Below, piece after piece: positions 1 through 33,943 of a DNA stretch of 33,943 nucleotides (position 1 is the stretch's first letter; each line of letters starts with the position of its first letter). The stretch is taken from positions 1 through 33,943 of the IMG/VR virus record IMGVR_UViG_3300034522_000041; one strand, given 5' to 3'. Source of the stretch: a virus. The position numbers were made by a program, and so were the translations under genes. The notes beneath the pieces were generated by a model that searched no databases, was not told the DNA's origin, and worked only from the letters and a program-made list of their open reading frames with translations.

Positions 1-259
1 CCGTGGGTAACTCCGCTTCGATCTTTTCCAGGCGCGAGAGCGCCAACTGCACGCTGATCTTCTCATTCGGCAGATCGACACTGGCCATAGGGTTCCTCGC
101 CGCCAGCGCCCGCAGTTGCTGTTTCGCGATGCTCACATTGCTGTGGTAATCGATCATCGCATTGCTCATCTCCTCCGCGCGCTGACGCTCCCAGTTACCC
201 AGGGCGGCCAACAGCAGCGGGAAAATCACCAAGACGGCGACGAGTTTTAGAGCGTTCAT
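1..259 (-). CDS. Membrane-anchored protein of unknown function, 3' part outside the window
   Basis: An open frame starts at ATG 259-257 on the minus strand and runs off the left edge with no stop, giving 86 codons. The N-terminus is one hydrophobic segment (about residues 4-20, rich in L, V and A) followed by a charged, probably helical stretch (WERQRAEEMSNAM, then KQQLRALAARN). This looks like a signal anchor with a periplasmic or coiled-coil domain. I do not recognise the family. It lies outside the prophage, so it is probably a host gene or part of the older relic region. The start is the only Met before the hydrophobic segment. Confidence 0.6.
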   Translation of the reverse strand, partial: MNALKLVAVLVIFPLLLAALGNWERQRAEEMSNAMIDYHSNVSIAKQQLRALAARNPMASVDLPNEKISVQLALSRLEKIEAELPT

Positions 260-415
260 GGGAATCCGTTCGGGACGCTGGGGGATGTTGGTTATACCGA
301 AAAGGGTTGGGGCTGGGCAAAGTGCTTTGCATACGTTTGGCGGTCAGAGCATCTGATTGCTGCCGATGCGAGAACATGGGAAGTCATATCCCGAGCCTAC
401 GAACAATTGAAATGA

Positions 416-529
416 TGGTCCCCTTATCTTCTGTTCAACACATTCATCGGTGTGTTCGCCATACACTTAGTGCGCCAGTTAAAGCGGGCGGAGGATGAAG
501 TACCGACTGATGCGCCGCGCTCCTATTGA
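416..529 (+). pseudogene. Possible C-terminal remnant of a small membrane protein
   Basis: Reading from just after a TGA at 413-415, this frame encodes a hydrophobic stretch (PYLLFNTFIGVFAIHLV) and a charged tail ending at TGA 527-529, which resembles the end of an inner-membrane protein. There is no usable start codon and no continuation of the frame upstream. It may be a decayed remnant or chance. It overlaps the start of the portal relic in another frame. Family unknown. Confidence 0.2.
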
Positions 530-536
530 GTCGGAG

Positions 537-626
537 GCGGACGAGGAACGCCAGCAGGCTCAGATCAGCGTGAGCAAAGGCGTGGGAAATTTTCGGTCGC
601 TGTTCGTGAACATGTCGGGGGGCTAG
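537..626 (+). pseudogene. Relic fragment of a phage portal gene (middle part)
   Basis: The plus-strand frame reads DEERQQAQISVSKGVGNFRS then LFVNMSGG and a TAG stop at 624-626. It matches the intact prophage portal at 10324-11355, which has DEENLREQISGSKGVGNFRS then LFLNIPGG at about residues 205-235. Nothing of the N-terminal half is left, and the homology stops exactly where the immunity-gene insert begins. It is a remnant of another P2/HP1-type phage, on the opposite strand from the intact copy. What is seen: near-identical peptide. Inference: an older prophage occupied this locus. Confidence 0.8.
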
Positions 627-814
627 AATCGCTATCCTATCTTTAACTATTTGTTTTTGAGTATTTGGAATTTAGATGTGTCGCATTTTTCGCACTTTTA
701 GTCATGTTAGCAAAAGTTCTAGTCAGCTGTATGATGATGAGGGGGTTTGAAAAAAGTCGCTTATTCATATGAGATATCAACTCTTGGTATAAATGCATGG
801 GAAGGGTGTTGGGC

Positions 815-1141
815 ATGGAAAAAAGCTACTATTTGAAAAATCTAATTATTGGGCTGGTAATTTTTACGATTTGCGCATTCGTATTTAAATCAGATGCTGA
901 TGCAGCAGTATTTTTTTTGATTTATGGCATTAATGCGTTCTTGTTTCCGTTTGCCAAGCGTCTAGTCGAAGACTTGGTATTTCGTTATACATCTAAAGAT
1001 TTTTGGAGGTCGGGCCCGTTAAGGACCGGTGCTGCAAATGGTGGGTATGCGCTTTTATATGGCTTTTATTTTGCGCTGGCTTTTCCACTTGGTTTATTGT
1101 TTTTTATAAGATTTTGTATTAAGAAAAAGTCTGCCATGTAG
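815..1141 (+). CDS. Colicin-E1-type (pore-forming bacteriocin) immunity protein
   Basis: A 108-aa very hydrophobic protein with three predicted membrane segments. From memory of the colicin E1 immunity family it shares the start (YYLKNLIIGL; colicin E1 immunity has YYIKN), the centre (P-[FY]-[AS]-K followed by DFW/DFF) and the end (ALAFPLGLL; colicin E1 immunity has VLAIPFGLL). Such proteins sit in the inner membrane and block the channel domain of a cognate colicin. The ATG at 815 is preferred over 797 because GAAGGG lies 8 nt upstream. The gene is AT-rich against its surroundings, a sign of transfer. It is followed by a convergent remnant that looks like the bacteriocin end, which is the colicin E1 gene arrangement. 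No database search was possible. Confidence 0.7.
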   Translation: MEKSYYLKNLIIGLVIFTICAFVFKSDADAAVFFLIYGINAFLFPFAKRLVEDLVFRYTSKDFWRSGPLRTGAANGGYALLYGFYFALAFPLGLLFFIRFCIKKKSAM

Positions 1142-1153
1142 GCGGACTTTTTT
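1124..1153 (+). terminator. Rho-independent terminator of the immunity gene
   Basis: A-tract plus AAGTCTGCC, a 5-nt loop (ATGTA), GGCGGACTT and a T-run form a stem of about 12 pairs with one G-T pair. The hairpin begins inside the last codons of the immunity gene. The A-tract and T-run make it potentially bidirectional, serving the convergent bacteriocin relic as well. Confidence 0.85.
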
Positions 1154-1162
1154 ATGGGGTTG

Positions 1163-1309
1163 CTATGGGAGTTTTGTTTTTCTAACTAATGCATCATAAA
1201 TCAGAGCGCCCGTGGTAGCGATCAAGCGCCAGAGTGCCCAGAGGATTTGCTGCGATAAACCCAAGCACCTCACTAACTTGGGCTGTTGCTGCGACGTCAA
1301 GTAAAAACG
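1163..1309 (-). pseudogene. Frameshifted C-terminal remnant of a probable pore-forming bacteriocin
   Basis: On the minus strand the frame reads DVAATAQVSEVLGFIAANPL then GTLAL. After a 1-nt shift near 1221-1230 it continues IATTGALIYDALVRKTKLP with a TAG at 1165-1163. A long hydrophobic hairpin followed by a short charged tail is how colicin E1/Ia-type channel domains end (compare the colicin E1 SYIDKNKL tail). It sits convergent and immediately downstream of the immunity gene, the typical order of colicin-E1-type loci. Everything upstream is gone, replaced by the repeat at 1301-1345. The bacteriocin identity is inference from position, hydrophobicity and tail, not from a strong motif. Confidence 0.45.
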
Positions 1310-1315
1310 GTGTCG

Positions 1316-1345
1316 GTAAAAACGGGGTCAGCCCCCTTTCTTCTC
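1316..1345. repeat. 30-bp GGGGTCAG-palindrome repeat, copy 1
   Basis: This 30-nt unit differs from the unit at 1557-1586 at only two positions. Its core is an imperfect GGGGTCAGCCCC palindrome followed by CTTTCTTCTC. A partial tandem copy of its first 15 nt (GTAAAAACGG plus a diverged end) precedes it at 1301-1315. GGGGTC(A/T)GACCCC elements of this type are scattered in Pseudomonas genomes and often lie beside REP-associated (Y1) transposases; that link is general knowledge, and no transposase is present here. Confidence 0.7.
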
Positions 1346-1360
1346 ACTGTCGGGTCGCAT

Positions 1361-1491
1361 GCCGGAGAATACGGTCGGGGTTTGGGGATGTTGAGAAGAT
1401 TGATTGGGTTTATATGGTTGATGAGCTATGGCCGATTACGCGGTTGTTTTTCAGGTGAATGAAACTTTGCTTCTTGATAGAGGCTTCGGCT
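1361..1491 (+). pseudogene. Relic fragment of a phage portal gene (C-terminal part, two frameshifts)
   Basis: Three short reading-frame pieces match the end of the intact portal in order: PEN in one frame (1364-1370), then SGFGDVEKIDWVYMVDELWP plus ITRLFF in the next, then QVNETLLLDRGFG in a third, ending at TGA 1489-1491. The intact protein has PENSAGFGDIEKIDRVYTSN, EIRPICQLF and SQLNDTLRDDRR. About 47 codons between this piece and the fragment at 537-626 are missing, and the immunity/bacteriocin insert lies in their place. The gene is dead through two frameshifts and a deletion. Confidence 0.8.
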
Positions 1492-1556
1492 GAAAAATGG
1501 ACATCGCCTAGAGGCTTACGATTGCGTGAATTTTTTTTGATAGAAGCTTTAGCACA

Positions 1557-1586
1557 GTAAAAGCGGGGTCAGACCCCTTTCTTCTC
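1557..1586. repeat. 30-bp GGGGTCAGACCCC-palindrome repeat, copy 2
   Basis: This is the second copy of the unit at 1316-1345, here with a perfect GGGGTCAGACCCC palindrome (1565-1577). A further hairpin, CTGCCAC-N7-GTGGCAG, follows at 1605-1625. The two 30-bp units are direct repeats that flank the portal C-terminal relic. Confidence 0.7.
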
Positions 1587-1727
1587 CGCGGTTAGGTGCG
1601 CTTTCTGCCACTGTCTCGGTGGCAGCGTATAAAAAACCGATTCAAAAAATGAGTGTGGACGTTTTGTGGACGTTTTGACGAAAACGAGACATAGGATTTC
1701 CGCCGTTTCCCAAACCCCAGAAACCAC

Positions 1728-1750
1728 AAAGCCCCGCATTGCGGGGCTTT
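1728..1750 (-). terminator. Displaced original terminator of tRNA-Thr
   Basis: AAAGCCCCGC-ATT-GCGGGGCTTT is a strong hairpin with flanking A/T runs. It lies 3 nt beyond the left copy of the tRNA 3' end. Before integration it would have stood just downstream of the leftward tRNA-Thr gene, so it is most likely the tRNA's own terminator, now cut off from it by 32 kb of phage DNA. Confidence 0.75.
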
Positions 1751-1753
1751 GAG

Positions 1754-1801
1754 ATATGGTGCCGGCACCAGGAGTCGAACCCGGGACCTACTGATTACAA
1801 G
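1754..1801. repeat. attL: attL: 48-bp direct repeat, displaced 3' end of tRNA-Thr
   Basis: These 48 nt are identical to 33815-33862. They hold the T-arm, acceptor 3' strand and CCA of tRNA-Thr (minus strand), up to the anticodon loop. At this end the sequence breaks from the tRNA directly after the anticodon-loop part, so this copy is non-functional. It defines the left boundary of the prophage. Confidence 0.95.
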
Positions 1802-1842
1802 GAAGATGCTTTAAATAATTAATTCAATGGTTTACAGGATTT

Positions 1843-1904
1843 CTTGTTACGTAGGAAATCGGCGCTACGCCCTGTGCACGCGGGTACCGTAAGGCTTATT
1901 ACGT
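1843..1904 (+). promoter_or_regulatory. Candidate integrase arm-type sites, left end (two)
   Basis: CTTGTTACGT at 1843-1852 and CTTATTACGT at 1895-1904 repeat, in the same orientation, the 10-mer found twice inside the right end (33748-33757 and 33760-33769). The first lies about 42 bp inside the att core, and the right-hand pair ends about 45 bp inside its core. Tyrosine integrases of the P2/lambda kind bind such arm sites on both sides of the core. Binding is inference. Confidence 0.5.
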
Positions 1905-1989
1905 GGCTTTCTCGACGTGGTCCGCCACTTTTATTAATCTGCTGGGCTTCGCGGCCGCGAAATATCGAAACTGAAAGGATCCCTTTGAT

Positions 1990-2232
1990 ATGCCAATGAT
2001 CGACACCGACCGTTTCAAGGAAGCTTTGGAGGCCTACAACGAGGCACGGGTAAAATTTACTCAGGCGGCGCTGACCATCGATCTGAACACACCGCCGGGG
2101 GATATGGATGTCGACAAGCTCAACGAGCTAACTGCAACCAGTGAAAAACTAGTCGCGGATCTTCACGAAGCAGCCAACCAGCTGGCTCTGAAAGTATCCT
2201 GGGCGGCAGATCTGGCGTCGGAAGACGAATGA
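1990..2232 (+). CDS. Small acidic helical protein of unknown function
   Basis: An 80-aa protein, rich in A, E, D and L, with no Cys and no membrane segment. It is predicted all-helical (FKEALEAYNEARVKFTQ, then LNELTATSEKLVADLHEAA). An AAAGGA ribosome-binding site lies 10 nt before the ATG, and the second candidate ATG is only 2 codons later. It is the first gene inside attL, reads towards the phage interior and is closed off by its own terminator at 2273-2300. I do not recognise the family. Position between attL and the integrase suggests an accessory gene expressed from its own promoter in the 1802-1989 interval. Confidence 0.65.
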   Translation: MPMIDTDRFKEALEAYNEARVKFTQAALTIDLNTPPGDMDVDKLNELTATSEKLVADLHEAANQLALKVSWAADLASEDE

Positions 2233-2272
2233 CCTAGTGCTCATAACGGGACATTCGTTAAATTCCCCCCAC

Positions 2273-2300
2273 AAAAAAGCCCACCCCGGTGGGCTTTTTT
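2273..2300 (+). terminator. Strong Rho-independent terminator
   Basis: AAAAAAGCCCACC, a 2-nt loop and GGTGGGCTTTTTT give a 13-pair symmetric hairpin with T-run, 40 nt after the stop of the gene at 1990-2232. It also shows that the next open frame, which formally extends back to 2237 across this hairpin, does not start there. Confidence 0.92.
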
Positions 2301-2386
2301 GCGGCCGCTGGAAGCCAGACCCCCATAGTCTGGTCTACCATTTACTCGGCTTATGGTCAGAGCAAGGCGAATTCAAGGAGAACTGC

Positions 2387-2677
2387 GTGTCGTTACCCAT
2401 CACCGCTCGGCAACTGAATGCCCTGCGCGCGCTGCAACGCACTGATCCCAATCTGGGCGAACTGGCCACCGCTATTGCACTGGCGTTCGACCCTACTACC
2501 ATCGAGAACCCACAGATGGCCCGGTTGATTCTGGAGAAGACGTGCCGCCGCATTGTCGCCGGTCAGCCCGGCAGCCGGGAAGCCATGATCCAGCACCTGG
2601 AGACCTTCGGAAACTTGAACTGTCTGTCGCCCGAGCAGGTCACTGAGTTTACCGACCGGATCAAGAAGCTGGCTTAA
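2387..2677 (+). CDS. Small conserved-looking protein of unknown function
   Basis: A 96-aa soluble protein starting at GTG 2387 with AAGGAGA 5 nt upstream. The longer frame from 2237 crosses a terminator and is rejected. It is mostly helical, with sequences such as ITARQLNALRAL and ARLILEKTCRRIVAG, and it ends with a helix (SPEQVTEFTDRIKKLA). No catalytic motif is visible. It lies 2 nt before the next gene, so the two are almost certainly cotranscribed. Family not recognised. Confidence 0.7.
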   Translation: MSLPITARQLNALRALQRTDPNLGELATAIALAFDPTTIENPQMARLILEKTCRRIVAGQPGSREAMIQHLETFGNLNCLSPEQVTEFTDRIKKLA

Positions 2678-2679
2678 TC

Positions 2680-2919
2680 ATGCCCAAAGGTATCCAGGAA
2701 GAAGCCCTGCGGGTCATGCTCGAGGGCGGCGCTGTACGCGACGTGCTGGTCAGTCGTCATAACGACAAGTGGACGTTGGCCATTCGCCTGGGCGGCGCTG
2801 GCAGTCGCTGGCTCCCGGTACGCTCGCGCCGTGAGGCGTTGCGCACCTGGGCCAGTCTGACGGCGGTCGGGCGGTTTGCCGAGGCGGCGGGGATCCGCGC
2901 CTTTCAGGTTGAAGTCTGA
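2680..2919 (+). CDS. Small basic protein, possibly of the partition-associated type seen beside integrases
   Basis: A 79-aa basic protein starting MPKGIQEEALRVMLEGGAVR, with a W..AIR.G core and a PVRSRREALRTWASL segment. It starts 2 nt after the previous stop (TAATC ATG) and ends 9 nt before the convergent integrase gene. Proteins with this W-x-I-R-x-G / RxxRxW / LxxxG layout are found on Pseudomonas plasmids and integrative elements, where some are labelled ParC-type partition-associated. I recall that resemblance only loosely. Function in the phage unknown. Confidence 0.65.
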   Translation: MPKGIQEEALRVMLEGGAVRDVLVSRHNDKWTLAIRLGGAGSRWLPVRSRREALRTWASLTAVGRFAEAAGIRAFQVEV

Positions 2920-2928
2920 AGCGATCGG

Positions 2929-4077
2929 CTAAGTCTGCGAGGCGTTCACCAGGGGCACGCTCAGGTCATAGATGTCCATCATTGCCTCGTCCCGGTGGCC
3001 GCTTGCCTCTTGCTTGTCTGCCCGATTACCCACCGTGTCGGTAATGCCCCGACGTTTGAGGTCATGCAATCCAAAGCGCTGCTCGGCGGTGATAGTGCCG
3101 TCGGCGATCGCTAAGGTGATGAACCGTTGCCAGGCGGTGTCCAGGCTGGATTTACGCAAGGGGCCGCCATGGCTGGCCACGATCAGGTAACGGCGCTCGG
3201 GCCGCAACGGAATCACCGTCGACTTGCTGGCCCACACCTTGGTTCGATAGGCCTTTGCCCCGTCCCAGGCCGCCCGCAGGCGCGGCGTCCAGCGCACAAT
3301 ATTGTCCCGGCTACCCTTGCGCCGATTGGTCAGGATGCCCTCGGCCAATTCGTGGGCATCGGTCAGGGTGATTGTTTCAATACCGCGCAGTCGGCACAAA
3401 TAGCCAATCTCCATCACGTAGCTCAGGTACTGCGGACAGCCGCCTTTCTCGTTCCTGGCCAAGCGGCCGAATGCCAAAGCGCGGTCGACCAGATCGTCCA
3501 TGACCTGGTGCCCCGGTAGCCGTCGGCGTTTGCGCTCCACCGGCGCTTCGATGCCCTGTGCCGGGTTGACGTCGAGGAACCCTCGATTACGGCCCCACTG
3601 CAGCACACGGCGCAGGTAGCGCAACACGTGCGCCGCTTTGGAGGGAGTCCCCTCGTCAGCCAGCCGGTCGACGATGCGCTGGATCAGCGCGGCCGTGAAC
3701 TTCTTCACCTGCAGATCGCCCAGCGGCTTGCCCAGTTTGGTAGGGATGGCCAGCAGCACGTCACGCGAATAGCAGTAGTCGCCATGGGTGTTGGGGCTGA
3801 GCTTTTTGTAGCGATCGCTCAGGTGATATTGCGTACAGACGTAGCGCAACGTGCCCTGGTCGACGCCCGAGGTCTGCTCCATGATCTGGTGCAGCTCGGC
3901 CAGGGTGACGTCGGCGGGCGCGACGTTACGCCGTCGCTGTTTACCGTGCTCGTCGTAATGCAGCGTGTACCACACGCCGGCGTTGCGATGATCAAAGTAA
4001 ATAGCCGCTGGGAGAGCGGCCTGATCGACATGACTGGGGATGTGCGGATTATGTTTCCGCTTGCGTGCTCGCCTCAT
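2929..4077 (-). CDS. int: Tyrosine-type site-specific integrase
   Basis: A 382-aa tyrosine recombinase that integrates and excises the prophage at tRNA-Thr. The N-terminal third carries arm- and core-binding regions. The catalytic domain shows Arg228 (CRLRGIE), His338 in GLHDLKRRG, His361 in SGHRDE and the nucleophile Tyr370 (MDIYDLS). The usual H-x-x-R arginine is read here as HDLKR, with Lys at the exact position and Arg next to it. I have seen this variation in other phage integrases. The gene starts within the stop of the DUF4224-type gene (overlap 4074-4077), so both are translated together. It points towards attL, leaving room for the att arm sites at both ends. Confidence 0.97.
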   Translation of the reverse strand: MRRARKRKHNPHIPSHVDQAALPAAIYFDHRNAGVWYTLHYDEHGKQRRRNVAPADVTLAELHQIMEQTSGVDQGTLRYVCTQYHLSDRYKKLSPNTHGDYCYSRDVLLAIPTKLGKPLGDLQVKKFTAALIQRIVDRLADEGTPSKAAHVLRYLRRVLQWGRNRGFLDVNPAQGIEAPVERKRRRLPGHQVMDDLVDRALAFGRLARNEKGGCPQYLSYVMEIGYLCRLRGIETITLTDAHELAEGILTNRRKGSRDNIVRWTPRLRAAWDGAKAYRTKVWASKSTVIPLRPERRYLIVASHGGPLRKSSLDTAWQRFITLAIADGTITAEQRFGLHDLKRRGITDTVGNRADKQEASGHRDEAMMDIYDLSVPLVNASQT

Positions 4078-4286
4078 AGGATGCTGATGTCGTAGTGCTC
4101 GGTGGCTACGGACTCAATGCCCGCCGCCTGGTGAATGAGACCCAGCGTCGTCCAGGGGCCGGTACGCCCCCTGAACATGCGAATCCCCTGATTGATCAGG
4201 GAACGTTCGACGTCGGAGCGGCGTTGATAGCCGGTGATGCGCTGCAGGTCCTCAAACGTGAGGACGGTGCTTGTGGGGGAGGTCAT
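4074..4286 (-). CDS. DUF4224-type small protein, probable excisionase partner
   Basis: A 70-aa protein with the DUF4224 pattern: TFEDLQRITGYQRRSDVERS followed by LINQGIRMFRGRTGPWTTL. That corresponds to L-[TS]-x-E-[ED]-L-x-x-[LI]-T-G-Y-x-R, a short helical DNA-binding fold, then G-[IR]-x-x-F-x-x-x-G-x-P. These proteins sit directly upstream of phage integrases and overlap them, as here by 4 nt, and are assumed to act as recombination directionality factors. The ATG at 4286 is followed by a short linker before the fold. An inverted repeat at 4311-4339 lies in its leader. Confidence 0.85.
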   Translation of the reverse strand: MTSPTSTVLTFEDLQRITGYQRRSDVERSLINQGIRMFRGRTGPWTTLGLIHQAAGIESVATEHYDISIL

Positions 4287-4310
4287 GATTGCTCTCTACG
4301 GGAAGCAGCA

Positions 4311-4339
4311 ACCAGGGCAGTGTAGCGTTTCGCCCTGGT
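4311..4339 (-). promoter_or_regulatory. Perfect 8-bp inverted repeat upstream of the xis/int pair
   Basis: ACCAGGGC at 4311-4318 and GCCCTGGT at 4332-4339, separated by 13 nt, lie 25-53 nt upstream of the DUF4224-type start. There is no T-run on the minus strand, so an operator (or weak attenuator) for xis/int expression is more likely than a terminator. The TACACT in the spacer could be a -10 box. Inference only. Confidence 0.45.
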
Positions 4340-4362
4340 GCTAAAAGCCAGAAGCTAAAGGC

Positions 4363-4629
4363 TCAATTACTGACAGATTGACGGGCAAGCACTTGGGTAA
4401 TGACCTGAGCGTCGACGTCGGTCAGGTCGCCCTGCCTATGGGCGAGGGTGGCTAGGTTTGTCAGGCGGTCGCGGGCGTCCGGAGTCTTTTGCACCAGGTA
4501 ACCGATCAAGGCCGCGCCGATGATGGCGGTGGCCACGGTTCGACGGCTGGGAGTGAAGCGCGCATGGGTACGCGGATCGTGACGTGTGGTAGCCTCATGG
4601 CTATCGCTGATAAGTGGTTGTACTTGCAA
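4363..4629 (-). CDS. Small single-span membrane protein of unknown function
   Basis: An 88-aa protein with a charged, His/Arg-rich N-terminus (about 32 residues), one transmembrane segment (TVATAIIGAALIGYLV) and a helical tail. It starts at TTG 4629, supported by AAGGAG 7 nt upstream; no ATG is available in the frame. It lies in the leftward early block between the xis/int pair and the gene at 4698-5009. I do not recognise a family. Small membrane proteins in the lysogeny block of phages are sometimes superinfection-exclusion proteins, but nothing specific shows this. Confidence 0.55.
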   Translation of the reverse strand: MQVQPLISDSHEATTRHDPRTHARFTPSRRTVATAIIGAALIGYLVQKTPDARDRLTNLATLAHRQGDLTDVDAQVITQVLARQSVSN

Positions 4630-4697
4630 GGTGCGGCTCCTTTTAGTGGTGGGTGTCGGGGAGGTACGAACTCCTCGACGCCTTTTCTTAACCGGCT

Positions 4698-5009
4698 TTA
4701 ACCGGCGTTCTGTTCAATCGGATCTGATCGCACCAGGTGAAGTACCAGGCTCTCCAGATCAGCGATTTCTTCGGTCTCTGACTGCCATTCCAAAACCGCT
4801 TGAATCTGGTCGCGGCTGCAGCCCATCACCAGAATCTCCCGTTCACCTCGAGCGGCGCGGACCTCCAGAATCCCCAGCAGACCTTCAACCGCATAAGCAT
4901 GCGCGTGGACGACCGGAAAGCCGTCGCGGGTTTCAGTAAGGCCGGCGTACACGACACCAGTCATGTAAGCCTCTTCAACAGGGTTGCCACTAATCAATTG
5001 AATTTGCAT
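4698..5009 (-). CDS. Acidic soluble protein of unknown function
   Basis: A 103-aa protein with no membrane segment. It has a mixed alpha/beta look (VVYAGLTETRDGFPVVHAHA, then EREILVMGCSRDQIQAVLEW) and ends in an acidic helical region. The ATG at 5009 has GGAGCGAG 4 nt upstream. It follows the primase-helicase gene after 13 nt and is probably in the same leftward operon. Family not recognised; a role linked to replication is suggested only by position. Confidence 0.7.
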   Translation of the reverse strand: MQIQLISGNPVEEAYMTGVVYAGLTETRDGFPVVHAHAYAVEGLLGILEVRAARGEREILVMGCSRDQIQAVLEWQSETEEIADLESLVLHLVRSDPIEQNAG

Positions 5010-5022
5010 GTGCTCGCTCCGA

Positions 5023-7821
5023 TCAGGCTTTGAAGACCCAGCACTTCACCGTCGGGCAACGGTTCGTCATGGGGTTACGGATGGCTTGGGCGCTGCGCAC
5101 GGCGCTGTCCACGGCCTTGTAGTCAACAAATTTGTGGCTGCGGGAATCTTTGAGCAGATCCTTCAAGCTCGAGACGTCTGCCAGCTTCTGGCGATGCTCG
5201 GCAGCACGCTCCGCAAATTCGTTGATGTTGATGGCGATCACGTCCGGGTTTTTGCTGTGGTTAACCAGGGGGTCTTCGTAAAGCGATTCGAGGTACTCGT
5301 AGACCTGCCAGAATTCGGCCACGGCCGCATGGTCGGCACTGGTGGTGCTCTGGCGTTCAAGCGCCATTTCGAGGATCTGGCGACGGGTCTCCTCAACTTG
5401 GTTGTCAGTGAGGGTGATCACCAGTCGAATGGCATCCAGCAGACTGAGCAGCTGGGCGTGGTTCTTAATGATTCGCTCGATGCGGATCTGGCCACGGATG
5501 TTGTTGCCGCACTTACGGCAGGCGCTGTCTGCAGTGAATTCAGTGCTGCAGAAGAAGCAATTGGTATGCAGCCGGCGCAGCTTGCCTTCGTATTCCGGCA
5601 TGCGGTGGCCAAGTACTTCCATCACCGCCGACTCTTTGCTCACGGACAGCAGCAGGAAGTGGCTGAGGGTTGTACCGTCCAGCCCGTTCAACTGGTCTGC
5701 TGCTGCGCGGCTCTCGGCGGTTACAGTAGGACGAACGAAGTGCAGTTTCCCGATCCGCGTCATGATCGCTTCGTGCGCTACCACCGCGGCGTTCTGTGAG
5801 ATCGCCACAGCCCCACGGAATGGCGGTTCGTAGGTTTCGTTACCAGCGGTTTTTACGCCCTTGGTCGCCAAGGTGCCGCCGCCGTAGAAATCCTTCAGCT
5901 CGTCCCACTCGAACGACTTGGCGTGGGCTTTGTTGTCGTCGCTGTGGCGATCGGCTTCTAGGAACACAACTGGCATGCCCGACACCTGGCCCATAAGGCG
6001 CGAGCGGCCAGCCTTGGTCGACTTCATCGGGTCGAAGCCTTCGTAGCCTTCGCGGCCCATCAGCTTCCACAACAGATTGAGCAGGGTGGTTTTGCCCGCG
6101 CCGGCTTCGCCTGTCATTTCCAGGAACAGGTAGGACTGATATCGGGCGCGGATCTGCTCGCAGAACAGGGAGCCGAAAAAGAACACTAGGGCGATCAAGC
6201 CTTGGGAGCCAAAGCAGATCAACATGAGCCGCAGCCACTCTTCGTTGTAATCCTTACGCTCGCGCTGCAGCACGATCGGGACGCCTTTCTGTAGCGTCTT
6301 GAGGCGCATCCGGCCCAGCTCGTAATAGTCTTCGCTGTTGATCGGGTAAACCACACCGTCCTTAATGGCCACGTCCCCGTACAGGTATGCGCCGTGCTCT
6401 TTGCTGTAGCCGACGAAGTCGATGGTCGACACTGTCTTGAGCCCGTAGAGCTGGTCTTTCATGATCTTGTCCAGTTGCTGGCCACTGCCGGTGTACATGG
6501 CACCAGCGGCCATCCCGAGCAGGCGCTTTTTGAATTCGCTGGCGGCAGTGAGCTGGCCACTGGTGAAAGTGTTCTTCACGCTGTCGCCGTCGTGTGGGAA
6601 GTCGACGCGCACGTAGTACCAGGACTCGTCTGTCACCTCGTTGCGCTGGTAATAGAGGGCTTGCGGGTAGCAGTTGGCGATTTCCACCACGCTGCCGGAT
6701 TGCTGCAGTGCTTTTTCACGCATCGCGGACTGGTTCAGCAGTTGCTCGTCCTGGTCTTCGCTGTCTTCAAGGTCCTGCATGGCACGGTTGAATTTCTCCA
6801 TGTCCAACTTGAACCAGTACAACCGGCTGGCGAAGCCCAGGTGAAATTCACCCCGCTTGTTCCAGTCGTACATGAGCAACGCTTTCTCGGCGGCGTTTTC
6901 GGCAATCAGCAGCGCGCCTTGGTGGCGAGCCTGCTTGATATCGCTGGCTACCTGGTCCAGTCGCTTGGATTCTTCATCCATGAACGCCCAGCGCTGGTGC
7001 AGGTCGTTCCAGTCGACCTTGCGGCCATCGCGTTGAGGGATCTGCGCGGCTTCGCACACGAAGCCCAGCTCCCTAGCCATGCGAACCCACCGGCGGGTGT
7101 AGCCGTGAGCACTAGGTTCGTTATCGAGCGCCCATACAAGTTTGGGCAACTTAGCTTCACGCTCGGTGCAATCACGCATCAGGGCTTTCAACGACTCTTC
7201 CGGGAAGGCGTTGGAGGACATGGCGGACACCGCCGAAATGCCGTTGTGCAAAAGGGCTATGGCGTCAAAAATACCCTCTACGATCCAGATTTCTTTGACC
7301 TCGAGCAGGTCAACGGATGGAGGACACCACCACACGCCACGGTAGGTTTCGCCTGGCTTGAACCGGGCTTTCATCTTGCCAAATCGTGACGGACGATCGA
7401 TTAGACGTTCCCAGTAGCCACCCTTGGCCAGCGGAAAGCGGACAGTCGCGCTGCCGGCGTTCAGTTCCCGGTTGAAGTACGTTTCCTGGGTAAACCATCC
7501 ACCGATCAGGTCCATGCTGAAGCCACGCGCAAACTCTAGGTAGGCGCGGGCGGTCGCTGCTGGGGCGTTCTCGGTCGCTGGTGCTCGCTTACTCCAATCC
7601 TCGAACAGATCCTCGTAGATTTCCTTTACATGCACGGTGTGAGCGCACTTTTCAGGGCGACCGCAGATCACCAGCCAAGGGGCGGTGTGGCGGGTAAACA
7701 AGGTTTTTTGGCGGCACTTGGGGCAAGTACCACCACGCATGTAGTCGGTGCCTGGGCGGTGTTTCAGGCCGTAATCGTGCTCGAGGCGCTGCAGGACGTC
7801 GTGACGCAGATCGTCTCTCAT
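5023..7821 (-). CDS. Phage primase-helicase (zinc ribbon, Toprim-like and AAA/P-loop domains)
   Basis: A 932-aa replication protein. An N-terminal CHC2-like zinc ribbon (Cys33, Cys36, Cys53, Cys59) is followed by a Toprim-like domain with its glutamate in IVEGIFDAIAL (about 180) and an acidic motif in WALDNEP (about 233). Then comes a P-loop ATPase with Walker A GEAGAGKTT (about 574) and Walker B VVFLEAD (about 622). A second four-Cys ribbon (CFFC...CRKC, about 755-775) precedes a helical end. This layout primes and unwinds DNA for theta-type replication, in the spirit of the satellite phage P4 alpha protein but with different domain types. No rolling-circle initiator (gpA) was found, unlike P2, HP1 and K139. 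It overlaps the stop of the upstream gene by 4 nt. Confidence 0.93.
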   Translation of the reverse strand: MRDDLRHDVLQRLEHDYGLKHRPGTDYMRGGTCPKCRQKTLFTRHTAPWLVICGRPEKCAHTVHVKEIYEDLFEDWSKRAPATENAPAATARAYLEFARGFSMDLIGGWFTQETYFNRELNAGSATVRFPLAKGGYWERLIDRPSRFGKMKARFKPGETYRGVWWCPPSVDLLEVKEIWIVEGIFDAIALLHNGISAVSAMSSNAFPEESLKALMRDCTEREAKLPKLVWALDNEPSAHGYTRRWVRMARELGFVCEAAQIPQRDGRKVDWNDLHQRWAFMDEESKRLDQVASDIKQARHQGALLIAENAAEKALLMYDWNKRGEFHLGFASRLYWFKLDMEKFNRAMQDLEDSEDQDEQLLNQSAMREKALQQSGSVVEIANCYPQALYYQRNEVTDESWYYVRVDFPHDGDSVKNTFTSGQLTAASEFKKRLLGMAAGAMYTGSGQQLDKIMKDQLYGLKTVSTIDFVGYSKEHGAYLYGDVAIKDGVVYPINSEDYYELGRMRLKTLQKGVPIVLQRERKDYNEEWLRLMLICFGSQGLIALVFFFGSLFCEQIRARYQSYLFLEMTGEAGAGKTTLLNLLWKLMGREGYEGFDPMKSTKAGRSRLMGQVSGMPVVFLEADRHSDDNKAHAKSFEWDELKDFYGGGTLATKGVKTAGNETYEPPFRGAVAISQNAAVVAHEAIMTRIGKLHFVRPTVTAESRAAADQLNGLDGTTLSHFLLLSVSKESAVMEVLGHRMPEYEGKLRRLHTNCFFCSTEFTADSACRKCGNNIRGQIRIERIIKNHAQLLSLLDAIRLVITLTDNQVEETRRQILEMALERQSTTSADHAAVAEFWQVYEYLESLYEDPLVNHSKNPDVIAININEFAERAAEHRQKLADVSSLKDLLKDSRSHKFVDYKAVDSAVRSAQAIRNPMTNRCPTVKCWVFKA

Positions 7822-8057
7822 TGGTTGTTCACTGTTTTAAGGCTGTGGGACAGAGCTGCCATAAGGCGTTTTTGCGCTGCCATTACCGGGACGTGGGCGA
7901 TGATTGCGCCGTGGCGCAGACCGTCCGCCACCAGGCGGAATTGGTCGGCATACCAGTACTCGTTGAGGTTCAGTCGGTACTGTTCACGTAGGGCTGCCAG
8001 CAAGGCTTCAGCCTCTGCCGGTGGCAGTTGGGCGGTGACAATTACGGCGTTTCCCAT
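7818..8057 (-). CDS. Small protein translationally coupled to the primase-helicase
   Basis: A 79-aa protein. The ATG at 8057 (MGNAVIVTAQLPPAEAEALL) is chosen over a GTG at 8087 because GAGG lies 9 nt upstream of it. It has a helical region (AEALLAALREQYRL) and ends with MAALSHSLKTVNNQ. The stop TGA overlaps the primase ATG (ATGA), so translation is coupled. Family not recognised. Confidence 0.65.
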   Translation of the reverse strand: MGNAVIVTAQLPPAEAEALLAALREQYRLNLNEYWYADQFRLVADGLRHGAIIAHVPVMAAQKRLMAALSHSLKTVNNQ

Positions 8058-8130
8058 CGTAAAACCTCGAATTCGGGCGCAACTCACCCAAACCCACGGG
8101 GTGTGGGGCAGGCAATTTGTTGGGTTGGTG

Positions 8131-8496
8131 TTACGAGTTGGCTAAGCGGTAACGCCCGTTATCCGGTGCGTTGATGATGCGTTCATAGATCAGGCTGACC
8201 GGGATTGCCCAGGCATTGCCGGTGGTAGGGTCAACAATCACCGAGTGGGTGGCGGTGCTGTTGCGGATGTCGAGGCGCTGGCGATCGCGGATTGCGTTCA
8301 TGTCGCTGTAGGCCAGGTGAACCATCTTTTCAGCCATCTGCGTCAGCACATCGTAGTCGGCGACCAAGTGGCGAACGGTTCGAGCAATCAGCTGCTGGTC
8401 GTTGCCCAGGTGTTCGCAATGGTGACGCTCAAGAAAGGCAAGGGCGGCGGCTTTGAGCACGTCCTGATATTCCTGTACTGCCGGCGCATTGTTCAT
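8131..8496 (-). CDS. Helical early protein of unknown function
   Basis: A 121-aa protein. Two long helices rich in A, H and L (KAAALAFLERHHCEHL and QLIARTVRHLVADYDVL) are followed by a small beta-rich end (HSVIVDPTTGNAWAIPV). The start overlaps the stop of the YmfL-like gene by 4 nt (8493-8496), which fixes both the start and the operon. It lies in the leftward early operon between the regulators and the replication gene. Family not recognised. Confidence 0.7.
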   Translation of the reverse strand: MNNAPAVQEYQDVLKAAALAFLERHHCEHLGNDQQLIARTVRHLVADYDVLTQMAEKMVHLAYSDMNAIRDRQRLDIRNSTATHSVIVDPTTGNAWAIPVSLIYERIINAPDNGRYRLANS

Positions 8497-8972
8497 TGGG
8501 CTGCCCCTGATTTGGCGCGGTAGAGGTCAATGGCTGCCAGCACTTCGGCGTGGCGTGCGGCCATGTGCAGGTTGTGTGCATTGAGGATGTGCTCAGCTTC
8601 GGCAGCATTGATGCATCCGTCTGCGAGCGCCTTGGCAATCTCCTGATCAACACAGCCACGCTTTGCAGCGACCTGAACCGACAACGCATACATTTCTACG
8701 ACGTCATTCGTTTCGGGATCCGGTACCGCAACGAACAAGCCGCCATACATCGACGCCACGTAGTTGGGGAAATGCTGCGTGCCTGCTTCCTGCTCGAGCT
8801 GATACAGCTGGGCGTCTGTCAGCGGCCGGCTGTTGTTGTTTTCGTAGGCGTGATTATCGAACTTCTTCAATGCCAAACCGATGCGTGCCGCAGCGCATTC
8901 GCGACCGCCTGGATAGCTGCAGATAATTGCGCTGACGACTTCGCGGCGTGTCTTTAGAACTGGGCTTTTCAT
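8493..8972 (-). CDS. YmfL/CII-like putative regulatory protein
   Basis: A 159-aa protein. Residues 6-75 fit the YmfL/CII-like family of phage regulators: RREVVSAIICSYPGGRECAA, then LALKKFDNHAYENN, then PLTDAQLYQLEQEAGT. Regulators of this type replace lambda CII or Cro next to the repressor in many Pseudomonas and Burkholderia phages. The start at 8972 (MKSPVLKTRR) has AGGGA 10 nt upstream and fits the family. A longer start at 9002 is possible, because that ATG overlaps the stop of the Cro-like gene (TAATG) and would add 10 residues. It is the second gene of the leftward early operon. Confidence 0.8.
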   Translation of the reverse strand: MKSPVLKTRREVVSAIICSYPGGRECAAARIGLALKKFDNHAYENNNSRPLTDAQLYQLEQEAGTQHFPNYVASMYGGLFVAVPDPETNDVVEMYALSVQVAAKRGCVDQEIAKALADGCINAAEAEHILNAHNLHMAARHAEVLAAIDLYRAKSGAAQ

Positions 8973-9001
8973 GTTCTGCTTTTCCCTGATAGTCCGTGCC
9001 A

Positions 9002-9202
9002 TTACTGTGCAATCACGCCGTCTTTGATCCCCAGCAACACGGCGGCTCGATGTGCCTCCCCGCGTCGACCTTTCCGACGACCATTCAAAAGGTCGCTAAC
9101 CAAATTTTTGTTCAGCTGATGGATGCGACTGAATTCCGCAATGCTCATCCCCTGACGATCAAGCGCAGCGCGGGCTTGCTCCGGCGTAACTGGCGCGTGC
9201 AT
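9002..9202 (-). CDS. Cro-like DNA-binding protein (BcepMu gp16-type)
   Basis: A 66-aa protein with one helix-turn-helix: QARAALDRQGMSIAEFSRIH then NKNLVSDLLNGRRKG, followed by RGEAHRAAVLLGIKDG. That tail (G-x-A-H-x-A-A-V-x-L-G-[LI]-K) is typical of the BcepMu gp16 family of phage DNA-binding proteins, which bind operator DNA early in infection. As first gene of the leftward operon, divergent from the repressor, it holds the Cro position. Its stop overlaps the next possible ATG by one base. Confidence 0.85.
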   Translation of the reverse strand: MHAPVTPEQARAALDRQGMSIAEFSRIHQLNKNLVSDLLNGRRKGRRGEAHRAAVLLGIKDGVIAQ

Positions 9203-9289
9203 AGTGCGTTCACTCCTGTTGATATGAGTTGTTTCGTGTTCATTGGTGGTGATTATGCACGCAAATTTGGTCTTGTACAGAGGGATAGC
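9203..9289. promoter_or_regulatory. Lysis-lysogeny switch: divergent promoter/operator interval
   Basis: These 87 bp separate the Cro-like gene (left) from the repressor (right) and must contain both early promoters and the operators. On the minus strand an AGGAG for the Cro-like gene is at about 9214-9218. TTGCGTGCATAATC at about 9256-9269 (minus strand) has promoter-like boxes. I see no clean operator palindrome, so sites are not assigned. Confidence 0.5.
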
Positions 9290-9649
9290 TTGAAAAATTG
9301 TGCGTTGGGTTCTGGGGATGTCCGTTCTACAGGTGACCGCTTGCGCGATGAGCGTGTGCGGCTGGGGTTAAGCCAAGAGGATTTGGCGCAAGCCGGTGGC
9401 GTGAACAGAAACACCCAGGGTAGTTATGAGCGGGGCGCTCGCAACCCAGACACTGCCTACCTTGCTGGCGTCGCCAGCTTGGGCGTCGACACGGTATTTG
9501 TTCTTACTGGGCAAAAGCAGGTCACGGATCTGAATCCAGTGGAAGCTCAAATAATTGAGCAATATCGAAACATTCCAGAGGACGACCAAAAAATGATTCG
9601 TCGGATGCTGTCGGCGATGGCCGCAATGGAGTCTCGCGGTCTGAATTAG
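9290..9649 (+). CDS. XRE-family phage repressor (CI-like)
   Basis: A 119-aa protein with an XRE helix-turn-helix in residues about 15-70: GDRLRDERVRLGLSQEDLA then NRNTQGSYERGARNPDTAYL. The tail (LNPVEAQIIEQYRNIPEDDQ then KMIRRML) probably mediates dimerisation. There is no LexA-type autoprotease domain, so induction is not by classical self-cleavage. The start is uncertain: TTG 9290 with AGAGGGA 4 nt upstream is chosen, and an in-frame ATG at 9224 without a ribosome-binding site would add 22 residues. The frame stays open back to 8996 only because it overlaps the Cro-like gene. It is divergent from the Cro-like gene, as in all such switches. Confidence 0.85.
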   Translation: MKNCALGSGDVRSTGDRLRDERVRLGLSQEDLAQAGGVNRNTQGSYERGARNPDTAYLAGVASLGVDTVFVLTGQKQVTDLNPVEAQIIEQYRNIPEDDQKMIRRMLSAMAAMESRGLN

Positions 9650-9748
9650 GTTGTAACAAACTGTTAGCACTTCCGCCTCTCCCACTGTCCTAAGGCTCTA
9701 AACCGCCCGATAACGTCGATTCATTCATGCACCAATGGAGTCGTACGC

Positions 9749-9946
9749 ATGTTGGATCGAGCAAAATTTGAAAACAATTACAACGAATCTGGTGAATTTG
9801 ATTGGCAGGCGCTCAGCGCGTTGGAGCTACGGTTGATCAAGCTTTACCGGCGCATGTCTGTGGAAGATCAGATATATGTAAGGCGCATGTCGGAAATACT
9901 CTTGGAAACACCTGACTGCCCTGACATCGACAAAGCGATCACCTAA
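9749..9946 (+). CDS. Small protein resembling the repressor C-terminal tail
   Basis: A 65-aa protein downstream of and co-oriented with the repressor, with GGAG 8 nt before its ATG. Its second half, ELRLIKLYRRMSVEDQIYVR then RMSEILLE, lines up with the repressor tail EAQIIEQYRNIPEDDQKMIR then RMLSAMAA (shared E..I..YR....DQ...RRM). It has no helix-turn-helix. It may be a decayed second repressor or a stand-alone oligomerisation domain that could pair with the repressor. The shared pattern is seen; the role is inference. Confidence 0.75.
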   Translation: MLDRAKFENNYNESGEFDWQALSALELRLIKLYRRMSVEDQIYVRRMSEILLETPDCPDIDKAIT

Positions 9947-10008
9947 CGACCTCGCTTGTCCTTACGTTGCACCAGGCGCTGGCCCAGGTGGCTGGCGTTC
10001 CCGCGCTA

Positions 10009-10257
10009 TCACGCTGCCCCCAGCTGATCGAACAGTTCCCGCTGTTTCGCCCGTGACAAATTCTTGAGGCTGTCGAAAAGGAGCCGGTCCATGGCTTGGG
10101 CCGACGGGCTGAGCGTGTGCGAAAACGTCAGATTTGCCACCCAGGTGTGCCCACACGTTGCGTCCAGGCACTGGCAGTACAGTTTGGCGAAGTCATTCGA
10201 AAGCTGATCTCTTGAAGCAATCCGCCCTCTGTGCCCGCACTTACATGTGATCCTCAT
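10009..10257 (-). CDS. ogr: Ogr/Delta-like zinc-finger activator of late transcription
   Basis: An 82-aa protein of the Ogr/Delta family, which binds upstream of P2-type late promoters and recruits RNA polymerase through its alpha subunit. The zinc-binding pattern is CKC near the start and CQCLDATCGHTW 25-35 residues later; the first pair is C-x-C rather than the C-x2-C of P2 Ogr. The start at 10257 (MRITCKCGHRG) is preferred over an upstream one because GGAGGG lies 6 nt before it. The gene lies upstream of and in line with the late genes Q and P only in orientation: it is downstream of portal, 66 nt after its stop. It would switch on the P-Q and O-onward operons. Confidence 0.85.
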   Translation of the reverse strand: MRITCKCGHRGRIASRDQLSNDFAKLYCQCLDATCGHTWVANLTFSHTLSPSAQAMDRLLFDSLKNLSRAKQRELFDQLGAA

Positions 10258-10283
10258 TGCGTCCCTCCCCAGGGCCAGCCAAT

Positions 10284-10314
10284 TGCCACTATTTTGCCAC
10301 ATTATGTAGTGGCA
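10284..10314 (-). promoter_or_regulatory. TGCCAC/GTGGCA operator-like repeats at the ogr promoter
   Basis: Three 6-bp half-sites lie in the 66-bp gap upstream of ogr: TGCCAC at 10284-10289 and 10295-10300, and GTGGCA at 10309-10314. The inner pair forms a dyad with an 8-nt spacer (TACATAAT on the minus strand), and CATAAT within it resembles a -10 box. Regulation of late-activator expression by a repressor binding here is inference. Confidence 0.55.
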
Positions 10315-10323
10315 TTGCCTGCT

Positions 10324-11355
10324 CTAGACACTGGATGTAGTGTTTTCCACTGCTGCTGGCGCTTCTCTCCAGGCAATCCGCCTGTCATCCCGCAAGGTAT
10401 CGTTCAGTTGGCTGAAAAGTTGACAGATCGGTCTAATTTCATTGCTCGTGTAGACCCGATCGATCTTTTCGATATCGCCGAAACCAGCACTGTTTTCCGG
10501 GATGATCCCGGCGAGCGCGGGGTTCATGCGCCAGGCGGCGATCACGTCGTTACGTGTGATGTTCTTGACCTTCTCCAGCTCGTCCTTCGCCTGGAAATCC
10601 CCGACAGGGATGATCTGTACCGCCTTTTCGGCCCCGCCCGGGATGTTCAGGAACAGCGAGCGGAAGTTGCCCACGCCCTTGCTGCCGGAGATCTGCTCGC
10701 GCAGGTTCTCTTCGTCCTTCTCGGTCAGGTTCGGGTCGTTGGTGTAGAACACGTATCCCGCGTGCGCGCCGTTGGCGTAGTAGCGGCGGCGGAACAGAGT
10801 CGCGGCCTCGTTGAGCAACAGGGCCTGCATCCCACCCAGATAGTCCGGCACGCCGTAAATGTCCTGCTCGACGTCGTAATCCATGACGTGCTCGATCTCG
10901 TCCTGGTCGAATTCCATTTCCTTGCCGTTGGGCAGCAACATCACATAACCGCCGTCGACCTTGACCCGCATGTTGATCGCCGGGAGGTGCTGCATTTCCA
11001 GCACCTGGCCCAGCAGGTTGGGCTTGCGATACAGGTACGCCTCGCCAAACACCACGAAGTCCAGCCCAGCGCGCCCGATGGTGGCCACGCTGCAGCCCTG
11101 AGACGGGATGAATTCGCGCAACAACAGGTTGCGCTTGAATTTGGGGATCGCGCCGTGGTGCGCATTAGCGCGCAGCAGCTTGGCCAGCCCTTGGCGGGAT
11201 ACCGGCGGTTTGTAAAGTCGGCCATCCTCCGAAGCGAAAACGCCCAGGTAGTTGCCCATGCTACCAACCAGTACCTGTTCGGGATCTCCGAACGCAAACG
11301 ACCGGGTAGGGGGCTTGGGTTGAATCGGTTGGTCTGTCACTTTTCGCTTGGTCAT
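10324..11355 (-). CDS. Q: Portal protein (P2 gpQ family)
   Basis: A 343-aa P2-type portal, close to the family's usual length of about 345. Twelve subunits form the DNA channel at the capsid vertex where terminase docks. Recognisable stretches include RSFAFGDPEQVL near residue 20, DYLGGMQALLLNEAATLFRR about 165 and GSKGVGNFRSLFLNIPGG about 228, with SAGFGDIEKIDRVYTSNE near 290. It lies 8 nt downstream of the terminase gene in the same leftward operon, as in P2. The region 537-1491 holds decayed pieces of a close relative of this gene. Confidence 0.95.
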   Translation of the reverse strand: MTKRKVTDQPIQPKPPTRSFAFGDPEQVLVGSMGNYLGVFASEDGRLYKPPVSRQGLAKLLRANAHHGAIPKFKRNLLLREFIPSQGCSVATIGRAGLDFVVFGEAYLYRKPNLLGQVLEMQHLPAINMRVKVDGGYVMLLPNGKEMEFDQDEIEHVMDYDVEQDIYGVPDYLGGMQALLLNEAATLFRRRYYANGAHAGYVFYTNDPNLTEKDEENLREQISGSKGVGNFRSLFLNIPGGAEKAVQIIPVGDFQAKDELEKVKNITRNDVIAAWRMNPALAGIIPENSAGFGDIEKIDRVYTSNEIRPICQLFSQLNDTLRDDRRIAWREAPAAVENTTSSV

Positions 11356-11363
11356 GGGGGCCT

Positions 11364-13178
11364 TTAGTTGCTGAACACGTAGCGGCTACGTTGTTTTTTG
11401 TCAGTGTTGAGGGGTTCATTGGCCAGGGCATGCATGATTGCCCAGGCCACGTCGGCGTGACCGGTGGCGTCGGTGCGTGATGCGCTGTACGTGATCTGCC
11501 CGCTGCCAGTAGCCCCGCGCTTGATCGTTAGGAAGGCCTGGGCGATGTCGTTCCAGCCGGCGTCCCACTCGATGCGGCTGCCAACAATGGTGTCCTGCGC
11601 CTTGAGCACCAGGCTGTTCTTGGTCTCCAGGCTGTAGTGGATCGAGGTCGCACGCGGGTAGAAGTCGCGCACGATGTCGAACACGCCGTAGCCGATGCCC
11701 GTGGTGTCGATGCCGATGTGCTGGACGTTGAAGCGCTCGGTGAGGCGCTTGACCTGCTCGCCCTGATACTTGAACGACTGGCCCCGCCAGCTGTGTTTCT
11801 CGAGAATCCGAAATTTGCCATCCGGCTCGAGCGGCGGGGCGATGACCACGCACGTCGCATCGTCGCGGGTGCGGCTGGGGTCGTAGCCGATCCAGACCGG
11901 ACTGTTGCCAAATGGGCGCGGGTCGTCAGGGTCGTAGTCGGTCCACAGCGATAGGTCGGAGTAACAGCGTTCCAGATCGCCCAGGTGGAACACGCTCTGG
12001 GTGCTGTCGATGAATTTGCACATGAACAGCTGCTGGAACTTGTCCTCGTCGTACTCCAGCTGCAGCTGCTCGAGGTCGAACAGATCACAGCCTCCGGCGA
12101 TCGCATCCAGGATGGTGATGACCTTGCGCCATTGGCCGTCCGGACAGAGCGAGCCTGCCGATGTTTGTTTATCGCTGGGCCATGGCTCTTTGGCGTTCTT
12201 ACGCTTGCTGTTGCGGAACTTCTCACCGGTCCAGAAGGGATACGCCTGGTGCGACACCGCGCTGGGCGTAGAAAAGTAGGTTTTGCGCCATTTCTTGTGG
12301 GTCGCCATGGCGCTGGCCACGGTGTTCAGCTTCTCGAAATCCCGGATCCAGAAATATTCGTCGACGTACACGTGCCCGTGGTGGCCTTGGGCGGTGCTGC
12401 TGTTGGTGCTGAGAAAGCGCAGCTCGGCCCACGGCTTACCATCCTTGCTGAGCACGATCGGGTTGCCGCTCAGCTCCAGGCCGAACCATGCCTGGGCAAA
12501 CGAGATGATGTAGCTGCGGAAGATCTCGGACTGGGCGCGGCTGGCCGACAGAAATATTTGGTTGTCGCCGGTCAACACCGCATCCATGAACGCTTCGCCG
12601 GCGAAGTAGTAGGTCAGGCCCACCTGGCGGCTTTTGAGGATGTTGCGGATCCGCGCAGTCAGCGGGTTGATCTTCGCGGCGTACAGCTCTTTCTGATAGC
12701 CGTACATTTTGCTGATGAACTTGTCCAGGAAGTCGACTTCGGTCAGGTCGCTGACGTCGTTCTTCACCGGTTTCTGCTTTTTCTTCCCGCCCTTGTCGCC
12801 CCGATCGCCTTTATCCCGACGTTCGCTGCGTTGCTCGTTGCGGCGGTGGCCACCGTCCTCGATCGGATCCACCGTCGGCATCGGTGCCGGTTTGGCGCAT
12901 TGCTTGGCCAGGCGCTCGCGCACCGTGGTCAGCCGGTCGAGTTCGTCCAGGTCGCCTTTGGTCAGGGTGGTCTGTTTATCCAGGATGAGTGTGATCCGCC
13001 GACTGACAGCAGTCAGCGGTTCTTCATCCGACAGCATGTCGTCCCATTCACCTTGGCGGATCCAGTAGTAAACGATCCGGATGTTGGGCAGGGATAACTG
13101 CGCCTGAATTTCACGCGGCTTACAGCGGCGTAAATAGAGGCGTTTGGCGGCTTCTTTAAGTTCGGGAGCGTATGGCAT
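11364..13178 (-). CDS. P: Terminase large (ATPase/nuclease) subunit, P2 gpP family
   Basis: A 604-aa packaging motor (P2 gpP is about 590 aa). An N-terminal helix-turn-helix (KEAAKRLYLRRCKPREIQAQ, about 8-27) is followed by a deviant Walker A (SRQVGLTYYFAGEAF, about 184) and Walker B with catalytic acid (HVYVDEYFW, about 272). The C-terminal RNase-H-like nuclease carries acidic residues in WIGYDPSRTRDD (about 430), IGIDTTGIGYG (about 490) and GHADVAWA (about 575). It is leftward with portal and divergent from the scaffold gene, the P2 layout. A lysine/aspartate-rich linker (QRSERRDKGDRGDKGGKKK) at about 115-135 is variable. Confidence 0.96.
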   Translation of the reverse strand: MPYAPELKEAAKRLYLRRCKPREIQAQLSLPNIRIVYYWIRQGEWDDMLSDEEPLTAVSRRITLILDKQTTLTKGDLDELDRLTTVRERLAKQCAKPAPMPTVDPIEDGGHRRNEQRSERRDKGDRGDKGGKKKQKPVKNDVSDLTEVDFLDKFISKMYGYQKELYAAKINPLTARIRNILKSRQVGLTYYFAGEAFMDAVLTGDNQIFLSASRAQSEIFRSYIISFAQAWFGLELSGNPIVLSKDGKPWAELRFLSTNSSTAQGHHGHVYVDEYFWIRDFEKLNTVASAMATHKKWRKTYFSTPSAVSHQAYPFWTGEKFRNSKRKNAKEPWPSDKQTSAGSLCPDGQWRKVITILDAIAGGCDLFDLEQLQLEYDEDKFQQLFMCKFIDSTQSVFHLGDLERCYSDLSLWTDYDPDDPRPFGNSPVWIGYDPSRTRDDATCVVIAPPLEPDGKFRILEKHSWRGQSFKYQGEQVKRLTERFNVQHIGIDTTGIGYGVFDIVRDFYPRATSIHYSLETKNSLVLKAQDTIVGSRIEWDAGWNDIAQAFLTIKRGATGSGQITYSASRTDATGHADVAWAIMHALANEPLNTDKKQRSRYVFSN

Positions 13179-13232
13179 GGCCGCAGTCTATGCGGCGAAA
13201 ACGCTGGAAACGCGGGGCTAAAATCCGGTTTC

Positions 13233-13255
13233 GTCCTATAACGCGAAAATAGGAC
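13233..13255. promoter_or_regulatory. Inverted repeat between the divergent P-Q and O-N-M-L operons
   Basis: GTCCTAT (13233-13239), 9 nt, ATAGGAC (13249-13255) is a perfect 7-bp dyad 54 bp before the terminase start and 84 bp before the scaffold ATG. In P2 the divergent late promoters each have an Ogr-binding dyad centred about 55 bp upstream of the transcript start. This dyad is the only strong one in the 161-bp interval and is the best candidate for the Ogr site here. Confidence 0.55.
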
Positions 13256-13339
13256 CAACGCAAAAGTTAATCAATTGTTGGAGGGGCGGCGGCTCCCTAT
13301 CTTGGCGGCTCAACTCACCGATTGAGCGCAGTTATCGCC

Positions 13340-14245
13340 ATGCCCCGTTCCCTTGTTTCGTTCTGGAAACGTGTCGCCACCAGCGGCCCGACCGTTGACG
13401 GTCGCGTAATCCTTCCCCAGGAACTGCGTGATATCGCTGAGACCTACAACACCGCGACTTACACCGCTGTGATCTGGTCCGAGCACGACCGCTGGGACGG
13501 CTCCCACGGCACCGTATTTTCTGTGCGCCTGGTGGAAGGCGTTGAAGGCCTTGAAGAAGGCCAGGTTGCGTTGGAAGCCCAGCTGAAGCCAAACGACCGA
13601 CTGCTTTGGCTCAATGATCAAGGCGAAAAGCTGTTTACCAGCATCGAAATTACCCCTGACTTTGCCAACACCGGCAAGGCCTATCTGACCGGCCTGGCAG
13701 TGACCGATTCGCCGGCCAGCCTGGGTACCCAGGAACTCTACTTTTCCCGCCGCACCGGTAAACGAGTGCACTACGCGGCTGCGTTGCCCCTGGGCGCGCT
13801 GAGCGAAGAAGAGCCTGTGGGAGAAATCAGCAAGCTGACGGGTTTGCTGACTCGGCTGTTCAGCCGCTTCGCGGTTGAGCCAGCCACCGATTCGACACCC
13901 ACCACTCCAACTGAGAACCCCCCAATGGATGAAGCTACAGCCAAGGCGTTGAAGGCCTTGAACGAGCAGCTATCGCTCGTCGTCGCCGGCATCGCTGCTG
14001 TGATCGAACCTGCCACCGCCGAAGTCGAGGAACCGGTTGTTACCGAAGTCGACGATGTAGCGGCTGCCGTCGACGCCATCGTTGCCGACGCTAAGGCCGA
14101 AGGCGAGTTCGCTCGCAAGGGCAGCGACAACGCCCGTCTCGATCGCCTTGAGCAGATCCTCGTGAAGGCGTTCAGCACCCCGGCAGGCCGCGTTGTTCCG
14201 CGCACCACCGGTTCCACCTCCGACGCCAAAAAGCGGGTGCTTTGA
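13340..14245 (+). CDS. O: Capsid scaffold and maturation protease (P2 gpO family)
   Basis: A 301-aa protein, starting at ATG 13340; the longer frame from a TTG at 13322 has no support. By alignment with P2 gpO (from memory) the serine-protease triad is Asp20 (TVDGRV), His49 (WSEHDRW) and Ser101 (FTSIEITP). FANTGKAYLTGLAVTDSPAS and LGTQELYF are family signatures. The C-terminal third is Ala/Glu-rich and helical, the scaffolding part that is removed with maturation. It is the first gene of the rightward late operon, 1 nt before the capsid gene. The ribosome-binding site is weak. Confidence 0.93.
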   Translation: MPRSLVSFWKRVATSGPTVDGRVILPQELRDIAETYNTATYTAVIWSEHDRWDGSHGTVFSVRLVEGVEGLEEGQVALEAQLKPNDRLLWLNDQGEKLFTSIEITPDFANTGKAYLTGLAVTDSPASLGTQELYFSRRTGKRVHYAAALPLGALSEEEPVGEISKLTGLLTRLFSRFAVEPATDSTPTTPTENPPMDEATAKALKALNEQLSLVVAGIAAVIEPATAEVEEPVVTEVDDVAAAVDAIVADAKAEGEFARKGSDNARLDRLEQILVKAFSTPAGRVVPRTTGSTSDAKKRVL

Positions 14246-14246
14246 C

Positions 14247-15263
14247 ATGAGCCAGCAATCCCTGAGCCAGCGTGCTCTTAAGCAGTACTCCGAACTGCGC
14301 GAAGCGATCGCCGATACCTATGGCGTCGACGTGTCGCGCCAGTTCAACGTCGACCCGACCATTGCCCAGGAACTGAACGACAAGATCACCGAGCGCGCCG
14401 ACTTCCTGGAGCGCATCAACGTCGTACCGGTTACCGAGATCAAGGGTCAGAAGGTCATGCTGGGCGTGAATGGTCCGGTGACCAGCCGCACCAACACCAA
14501 AACCACCGACCGCGAAGCCAAGGACGTGACGGACCTGAATGGTCTGGATTACGAACTCTTCTCCACCGAATCCGACGTGGGGCTGCCATTCGCCAAGATC
14601 GACAGCTGGGCCAAGTTCCCGGACTTCGCTGAGCGCTATTCGGCTGCGGTCCAGAAACAGATCGCGCTCGATCGCATCATGGTCGGCTGGCACGGCGTTC
14701 TGGCTGCTGTGCAAACCGACTTGATCGCCAATCCGCTGCTGCAGGACGTCAACAAAGGCTGGTTGCAGATCGCCCGCGAGCAGATTCCTGAGCAGGTTCT
14801 TGAGCAAGGCGCGACCGCAGGCAAGATCACCCTCGGTGCCGGCGGCGATTACGAAAACCTCGACGCCCTGGTACATGACGTGAAGCAGATGGTCGACACG
14901 GTTTTCCGTGACGGCGGTGATCTGATCGCGATCGTGGGCAGCGACCTGTTGGCCGCTGACAAGGCCAAGTTGTATTCCAACCAGGCTGGCAAACCCACCG
15001 AGAAAGAACGCATCGAAAGCGCCCAGGTCATCGCGACCTATGGCGGACTGCCGACCTTCACCGTCCCGCACTTCCCGGCAAACGCCGTGGTGGTCACCAG
15101 CTGGGACAACCTGTCGATCTACTTCCAGGACAGCAGCTGGCGTCGTCACCTGATCGAGAACCCGAAGCGCTCGCGCATGGAAGATTACAACGCCCGTAAC
15201 GAAGGCTACGTGATCGAGCAACTGGGCAAATTCGCGGCTGCTGAAAAAGTGGAGCTGGTCTGA
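14247..15263 (+). CDS. N: Major capsid protein (P2 gpN family)
   Basis: A 338-aa HK97-fold capsid protein; P2 gpN is about 357 aa. The start is ATG 14247 (MSQQSLSQRALKQYSELREA), 1 nt after the scaffold stop; an upstream ATG would lie inside the scaffold gene. Family landmarks are ERADFLERINVVPVTEIKGQ in the N-arm/E-loop region, LDRIMVGWHGV near 145 and EDYNARNEGYVIEQ close to the end. In P2 the scaffold protease removes the first 31 residues on maturation; similar trimming is expected here. Confidence 0.95.
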   Translation: MSQQSLSQRALKQYSELREAIADTYGVDVSRQFNVDPTIAQELNDKITERADFLERINVVPVTEIKGQKVMLGVNGPVTSRTNTKTTDREAKDVTDLNGLDYELFSTESDVGLPFAKIDSWAKFPDFAERYSAAVQKQIALDRIMVGWHGVLAAVQTDLIANPLLQDVNKGWLQIAREQIPEQVLEQGATAGKITLGAGGDYENLDALVHDVKQMVDTVFRDGGDLIAIVGSDLLAADKAKLYSNQAGKPTEKERIESAQVIATYGGLPTFTVPHFPANAVVVTSWDNLSIYFQDSSWRRHLIENPKRSRMEDYNARNEGYVIEQLGKFAAAEKVELV

Positions 15264-15997
15264 TGAGCTTGGCACTGGCGCACAAACGCCGCGTACTCGC
15301 CCAAGGCCCTGCGGCCACTGTCGCCGGTGCCAAGGCAGAGGCTTATTCCTCTGCCACTGCGCTCACCAGTCCGGCCAATGGGCAGAAGCACCTCAAGTTG
15401 ATGGAAGACGCCCTGGCGGTTGATCTGGCTCGTATCAGCGAGATCAACAGCCACGAACTGCGCCGTCAGCTCAAGCGCGACGAGCTGCTGCCTAAATACC
15501 AAGAATACGTACAGCGGTACCGCGATTCCGGATTGAGTTTCCCGAACTCGGTGCTGATGTACGTCCTGATTTGGCTGTTCGACACCGCCGATTTTGAAAA
15601 GGGCTTGGAGCTGGCCGATTTCGCCATCTCTCAAGACCAGGCATTGCCGGAACGCTTCAATCGGGACATTCCGACCTTCGTGGCGGATGAGGTGATCGAC
15701 TGGGCCGAAGCTGAATACAAGGCCAAGCGCAGTCCGGAACCGTACCTGAGCAACCTGCTGCCCCGTGTGGACGGTGAATGGTCGTTGTACGAACGCATCC
15801 CAGCTCGCTACCACAAGTTGCTCGGCATTTTGGCGATGGATCGCCGTGACTGGCCGGTGGCGATCCAGCACATGGAGCGCGCTATCGCGCTGCATGACGC
15901 GATCGGCGTCGGTACCAAGCTTGAAGGTGCCCGCAAGGCGCTGGCCAAGCAGGAAGCGCAGGCGAAAACCGACGCGACCACACCAGCAACCGCATAA
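15263..15997 (+). CDS. M: Terminase small subunit / endonuclease (P2 gpM family)
   Basis: A 244-aa partner of the large terminase that recognises the packaging site. The start overlaps the capsid stop by one base (TGATG). The N-terminal part includes LAHKRRVLAQ and an Ala-rich linker. The core has ISEINSHELRRQLKRDELLP, then FPNSVLMYVLIWLFDTADFE, and the C-terminal helix is Ala/Lys-rich. The gene order O-N-M-L and the length agree with the P2 family. It is followed by a long hairpin at 16013-16077. Confidence 0.92.
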   Translation: MSLALAHKRRVLAQGPAATVAGAKAEAYSSATALTSPANGQKHLKLMEDALAVDLARISEINSHELRRQLKRDELLPKYQEYVQRYRDSGLSFPNSVLMYVLIWLFDTADFEKGLELADFAISQDQALPERFNRDIPTFVADEVIDWAEAEYKAKRSPEPYLSNLLPRVDGEWSLYERIPARYHKLLGILAMDRRDWPVAIQHMERAIALHDAIGVGTKLEGARKALAKQEAQAKTDATTPATA

Positions 15998-16012
15998 CCG
16001 ACTACCCCCCCA

Positions 16013-16077
16013 GCGGGGAACTGTGGAAGTGAGTCAGCCATTTATGGCCGTCGACTCACCACCACCAGTTTCCCCGC
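16013..16077 (+). other. Long imperfect hairpin in the M-L intergenic gap
   Basis: The only sizeable gap in the rightward head operon (99 nt) is nearly filled by a stem-loop. Its outer arms are GCGGGGAACTG / CAGTTTCCCCGC, the middle arms GTGAGTC / GACTCAC, and the tip is GCCAT-TT-ATGGC. Roughly 23 pairs with a few bulges form, without a T-run, so it is not a standard terminator. RNA processing, attenuation or mRNA protection are possible. Confidence 0.7.
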
Positions 16078-16096
16078 CCTATTCGAGCGCCCAGCA

Positions 16097-16558
16097 ATGA
16101 GCTTTTCAGGTAACCCCACCAAGTTTGTGGAACAGCAGATCGGCAACGACGGCTTCTGGCCAGACCTGTCCGTGACTGAGTTCCAGAAGGCCTACCGCCT
16201 TCCTGGTGAATACCTGGGCGAGCTGCTGGCCGCTGATTTGACCACTGCAATGATCGAGGTCAACAACGACCTGACCATCTGCAAATCCCGTTGGCAGTCC
16301 GCTGGTGTCTCCAGCTTGGAATCTGCTGACCCTATGGTGCTGCCGGAACGCACATTTCAAGCAGCGACGTACAAGCGCGCCGTGTATTGCCGCGCCAAGG
16401 CCAGCCTGCTGACCCAGTTCGCCACCGTGACCCGTCGTGAGAGCGCCGAGAACACTGGCAAGGAACTGCCGGAGCGGTCGGAAACCTTCCTCGCTTTGAG
16501 CCAGGCCGCTGTTCGTTCGCTGCAGGGCCGTGGTCGCATCACGGCTGCGCTCCTGTGA
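16097..16558 (+). CDS. L: Head completion/stabilisation protein (P2 gpL family)
   Basis: A 153-aa protein. In P2, gpL completes packaged heads at the head-tail connector. Landmarks are GNDGFWPDLSVTEFQKAYRL, then LTICKSRWQSAGVSSLESAD, then ATYKRAVYCRAKASLLTQFA, with a helical end (SETFLALSQAAVRSLQGRGR) that includes family features. The stop overlaps the GTG start of the next gene by 4 nt. Position after M fixes the assignment. Confidence 0.93.
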   Translation: MSFSGNPTKFVEQQIGNDGFWPDLSVTEFQKAYRLPGEYLGELLAADLTTAMIEVNNDLTICKSRWQSAGVSSLESADPMVLPERTFQAATYKRAVYCRAKASLLTQFATVTRRESAENTGKELPERSETFLALSQAAVRSLQGRGRITAALL

Positions 16559-16998
16559 TCAAGCTGCAGGCTTTGACGGCCTATCTCATCGAACGCCAAC
16601 TTGTGGCCACCGAACAGCTCGACAGTTGGACGGACCAGGTGCAGCTGGAGTTGATCTGGAAAGACGACGTCGAAGGCATGCACATGGGCGATATGAACTA
16701 CAGCGCCACGATCGTGCTGGAGCGTTTCGCTGATCACCCAGGGCGACTTATGGCCCTCGTGGGCAGTTGGTTGGAGAACAACGATCAGGACCGCGACGGA
16801 CTGCCTGGTGCTGTGTTCGACATCACCATGCTCGATGACGACCTGGCTGACGTGGACATCAAGCTGCAGTTCACCGAACCCCAGTACCTGGCCGAGGATC
16901 CTGCCGGCGAAATCACCGCGTTCAAAAAGACCTGGTCATTTATCCCGTTCGAACTGTGGATCGCGGAATCAGGCGAGGTGACCGGCGATGGCGCGTAG
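16555..16998 (+). CDS. Tail completion protein (P2 gpR-like position)
   Basis: A 147-aa protein starting at GTG 16555 within the stop of gene L (GTGA). It has a beta-rich core (YSATIVLERFADHPGRLMAL) and an acidic segment (DITMLDDDLADVDIKLQF), ending with SFIPFELWIAESGEV. Tail completion proteins of the P2 gpR / HP1 type lie exactly here between head completion and the virion morphogenesis gene and cap the tail at the neck. Sequence similarity to gpR itself is weak to the eye, so the call leans on position and size. Confidence 0.82.
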   Translation: MIKLQALTAYLIERQLVATEQLDSWTDQVQLELIWKDDVEGMHMGDMNYSATIVLERFADHPGRLMALVGSWLENNDQDRDGLPGAVFDITMLDDDLADVDIKLQFTEPQYLAEDPAGEITAFKKTWSFIPFELWIAESGEVTGDGA

Positions 16999-17668
16999 CA
17001 CCTTCGATCTCGACGTGCGCGGCCTTCTGGGTGCTGAAGAGCAGCTGGCCCTGCTGGAGCTGCCCCCACAACTGCGTCGGCGTCTGCTCAACAACGTGAC
17101 CAAGCGCGTGCGCAGCATGAGCCGCCAGCGGATCCGCGACCAAAAGAACTTGGACGGCACGCCGTTCGCTGCTCGCAAAGGCTCGAGCAAGGGCAAGAAA
17201 AAGATGGAAGCGGGGTTGGGCAAGCTGCTCGACGTCACCCGTATCAGTGCCAACGAAGCCGAGCTGGGCTGGCGCAACGCGCTGACCCGTTGGGTTGCAT
17301 CGCAGCAGCATAACGGTGTGTCCGAGCGCCGCACCGCCGCCCAGATGCGCCAGTGGAACAAGATTCCCGAAGGCCTGGCCGCTACCGAAAAACAGGCCAA
17401 GCGCCTGCGCCGCCTCGGGTTCAAGACCCGCCAGAAGGGCAAAAAAACACTTACCCGCCCATCTGTGGCGTGGATCAAAGAGCACGTGAACTACGCCAAG
17501 GCGGGTCTGCTGATCCGCATCCTGGACGACGAACAAACCGAGTCATCTGGTGCGCAAAGCTGGGACATCACCCTGCCAAAACGCCAGTTCCTCGGCCCCG
17601 GCACCGAGTCAGAAACCAGCTCGCTGGTGAACCTGGTGCTGCAACAAATCCTTAATTCACCCCGTTAA
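16988..17668 (+). CDS. Phage virion morphogenesis protein (P2 gpS family)
   Basis: A 226-aa basic protein with the family's pattern: LRRRLLNNVTKRVRSMSRQR with IRDQKNLDGTPFAARK near residues 30-65, and PKRQFLGPG near the end. P2 gpS takes part in tail completion. This copy is longer than P2 gpS (150 aa) through a central Lys/Arg-rich insertion (TEKQAKRLRRLGFKTRQKGK, about 140-160). The start overlaps the previous gene by 11 nt. Confidence 0.92.
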   Translation: MARSTFDLDVRGLLGAEEQLALLELPPQLRRRLLNNVTKRVRSMSRQRIRDQKNLDGTPFAARKGSSKGKKKMEAGLGKLLDVTRISANEAELGWRNALTRWVASQQHNGVSERRTAAQMRQWNKIPEGLAATEKQAKRLRRLGFKTRQKGKKTLTRPSVAWIKEHVNYAKAGLLIRILDDEQTESSGAQSWDITLPKRQFLGPGTESETSSLVNLVLQQILNSPR

Positions 17669-17683
17669 CGAGGCACTGCTTTT

Positions 17684-18802
17684 ATGGCACTCGGTTCAGT
17701 CAAAGTTCGTAACCTCAATCTCGGCCAGGGCGTCGTGAGCGGGGTCGAGCGTTACTTCTTGTTCATTGGCCCAGCAGCCAAGAACGCCGGCGGGCTGCTC
17801 CCGCTCAACACTGACAGTGACCTGGACGTCGAGCTGGGCACCGCTGCCAGCGAGTTGAAAACCCAGATCCTGGCTGCTCGCGCCAATGGCGGCGACAGCT
17901 GGGCCTGTCTTGCTGCGCCACTGGCCTCCGACAGCACCTGGCAACTGGCTCTGACCAAGGCCCTACAAACCGGTTATGAGTTTGAAGCAGTCGTGGTCAC
18001 CACGCCGGTGACAGCTGCTGCTGAACTCTCCGCAATGAACGACGCGGCGGTGTTGGTCCTGAATACCTATGCCTGCCGGGCGTTCTTCATCGCTGCCTCG
18101 GTTGGCATCGATGCCGCGACTCAGACCTGGGCGCAATACGCGCTGGCTCAGAAAGCTCTGGTGCTCGATCTCGCCGCGCCTCGAGTCATGTGTGTGCCGC
18201 TCATGCATGGCAATGACCAGGGCGTGTTGGCCGGTCGTTTGGCCGACGCCTCCGTGAGTGTTGCGGACAGCCCAATGCGTGTGGCCACCGGTGCGGTGCT
18301 TGGCCTTGGCGCTACCCCAGTCGACTCCGAAGGCGTGCCATTGCAGTCGGCCACCCGTTCAACGCTGGACGCTGCGCGCTTCACGGTCACCCAGACTTAT
18401 GTCGGTTACCCGGGCGTGTTCTTCGGCGACGGCAACATGCTCGACAGCCCCGACAGCGACTTCAAGGTCATTGAATACCTGCGTATCACCGACAAGGCCG
18501 CCCGCGCTGTACGGCCTTTGCTGATTCGCCGTGTTGCCGATCGCCGCTTGAACAACTCGGCCAACAGCATGGCAGTGAACATCAGTGCGCTGATGGCCCC
18601 GCTGCGTGCCATGGCCAAGTCCACAAAGTTCGCTGGCCAGGTGTTCCCGGGCGAGATCGAGCAGCCCAAGGACGGCGACATCGTCCTGACCTGGAAGAGC
18701 AAAACGGCCGTAGAGGCCTACATCAAGCTCAAGCCCCTCAACTGCCCGAAAGACCTGACCGCGAACATCGCGCTGGACCTTTCGACCACTGAAACGGAGT
18801 AA
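17684..18802 (+). CDS. Contractile tail sheath protein (DUF2586 family)
   Basis: A 372-aa protein of the DUF2586 type found in HP1- and K139-like phages, where it takes the place of the P2 sheath FI. It makes the contractile outer tube. Landmarks: VSGVERYFLFIGPAAKN at about 22-38, a repetitive Ala-rich centre, SADFKVIEYLRITDKAAR-like stretch (here DSDFKVIEYLRITDKAAR, about 261) and the terminal PLNCPKDLTANIALDLS. GAGG lies 10 nt before the ATG. It directly precedes the tube gene, the standard sheath-tube pair. Confidence 0.9.
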   Translation: MALGSVKVRNLNLGQGVVSGVERYFLFIGPAAKNAGGLLPLNTDSDLDVELGTAASELKTQILAARANGGDSWACLAAPLASDSTWQLALTKALQTGYEFEAVVVTTPVTAAAELSAMNDAAVLVLNTYACRAFFIAASVGIDAATQTWAQYALAQKALVLDLAAPRVMCVPLMHGNDQGVLAGRLADASVSVADSPMRVATGAVLGLGATPVDSEGVPLQSATRSTLDAARFTVTQTYVGYPGVFFGDGNMLDSPDSDFKVIEYLRITDKAARAVRPLLIRRVADRRLNNSANSMAVNISALMAPLRAMAKSTKFAGQVFPGEIEQPKDGDIVLTWKSKTAVEAYIKLKPLNCPKDLTANIALDLSTTETE

Positions 18803-18808
18803 ACCCGC

Positions 18809-19261
18809 ATGGCTGCAAAGATTGGCGGCAAGAACTTCGACGTGAACCTGGGCGATCTGCTCGTTCACGTCGAGACCGGCACCCTGGACATCACCGACAA
18901 CTCCACCGTGGCGCAGACCAAGGGCGTGCCTAACGGTCACGTCGACGGCGATGTGGCGGCTGCAGGCGAACTGGAGCTGGACACCACCAACTTCAACCTG
19001 CTGATCGAACAGGCCAAGACAGCCGGCAGTTTTCGCGAGCTGGAGCCGTTCGACATCGTGTTTTTCGCTAAGGCCGGCGAAGAAGAGCTGCGCGTTGAAG
19101 CGTTCGGCTGCAAGGTCCGGATCTCAAGCCTGCTCAGCGTCGACCAGAAAGGCGGCGAGAAGAACAAGCACAAGGTGCCGTTCGACGTCACAAGCCCGGA
19201 CTTCATCAAAATCAACGGCGTGCCGTACCTGGCCGCAGCTGAAATCGAGGGCCTTACCTGA
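18809..19261 (+). CDS. Tail tube protein (DUF2597 family)
   Basis: A 150-aa protein of the DUF2597 type. It polymerises into the inner tail tube. Landmarks are AAKIGGKNFDVNLGDLLVHV at the start, then NSTVAQTKGVPNGHVDGD and GCKVRISSLLSVDQKGGEKN near 105. The start lies 6 nt after the sheath stop with GGAG in the sheath's last codons. The stop overlaps the next ATG by one base (TGATG). Confidence 0.9.
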   Translation: MAAKIGGKNFDVNLGDLLVHVETGTLDITDNSTVAQTKGVPNGHVDGDVAAAGELELDTTNFNLLIEQAKTAGSFRELEPFDIVFFAKAGEEELRVEAFGCKVRISSLLSVDQKGGEKNKHKVPFDVTSPDFIKINGVPYLAAAEIEGLT

Positions 19262-19473
19262 TGGTTTGCCCGTTCGATCGCGCTCAGGCGCTGGAGCAAC
19301 GCCAGCGTGACCAGGCTATCGCGGCTCAGCTCGCCAGTGCGCGCCCGTCCGGGCCAAGCCGTACCCATTGCGAGGACTGTGAAAACGCGATTCCGGCGGC
19401 GCGGCAAGCGCTCGGCGGCATGACCCGTTGCGTCCCGTGCCAGTCCATTTTTGAACGAGGGGGTCAGCGATGA
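19261..19473 (+). CDS. TraR/DksA-type C4 zinc-finger protein
   Basis: A 70-aa protein with one zinc finger, C37-x2-C40-x16-C57-x2-C60 (HCEDCENAIP...TRCVPCQ), the TraR/DksA C-terminal type. Short phage and plasmid TraR homologues bind the secondary channel of RNA polymerase and shift transcription like DksA plus ppGpp; whether this one does is inference. Its place between tube and holin is common in HP1-like and P2-like Pseudomonas phages. It overlaps the tube gene by one base and the holin gene by 4. Confidence 0.88.
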   Translation: MVCPFDRAQALEQRQRDQAIAAQLASARPSGPSRTHCEDCENAIPAARQALGGMTRCVPCQSIFERGGQR

Positions 19474-19676
19474 GCACGAGCCAGGCCGCGCAGGACACCG
19501 CCATTGCGTTGGCAAAGGCATCACCCGCAATCGGCGTAGCCGCCACCGGTGTGACCGGCGCTGTCGACTGGTCGGCGGTCGCCTACATGCTAACTGCCTT
19601 CTACATGGTGCTGCAGATCCTGCTCCTGGTCCCCAAATACCGCCAGATGTTGCGCGATTGGAAGGTGAAGGGATGA
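19470..19676 (+). CDS. Holin
   Basis: A 68-aa membrane protein with a weakly hydrophobic Ala/Gly/Val segment (SPAIGVAATGVTGAV) and one strong transmembrane segment (VAYMLTAFYMVLQILLLV), ending in a short basic tail (YRQMLRDWKVKG). The small size, the positive C-terminus and the position directly before the endolysin identify it as the holin. It would permeabilise the inner membrane and, with a SAR endolysin, mainly depolarise it. The stop overlaps the endolysin ATG (ATGA). Confidence 0.85.
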   Translation: MSTSQAAQDTAIALAKASPAIGVAATGVTGAVDWSAVAYMLTAFYMVLQILLLVPKYRQMLRDWKVKG

Positions 19677-20197
19677 GCCTGCGTCACAAGATCGCAGTTG
19701 GCGCGCTGCTGCTCGTCAGCAGCACGTTCACCGCGTTCCTGGGCAAGTGGGAAGGCACCGGCCAGAACATTGTCTACGCGGATCAGCTGGCCCGTGGTTT
19801 GCCGACGGTATGCATGGGCATCACCCGTTACACCAGCCCGGTGCCGGTTGTGGTGGGTGACTACTGGTCCGACGCTCGCTGCGCCGAGGTGGAAAGCCTG
19901 GTGGTTTCTAAAGGGCAGCTTGCCCTGGCGGATTGCCTGACGAATCAGGCGATCGGGCAGAACACCTTCGATGCGCTGAGCAGCCATGGCCACAACGTTG
20001 GGACGCCGAGCACGTGCGCCAGTCGAGCCGTGGGCCTGATCAACGCCGGTCGCATCGCTGAAGGCTGCAGGGCACTGGCCTATGCGCCGGACGGGTCACC
20101 GGTCTGGGCCTACGTGACTTTGCCCAACGGTCGCAAGCAGTTCGTTCAGGGACTGCATAACCGCCGGATCGCTGAAATGGAGCTGTGCCTGAAATGA
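19673..20197 (+). CDS. SAR endolysin (GH24-type lysozyme)
   Basis: A 174-aa muramidase. The start is ATG 19673, overlapping the holin stop; longer frames from 19451 overlap the holin in another frame. The N-terminus is a weakly hydrophobic signal-anchor-release segment (IAVGALLLVSSTFTAFLG) directly before the catalytic Glu in KWEGTG. Asp (YADQ) and Thr (GLPTVC) follow at spacings of 9 and 7 residues, a little wider than the usual E-8-D-5-T. The usual GHT reads GIT (CMGITRYT). Released from the membrane on depolarisation, it cuts the cell wall. Confidence 0.9.
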   Translation: MSLRHKIAVGALLLVSSTFTAFLGKWEGTGQNIVYADQLARGLPTVCMGITRYTSPVPVVVGDYWSDARCAEVESLVVSKGQLALADCLTNQAIGQNTFDALSSHGHNVGTPSTCASRAVGLINAGRIAEGCRALAYAPDGSPVWAYVTLPNGRKQFVQGLHNRRIAEMELCLK

Positions 20198-20703
20198 CCA
20201 TCTCACTGCCGCGTCTTGCCCTGTTCCTGCTGCTGATCAGCCTAATGGCCTACGTCCTCTTCGACGACGTGGCCGACCAACGTGACAACGCCCTGGGCAA
20301 GCGTGATGCCGCCGTGCGTGAGCTGGGCACCGTCACGACCGAGCGCGATGGCCTGCTCGAGGCGGCGCGGATCTCCCGCGAAATGCTCGCTGCCCGCGAT
20401 GCCAACGACCTCAAAAACACCCTGGAACTGAACGATGCGCTCGATCACAACAAGTCTCTGCAGCGTGCTGTTGACGATGGCCGTCAGCGGCTGCTCGTTA
20501 AAGCCCGCTGCTCCACCGCCACCGCAGTACCTGGTGCCACCAGCACCGGCAGCATGGCTGATGCTGGATCCGCCGAACTCGCAGCAGACGCTCGATCGGA
20601 TTATTTCACCCTCCGAAACCAGCTCGCCCTAACCCGGCAGATGGTGCTCGGCCTGCAGGAGTACATCCGCGACGTGGTCCAGCGATCACCGGCGAAACCC
20701 TGA
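20194..20703 (+). CDS. Inner-membrane spanin (Rz-like)
   Basis: A 169-aa protein. ATG 20194 overlaps the endolysin stop (ATGA). It has one N-terminal membrane anchor (LALFLLLISLMAYVLF) and a long periplasmic coiled coil of alternating charged residues (QRDNALGKRDAAVRELGTVT, RELG...EARDANDLKN). It partners with the outer-membrane Rz1 lipoprotein, coded inside it in another frame, to fuse the two membranes in the last step of lysis. The C-terminal portion (RNQLALTRQMVLGLQEYIRD) is probably the contact region. Confidence 0.88.
   Translation: MTISLPRLALFLLLISLMAYVLFDDVADQRDNALGKRDAAVRELGTVTTERDGLLEAARISREMLAARDANDLKNTLELNDALDHNKSLQRAVDDGRQRLLVKARCSTATAVPGATSTGSMADAGSAELAADARSDYFTLRNQLALTRQMVLGLQEYIRDVVQRSPAKP
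20435..20632 (+). CDS. Outer-membrane spanin lipoprotein (Rz1), nested in Rz
   Basis: A 65-aa lipoprotein wholly inside the Rz gene in a different frame. It has a basic start (MRS), a hydrophobic signal and a lipobox with cysteine (AVSGC at residues 16-20), then a Pro-rich mature part (AAPPPPQYLVPPAPAA). Nested Rz1 with lipobox and Pro-rich tail is the well-known spanin arrangement. It is easily missed by gene finders because it is out of frame inside Rz. Confidence 0.85.
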   Translation: MRSITTSLCSVLLTMAVSGCSLKPAAPPPPQYLVPPAPAAWLMLDPPNSQQTLDRIISPSETSSP

Positions 20704-20739
20704 CCCTTTTTTTTCACACCCAACCCACGGAAACGAACC

Positions 20740-21030
20740 ATGACTGACGTAAACCGCGACATCACCCTGGAAATCGGCGACCGCGATTTCACCTTCAGCC
20801 TCACGCCCCAGGACGTGACCAAGTACTTCAACAGCACCACGAACAACAACAAGGTGGCGCCGGCCAACAACTTGCTGGTGAGCACCGTCAAGCAGGAAGA
20901 GCGCGCCTCGCTGAAGCCTCTGCTGGCCAACCCTGTGACGGTGATGGAACTGGCCGGCGCGCTGCTCGAGGAGTACTCGCCTGACCTCGACATCATCGTA
21001 AAAAAGTCCTCGGCCACGCTGACGGCCTGA
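20740..21030 (+). CDS. Tail assembly chaperone, short form (gpE-like)
   Basis: A 96-aa protein located directly before the tape-measure gene, where long-tailed phages keep their tail chaperones. It has a beta-rich start (DITLEIGDRDFTFSLTPQDV), an N-rich middle and a helical end (NPVTVMELAGALLEEYSPDL). It corresponds by place to P2 gpE. It ends at TGA 21028-21030. A slippery A AAA AAG at 21000-21006 lets part of the ribosomes move to the -1 frame (see the extended form). Confidence 0.85.
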   Translation: MTDVNRDITLEIGDRDFTFSLTPQDVTKYFNSTTNNNKVAPANNLLVSTVKQEERASLKPLLANPVTVMELAGALLEEYSPDLDIIVKKSSATLTA

Positions 21031-21194
21031 CGGAAGACGGGCTGGGCCAGTTGCTGGCCCTGACCAATCGCTGGCTACCTGGTACCGAACCCACCATTGA
21101 AAACATGGGGGTGGCCAAGTGGCTGGAGGACGAACACTGGAGACGCATGGAGATCGCCGTTGCAAACGGTATTGCCCATGCGCTGAACGGATAA
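20740..21194 (+). CDS. Tail assembly chaperone, -1 frameshifted long form (gpE+E'-like)
   Basis: At 21000-21006 the zero-frame codons GTA AAA AAG present the classic -1 slippery heptamer A AAA AAG. After 89 shared residues (..DIIVKK) the -1 frame continues VLGHADGLTEDGLGQLLALT then NRWLPGTEP and on to GIAHALNG, ending at TAA 21192-21194: 62 further residues, 151 in all. The extension has good protein-like composition and fills the gap to the tape measure. GGCC...GGCC at 21012-21027 could form a small stimulating stem. P2 (E/E') and lambda (G/GT) use the same device, in which the long form binds the tape measure. Confidence 0.85.
21000..21006 (+). promoter_or_regulatory. Programmed -1 ribosomal frameshift site A AAA AAG
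   Basis: A heptamer A AAA AAG lies in the correct phase for simultaneous slippage of the AAA and AAG tRNAs (Lys, Lys), 7 codons before the zero-frame stop. The -1 frame downstream stays open for 62 codons. It is the efficient form known from dnaX and IS911. Confidence 0.85.
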
Positions 21195-21200
21195 ACCCCC

Positions 21201-23291
21201 ATGGCTGACCGCAGCGCCCGCTTGGCTTTCATCCTCAGTCTGACCGACAAGGTCAGCGCACCCCTGGGCAAGGTGAAAACCAGCTTTTCCGACCTGGCGA
21301 CCCAGGGCGAGAACAACATCAAGCAGATGGGTCTTGGCCTGGGCGGGATGATTGGTGCAGCCAAGGGGATTACAGCTTCCTTGGAGCCGGCGCTGGAGGT
21401 GAACCGCGCCCTGGGCGATGTTCGCTCGCTGGGGGTTGCCGAAGATGCGCTGACGTCCCTCAATCAAAAGTCGTTGGAGTTCTCCGTGAACTACGGGGAG
21501 AACGCTCGCGACTTTGTGGCCTCGGCCTACAGCATCTCGGGCGCTATCAAAGGCTTGACCGGCACCCAGCTGGCTACCTTCACCAACACTAGCAATCTGT
21601 TGGCCAAGGCCACCAAGTCCGACGCCGAGACCATGGGCGCCTACGTCGGCACCATGTACAACTTGTTCAAAACTTCGGCCGATGCCATGGGCAAAAGCCA
21701 GTGGGTGGAAAAACTGGGCGGCCAGACAGCATTGGCGGCGCAGCTGTTTCGCACCAACGGCGCGCAGCTCAAGGACGCGTTCAAGGAAGTGGGCCAGCTC
21801 GCCACGACTGCCGGCGTCGATATTGCCGAGCAGTTCGCGGTGATTGGCACGCTGAGCAGCACCATGGAAGGCGGCGACGCCGGCGGGCTGTACAAGTCGT
21901 TTTTCGAGAACATCGGCGCAGCGTCCGACAAACTCAAGATGAAATTCACCGAACAGAACGGCCAGCTAATGCCGATGGCGGACATTCTGGCCAAGCTGGA
22001 AGGCAAGTTTGGTGACCTGACCAGTGCCGCCGCCGGCACCAAGCTGACTGAGGCATTCGGCGGGGAAGGGGCCCGGGTGATCAACGCCCTGGCCAAGGAC
22101 ACCGACCGATTCAAAAACGGTCTCGACCAGTTGGGCAAAGTCCGCGGCTTAGAGAGCGCTGAGAAGATGGCCAAGGCCATGGTGGACCCTTGGCAGCAGT
22201 TCGGCGCTGCAGTCCTGGCGCTGCGCATTGCCTTCGGCCAGGCCCTGATCCCAATGCTCGCCCCGTTGATGGACAAGCTGGTGGGCATCGCCGGCACGCT
22301 GACCCGCTGGACCCAGCTGTTCCCCAACATCACCCGCGTGATCGGCATCACCGTGCTGGTGATCCTTGGTCTGACCGCCGCTATGGCTGCGATGACCTTT
22401 AGCGTGGGCCTGGCGAAAATGGTCTGGCTGTCGATGGTGACGATCTGGAAGGTGCTGACCTGGACGGGTTTCCGCTCTATCGCCATGTTCCTGGTGCACA
22501 CCGTGCTGATCGCAGGTTTTGTCTTGGGCTTGGCGGCGCTCTATACCTGGATGGGGTTGGTCAAGGTCGGCATGTTGCTCTGGCAGGGCGCGATCTGGCT
22601 GGTCAACGCTGCCATGTATGCCAACCCGGTGGGGCTGATCATCGCCGGCATCGTCGCCTTGGTCGCGATCGTAGGCGCCGCGATCTATTACTGGGACGAC
22701 TGGACCAGCGCCCTGATGAACACGGCCGCGTTCCAGTGGATCGCGGGCCAGCTGCAGGCGCTGTCGGATTGGTTCGGCTCCATCGGGGGCTGGACGGGCA
22801 TGGCCAGCGCAGCGTGGGACGGCATCGTCAGCATTTTCAAAGACGCGATCAACGGCCTGATCGAGATGCTGAACAAGATCCCTGGCGTGCAGATCGATGC
22901 GGCCTTCGGCGATATGCCCAAGGCTCCGGAGATTCCCGGCGTTGAAGCGCAAGTGCCAAGTACGCCGGCAGTGGACCGGGCGCTGCAGGCCTCCCAGCAG
23001 CCGTTGGCGGCGCGTAATCCCTTGTCTGTGGTTCCGCCACTCGTTATGGCCCCTGCCGCGAATGACGACACCGAGCAGGCGCGCAAGCGCATGGCGTCGA
23101 CCGTGCAGAGTATTTCACCTTCGCGTCCGACGGCCGTGCCCCAGGGCGGTCTCCTGCGCAGCATCCAGAACAACACCAACAACCAGACCCAAAACAAGGG
23201 CACGCATGTGGAGACCCTCAACATCAACACGGCCAAGCCTATGACCCCGCTGGAAGTGGAAAACATGATGAGCATGGCGGTAGGCGGATGA
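21201..23291 (+). CDS. Tail tape measure protein
   Basis: A 696-aa protein that sets tail length and is ejected with the DNA. The N-terminal part resembles TP901-type tape measures: RALGDVRSLGVAEDALTSLN then a stretch with FVASAYSISGAIKGLTGTQL. A cluster of hydrophobic segments at about 370-500 (NITRVIGITVLVILGLTAAM, FLVHTVLIAGFVLGLAALYT, VGLIIAGIVALVAIVGAAIY) would insert into the host membrane. The tail is Pro/Gln/Asn-rich and ends in a conserved-looking PMTPLEVENMMSMAVGG. The stop overlaps the next gene's ATG. Confidence 0.95.
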   Translation: MADRSARLAFILSLTDKVSAPLGKVKTSFSDLATQGENNIKQMGLGLGGMIGAAKGITASLEPALEVNRALGDVRSLGVAEDALTSLNQKSLEFSVNYGENARDFVASAYSISGAIKGLTGTQLATFTNTSNLLAKATKSDAETMGAYVGTMYNLFKTSADAMGKSQWVEKLGGQTALAAQLFRTNGAQLKDAFKEVGQLATTAGVDIAEQFAVIGTLSSTMEGGDAGGLYKSFFENIGAASDKLKMKFTEQNGQLMPMADILAKLEGKFGDLTSAAAGTKLTEAFGGEGARVINALAKDTDRFKNGLDQLGKVRGLESAEKMAKAMVDPWQQFGAAVLALRIAFGQALIPMLAPLMDKLVGIAGTLTRWTQLFPNITRVIGITVLVILGLTAAMAAMTFSVGLAKMVWLSMVTIWKVLTWTGFRSIAMFLVHTVLIAGFVLGLAALYTWMGLVKVGMLLWQGAIWLVNAAMYANPVGLIIAGIVALVAIVGAAIYYWDDWTSALMNTAAFQWIAGQLQALSDWFGSIGGWTGMASAAWDGIVSIFKDAINGLIEMLNKIPGVQIDAAFGDMPKAPEIPGVEAQVPSTPAVDRALQASQQPLAARNPLSVVPPLVMAPAANDDTEQARKRMASTVQSISPSRPTAVPQGGLLRSIQNNTNNQTQNKGTHVETLNINTAKPMTPLEVENMMSMAVGG

Positions 23292-23605
23292 GCGAATACA
23301 TCGATCTGCTGATCACTGAAAACGACCTGACACTGGACTTGTCCCGTCAGCCGCTGCCGGTCGAGGATCGCGCCTGCATTGCCCAGGACATCGGCCACAT
23401 GATCCGCGAAAGCGGCCTGCTGGTGACCCTGGTGGCCGAGCGCAACCGCCTGAAACAGCGCGACTGCATCCAGCAGCTGGAGCTGCTGGTGGAGAACGAC
23501 GTGCGCCTGGTACCAGGTACCGCGAAGATCAGCGAACTGGCTGCCGGTCAGTACTTGGTCACCGCCAAAACCCTGAAATTTGGGGATGTGGAGGTGACCC
23601 TGTGA
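23288..23605 (+). CDS. DUF2590-type phage tail/baseplate protein
   Basis: A 105-aa protein of the DUF2590 type: YIDLLITENDLTLDLSRQPL, then DRACIAQDIGHMIRESGLLV and DCIQQLELLVENDVRLVPGT. It holds the place of the gp25/W-like baseplate wedge protein between tape measure and the J-like protein in HP1- and K139-type phages, and its fold (start of a baseplate arm) is probably equivalent. It overlaps both neighbours by 4 nt. Confidence 0.85.
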   Translation: MSEYIDLLITENDLTLDLSRQPLPVEDRACIAQDIGHMIRESGLLVTLVAERNRLKQRDCIQQLELLVENDVRLVPGTAKISELAAGQYLVTAKTLKFGDVEVTL

Positions 23606-24774
23606 GCGAAGTGGACTTCAAAAAGGCCTTGGCGGACGCGGGCATTCCGACAACCGAGGCCGCCCTGAAAGCGGCATGGGAAGCCGAAGTGACCGCCCAA
23701 GGCAGCAAGCTGGCCAACACCAGCGACCATTCGCCGTTCTGGCGCGTCGTCACCGCGCTGGTCACCAAGCCGGTGCTGTGGATCCTGACCTTTGTCAGCG
23801 ACACCGTGTTGCCCAACTTCTTTGTGAAGACGGCCACCAGCACCTGGTTGGACATGCTGGCCTGGGCCGTCAACGTCGAACGCAAGGCCCCGACCAAAGC
23901 CATCGGCGCGCTGTTGTTCAGTCGGGCCAACGTGGTGGGGTCGTTCGAGATCCCGATCGGCACGCGGGTTCAGTCGGCCTCGATCAATGGCAACGTGTAC
24001 GAGCTGGTGACCACCGCCGTCGGAAGCTTCGCCGAGGGCGAATCACAGGTGCTGATCCCAGTGACCGCGATCGAGGCAGGCAGTGGGTTTAACCTGGCTC
24101 CGGGTTACTACGCGGTGTTGCCGGTCCCGGTACCGGGCGTGGTCCAGGTGGTGAACCTGGACGGTTGGCTGGCCACCCCAGGTTCAGACGCCGAACTGGA
24201 CGACGATCTGCGCATGCGCGTGCGCAACCAGTTCAGCGCCGTCAACCAGTGGCACACAGATGCGGTGTACCGCGCCCTGATCGCTGCCTTCCCGGGCGTA
24301 TCGGCCAATGGCGTGTACTTTGAGCATGGGGCCCCACGTGGTCCCGGTAGCGCCAATGCCTATGTGCTGTTCGAAGCGGACGCGCCGGCAGACACCTACC
24401 TGCAGCAGATCAACGCCCGAATCATGGACGAGGGCAACCATGGCCACGGCGATTCGATGCTGGTCCTGGTCATGCCTGAAACCAAGCATGACGTCAGTCT
24501 GCAGGTGTGGCCGGTCGCCAATCTGACCGAGGCGCAGCGCGCAGCCCTGAAAGCCGACATCGCCTTGTTCATCCGTGCCGCGTTCCGCGAAAGCACCGGG
24601 CGAGACTACATGCCGACCCTGACATGGCCACAGTCGCGTTTTTCGTTCAGCCGACTGGTTGAAGAGCTGCACGAACAGTTCCCGGGTATCGAATCCATGA
24701 AGTTCGGTACCGACGACATCATCTCGGCCCTGGCGATCCCCCGCCTGCAGCTGCTGGAGGTGGTGTTCGCATGA
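23602..24774 (+). CDS. J: Baseplate J-like protein
   Basis: A 390-aa wedge protein of the baseplate J / gp47 family. Landmarks are WLDMLAWAVNVERKAPTKAI, the beta-rich IPIGTRVQSASINGNVYELV region at about 115-135, AGSGFNLAPG, and the end motif FSFSRLVEELHEQFPGIESM. It links sheath baseplate to fibres with the gpI-like partner that follows, whose ATG overlaps its stop (ATGA). It starts at GTG 23602 inside the previous stop (GTGA). Confidence 0.95.
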   Translation: MSEVDFKKALADAGIPTTEAALKAAWEAEVTAQGSKLANTSDHSPFWRVVTALVTKPVLWILTFVSDTVLPNFFVKTATSTWLDMLAWAVNVERKAPTKAIGALLFSRANVVGSFEIPIGTRVQSASINGNVYELVTTAVGSFAEGESQVLIPVTAIEAGSGFNLAPGYYAVLPVPVPGVVQVVNLDGWLATPGSDAELDDDLRMRVRNQFSAVNQWHTDAVYRALIAAFPGVSANGVYFEHGAPRGPGSANAYVLFEADAPADTYLQQINARIMDEGNHGHGDSMLVLVMPETKHDVSLQVWPVANLTEAQRAALKADIALFIRAAFRESTGRDYMPTLTWPQSRFSFSRLVEELHEQFPGIESMKFGTDDIISALAIPRLQLLEVVFA

Positions 24775-25370
24775 TCAAGATCGAGCTGCCGTTCTGGCTG
24801 GACGGCGAGGAAGCCACCAAGCTCAAGGCCGCTGCCCAGTCCTGGTGGGAATCAGTCGAAGGTTGGCTGCGCTGGCCTTTGCTTCAGATGGACGCCGAGA
24901 CGTGCCACCTGACCGTGCTTGATCTGCTGGCCTGGCAGCGCGATATCACCCGCTTTCGAGGCGAGTCCGAGGCCTTGTATCGCCTGCGGGTCAAGTACGC
25001 CTTCATCAACGCGGTCGACGCCGGTTCGGTCGTTGGCTTCCAGCGGATCCTGCAGCGCCTCGGCGTGGGGTACGTGCGCATTGTCGAGCGTATGCCCGAT
25101 CGGGACTGGGACATCGTTCAGCTGCACCTGAGCGATTCACAGCTATCCGACAACCCGGCCTTGCTGGACATGATCGTGCACCAGTACGGCCGCACGTGCC
25201 GGCGCTATGAGTTCGTCGCTACCACGGCAGTTTCCATGTCCCTGGTTGCCTACGAGTTCAACAACGACCAGATGACGCTGGTCGCCCGATTCGACACCAC
25301 TCAATCGGTGCGCCTGTCCGTGGCCGCCGGCGAATTCAACTCTGACCAGATGACCCTGGTTACCCGCTAA
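24771..25370 (+). CDS. Tail protein I-like baseplate protein with duplicated C-terminal motif
   Basis: A 199-aa protein that carries the tail fibre at the baseplate edge. The N-terminal two-thirds fits the HP1/P2 gpI role: LDLLAWQRDITRFRGESEAL then YRLRVKYAFINA and VGFQRILQRLGV. The last 50 residues contain two similar units, YEFNNDQMTLVAR and GEFNSDQMTLVTR, separated by a Val/Arg/Ser strand. The repeat may be a small beta arrangement that meets the fibre. Its start overlaps J by 4 nt. Confidence 0.85.
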   Translation: MIKIELPFWLDGEEATKLKAAAQSWWESVEGWLRWPLLQMDAETCHLTVLDLLAWQRDITRFRGESEALYRLRVKYAFINAVDAGSVVGFQRILQRLGVGYVRIVERMPDRDWDIVQLHLSDSQLSDNPALLDMIVHQYGRTCRRYEFVATTAVSMSLVAYEFNNDQMTLVARFDTTQSVRLSVAAGEFNSDQMTLVTR

Positions 25371-25382
25371 AGGAATTTCCCC

Positions 25383-27680
25383 ATGGGGGCTAGCATTACC
25401 CTGGCAGGCGAAAGCCTGATTGCCCAGAAACAGGGCACCCTACAGATCCTGGACGTCACTCGCTTTGTATTGGCGAACATTCCCGGCCTGGATACCACGC
25501 TGCCGATCGACCGTGCTGCCGGCTTGCCAGCTGCGGAGCTAATCGTTCACACCCAGGCGGTCACTCGCCAGGGTTACCTGAACCCCAACCAGGTGGTGTA
25601 CAGCCTGATGCTGGGCAGCGATATCGGTGATTTTGACTTTAACTGGATCGGCCTGCTGTCTGCAGAAGACGTCCTGGTCATTGCCGCGTCCGTGCCCCGT
25701 CAGCAAAAGCGCCGCGAGATTCCCCCGGTGCAGACGGGTAATAACCTGACCCGCAACATCGTGCTTGAGTACAACGGCGCCCAGGCGCTGACCGGTATCA
25801 ACGTGCCGGCGAGCACCTGGCAGTTCGACTTCTCGGCTCAGTTCGCCAGTATCGACGAACGATTCGCCCAGTTGCAGTCGGCACTGGACAGCAAGATCGA
25901 TGCAGACAGTTGGAACCCGCCGCAAGCGGTGAGCCTGGATGGCCCGACATTGGTTTATGTGGGCAGTGCCAATGCCTACAAGATCACCGATTTCAGCCGA
26001 TTCAGCGCCTTCTCGGCCACCACCACGGTCGGAACCGTGAGCATTGCCGGCGACACGTTGACCTTGATCATCCCGACCGTTTCCACCGCAGTGGTCGCCA
26101 CGGTAGAGGTGCGCCGGGATGACGCCGTGTCCAAGTTCCGGATCCCGATCGGAGCAGCGGCCATTCTCGCCCCAACCATCGTCAGTCCGGCCAACCAGGC
26201 CACAGGCGTCAGCCTTGACCTGGTACTGACAGCATCTGCCTTTGAGGTCTACCCGGTCGCATACGACATTCATAAGCTGACACGCTGGCAGGTGGCCCTG
26301 GACGCTGGATTCACCCAGTTGGTGTTCGACAAAACCAGCACCACAGAACTGACCAGCATTCGCTTGTCTGACTATGAGGTTCTGCTGGCCCCAGGCAAGC
26401 GCCACTACGCTCGAGCGTATTACAGCGGTGAAACGCTGGTTTCCGGCGAGCCTGTGGCGTCGACGTTCAATACTGCGACCACTTACATCCGCCGGCCCAG
26501 CATCGTGTCCCCCATCGATGGCCAGGAGCAAGTCAGCCGTAGCGTGACCATTCAAAGTGATGCATTCAGCGTTTACGGCGGCGCCGACGTGCACCTGCAG
26601 AGTCGATTCCAGATCACTGCGATCGATACCGGTCTGGTCCTGTTTGATAGCGGCTGGGTCGAGAATCCACTGACCAGTTTCAAACCGTCCGAAAACATGC
26701 CCACCGATACCTGGGCGGATGTGAAGGTCAAGTATCGGGGGCAAACCCTGGGTGAAACCGAATGGTCGCCTATGGTGCGTTTCAAGACAGCAGCCCAACT
26801 CAAGGTTCAATTCGCCAACGCTGCTGGCGGCGCGACGCCTCGATCGAATCATGCTGCTGCAAGTGTGGACGGCTTGTTTTACATCGTCGGCGGTGTTGAT
26901 TTCGGTTCTAGCGGCGATGGCCTTGCCGATCTGTGGTGCTACAACCCGTCGACGAATGCCTGGCTTCAAAAAGCTTCGTTGCCAGAAGGCCGATTCGGTC
27001 ACTCGTTGACCGCTATCGGCGGGAAGCTTTATTGCTTCGGTGGTCGCAGATTCGCAGGCGCCACTTATAAGCCCTTGGGTACGTTGTTTGTTTATGACCC
27101 TGCTACGGATAAGTGGCTTACAAAAGCAGCTGGTTCGCCAGTAGTTAACCACTCTGCGGTGGCGATGGGTGGAAAGCTCTACGTCTATGGAGGCGTCACT
27201 GATGGCAGTTATTCGAAAAGCATGCGCGTTTACGACCCTGCTTCCGACAGATGGGCTACGTTGACCTCGGTGGGAGGGCCCGCTGAGCGTCAAGATGGAA
27301 GTTTAGTCGTCATGAACGGCAAGCTTCACCACCTCGCTGGTGTATCGGTGGGCACCCTGAAAAACGATCTATGGGCTTACAACTTGGCCGATGGGACCTG
27401 GAGCCAGCGAGCCAGCATGATGACGGCCCGGAGGATCCCAGCGGTATGCGTATTCAATGACCTGCTTTACGTCTTCGGCGGAGCCGGAGCAATCAACAAC
27501 ACCGACCAGCTTGCAGACTCATGGTTGTACGACCCCCAGACCAATGGCTGGTCGCAACTGAGTAATCTTCCCAATGCACGTGCAAGTGCAGCCTGCGCGC
27601 TAGTCGGGGATTCATTTTACGTCCACGGGGGGATTCTTCCGCCCTACACGTACACCAATTCTCTTCTACGCATTGACTGA
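25383..27680 (+). CDS. Tail fibre protein with Kelch beta-propeller tip
   Basis: A 765-aa fibre. The N-terminal about 150 residues fit the phage tail-collar fibre type (DUF3751: TLQILDVTRFVLANIPGLD). A short helical region (DERFAQLQSALDSKID, about 160-175) could trimerise. Two tandem Ig/FN3-like domains follow (about 260-370 and 370-480), both beginning IVSP and with a matching SAFEVY / DAFSVY. Residues about 485-765 form six Kelch units, each with an [AV]-x-GGKLY-type strand, YDP-x-x-x-x-W and GG (IGGKLYCFGG, MGGKLYVYGG, FNDLLYVFGG). The Kelch part is less GC-rich than the rest and probably recognises the host surface. AAAGGA is 9 nt before the ATG. Confidence 0.9.
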   Translation: MGASITLAGESLIAQKQGTLQILDVTRFVLANIPGLDTTLPIDRAAGLPAAELIVHTQAVTRQGYLNPNQVVYSLMLGSDIGDFDFNWIGLLSAEDVLVIAASVPRQQKRREIPPVQTGNNLTRNIVLEYNGAQALTGINVPASTWQFDFSAQFASIDERFAQLQSALDSKIDADSWNPPQAVSLDGPTLVYVGSANAYKITDFSRFSAFSATTTVGTVSIAGDTLTLIIPTVSTAVVATVEVRRDDAVSKFRIPIGAAAILAPTIVSPANQATGVSLDLVLTASAFEVYPVAYDIHKLTRWQVALDAGFTQLVFDKTSTTELTSIRLSDYEVLLAPGKRHYARAYYSGETLVSGEPVASTFNTATTYIRRPSIVSPIDGQEQVSRSVTIQSDAFSVYGGADVHLQSRFQITAIDTGLVLFDSGWVENPLTSFKPSENMPTDTWADVKVKYRGQTLGETEWSPMVRFKTAAQLKVQFANAAGGATPRSNHAAASVDGLFYIVGGVDFGSSGDGLADLWCYNPSTNAWLQKASLPEGRFGHSLTAIGGKLYCFGGRRFAGATYKPLGTLFVYDPATDKWLTKAAGSPVVNHSAVAMGGKLYVYGGVTDGSYSKSMRVYDPASDRWATLTSVGGPAERQDGSLVVMNGKLHHLAGVSVGTLKNDLWAYNLADGTWSQRASMMTARRIPAVCVFNDLLYVFGGAGAINNTDQLADSWLYDPQTNGWSQLSNLPNARASAACALVGDSFYVHGGILPPYTYTNSLLRID

Positions 27681-27688
27681 GGTTGACC

Positions 27689-28195
27689 ATGTATCAGTTG
27701 CAAAGCTTGACCGAGGGCAAAGCCCGCATCATCAACGAAAACCCGCCCTACGACTCGACATTCAATGTCGCGGATGAGGCTGAGGCCGTGCGGATCGTGT
27801 TGGGGTTGAACAGACCGCCGATGCTGGAAGCGCTGGCTGATCACCGATTCGCGCTTGAGACAGCCGGCCTGATCCTGGACAACGGCCTACGCGTATCGAC
27901 TGACCGGGAAAGCCAGGCGCAGTTGAGCAGTATTTACACCGATCTCACGGCGGGGCTGATTCCAGACGCTGACTGGAAAGCCAAAAACGGCTGGCAGCGG
28001 GTTGACCTGGAAACCATCGCGCCGATCGTCAAAGCGGTGGCTGTTCATCGCCGCGCCTGTTTCCGGGGGGAGCGCCTGGTACAAGCCGCCATCGATGACG
28101 CCGCGACCATTGCCGATATCGAAGCGATCGACATCCAGCAGCACTTCGCGACTGCCTATGAACAGGCGTTTACCGAAGTGATGGCCAGCGCATGA
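27689..28195 (+). CDS. Tail-fibre-associated protein (DUF4376-like), probable fibre assembly factor
   Basis: A 168-aa protein directly after the fibre gene. It starts at ATG 27689 (MYQLQSLTEGKARIINENPP) with GAGG 8 nt upstream. The middle resembles the DUF4376 type found behind many tail fibres: DHRFALETAGLILDNGLRVS, then TDRESQAQLSSIYTDL, then a helical tail with VHRRACFRGERLV. Such proteins help fold or attach the fibre. The stop overlaps the next ATG by 4 nt. Confidence 0.78.
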   Translation: MYQLQSLTEGKARIINENPPYDSTFNVADEAEAVRIVLGLNRPPMLEALADHRFALETAGLILDNGLRVSTDRESQAQLSSIYTDLTAGLIPDADWKAKNGWQRVDLETIAPIVKAVAVHRRACFRGERLVQAAIDDAATIADIEAIDIQQHFATAYEQAFTEVMASA

Positions 28196-29118
28196 GCTGG
28201 ACGCCGGTGACCATGCAGTGGCCTGCCGAGGCCACGCAGTGGATGGAACAAATGACCGGGGCCAAGGATATGGCCACGGCCCAGCTCGCCGGTGCGTCCG
28301 AGCGCCTTGGGAGTCTTGCCGGCCAGGTCACCACTGATCTGAGCCTGATCGGCGAAGCGGTCAAGGGAGTGATCGCGAGCGGCCGCGCCGCGCTGGACGG
28401 CCAGTTCGGCGAGGTTCCCAAGTGCTTTGTGGTGACGCCATTCCAAAGCGGGGTGGGCCAAGGTACCGGCTACCAACGCTTCCTATCCGCCCCCAACCTG
28501 GTGCAGCGTCTGGCGGACAAGCTGCAGGACACCGCCGATCCGGCGCATCCGAGCGGCGAGCAATACGCCCTGGTGATCCTGTTCCTAGGCACGCGCTTCG
28601 ACCAGATGGCCGGCGTGCTATCCAAATTCAACGCCCTGATGCCCATTGCGGAGCTGCAGAAGGCCGAGCGACGTGCACAGCACCTGTTCGAACTGGATAC
28701 CTCAAAGTGGGAGTTGCCAACCGTCGGAGCCATGCCGCCCTGGTCGGATCTGCCGCTTGAGCGTTGCACCGTGCTCAAAGAGGCCAGCGCCTCGATCAAT
28801 GGCCAGTTGGCCCGGTTGGAAAGCTACGCTGCGGACAGTTCGCCTCTCGATGACTTGGCCGCATTGGTCCAGCGTAAAGCCGAACAGTCAGTGGGGCAGG
28901 ACGCGAAGCTGAACGCGCTGAAAGAGCTGCTGGCCGGCGGCACGCCTGACACCAGCATGCAGTCGCGGTTGCTTGGACCAGGTGACGCCGACGAACTTCG
29001 CGCGCAGCTGCTCGAGGGCGACGGCGCACCCGGTCATGAATGGGTTATGACGTCTGGCGTCATGCTGGTGGGCTCCCTGCATGGCCTAAGCTTTGTTCGC
29101 GAATTGGTGGGCCTATGA
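28192..29118 (+). CDS. HP1-type tail protein of unknown function
   Basis: A 308-aa largely helical protein in the place of HP1 orf33 between the fibre module and the hub genes. It has an Ala-rich start (WPAEATQWMEQMTGAKDMAT), a hydrophobic strand-turn region (EQYALVILFLGTRFDQMAGV) and a long helix (AELQKAERRAQHLFELD). It could be a baseplate or tail-tip component; I see no enzyme motif. It overlaps neighbours by 4 nt on both sides, so it is cotranslated with them. Confidence 0.78.
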   Translation: MSWTPVTMQWPAEATQWMEQMTGAKDMATAQLAGASERLGSLAGQVTTDLSLIGEAVKGVIASGRAALDGQFGEVPKCFVVTPFQSGVGQGTGYQRFLSAPNLVQRLADKLQDTADPAHPSGEQYALVILFLGTRFDQMAGVLSKFNALMPIAELQKAERRAQHLFELDTSKWELPTVGAMPPWSDLPLERCTVLKEASASINGQLARLESYAADSSPLDDLAALVQRKAEQSVGQDAKLNALKELLAGGTPDTSMQSRLLGPGDADELRAQLLEGDGAPGHEWVMTSGVMLVGSLHGLSFVRELVGL

Positions 29119-29660
29119 CGCTGCTGCTCGATGGCCAACAAATCATCGGTCACCGCATGAAGGTGACGGCCAACCTCAAGATCGACAGCGACGACATGTC
29201 GGGGCAAACCAGCGGTACCGAGAAGTCGCACAAGGGCTTCAAGCCCAAGACGCTGACGATTGCACTGACGATCCCCTACAAGCAATTGAGCAACCTGCGC
29301 ACGCTTATGCGCTTGGCCGAAGGAACCGAAGGCGGTGGCCAGCTCAAAACGTATCGGATCGTCAACGACACCGCTGACGCGTTCGGCATCCGCCAGGTGA
29401 CGTTTTCCGATGGCGTCAGCGCCCGGGAAGACGACAGCCTGGCGCAGTGGATCGTCCAGTTCACCCTGTCGGAGAAGCTATCGAACCCTGAAAAGGTCGA
29501 GAGCCGCCGCGCCGGCAACGCCGTGTCGGCGCAGTCCGCACCAGGTGATGGCGTTGCCGGCACTGGCGCCGGTGATGGATCGAGCGCAGCGCCCCAGGAG
29601 CTGACCGGCTTTGAGAGTTTGCTCAAGAAAGTTGACACCTACCTGGGGCCCACCTCATGA
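29115..29660 (+). CDS. Baseplate complex protein (HP1 orf34-like, hub-associated)
   Basis: A 181-aa protein starting at ATG 29115 (MTLLLDGQQIIGHRMKVTAN), which overlaps the previous stop; the frame formally extends to 29040. A beta-rich N-terminus (KTLTIALTIPYKQLSNLRTL) is followed by a flexible Gly/Ala/Ser stretch (about 135-165) and a short helix. Genes of this kind before the D-like hub often play the role of P2 gpU/gpX (tube end or LysM-type hub adaptor). The exact role is uncertain. Confidence 0.75.
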   Translation: MTLLLDGQQIIGHRMKVTANLKIDSDDMSGQTSGTEKSHKGFKPKTLTIALTIPYKQLSNLRTLMRLAEGTEGGGQLKTYRIVNDTADAFGIRQVTFSDGVSAREDDSLAQWIVQFTLSEKLSNPEKVESRRAGNAVSAQSAPGDGVAGTGAGDGSSAAPQELTGFESLLKKVDTYLGPTS

Positions 29661-30367
29661 GCATGAAGCTGCACAAGGTACTGACGATCGGCGGCGCCGT
29701 GTTGCCCCTGGTGAATGATGACGTGCGCCTGGATCTGAAAAGCCCAGGGCGTGCCACGTTCACCATCCAGGGCAGTGCCCAGGTCAGCGGCCTGGTGACG
29801 CTCGACATCGGCTACAACGAAGCCGCCCTGCAGCGGCACTTCATCGGCTACGTCGAGCGGTGCACCGCAGTGAATGGCGTTGAGCAGATCGTGTTCTGCC
29901 GTGAGGTCGCGGCGGTGTTGGCCAAGTCCATGCCCATGAATCTGCGCCACGTGGATCTGCGCGCCGTGCTCGCCGACATCAGCAACAAAACCGGCCTACG
30001 TTTCCGCGTGCCGGATCAGGCATACACCAAGGTCAAGGCGCCGTATTTCTACAGCCTGGCGGCGGGTTACCAGGCCATGGACAGCATGGGCACTGTGTTC
30101 GGCATCCCTGACTTCATCTGGCAGCAGCAGGGCGACGGGGAGGTGTTCGTCGGTTCCTGGGCGGACAGCTTCTTTGGCGTTCGCCCAGCGCTGCAACTGC
30201 CAGTCAGCGTATTCGACGGTTACCAGGGCAATCAAAGCGCGATGGTTTCGGCCCTGCCTGGGCTACGACCAGGCGCATCATTCAACCAGGGCGAGCGGAT
30301 CACCAGTGTCACGCTCGCCGGCACACAGATGGCCATCAAATGGACGACGCAATCAAGCGCAGCGTAG
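29657..30367 (+). CDS. Baseplate hub protein (late control D-like)
   Basis: A 236-aa protein that by place and pattern is the hub (gp27/gpD-like) on which the spike sits. It has a beta-barrel-like start (VLPLVNDDVRLDLKSPGRAT and VSGLVTLDIGYNE), a helix-rich middle (VDLRAVLADISNKTGLRFRV) and an end with PGASFNQGERITSVTLAG. It is shorter than P2 gpD (about 387 aa). Its last 28 nt overlap the spike gene in another frame. Confidence 0.82.
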   Translation: MSMKLHKVLTIGGAVLPLVNDDVRLDLKSPGRATFTIQGSAQVSGLVTLDIGYNEAALQRHFIGYVERCTAVNGVEQIVFCREVAAVLAKSMPMNLRHVDLRAVLADISNKTGLRFRVPDQAYTKVKAPYFYSLAAGYQAMDSMGTVFGIPDFIWQQQGDGEVFVGSWADSFFGVRPALQLPVSVFDGYQGNQSAMVSALPGLRPGASFNQGERITSVTLAGTQMAIKWTTQSSAA

Positions 30368-31311
30368 AACGCCTTTTTCCTGAACTCACCGGCGGCTATC
30401 ACCTGCCGCGCTTTGCCCGCGTGGTGGGGGTGGCCGATGCTCCGGCCGGCGCCTCAATGTGCGACGATTTCCGGCCGCGCTACGCCGTCGATATCGAAGT
30501 ACTTGGCCAGGACGGTGAGGCCGATCCCGCAATACCACGGCTGGCCGGTGTGCCGTTGCCACTGCCGTCCGGCGGCGAAGAGATGGGCATGTTCGCATTC
30601 CCCCAGGAAGGCACCCAGGTGGTGGTGTGCTTCGCGTATGGCTCGCCCAGCAAGCCGTACATCCAAACGATCCTGCCGCACGGCCTGAGCCTGCCCAAGG
30701 TGCCGAAGGGTGACCAGGTGTGGCAGCACAGTGACGCAGTGCAGCAGCGCGTCGACGCGGACGGCAACTGGACCCGACTGACCGATGGCAAGATCCGCGA
30801 TCATTCCCTGGAGCGCGAAGTGGAAGCCTTGGGCAACAGTGAGAAGTACCAGAGCCACGTCCAGGACGTAGAGAACCATTCCACCGAGGAGGTGGGTGGC
30901 ACCAAGCGGATCAACGCCCTGGGTGCGCTCAAGCTCAATTCAGCCGGTACCGCCACGCTCGCCGCCGTCGACGATATGCACCAAGCGACCGGGCGAGATT
31001 ACAACCTGGTCGTTGGCAAGAAGCACAACGCTGCCGTGGGTGGCGACATGCAGGAAAAAATCGCAGGCCTGCGTCGAAGCGTGGCCGGGATGAGTCAGCA
31101 ACTGATAGCACCGAAAAACCACGTCGGGTCTGCCGGAGTGAATATTTTCCAAGTGTTGTGTGACACGCTGGACCTTATCGAGCAGATGGCAACCGAGCTA
31201 TCGTCGCACACCCACGGCCCTTCACCGGTACCCACCCAGGCTGCCGCTTTCGCTGCTGATGCGGTCAAAGCCAAACTATTGTCGGCCACTTTGGGGGCAG
31301 TCACATTGTAA
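30340..31311 (+). CDS. Baseplate spike protein (gpV / gp5-like)
   Basis: A 323-aa protein with an OB-fold N-terminal domain: ARVVGVADAPAGASMCDDFR, PRYAVDIEVLGQDG, PLPLPSGGEEMGMFAFPQEG, then VVVCFAYGSPSKPYIQTILP. It continues with a needle-like repetitive region of HSLEREVEALGN, TEEVGGTKRINALGALKLNS and DMHQATGRDYNLVVGKKHNA, which suggests a beta-helix spike. It starts inside the hub gene (28-nt overlap). It is the last gene of the rightward late operon; a small hairpin follows at its stop. Confidence 0.88.
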   Translation: MDDAIKRSVERLFPELTGGYHLPRFARVVGVADAPAGASMCDDFRPRYAVDIEVLGQDGEADPAIPRLAGVPLPLPSGGEEMGMFAFPQEGTQVVVCFAYGSPSKPYIQTILPHGLSLPKVPKGDQVWQHSDAVQQRVDADGNWTRLTDGKIRDHSLEREVEALGNSEKYQSHVQDVENHSTEEVGGTKRINALGALKLNSAGTATLAAVDDMHQATGRDYNLVVGKKHNAAVGGDMQEKIAGLRRSVAGMSQQLIAPKNHVGSAGVNIFQVLCDTLDLIEQMATELSSHTHGPSPVPTQAAAFAADAVKAKLLSATLGAVTL

Positions 31312-31322
31312 TAATGTCACTG
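31298..31322. terminator. Hairpin between the converging late operon and cargo gene
   Basis: CAGTCACATT, 5 nt, AATGTCACTG makes a 10-bp stem with one mismatch. It spans the stop codons of the spike gene (rightward) and reaches the end of the leftward cargo gene. There is no T-run on either strand, so it is at best a weak bidirectional terminator. Confidence 0.45.
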
Positions 31323-32153
31323 CGAGGCAGGCGGGGTATACATATGGTCGACGTGCTCTGTTTTAATGTACCAAGTGAAAGCTATATCTCTTGCCTTTGA
31401 CTCCCTGAGTATCTTTTCAGAGTCAGGAAAAAGCTTGACATATGAATGTATCAAATGAGCCAAGACCAGTATCCCGCAATTGAGAAAGCTTTCTGCGAAT
31501 CTTTTTTGGGAGTAGATATCGGGTGTGTCACGTATCTGAAGGATGCTTATATAACTCCCGTGAGCGTGATTGCTTAACCCGTTGTATATGTCCCTGAAAT
31601 ACGTAGGATGTATGGCCGCTAGTTCGCTCAAATATTTCCAGCCATCTGCTGGCTTCCACTTCCCTTCTATAATGCTTCTACCTCTCTTTGGTGGATGGGT
31701 CTGGTGGTGGGGGTGTGCCTCAAGCTCCCCAATTATCTGACCGATAGCAACTGCCTCTTGAGCGAGTATTTGCTTGGTTTCTTTCGTGTTAGCGAGCAAC
31801 CTACTGCGGTCTATCAATCCTGCTAAGCGCCATGCCTTGTGACGGTACTGGGTGATTTCTGGATCTTCATTTACGAACACATAGTGGAATGTCAGGTAGC
31901 TTTCAAAAGCCGTCCTTAATAAAACGGAAATTGAGGATATGTCTATATATTCAAAGCTTTCGCCCTGACCGAAATTGAATTGACTGCCATTATAGAGTTG
32001 CTGTGTCGAGGCTATGTTTTTGAATATCTTTGTACACAATACTTGCCCGTCATTTTTCCAATTTGACGCCTGAGTATTTGGCTTGCCTGATTCTGATTCG
32101 ATCAGTTGAAATGTTAAGTAGGTCAGCTGTTGTAGATCATCAACGTAACTCAT
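31317..32153 (-). CDS. AT-rich cargo (moron) gene, DUF5677-like helical protein
   Basis: A 278-aa mostly helical protein on the strand opposite to all late genes. It has much lower GC than its neighbours, the mark of a recently acquired moron. The layout resembles DUF5677-type proteins: SVLLRTAFESYLTFHYVFVN at about 80-100, then DIYNGLSNHAHGSYISILQI around 195-215, then a long C-terminal helical segment (FAESFLNCGILVLAHLIHSY). Such proteins are of unknown function; the S-x-x-A/H-H-G motif recurs. The family link is a visual resemblance. As the gene is unrelated to virion or replication, a lysogen benefit (for example exclusion of other phages) is possible but not shown. Confidence 0.85.
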   Translation of the reverse strand: MSYVDDLQQLTYLTFQLIESESGKPNTQASNWKNDGQVLCTKIFKNIASTQQLYNGSQFNFGQGESFEYIDISSISVLLRTAFESYLTFHYVFVNEDPEITQYRHKAWRLAGLIDRSRLLANTKETKQILAQEAVAIGQIIGELEAHPHHQTHPPKRGRSIIEGKWKPADGWKYLSELAAIHPTYFRDIYNGLSNHAHGSYISILQIRDTPDIYSQKRFAESFLNCGILVLAHLIHSYVKLFPDSEKILRESKARDIAFTWYIKTEHVDHMYTPPASQ

Positions 32154-32193
32154 GCAGTGTCCCTTGCAGTTAGATCGGTGAGAGTCAGTCGCT

Positions 32194-32439
32194 TTATGGC
32201 AGGGCCCTTAATGACTCCAGCCTGGCTTCACTGGCTGTTTCAAAGCCAACGTACATCGCCTCGATCATATCGCGCTTCAAGGCTTCTGCAGTTTCAAGCC
32301 CCAGCACAAACCCTTCGGCACGGTTTGCAGTCATACGCACCGCTTGGATGCTCTCAGCTACCTCAATTGCTGCCAGCAGCCGGAACACCTGGTTACGGAT
32401 CCCTACTGGCATTGAAAGGCTGCGTAGATCCGCTTTCAT
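32194..32439 (-). CDS. Small protein of unknown function
   Basis: An 81-aa helical protein (MKADLRSLSMPVGIRNQVFR, LLAAIEVAESIQAVRM, AEALKRDMIEAMYVGFETAS) with GGAGCGG 8 nt before the ATG. A similar small protein occurs, as far as I recall, at the right end of other Pseudomonas prophages. It is leftward, as are the cargo gene and the gene at 32577. No motif is recognised. Confidence 0.72.
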   Translation of the reverse strand: MKADLRSLSMPVGIRNQVFRLLAAIEVAESIQAVRMTANRAEGFVLGLETAEALKRDMIEAMYVGFETASEARLESLRALP

Positions 32440-32469
32440 AAAAGCACCGCTCCAGACGACGAACTATGC

Positions 32470-32497
32470 AAAAGCCCGCTACAAAGAGCGGGCTTTT
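32470..32497. terminator. Strong symmetric terminator
   Basis: AAAAGCCCGCT, 6 nt, AGCGGGCTTTT is an 11-bp stem with A- and T-runs on both sides. It lies between the leftward gene at 32577-32789 and the one at 32194-32439, so it ends transcripts of the former. It lies 31 nt upstream of the latter, which must have its promoter in or after it. Confidence 0.88.
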
Positions 32498-32576
32498 GGT
32501 TATCGGTTTGTGACTGGTATCGTCACCCTCTAATTTTACTCCTGATATGCAGGCAATGGAATAAGTTATTTTCGTA

Positions 32577-32789
32577 TTAGTGAGGCACGGACGAGCAGGC
32601 TGCGGGGTTCATGAGTGATTCCAAGGCCTCGGACTGCTCGTTGGTGATCAAGTCGAGCGCTAACAACGAGTGCAGCTGCCCTAGCGCATAAGCACGCCCT
32701 CGCGGGCTGACGTTGTCACCTTCGGCTTCAATATCGGCCCGGATAGATCGTAGGCGTTCCGCAACGGCTGAGTCTTCAATGATTGGCAT
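32577..32789 (-). CDS. Small acidic protein of unknown function
   Basis: A 70-aa protein with AAAGGA 9 nt before the ATG. It is helical (DSAVAERLRSIRADIEAEGD, then RGRAYALGQLHSLLALDLIT), without Cys-type motifs apart from one near the end (AACSSVPH). It is the last gene before attR and is leftward. Not recognised. Confidence 0.62.
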   Translation of the reverse strand: MPIIEDSAVAERLRSIRADIEAEGDNVSPRGRAYALGQLHSLLALDLITNEQSEALESLMNPAACSSVPH

Positions 32790-32930
32790 CGGCGAATTCC
32801 TTTCGGTCTGGTGGTGTGCCGCTGAATGTCGGGCATCGCGTCTCCGCTGTCAAATTCGCCCTGGTAAAGAAAAAGCTGCCGAAAAAGCACTTATCCCCCT
32901 CCCGCCGACGGGCTTTGCGTCCCTTTTTTG

Positions 32931-33046
32931 TGCAAATCCGAAAGTAGTGCAAACAACTCCGCAGCCCAGGCCGGCCGTGGGGTTTCGCAGGTGATCGCTC
33001 TTTGCACGATTTGCAAACTTTGGAAGAAAAATGCAGCAAGTTTGCA
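32931..33046. repeat. TGCAAA/TTTGCA repeat cluster
   Basis: TGCAAA occurs at 32931 and 32948, TTTGCA at 33001, the palindrome TTTGCAAA at 33010-33017 and TTTGCA at 33041. The last two form a 9-bp dyad, TGCAAACTT (33012-33020) and AAGTTTGCA (33038-33046), with a 17-nt spacer. Five sites in 116 bp is denser than chance for a 6-mer. A binding region for a phage or host regulator is likely. Confidence 0.55.
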
Positions 33047-33384
33047 CAACCGGGCTGTGGATGGCCTGAGGCGGGAGAGTGCTGCAGCCCCCGGTTTTGC
33101 TGGGTGGAAAACTGGAAAACGTCGGGTTAAGCGAGTTTTCCATTTCGCGATCGATGTAGTTCGGCAGGTTTTGGGTTGTGTCAGCGAACCCCGGCAATCC
33201 AGCTGCAACGCCCGCCAGCTGTGCGCTACAGCCCGATCCTGGCTGTGGCAGGGCTTTCACACGACTGCACTCGGTTTCGGCCTGGTGAGCGGGTCAGATC
33301 TGGTATCCGAAAATGATGCTGATGAGTCTGCGGACTTGTTTTTTCAGGCTGTCAGATGGCCATTTCCAGTTGAGGGCTGGGAAA

Positions 33385-33667
33385 AAGGTAATTTTGGGAA
33401 TTTGGCAGCGGGAGGGGGCTGTAAGCCTTGTGCTTCGTGGCTTTGAGCGATTACCAGAGAAGGTAATTTAGGGTAATTGAAAAGGTAATTTTTTCGTAAG
33501 TGCCTAATTTTAAAGGACTTTATAAGGTCAGGATCTAACCTAGGTAAAAGGTAATCTGATTACTAAGAAATTACCCTATTATTACCTTTAAGATATTGGC
33601 TTAACTCATTGATTTTAAAGGCTTTGAAAGCGCTTCAAAAAAAGAATTACCAAAATTACCTTTTCCC
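33385..33667. repeat. GGTAATT/AATTACC iteron-like cluster
   Basis: In 283 bp the 7-mer family (A)AGGTAATT(T) or its reverse complement occurs about ten times. Plus-strand copies lie at about 33385, 33460, 33472, 33482 and 33549. Reverse copies (ATTACC) lie at about 33450, 33569, 33581, 33645 and 33655. The surroundings are AT-rich, and no gene is present. Iterons in AT-rich DNA fit a replication origin for the primase-helicase, or a repressor- or Xis-binding array. Confidence 0.65.
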
Positions 33668-33747
33668 CATGGGTCAACATAAAACGGGGGAAGCGCGTAG
33701 GCGGGGGGGCGTTCAGCGAAGCGTGCTCGCAACCTGGTGCAAAGCCG

Positions 33748-33770
33748 CTTGTTACGTCCCTTGTTACGTC
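33748..33770 (+). promoter_or_regulatory. Candidate integrase arm-type sites, right end (two)
   Basis: CTTGTTACGTC occurs at 33748-33758 and again at 33760-33770, one nt apart. The same 10-mer occurs at 1843-1852 and, with one mismatch, at 1895-1904 next to attL, in the same orientation. They end 44 bp before the att core. Arm-site role is inference. Confidence 0.55.
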
Positions 33771-33776
33771 TGAAGC

Positions 33777-33810
33777 AAAAAACAAGGGCCTGCATCGCTG
33801 CAAGCCCTTG
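33777..33810 (-). terminator. Phage-borne replacement terminator for tRNA-Thr
   Basis: On the minus strand CAAGGGC, an inner TTGCA/TGCAG stem, GCCCTTG and six Ts lie just 8 nt downstream of the tRNA 3' end. It replaces the original terminator now at 1728-1750. It belongs to the phage right end. Confidence 0.9.
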
Positions 33811-33814
33811 ATTT

Positions 33815-33893
<79 letters not shown>

Positions 33894-33907
33894 GTGTTAG
33901 GGCGACG

Positions 33908-33935
33908 ATTATAGCGATTGGCAAGGTTCTGTAAA
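33908..33935 (-). promoter_or_regulatory. Promoter of tRNA-Thr
   Basis: On the minus strand TTTACA (33935-33930), 16 nt, TATAAT (33913-33908) lies 14 nt before the tRNA 5' end. A GC-rich stretch (CGTCGCCC) follows the -10 box, the discriminator type of stringently controlled stable-RNA promoters. Confidence 0.8.
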
Positions 33936-33943
33936 CCCCTGAA

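Follow-up and report, generated by a model that had tools for sequence, protein, structure and literature searches.

Organization of the locus

The window, by which we mean the whole stretch of 33,943 nucleotides that was analysed (IMG/VR virus record IMGVR_UViG_3300034522_000041), begins with the flank of a Pseudomonas-type chromosome, followed by two fragments of a phage portal gene, between which lie an intact immunity gene and the end of a bacteriocin gene. These are followed by the attachment core of a resident prophage, whose integration site, an intact tRNA gene, is found near the other end of the window. The features are as follows, with nucleotide (nt) identities and E-values where available.

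1-328, minus strand: chromosomal flank, comprising the 5' part of a membrane peptidase gene, which from its sequence we take to be of the M48 type, and its upstream region; 96.6% nt identity to Pseudomonas rhodesiae (locus L001, 3524-3851)
347-415, plus strand: last codons of an MmyB-like helix-turn-helix (HTH) regulator; 87% nt identity to L001 5179-5361
449-496, no strand assigned: 48-bp dispersed sequence, with further copies on plasmids and at other places in the genomes of Pseudomonas
530-623, plus strand: portal relic piece 1; codons 207-237 (206.7-237.0) of the portal of Pseudomonas genome G146, 83% nt identity
815-1141, plus strand: intact orphan immunity gene of 108 codons, colicin E1/microcin immunity family (PF03526, E = 7.6e-9)
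1123-1153, plus strand: strong hairpin with T run after the immunity gene, meeting the bacteriocin end (-18.1 kcal/mol, z = -4.0)
1163-1301, minus strand: remnant of a pore-forming bacteriocin, C-terminal ~50 codons with one frameshift, from profile, tblastn and DNA alignment to G146
1316-1345, plus strand: 30-bp direct repeat, copy 1
1347-1457, plus strand: portal relic piece 2; codons 277-313 of the G146 portal, 85% nt identity
1557-1586, plus strand: 30-bp direct repeat, copy 2; a single hybrid copy in P. rhodesiae
1754-1801, plus strand: attachment (att) core of the resident prophage on the relic side, equal to the 3' end of tRNA-Thr; 48 bp identical to 33815-33862
2929-4077, minus strand: integrase of the resident prophage (phrog_1, E = 9.7e-34)
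10324-11355, minus strand: portal of the resident prophage (phrog_68, E = 2.9e-121)
33818-33893, minus strand: intact tRNA-Thr (TGT), the integration site (ARAGORN)

Some of these features have relatives elsewhere. The MmyB-like regulator is complete in P. rhodesiae (L001 4393-5250), where it matches PF17765 and HTH_3, and on one plasmid the 48-bp sequence adjoins IS66 and group II intron genes. The 30-bp direct repeats carry a GGGGTCAGACCCC palindrome and enclose portal piece 2; as a dispersed mobile family they were rejected, being absent from 48 related genomes. Of 81 related integrases, 60 have the tRNA-Thr core next to them, always in one orientation, and a DUF5677 gene at the far end of the resident prophage (31317-32153) is probably cargo.

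Two collinear portal pieces flank an immunity-bacteriocin cassette

When the resident portal was compared with positions 1-1800 of the window using tblastn, two plus-strand matches were obtained in the right order, at 483-623 (residues 195-241, E = 3e-10) and 1375-1449 (residues 290-314, 60% identity, E = 2e-6). A profile of 87 portals ranked both pieces at the top of the window (E = 3.6e-10 and 1.8e-5), and no other window peptide reached E < 1. We numbered the relic codons on the G146 portal, which is the closest intact one. As the pieces span codons 207-237 and 277-313, about 39 codons have been lost; a frameshift lies near codon 291 in piece 2, and the stretch beyond 1457, up to ~1491, is a weak extension only. 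The sequence-only reading had placed the pieces at 537-626 and 1361-1491 on the plus strand, and both the pieces themselves and their collinearity in translated alignment held, with slightly shifted ends. Its loss of ~47 codons and its ~735 bp between the pieces are replaced by ~39 codons and ~723 bp, while the presence of an immunity gene in that interval stands. Both pieces are 81-85% identical in nucleotide sequence to the portal clade of genomes G146 and G409, other portals being far lower. Since positions 1-1754 contain no capsid, tail, replication or integrase genes, we regard this region as a relic and not as a prophage. An exact search of the relic DNA against viral contigs gave zero matches, and a distal att copy bounding the relic was sought and rejected, as similarity did not exceed that of shuffles.

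The immunity gene and the bacteriocin remnant are convergent, and both lie between the two portal pieces. The immunity protein scores 35.7 bits against a curated cut-off of 25 for PF03526, and its start is most likely the ATG at 815, judging from the first methionine common to P. rhodesiae. For the bacteriocin, a profile built on five pore-forming C-termini was run against 2039 six-frame peptides, and two adjacent remnant pieces came out on top, in a matching position in each of the window, P. rhodesiae and the viral contig L002. Singly these pieces are weak in the profile search (best E = 0.034); the intact G146 bacteriocin matches them in the window with E = 8e-6 by tblastn, and what had been noted as a probable bacteriocin end is thus a real one. 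Neither a mobile element nor a target duplication was found at the cassette ends in the window.

The relic is chromosomal and predates the resident prophage

The locus in P. rhodesiae DSM 14020 shares its flanks with the window; its tRNA-Thr is uninterrupted, and it carries the relic at 89% identity with no resident prophage. The relic is therefore chromosomal and older than the resident prophage. In the viral contig L002, the relic is 99.7% identical over 996 bp and adjoins a different prophage at the same att, 71-78% similar in nucleotide sequence to that of the window.

The P. rhodesiae copy retains parts that the window has lost. Before piece 1, on the plus strand, L001 5549-5730 aligns with a junction of terminase end and portal start (76% over 181 bp), placing the end of a terminase gene directly upstream of the portal on the same strand; this stretch is deleted in the window. 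A terminase protein profile gave no match in L001 because the fragment is frameshifted, and it was DNA similarity that revealed it. The P. rhodesiae relic lacks portal codons ~24-207 as well as piece 2, and the locus keeps a fragment of a tRNA-Thr island integrase. The single hybrid repeat in this species suggests that piece 2 was lost there by a deletion between the 30-bp repeats.

Sister loci identify the portal clade and its orientation

Our survey covered 399 Pseudomonas genomes searched with the relic DNA as query and 398 searched with the G146 portal. Genomes G146, G379, G409 and G235 carry a distinct P2-like portal clade with 91-100% amino acid identity, the next relative being at 78%. 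G409 holds a complete prophage of this clade, in which tail and capsid genes, terminase, portal, cargo, early genes, primase and integrase are followed by tRNA-Met; the integrase adjoins the intact tRNA, toward which the portal is oriented, and from this layout the orientation of the relic is known. At tRNA-Thr, decayed right arms comprising portal, cargo and early genes are collinear in G146, G379 and G235 and partly so in G231. The portal reads toward tRNA-Thr, as in the relic, in five sister loci (G146, G379, G235, G231 and G247), whereas in the portal clade of the resident prophage all 20 prophages with portal, integrase and att in view read the other way relative to the tRNA. Together with the P. 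rhodesiae relic, these loci substantiate the earlier proposal that a related phage with its portal in the opposite orientation had occupied tRNA-Thr; an intact portal at this site, which that proposal had suggested seeking in other strains, is complete in G146 and G379.

Prophages at tRNA-Thr in four loci (L138, L156, L176 and L182), which stood out by an exceptional orientation, were considered as the source and rejected, because their portals belong to another clade and are ~40% identical. In two of these contigs (L176 8883-13998 and L182 11935-16905), the tRNA-Thr core is flanked by the integrase on one side and a parA-like gene on the other, with a portal and terminase of another clade, a layout that suggests circular or episomal phage forms.

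The complete portals of G146 (L240 8140-9132) and G379 (L241 7050-8036) stand alone, with no capsid or tail genes nearby. Between the two, dN/dS is 0.04 at a dS of 0.4, a value that would fit recent decay in each of them independently, or else some reason for their being kept.

The portal-adjacent slot and the origin of the relic

In G146, a terminase stub, the portal (8140-9132), the immunity gene (9370-9705) and the bacteriocin gene (9717-10874) follow one another, with tRNA-Thr at 17525; portal, immunity gene and bacteriocin are all intact. The bacteriocin matches PF01024 with E = 3.4e-52, and the nearest solved structure to its killing domain is pyocin S5 (E = 2.7e-51). As the cassette directly follows a complete portal, it is native phage cargo and not the product of a chance landing within a gene. 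The same slot after the portal holds other genes elsewhere, encoding 127 aa in G379, 252 aa in G235, 171 aa in G409 and 106 aa in G231.

Taken together, these data make it very probable that what remains here is the right arm of an earlier P2-like prophage at tRNA-Thr (TGT), now decayed, in which an orphan immunity gene was retained. Such a phage would have integrated at this tRNA with its portal reading toward it, and its arm would have comprised the terminase end, the portal and cargo, the slot being held by a pore-forming bacteriocin gene and a convergent immunity gene. Most of the phage would then have been deleted, the bacteriocin would have shrunk to ~50 terminal codons and the portal to two pieces, possibly in that order, and the immunity gene would have been left intact. 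Several observations count against this reading. The portal is the sole surviving phage gene in the window relic, which has neither a trace of an integrase nor a distal att copy; the only full prophage of the clade that we found, in G409, is at tRNA-Met and not tRNA-Thr; a portal fragment near tRNA-Thr in G099 has the opposite orientation; and constraint on the immunity gene has lately been weak, with dN/dS of 0.48 between the window and L001.

How the cassette came to lie between two portal pieces admits more than one explanation. The sequence-only reading held that cargo had landed in, or replaced part of, the portal gene; in this form, the immunity-bacteriocin cassette would have been inserted alone mid-way into a dead portal gene, with removal of about 40 codons. 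The pieces are indeed collinear and share a strand, and the cassette falls exactly in the gap. We nevertheless consider such an insertion unlikely: the G146 pair sits just downstream of a complete portal, the slot carries other cargo in G379, G235, G409 and G231, and the cassette ends show no mobile element or target duplication. With slot contents that vary by locus and a cassette that follows a whole portal in G146, a separate mid-gene landing is not needed, and of the earlier interpretation the P2-like phage at tRNA-Thr is kept, and the landing of cargo in its portal finds no support in the form proposed. A better candidate, to which we give slightly less than an even chance, is that the downstream piece represents a duplicate portal 3' end that has been displaced, and not the original end, cargo with a portal end of its own having entered by recombination in the portal. 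G379 offers a model, in that a complete portal is followed by the 127-aa cargo gene and then by a second partial portal copy in the same direction (codons 220-314 and on). Moreover, DNA similarity among the portals of the clade ends at about codon 313 in most copies, and every end is different. The arrangement in the window, portal piece, cassette and portal piece, can be read as a G379-like architecture that lacks the 3' end of the first copy. G146, however, has no second portal copy, and the sequence after piece 2 in the window has no match among the sister loci.

Least probable, in our view, is that a rearrangement between the 30-bp repeats joined two pieces, the second being of independent origin. 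The repeats (1316-1345 and 1557-1586) exactly bracket piece 2, and the P. rhodesiae locus, with its one hybrid repeat, lacks that piece, but a simple deletion between the repeats fits the P. rhodesiae state, the absence of the repeat from the 48 related genomes leaves no known mobile family, and both pieces derive from one portal clade.

A further possibility is that phages of this clade swap cargo by recombination within the portal, each cassette bringing its own portal 3' end, the old end being left as a scar beyond the cargo and lone portals at tRNA-Thr being kept as a landing arm. This would account for the persistence there of complete lone portals, and partial portal copies would then mark past cargo exchanges; we judge the proposal improbable as it stands.

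Conservation of the immunity gene

An unbroken reading frame for the immunity gene is found in the window and in P. rhodesiae, G146 and G359; of these four, G146 alone has an intact bacteriocin as well. In G359, only a C-terminal part of the bacteriocin is left, corresponding to residues 319-371 of its G146 counterpart; with an immunity gene next to this truncated gene, the locus (L247 5627-6179), which is near tRNA-Thr and has no portal, is a second orphan case. For deep pairs, dN/dS of the immunity gene is 0.10-0.15, and in the alignment of the window with L001 the gene has no indels against 7 in ~375 bp of flank (p of about 0.01), from which we conclude that it has been under constraint, though perhaps only weakly of late, given the dN/dS of 0.48 for the window and L001. 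The protein has no match among phage records and distant matches only among plasmids, mostly of enteric bacteria. Convergent and intact bacteriocin and immunity genes occur in G103, and they are likewise found on opposite strands in a Serratia and an Arsenophonus plasmid, while on an Enterobacter plasmid no bacteriocin is annotated next to the immunity gene. The product is probably made as an inner-membrane protein that shields the host from the matching bacteriocin, and by analogy with its family it would likely do so by blocking pore opening in that membrane.

Relation to known systems

In its portal homology (PHROG 68), the order of terminase and portal, integration at a tRNA and variable cargo beside the portal, the relic resembles P2-like Pseudomonas prophages, from which it differs in being a fragment whose capsid, tail, replication and integrase genes are gone. 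The PF03526 immunity protein and PF01024 pore domain are those of the pyocin S5 and colicin Ia, Ib and E1 systems; unlike these, the window has only the last ~50 codons of the bacteriocin and an immunity gene that stands alone. A defective remnant with a bacteriocin gene at a tRNA gene has been described as prophage 04 of P. fluorescens Pf-5 (PMC2647930), where, in contrast to the relic, the tRNA is tRNA-Pro, a lectin-like bacteriocin (llpA1) survives and tail genes are kept. Grounded prophages have been discussed as sites of gene gain (PMC6379469). Orphan immunity genes without a bacteriocin are known from Pseudomonas and are expected to blunt attack by relatives (PMC5358913); here, unlike in those cases, the sequence still reveals both the truncated partner and the phage context.

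The process is ordinary genome decay, traceable in unusual detail by way of sister genomes, in which intact and decayed loci show a phage-borne bacteriocin-immunity pair turning into a chromosomal orphan immunity gene. A traceable origin for such a gene is useful because orphan immunity genes are expected to weaken bacteriocins deployed against Pseudomonas (PMC5358913). The data also point to a portal-adjacent cargo slot in this P2-like clade, the content of which changes with almost every genome.

Other occupants of the tRNA-Thr site

The tRNA-Thr (TGT) site is a general hotspot for islands. One of these, in G040 (L107 4628-6850), includes an S-type pyocin of 740 aa with a DNase domain, and islands with two recombinases are found in G006, G046, G032 and others. 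In islands at this site (L203-L207), a P4-type integrase adjoins the tRNA and there is a second Integrase_1 gene with a small partner, the recombinase genes lying next to defence-like genes.
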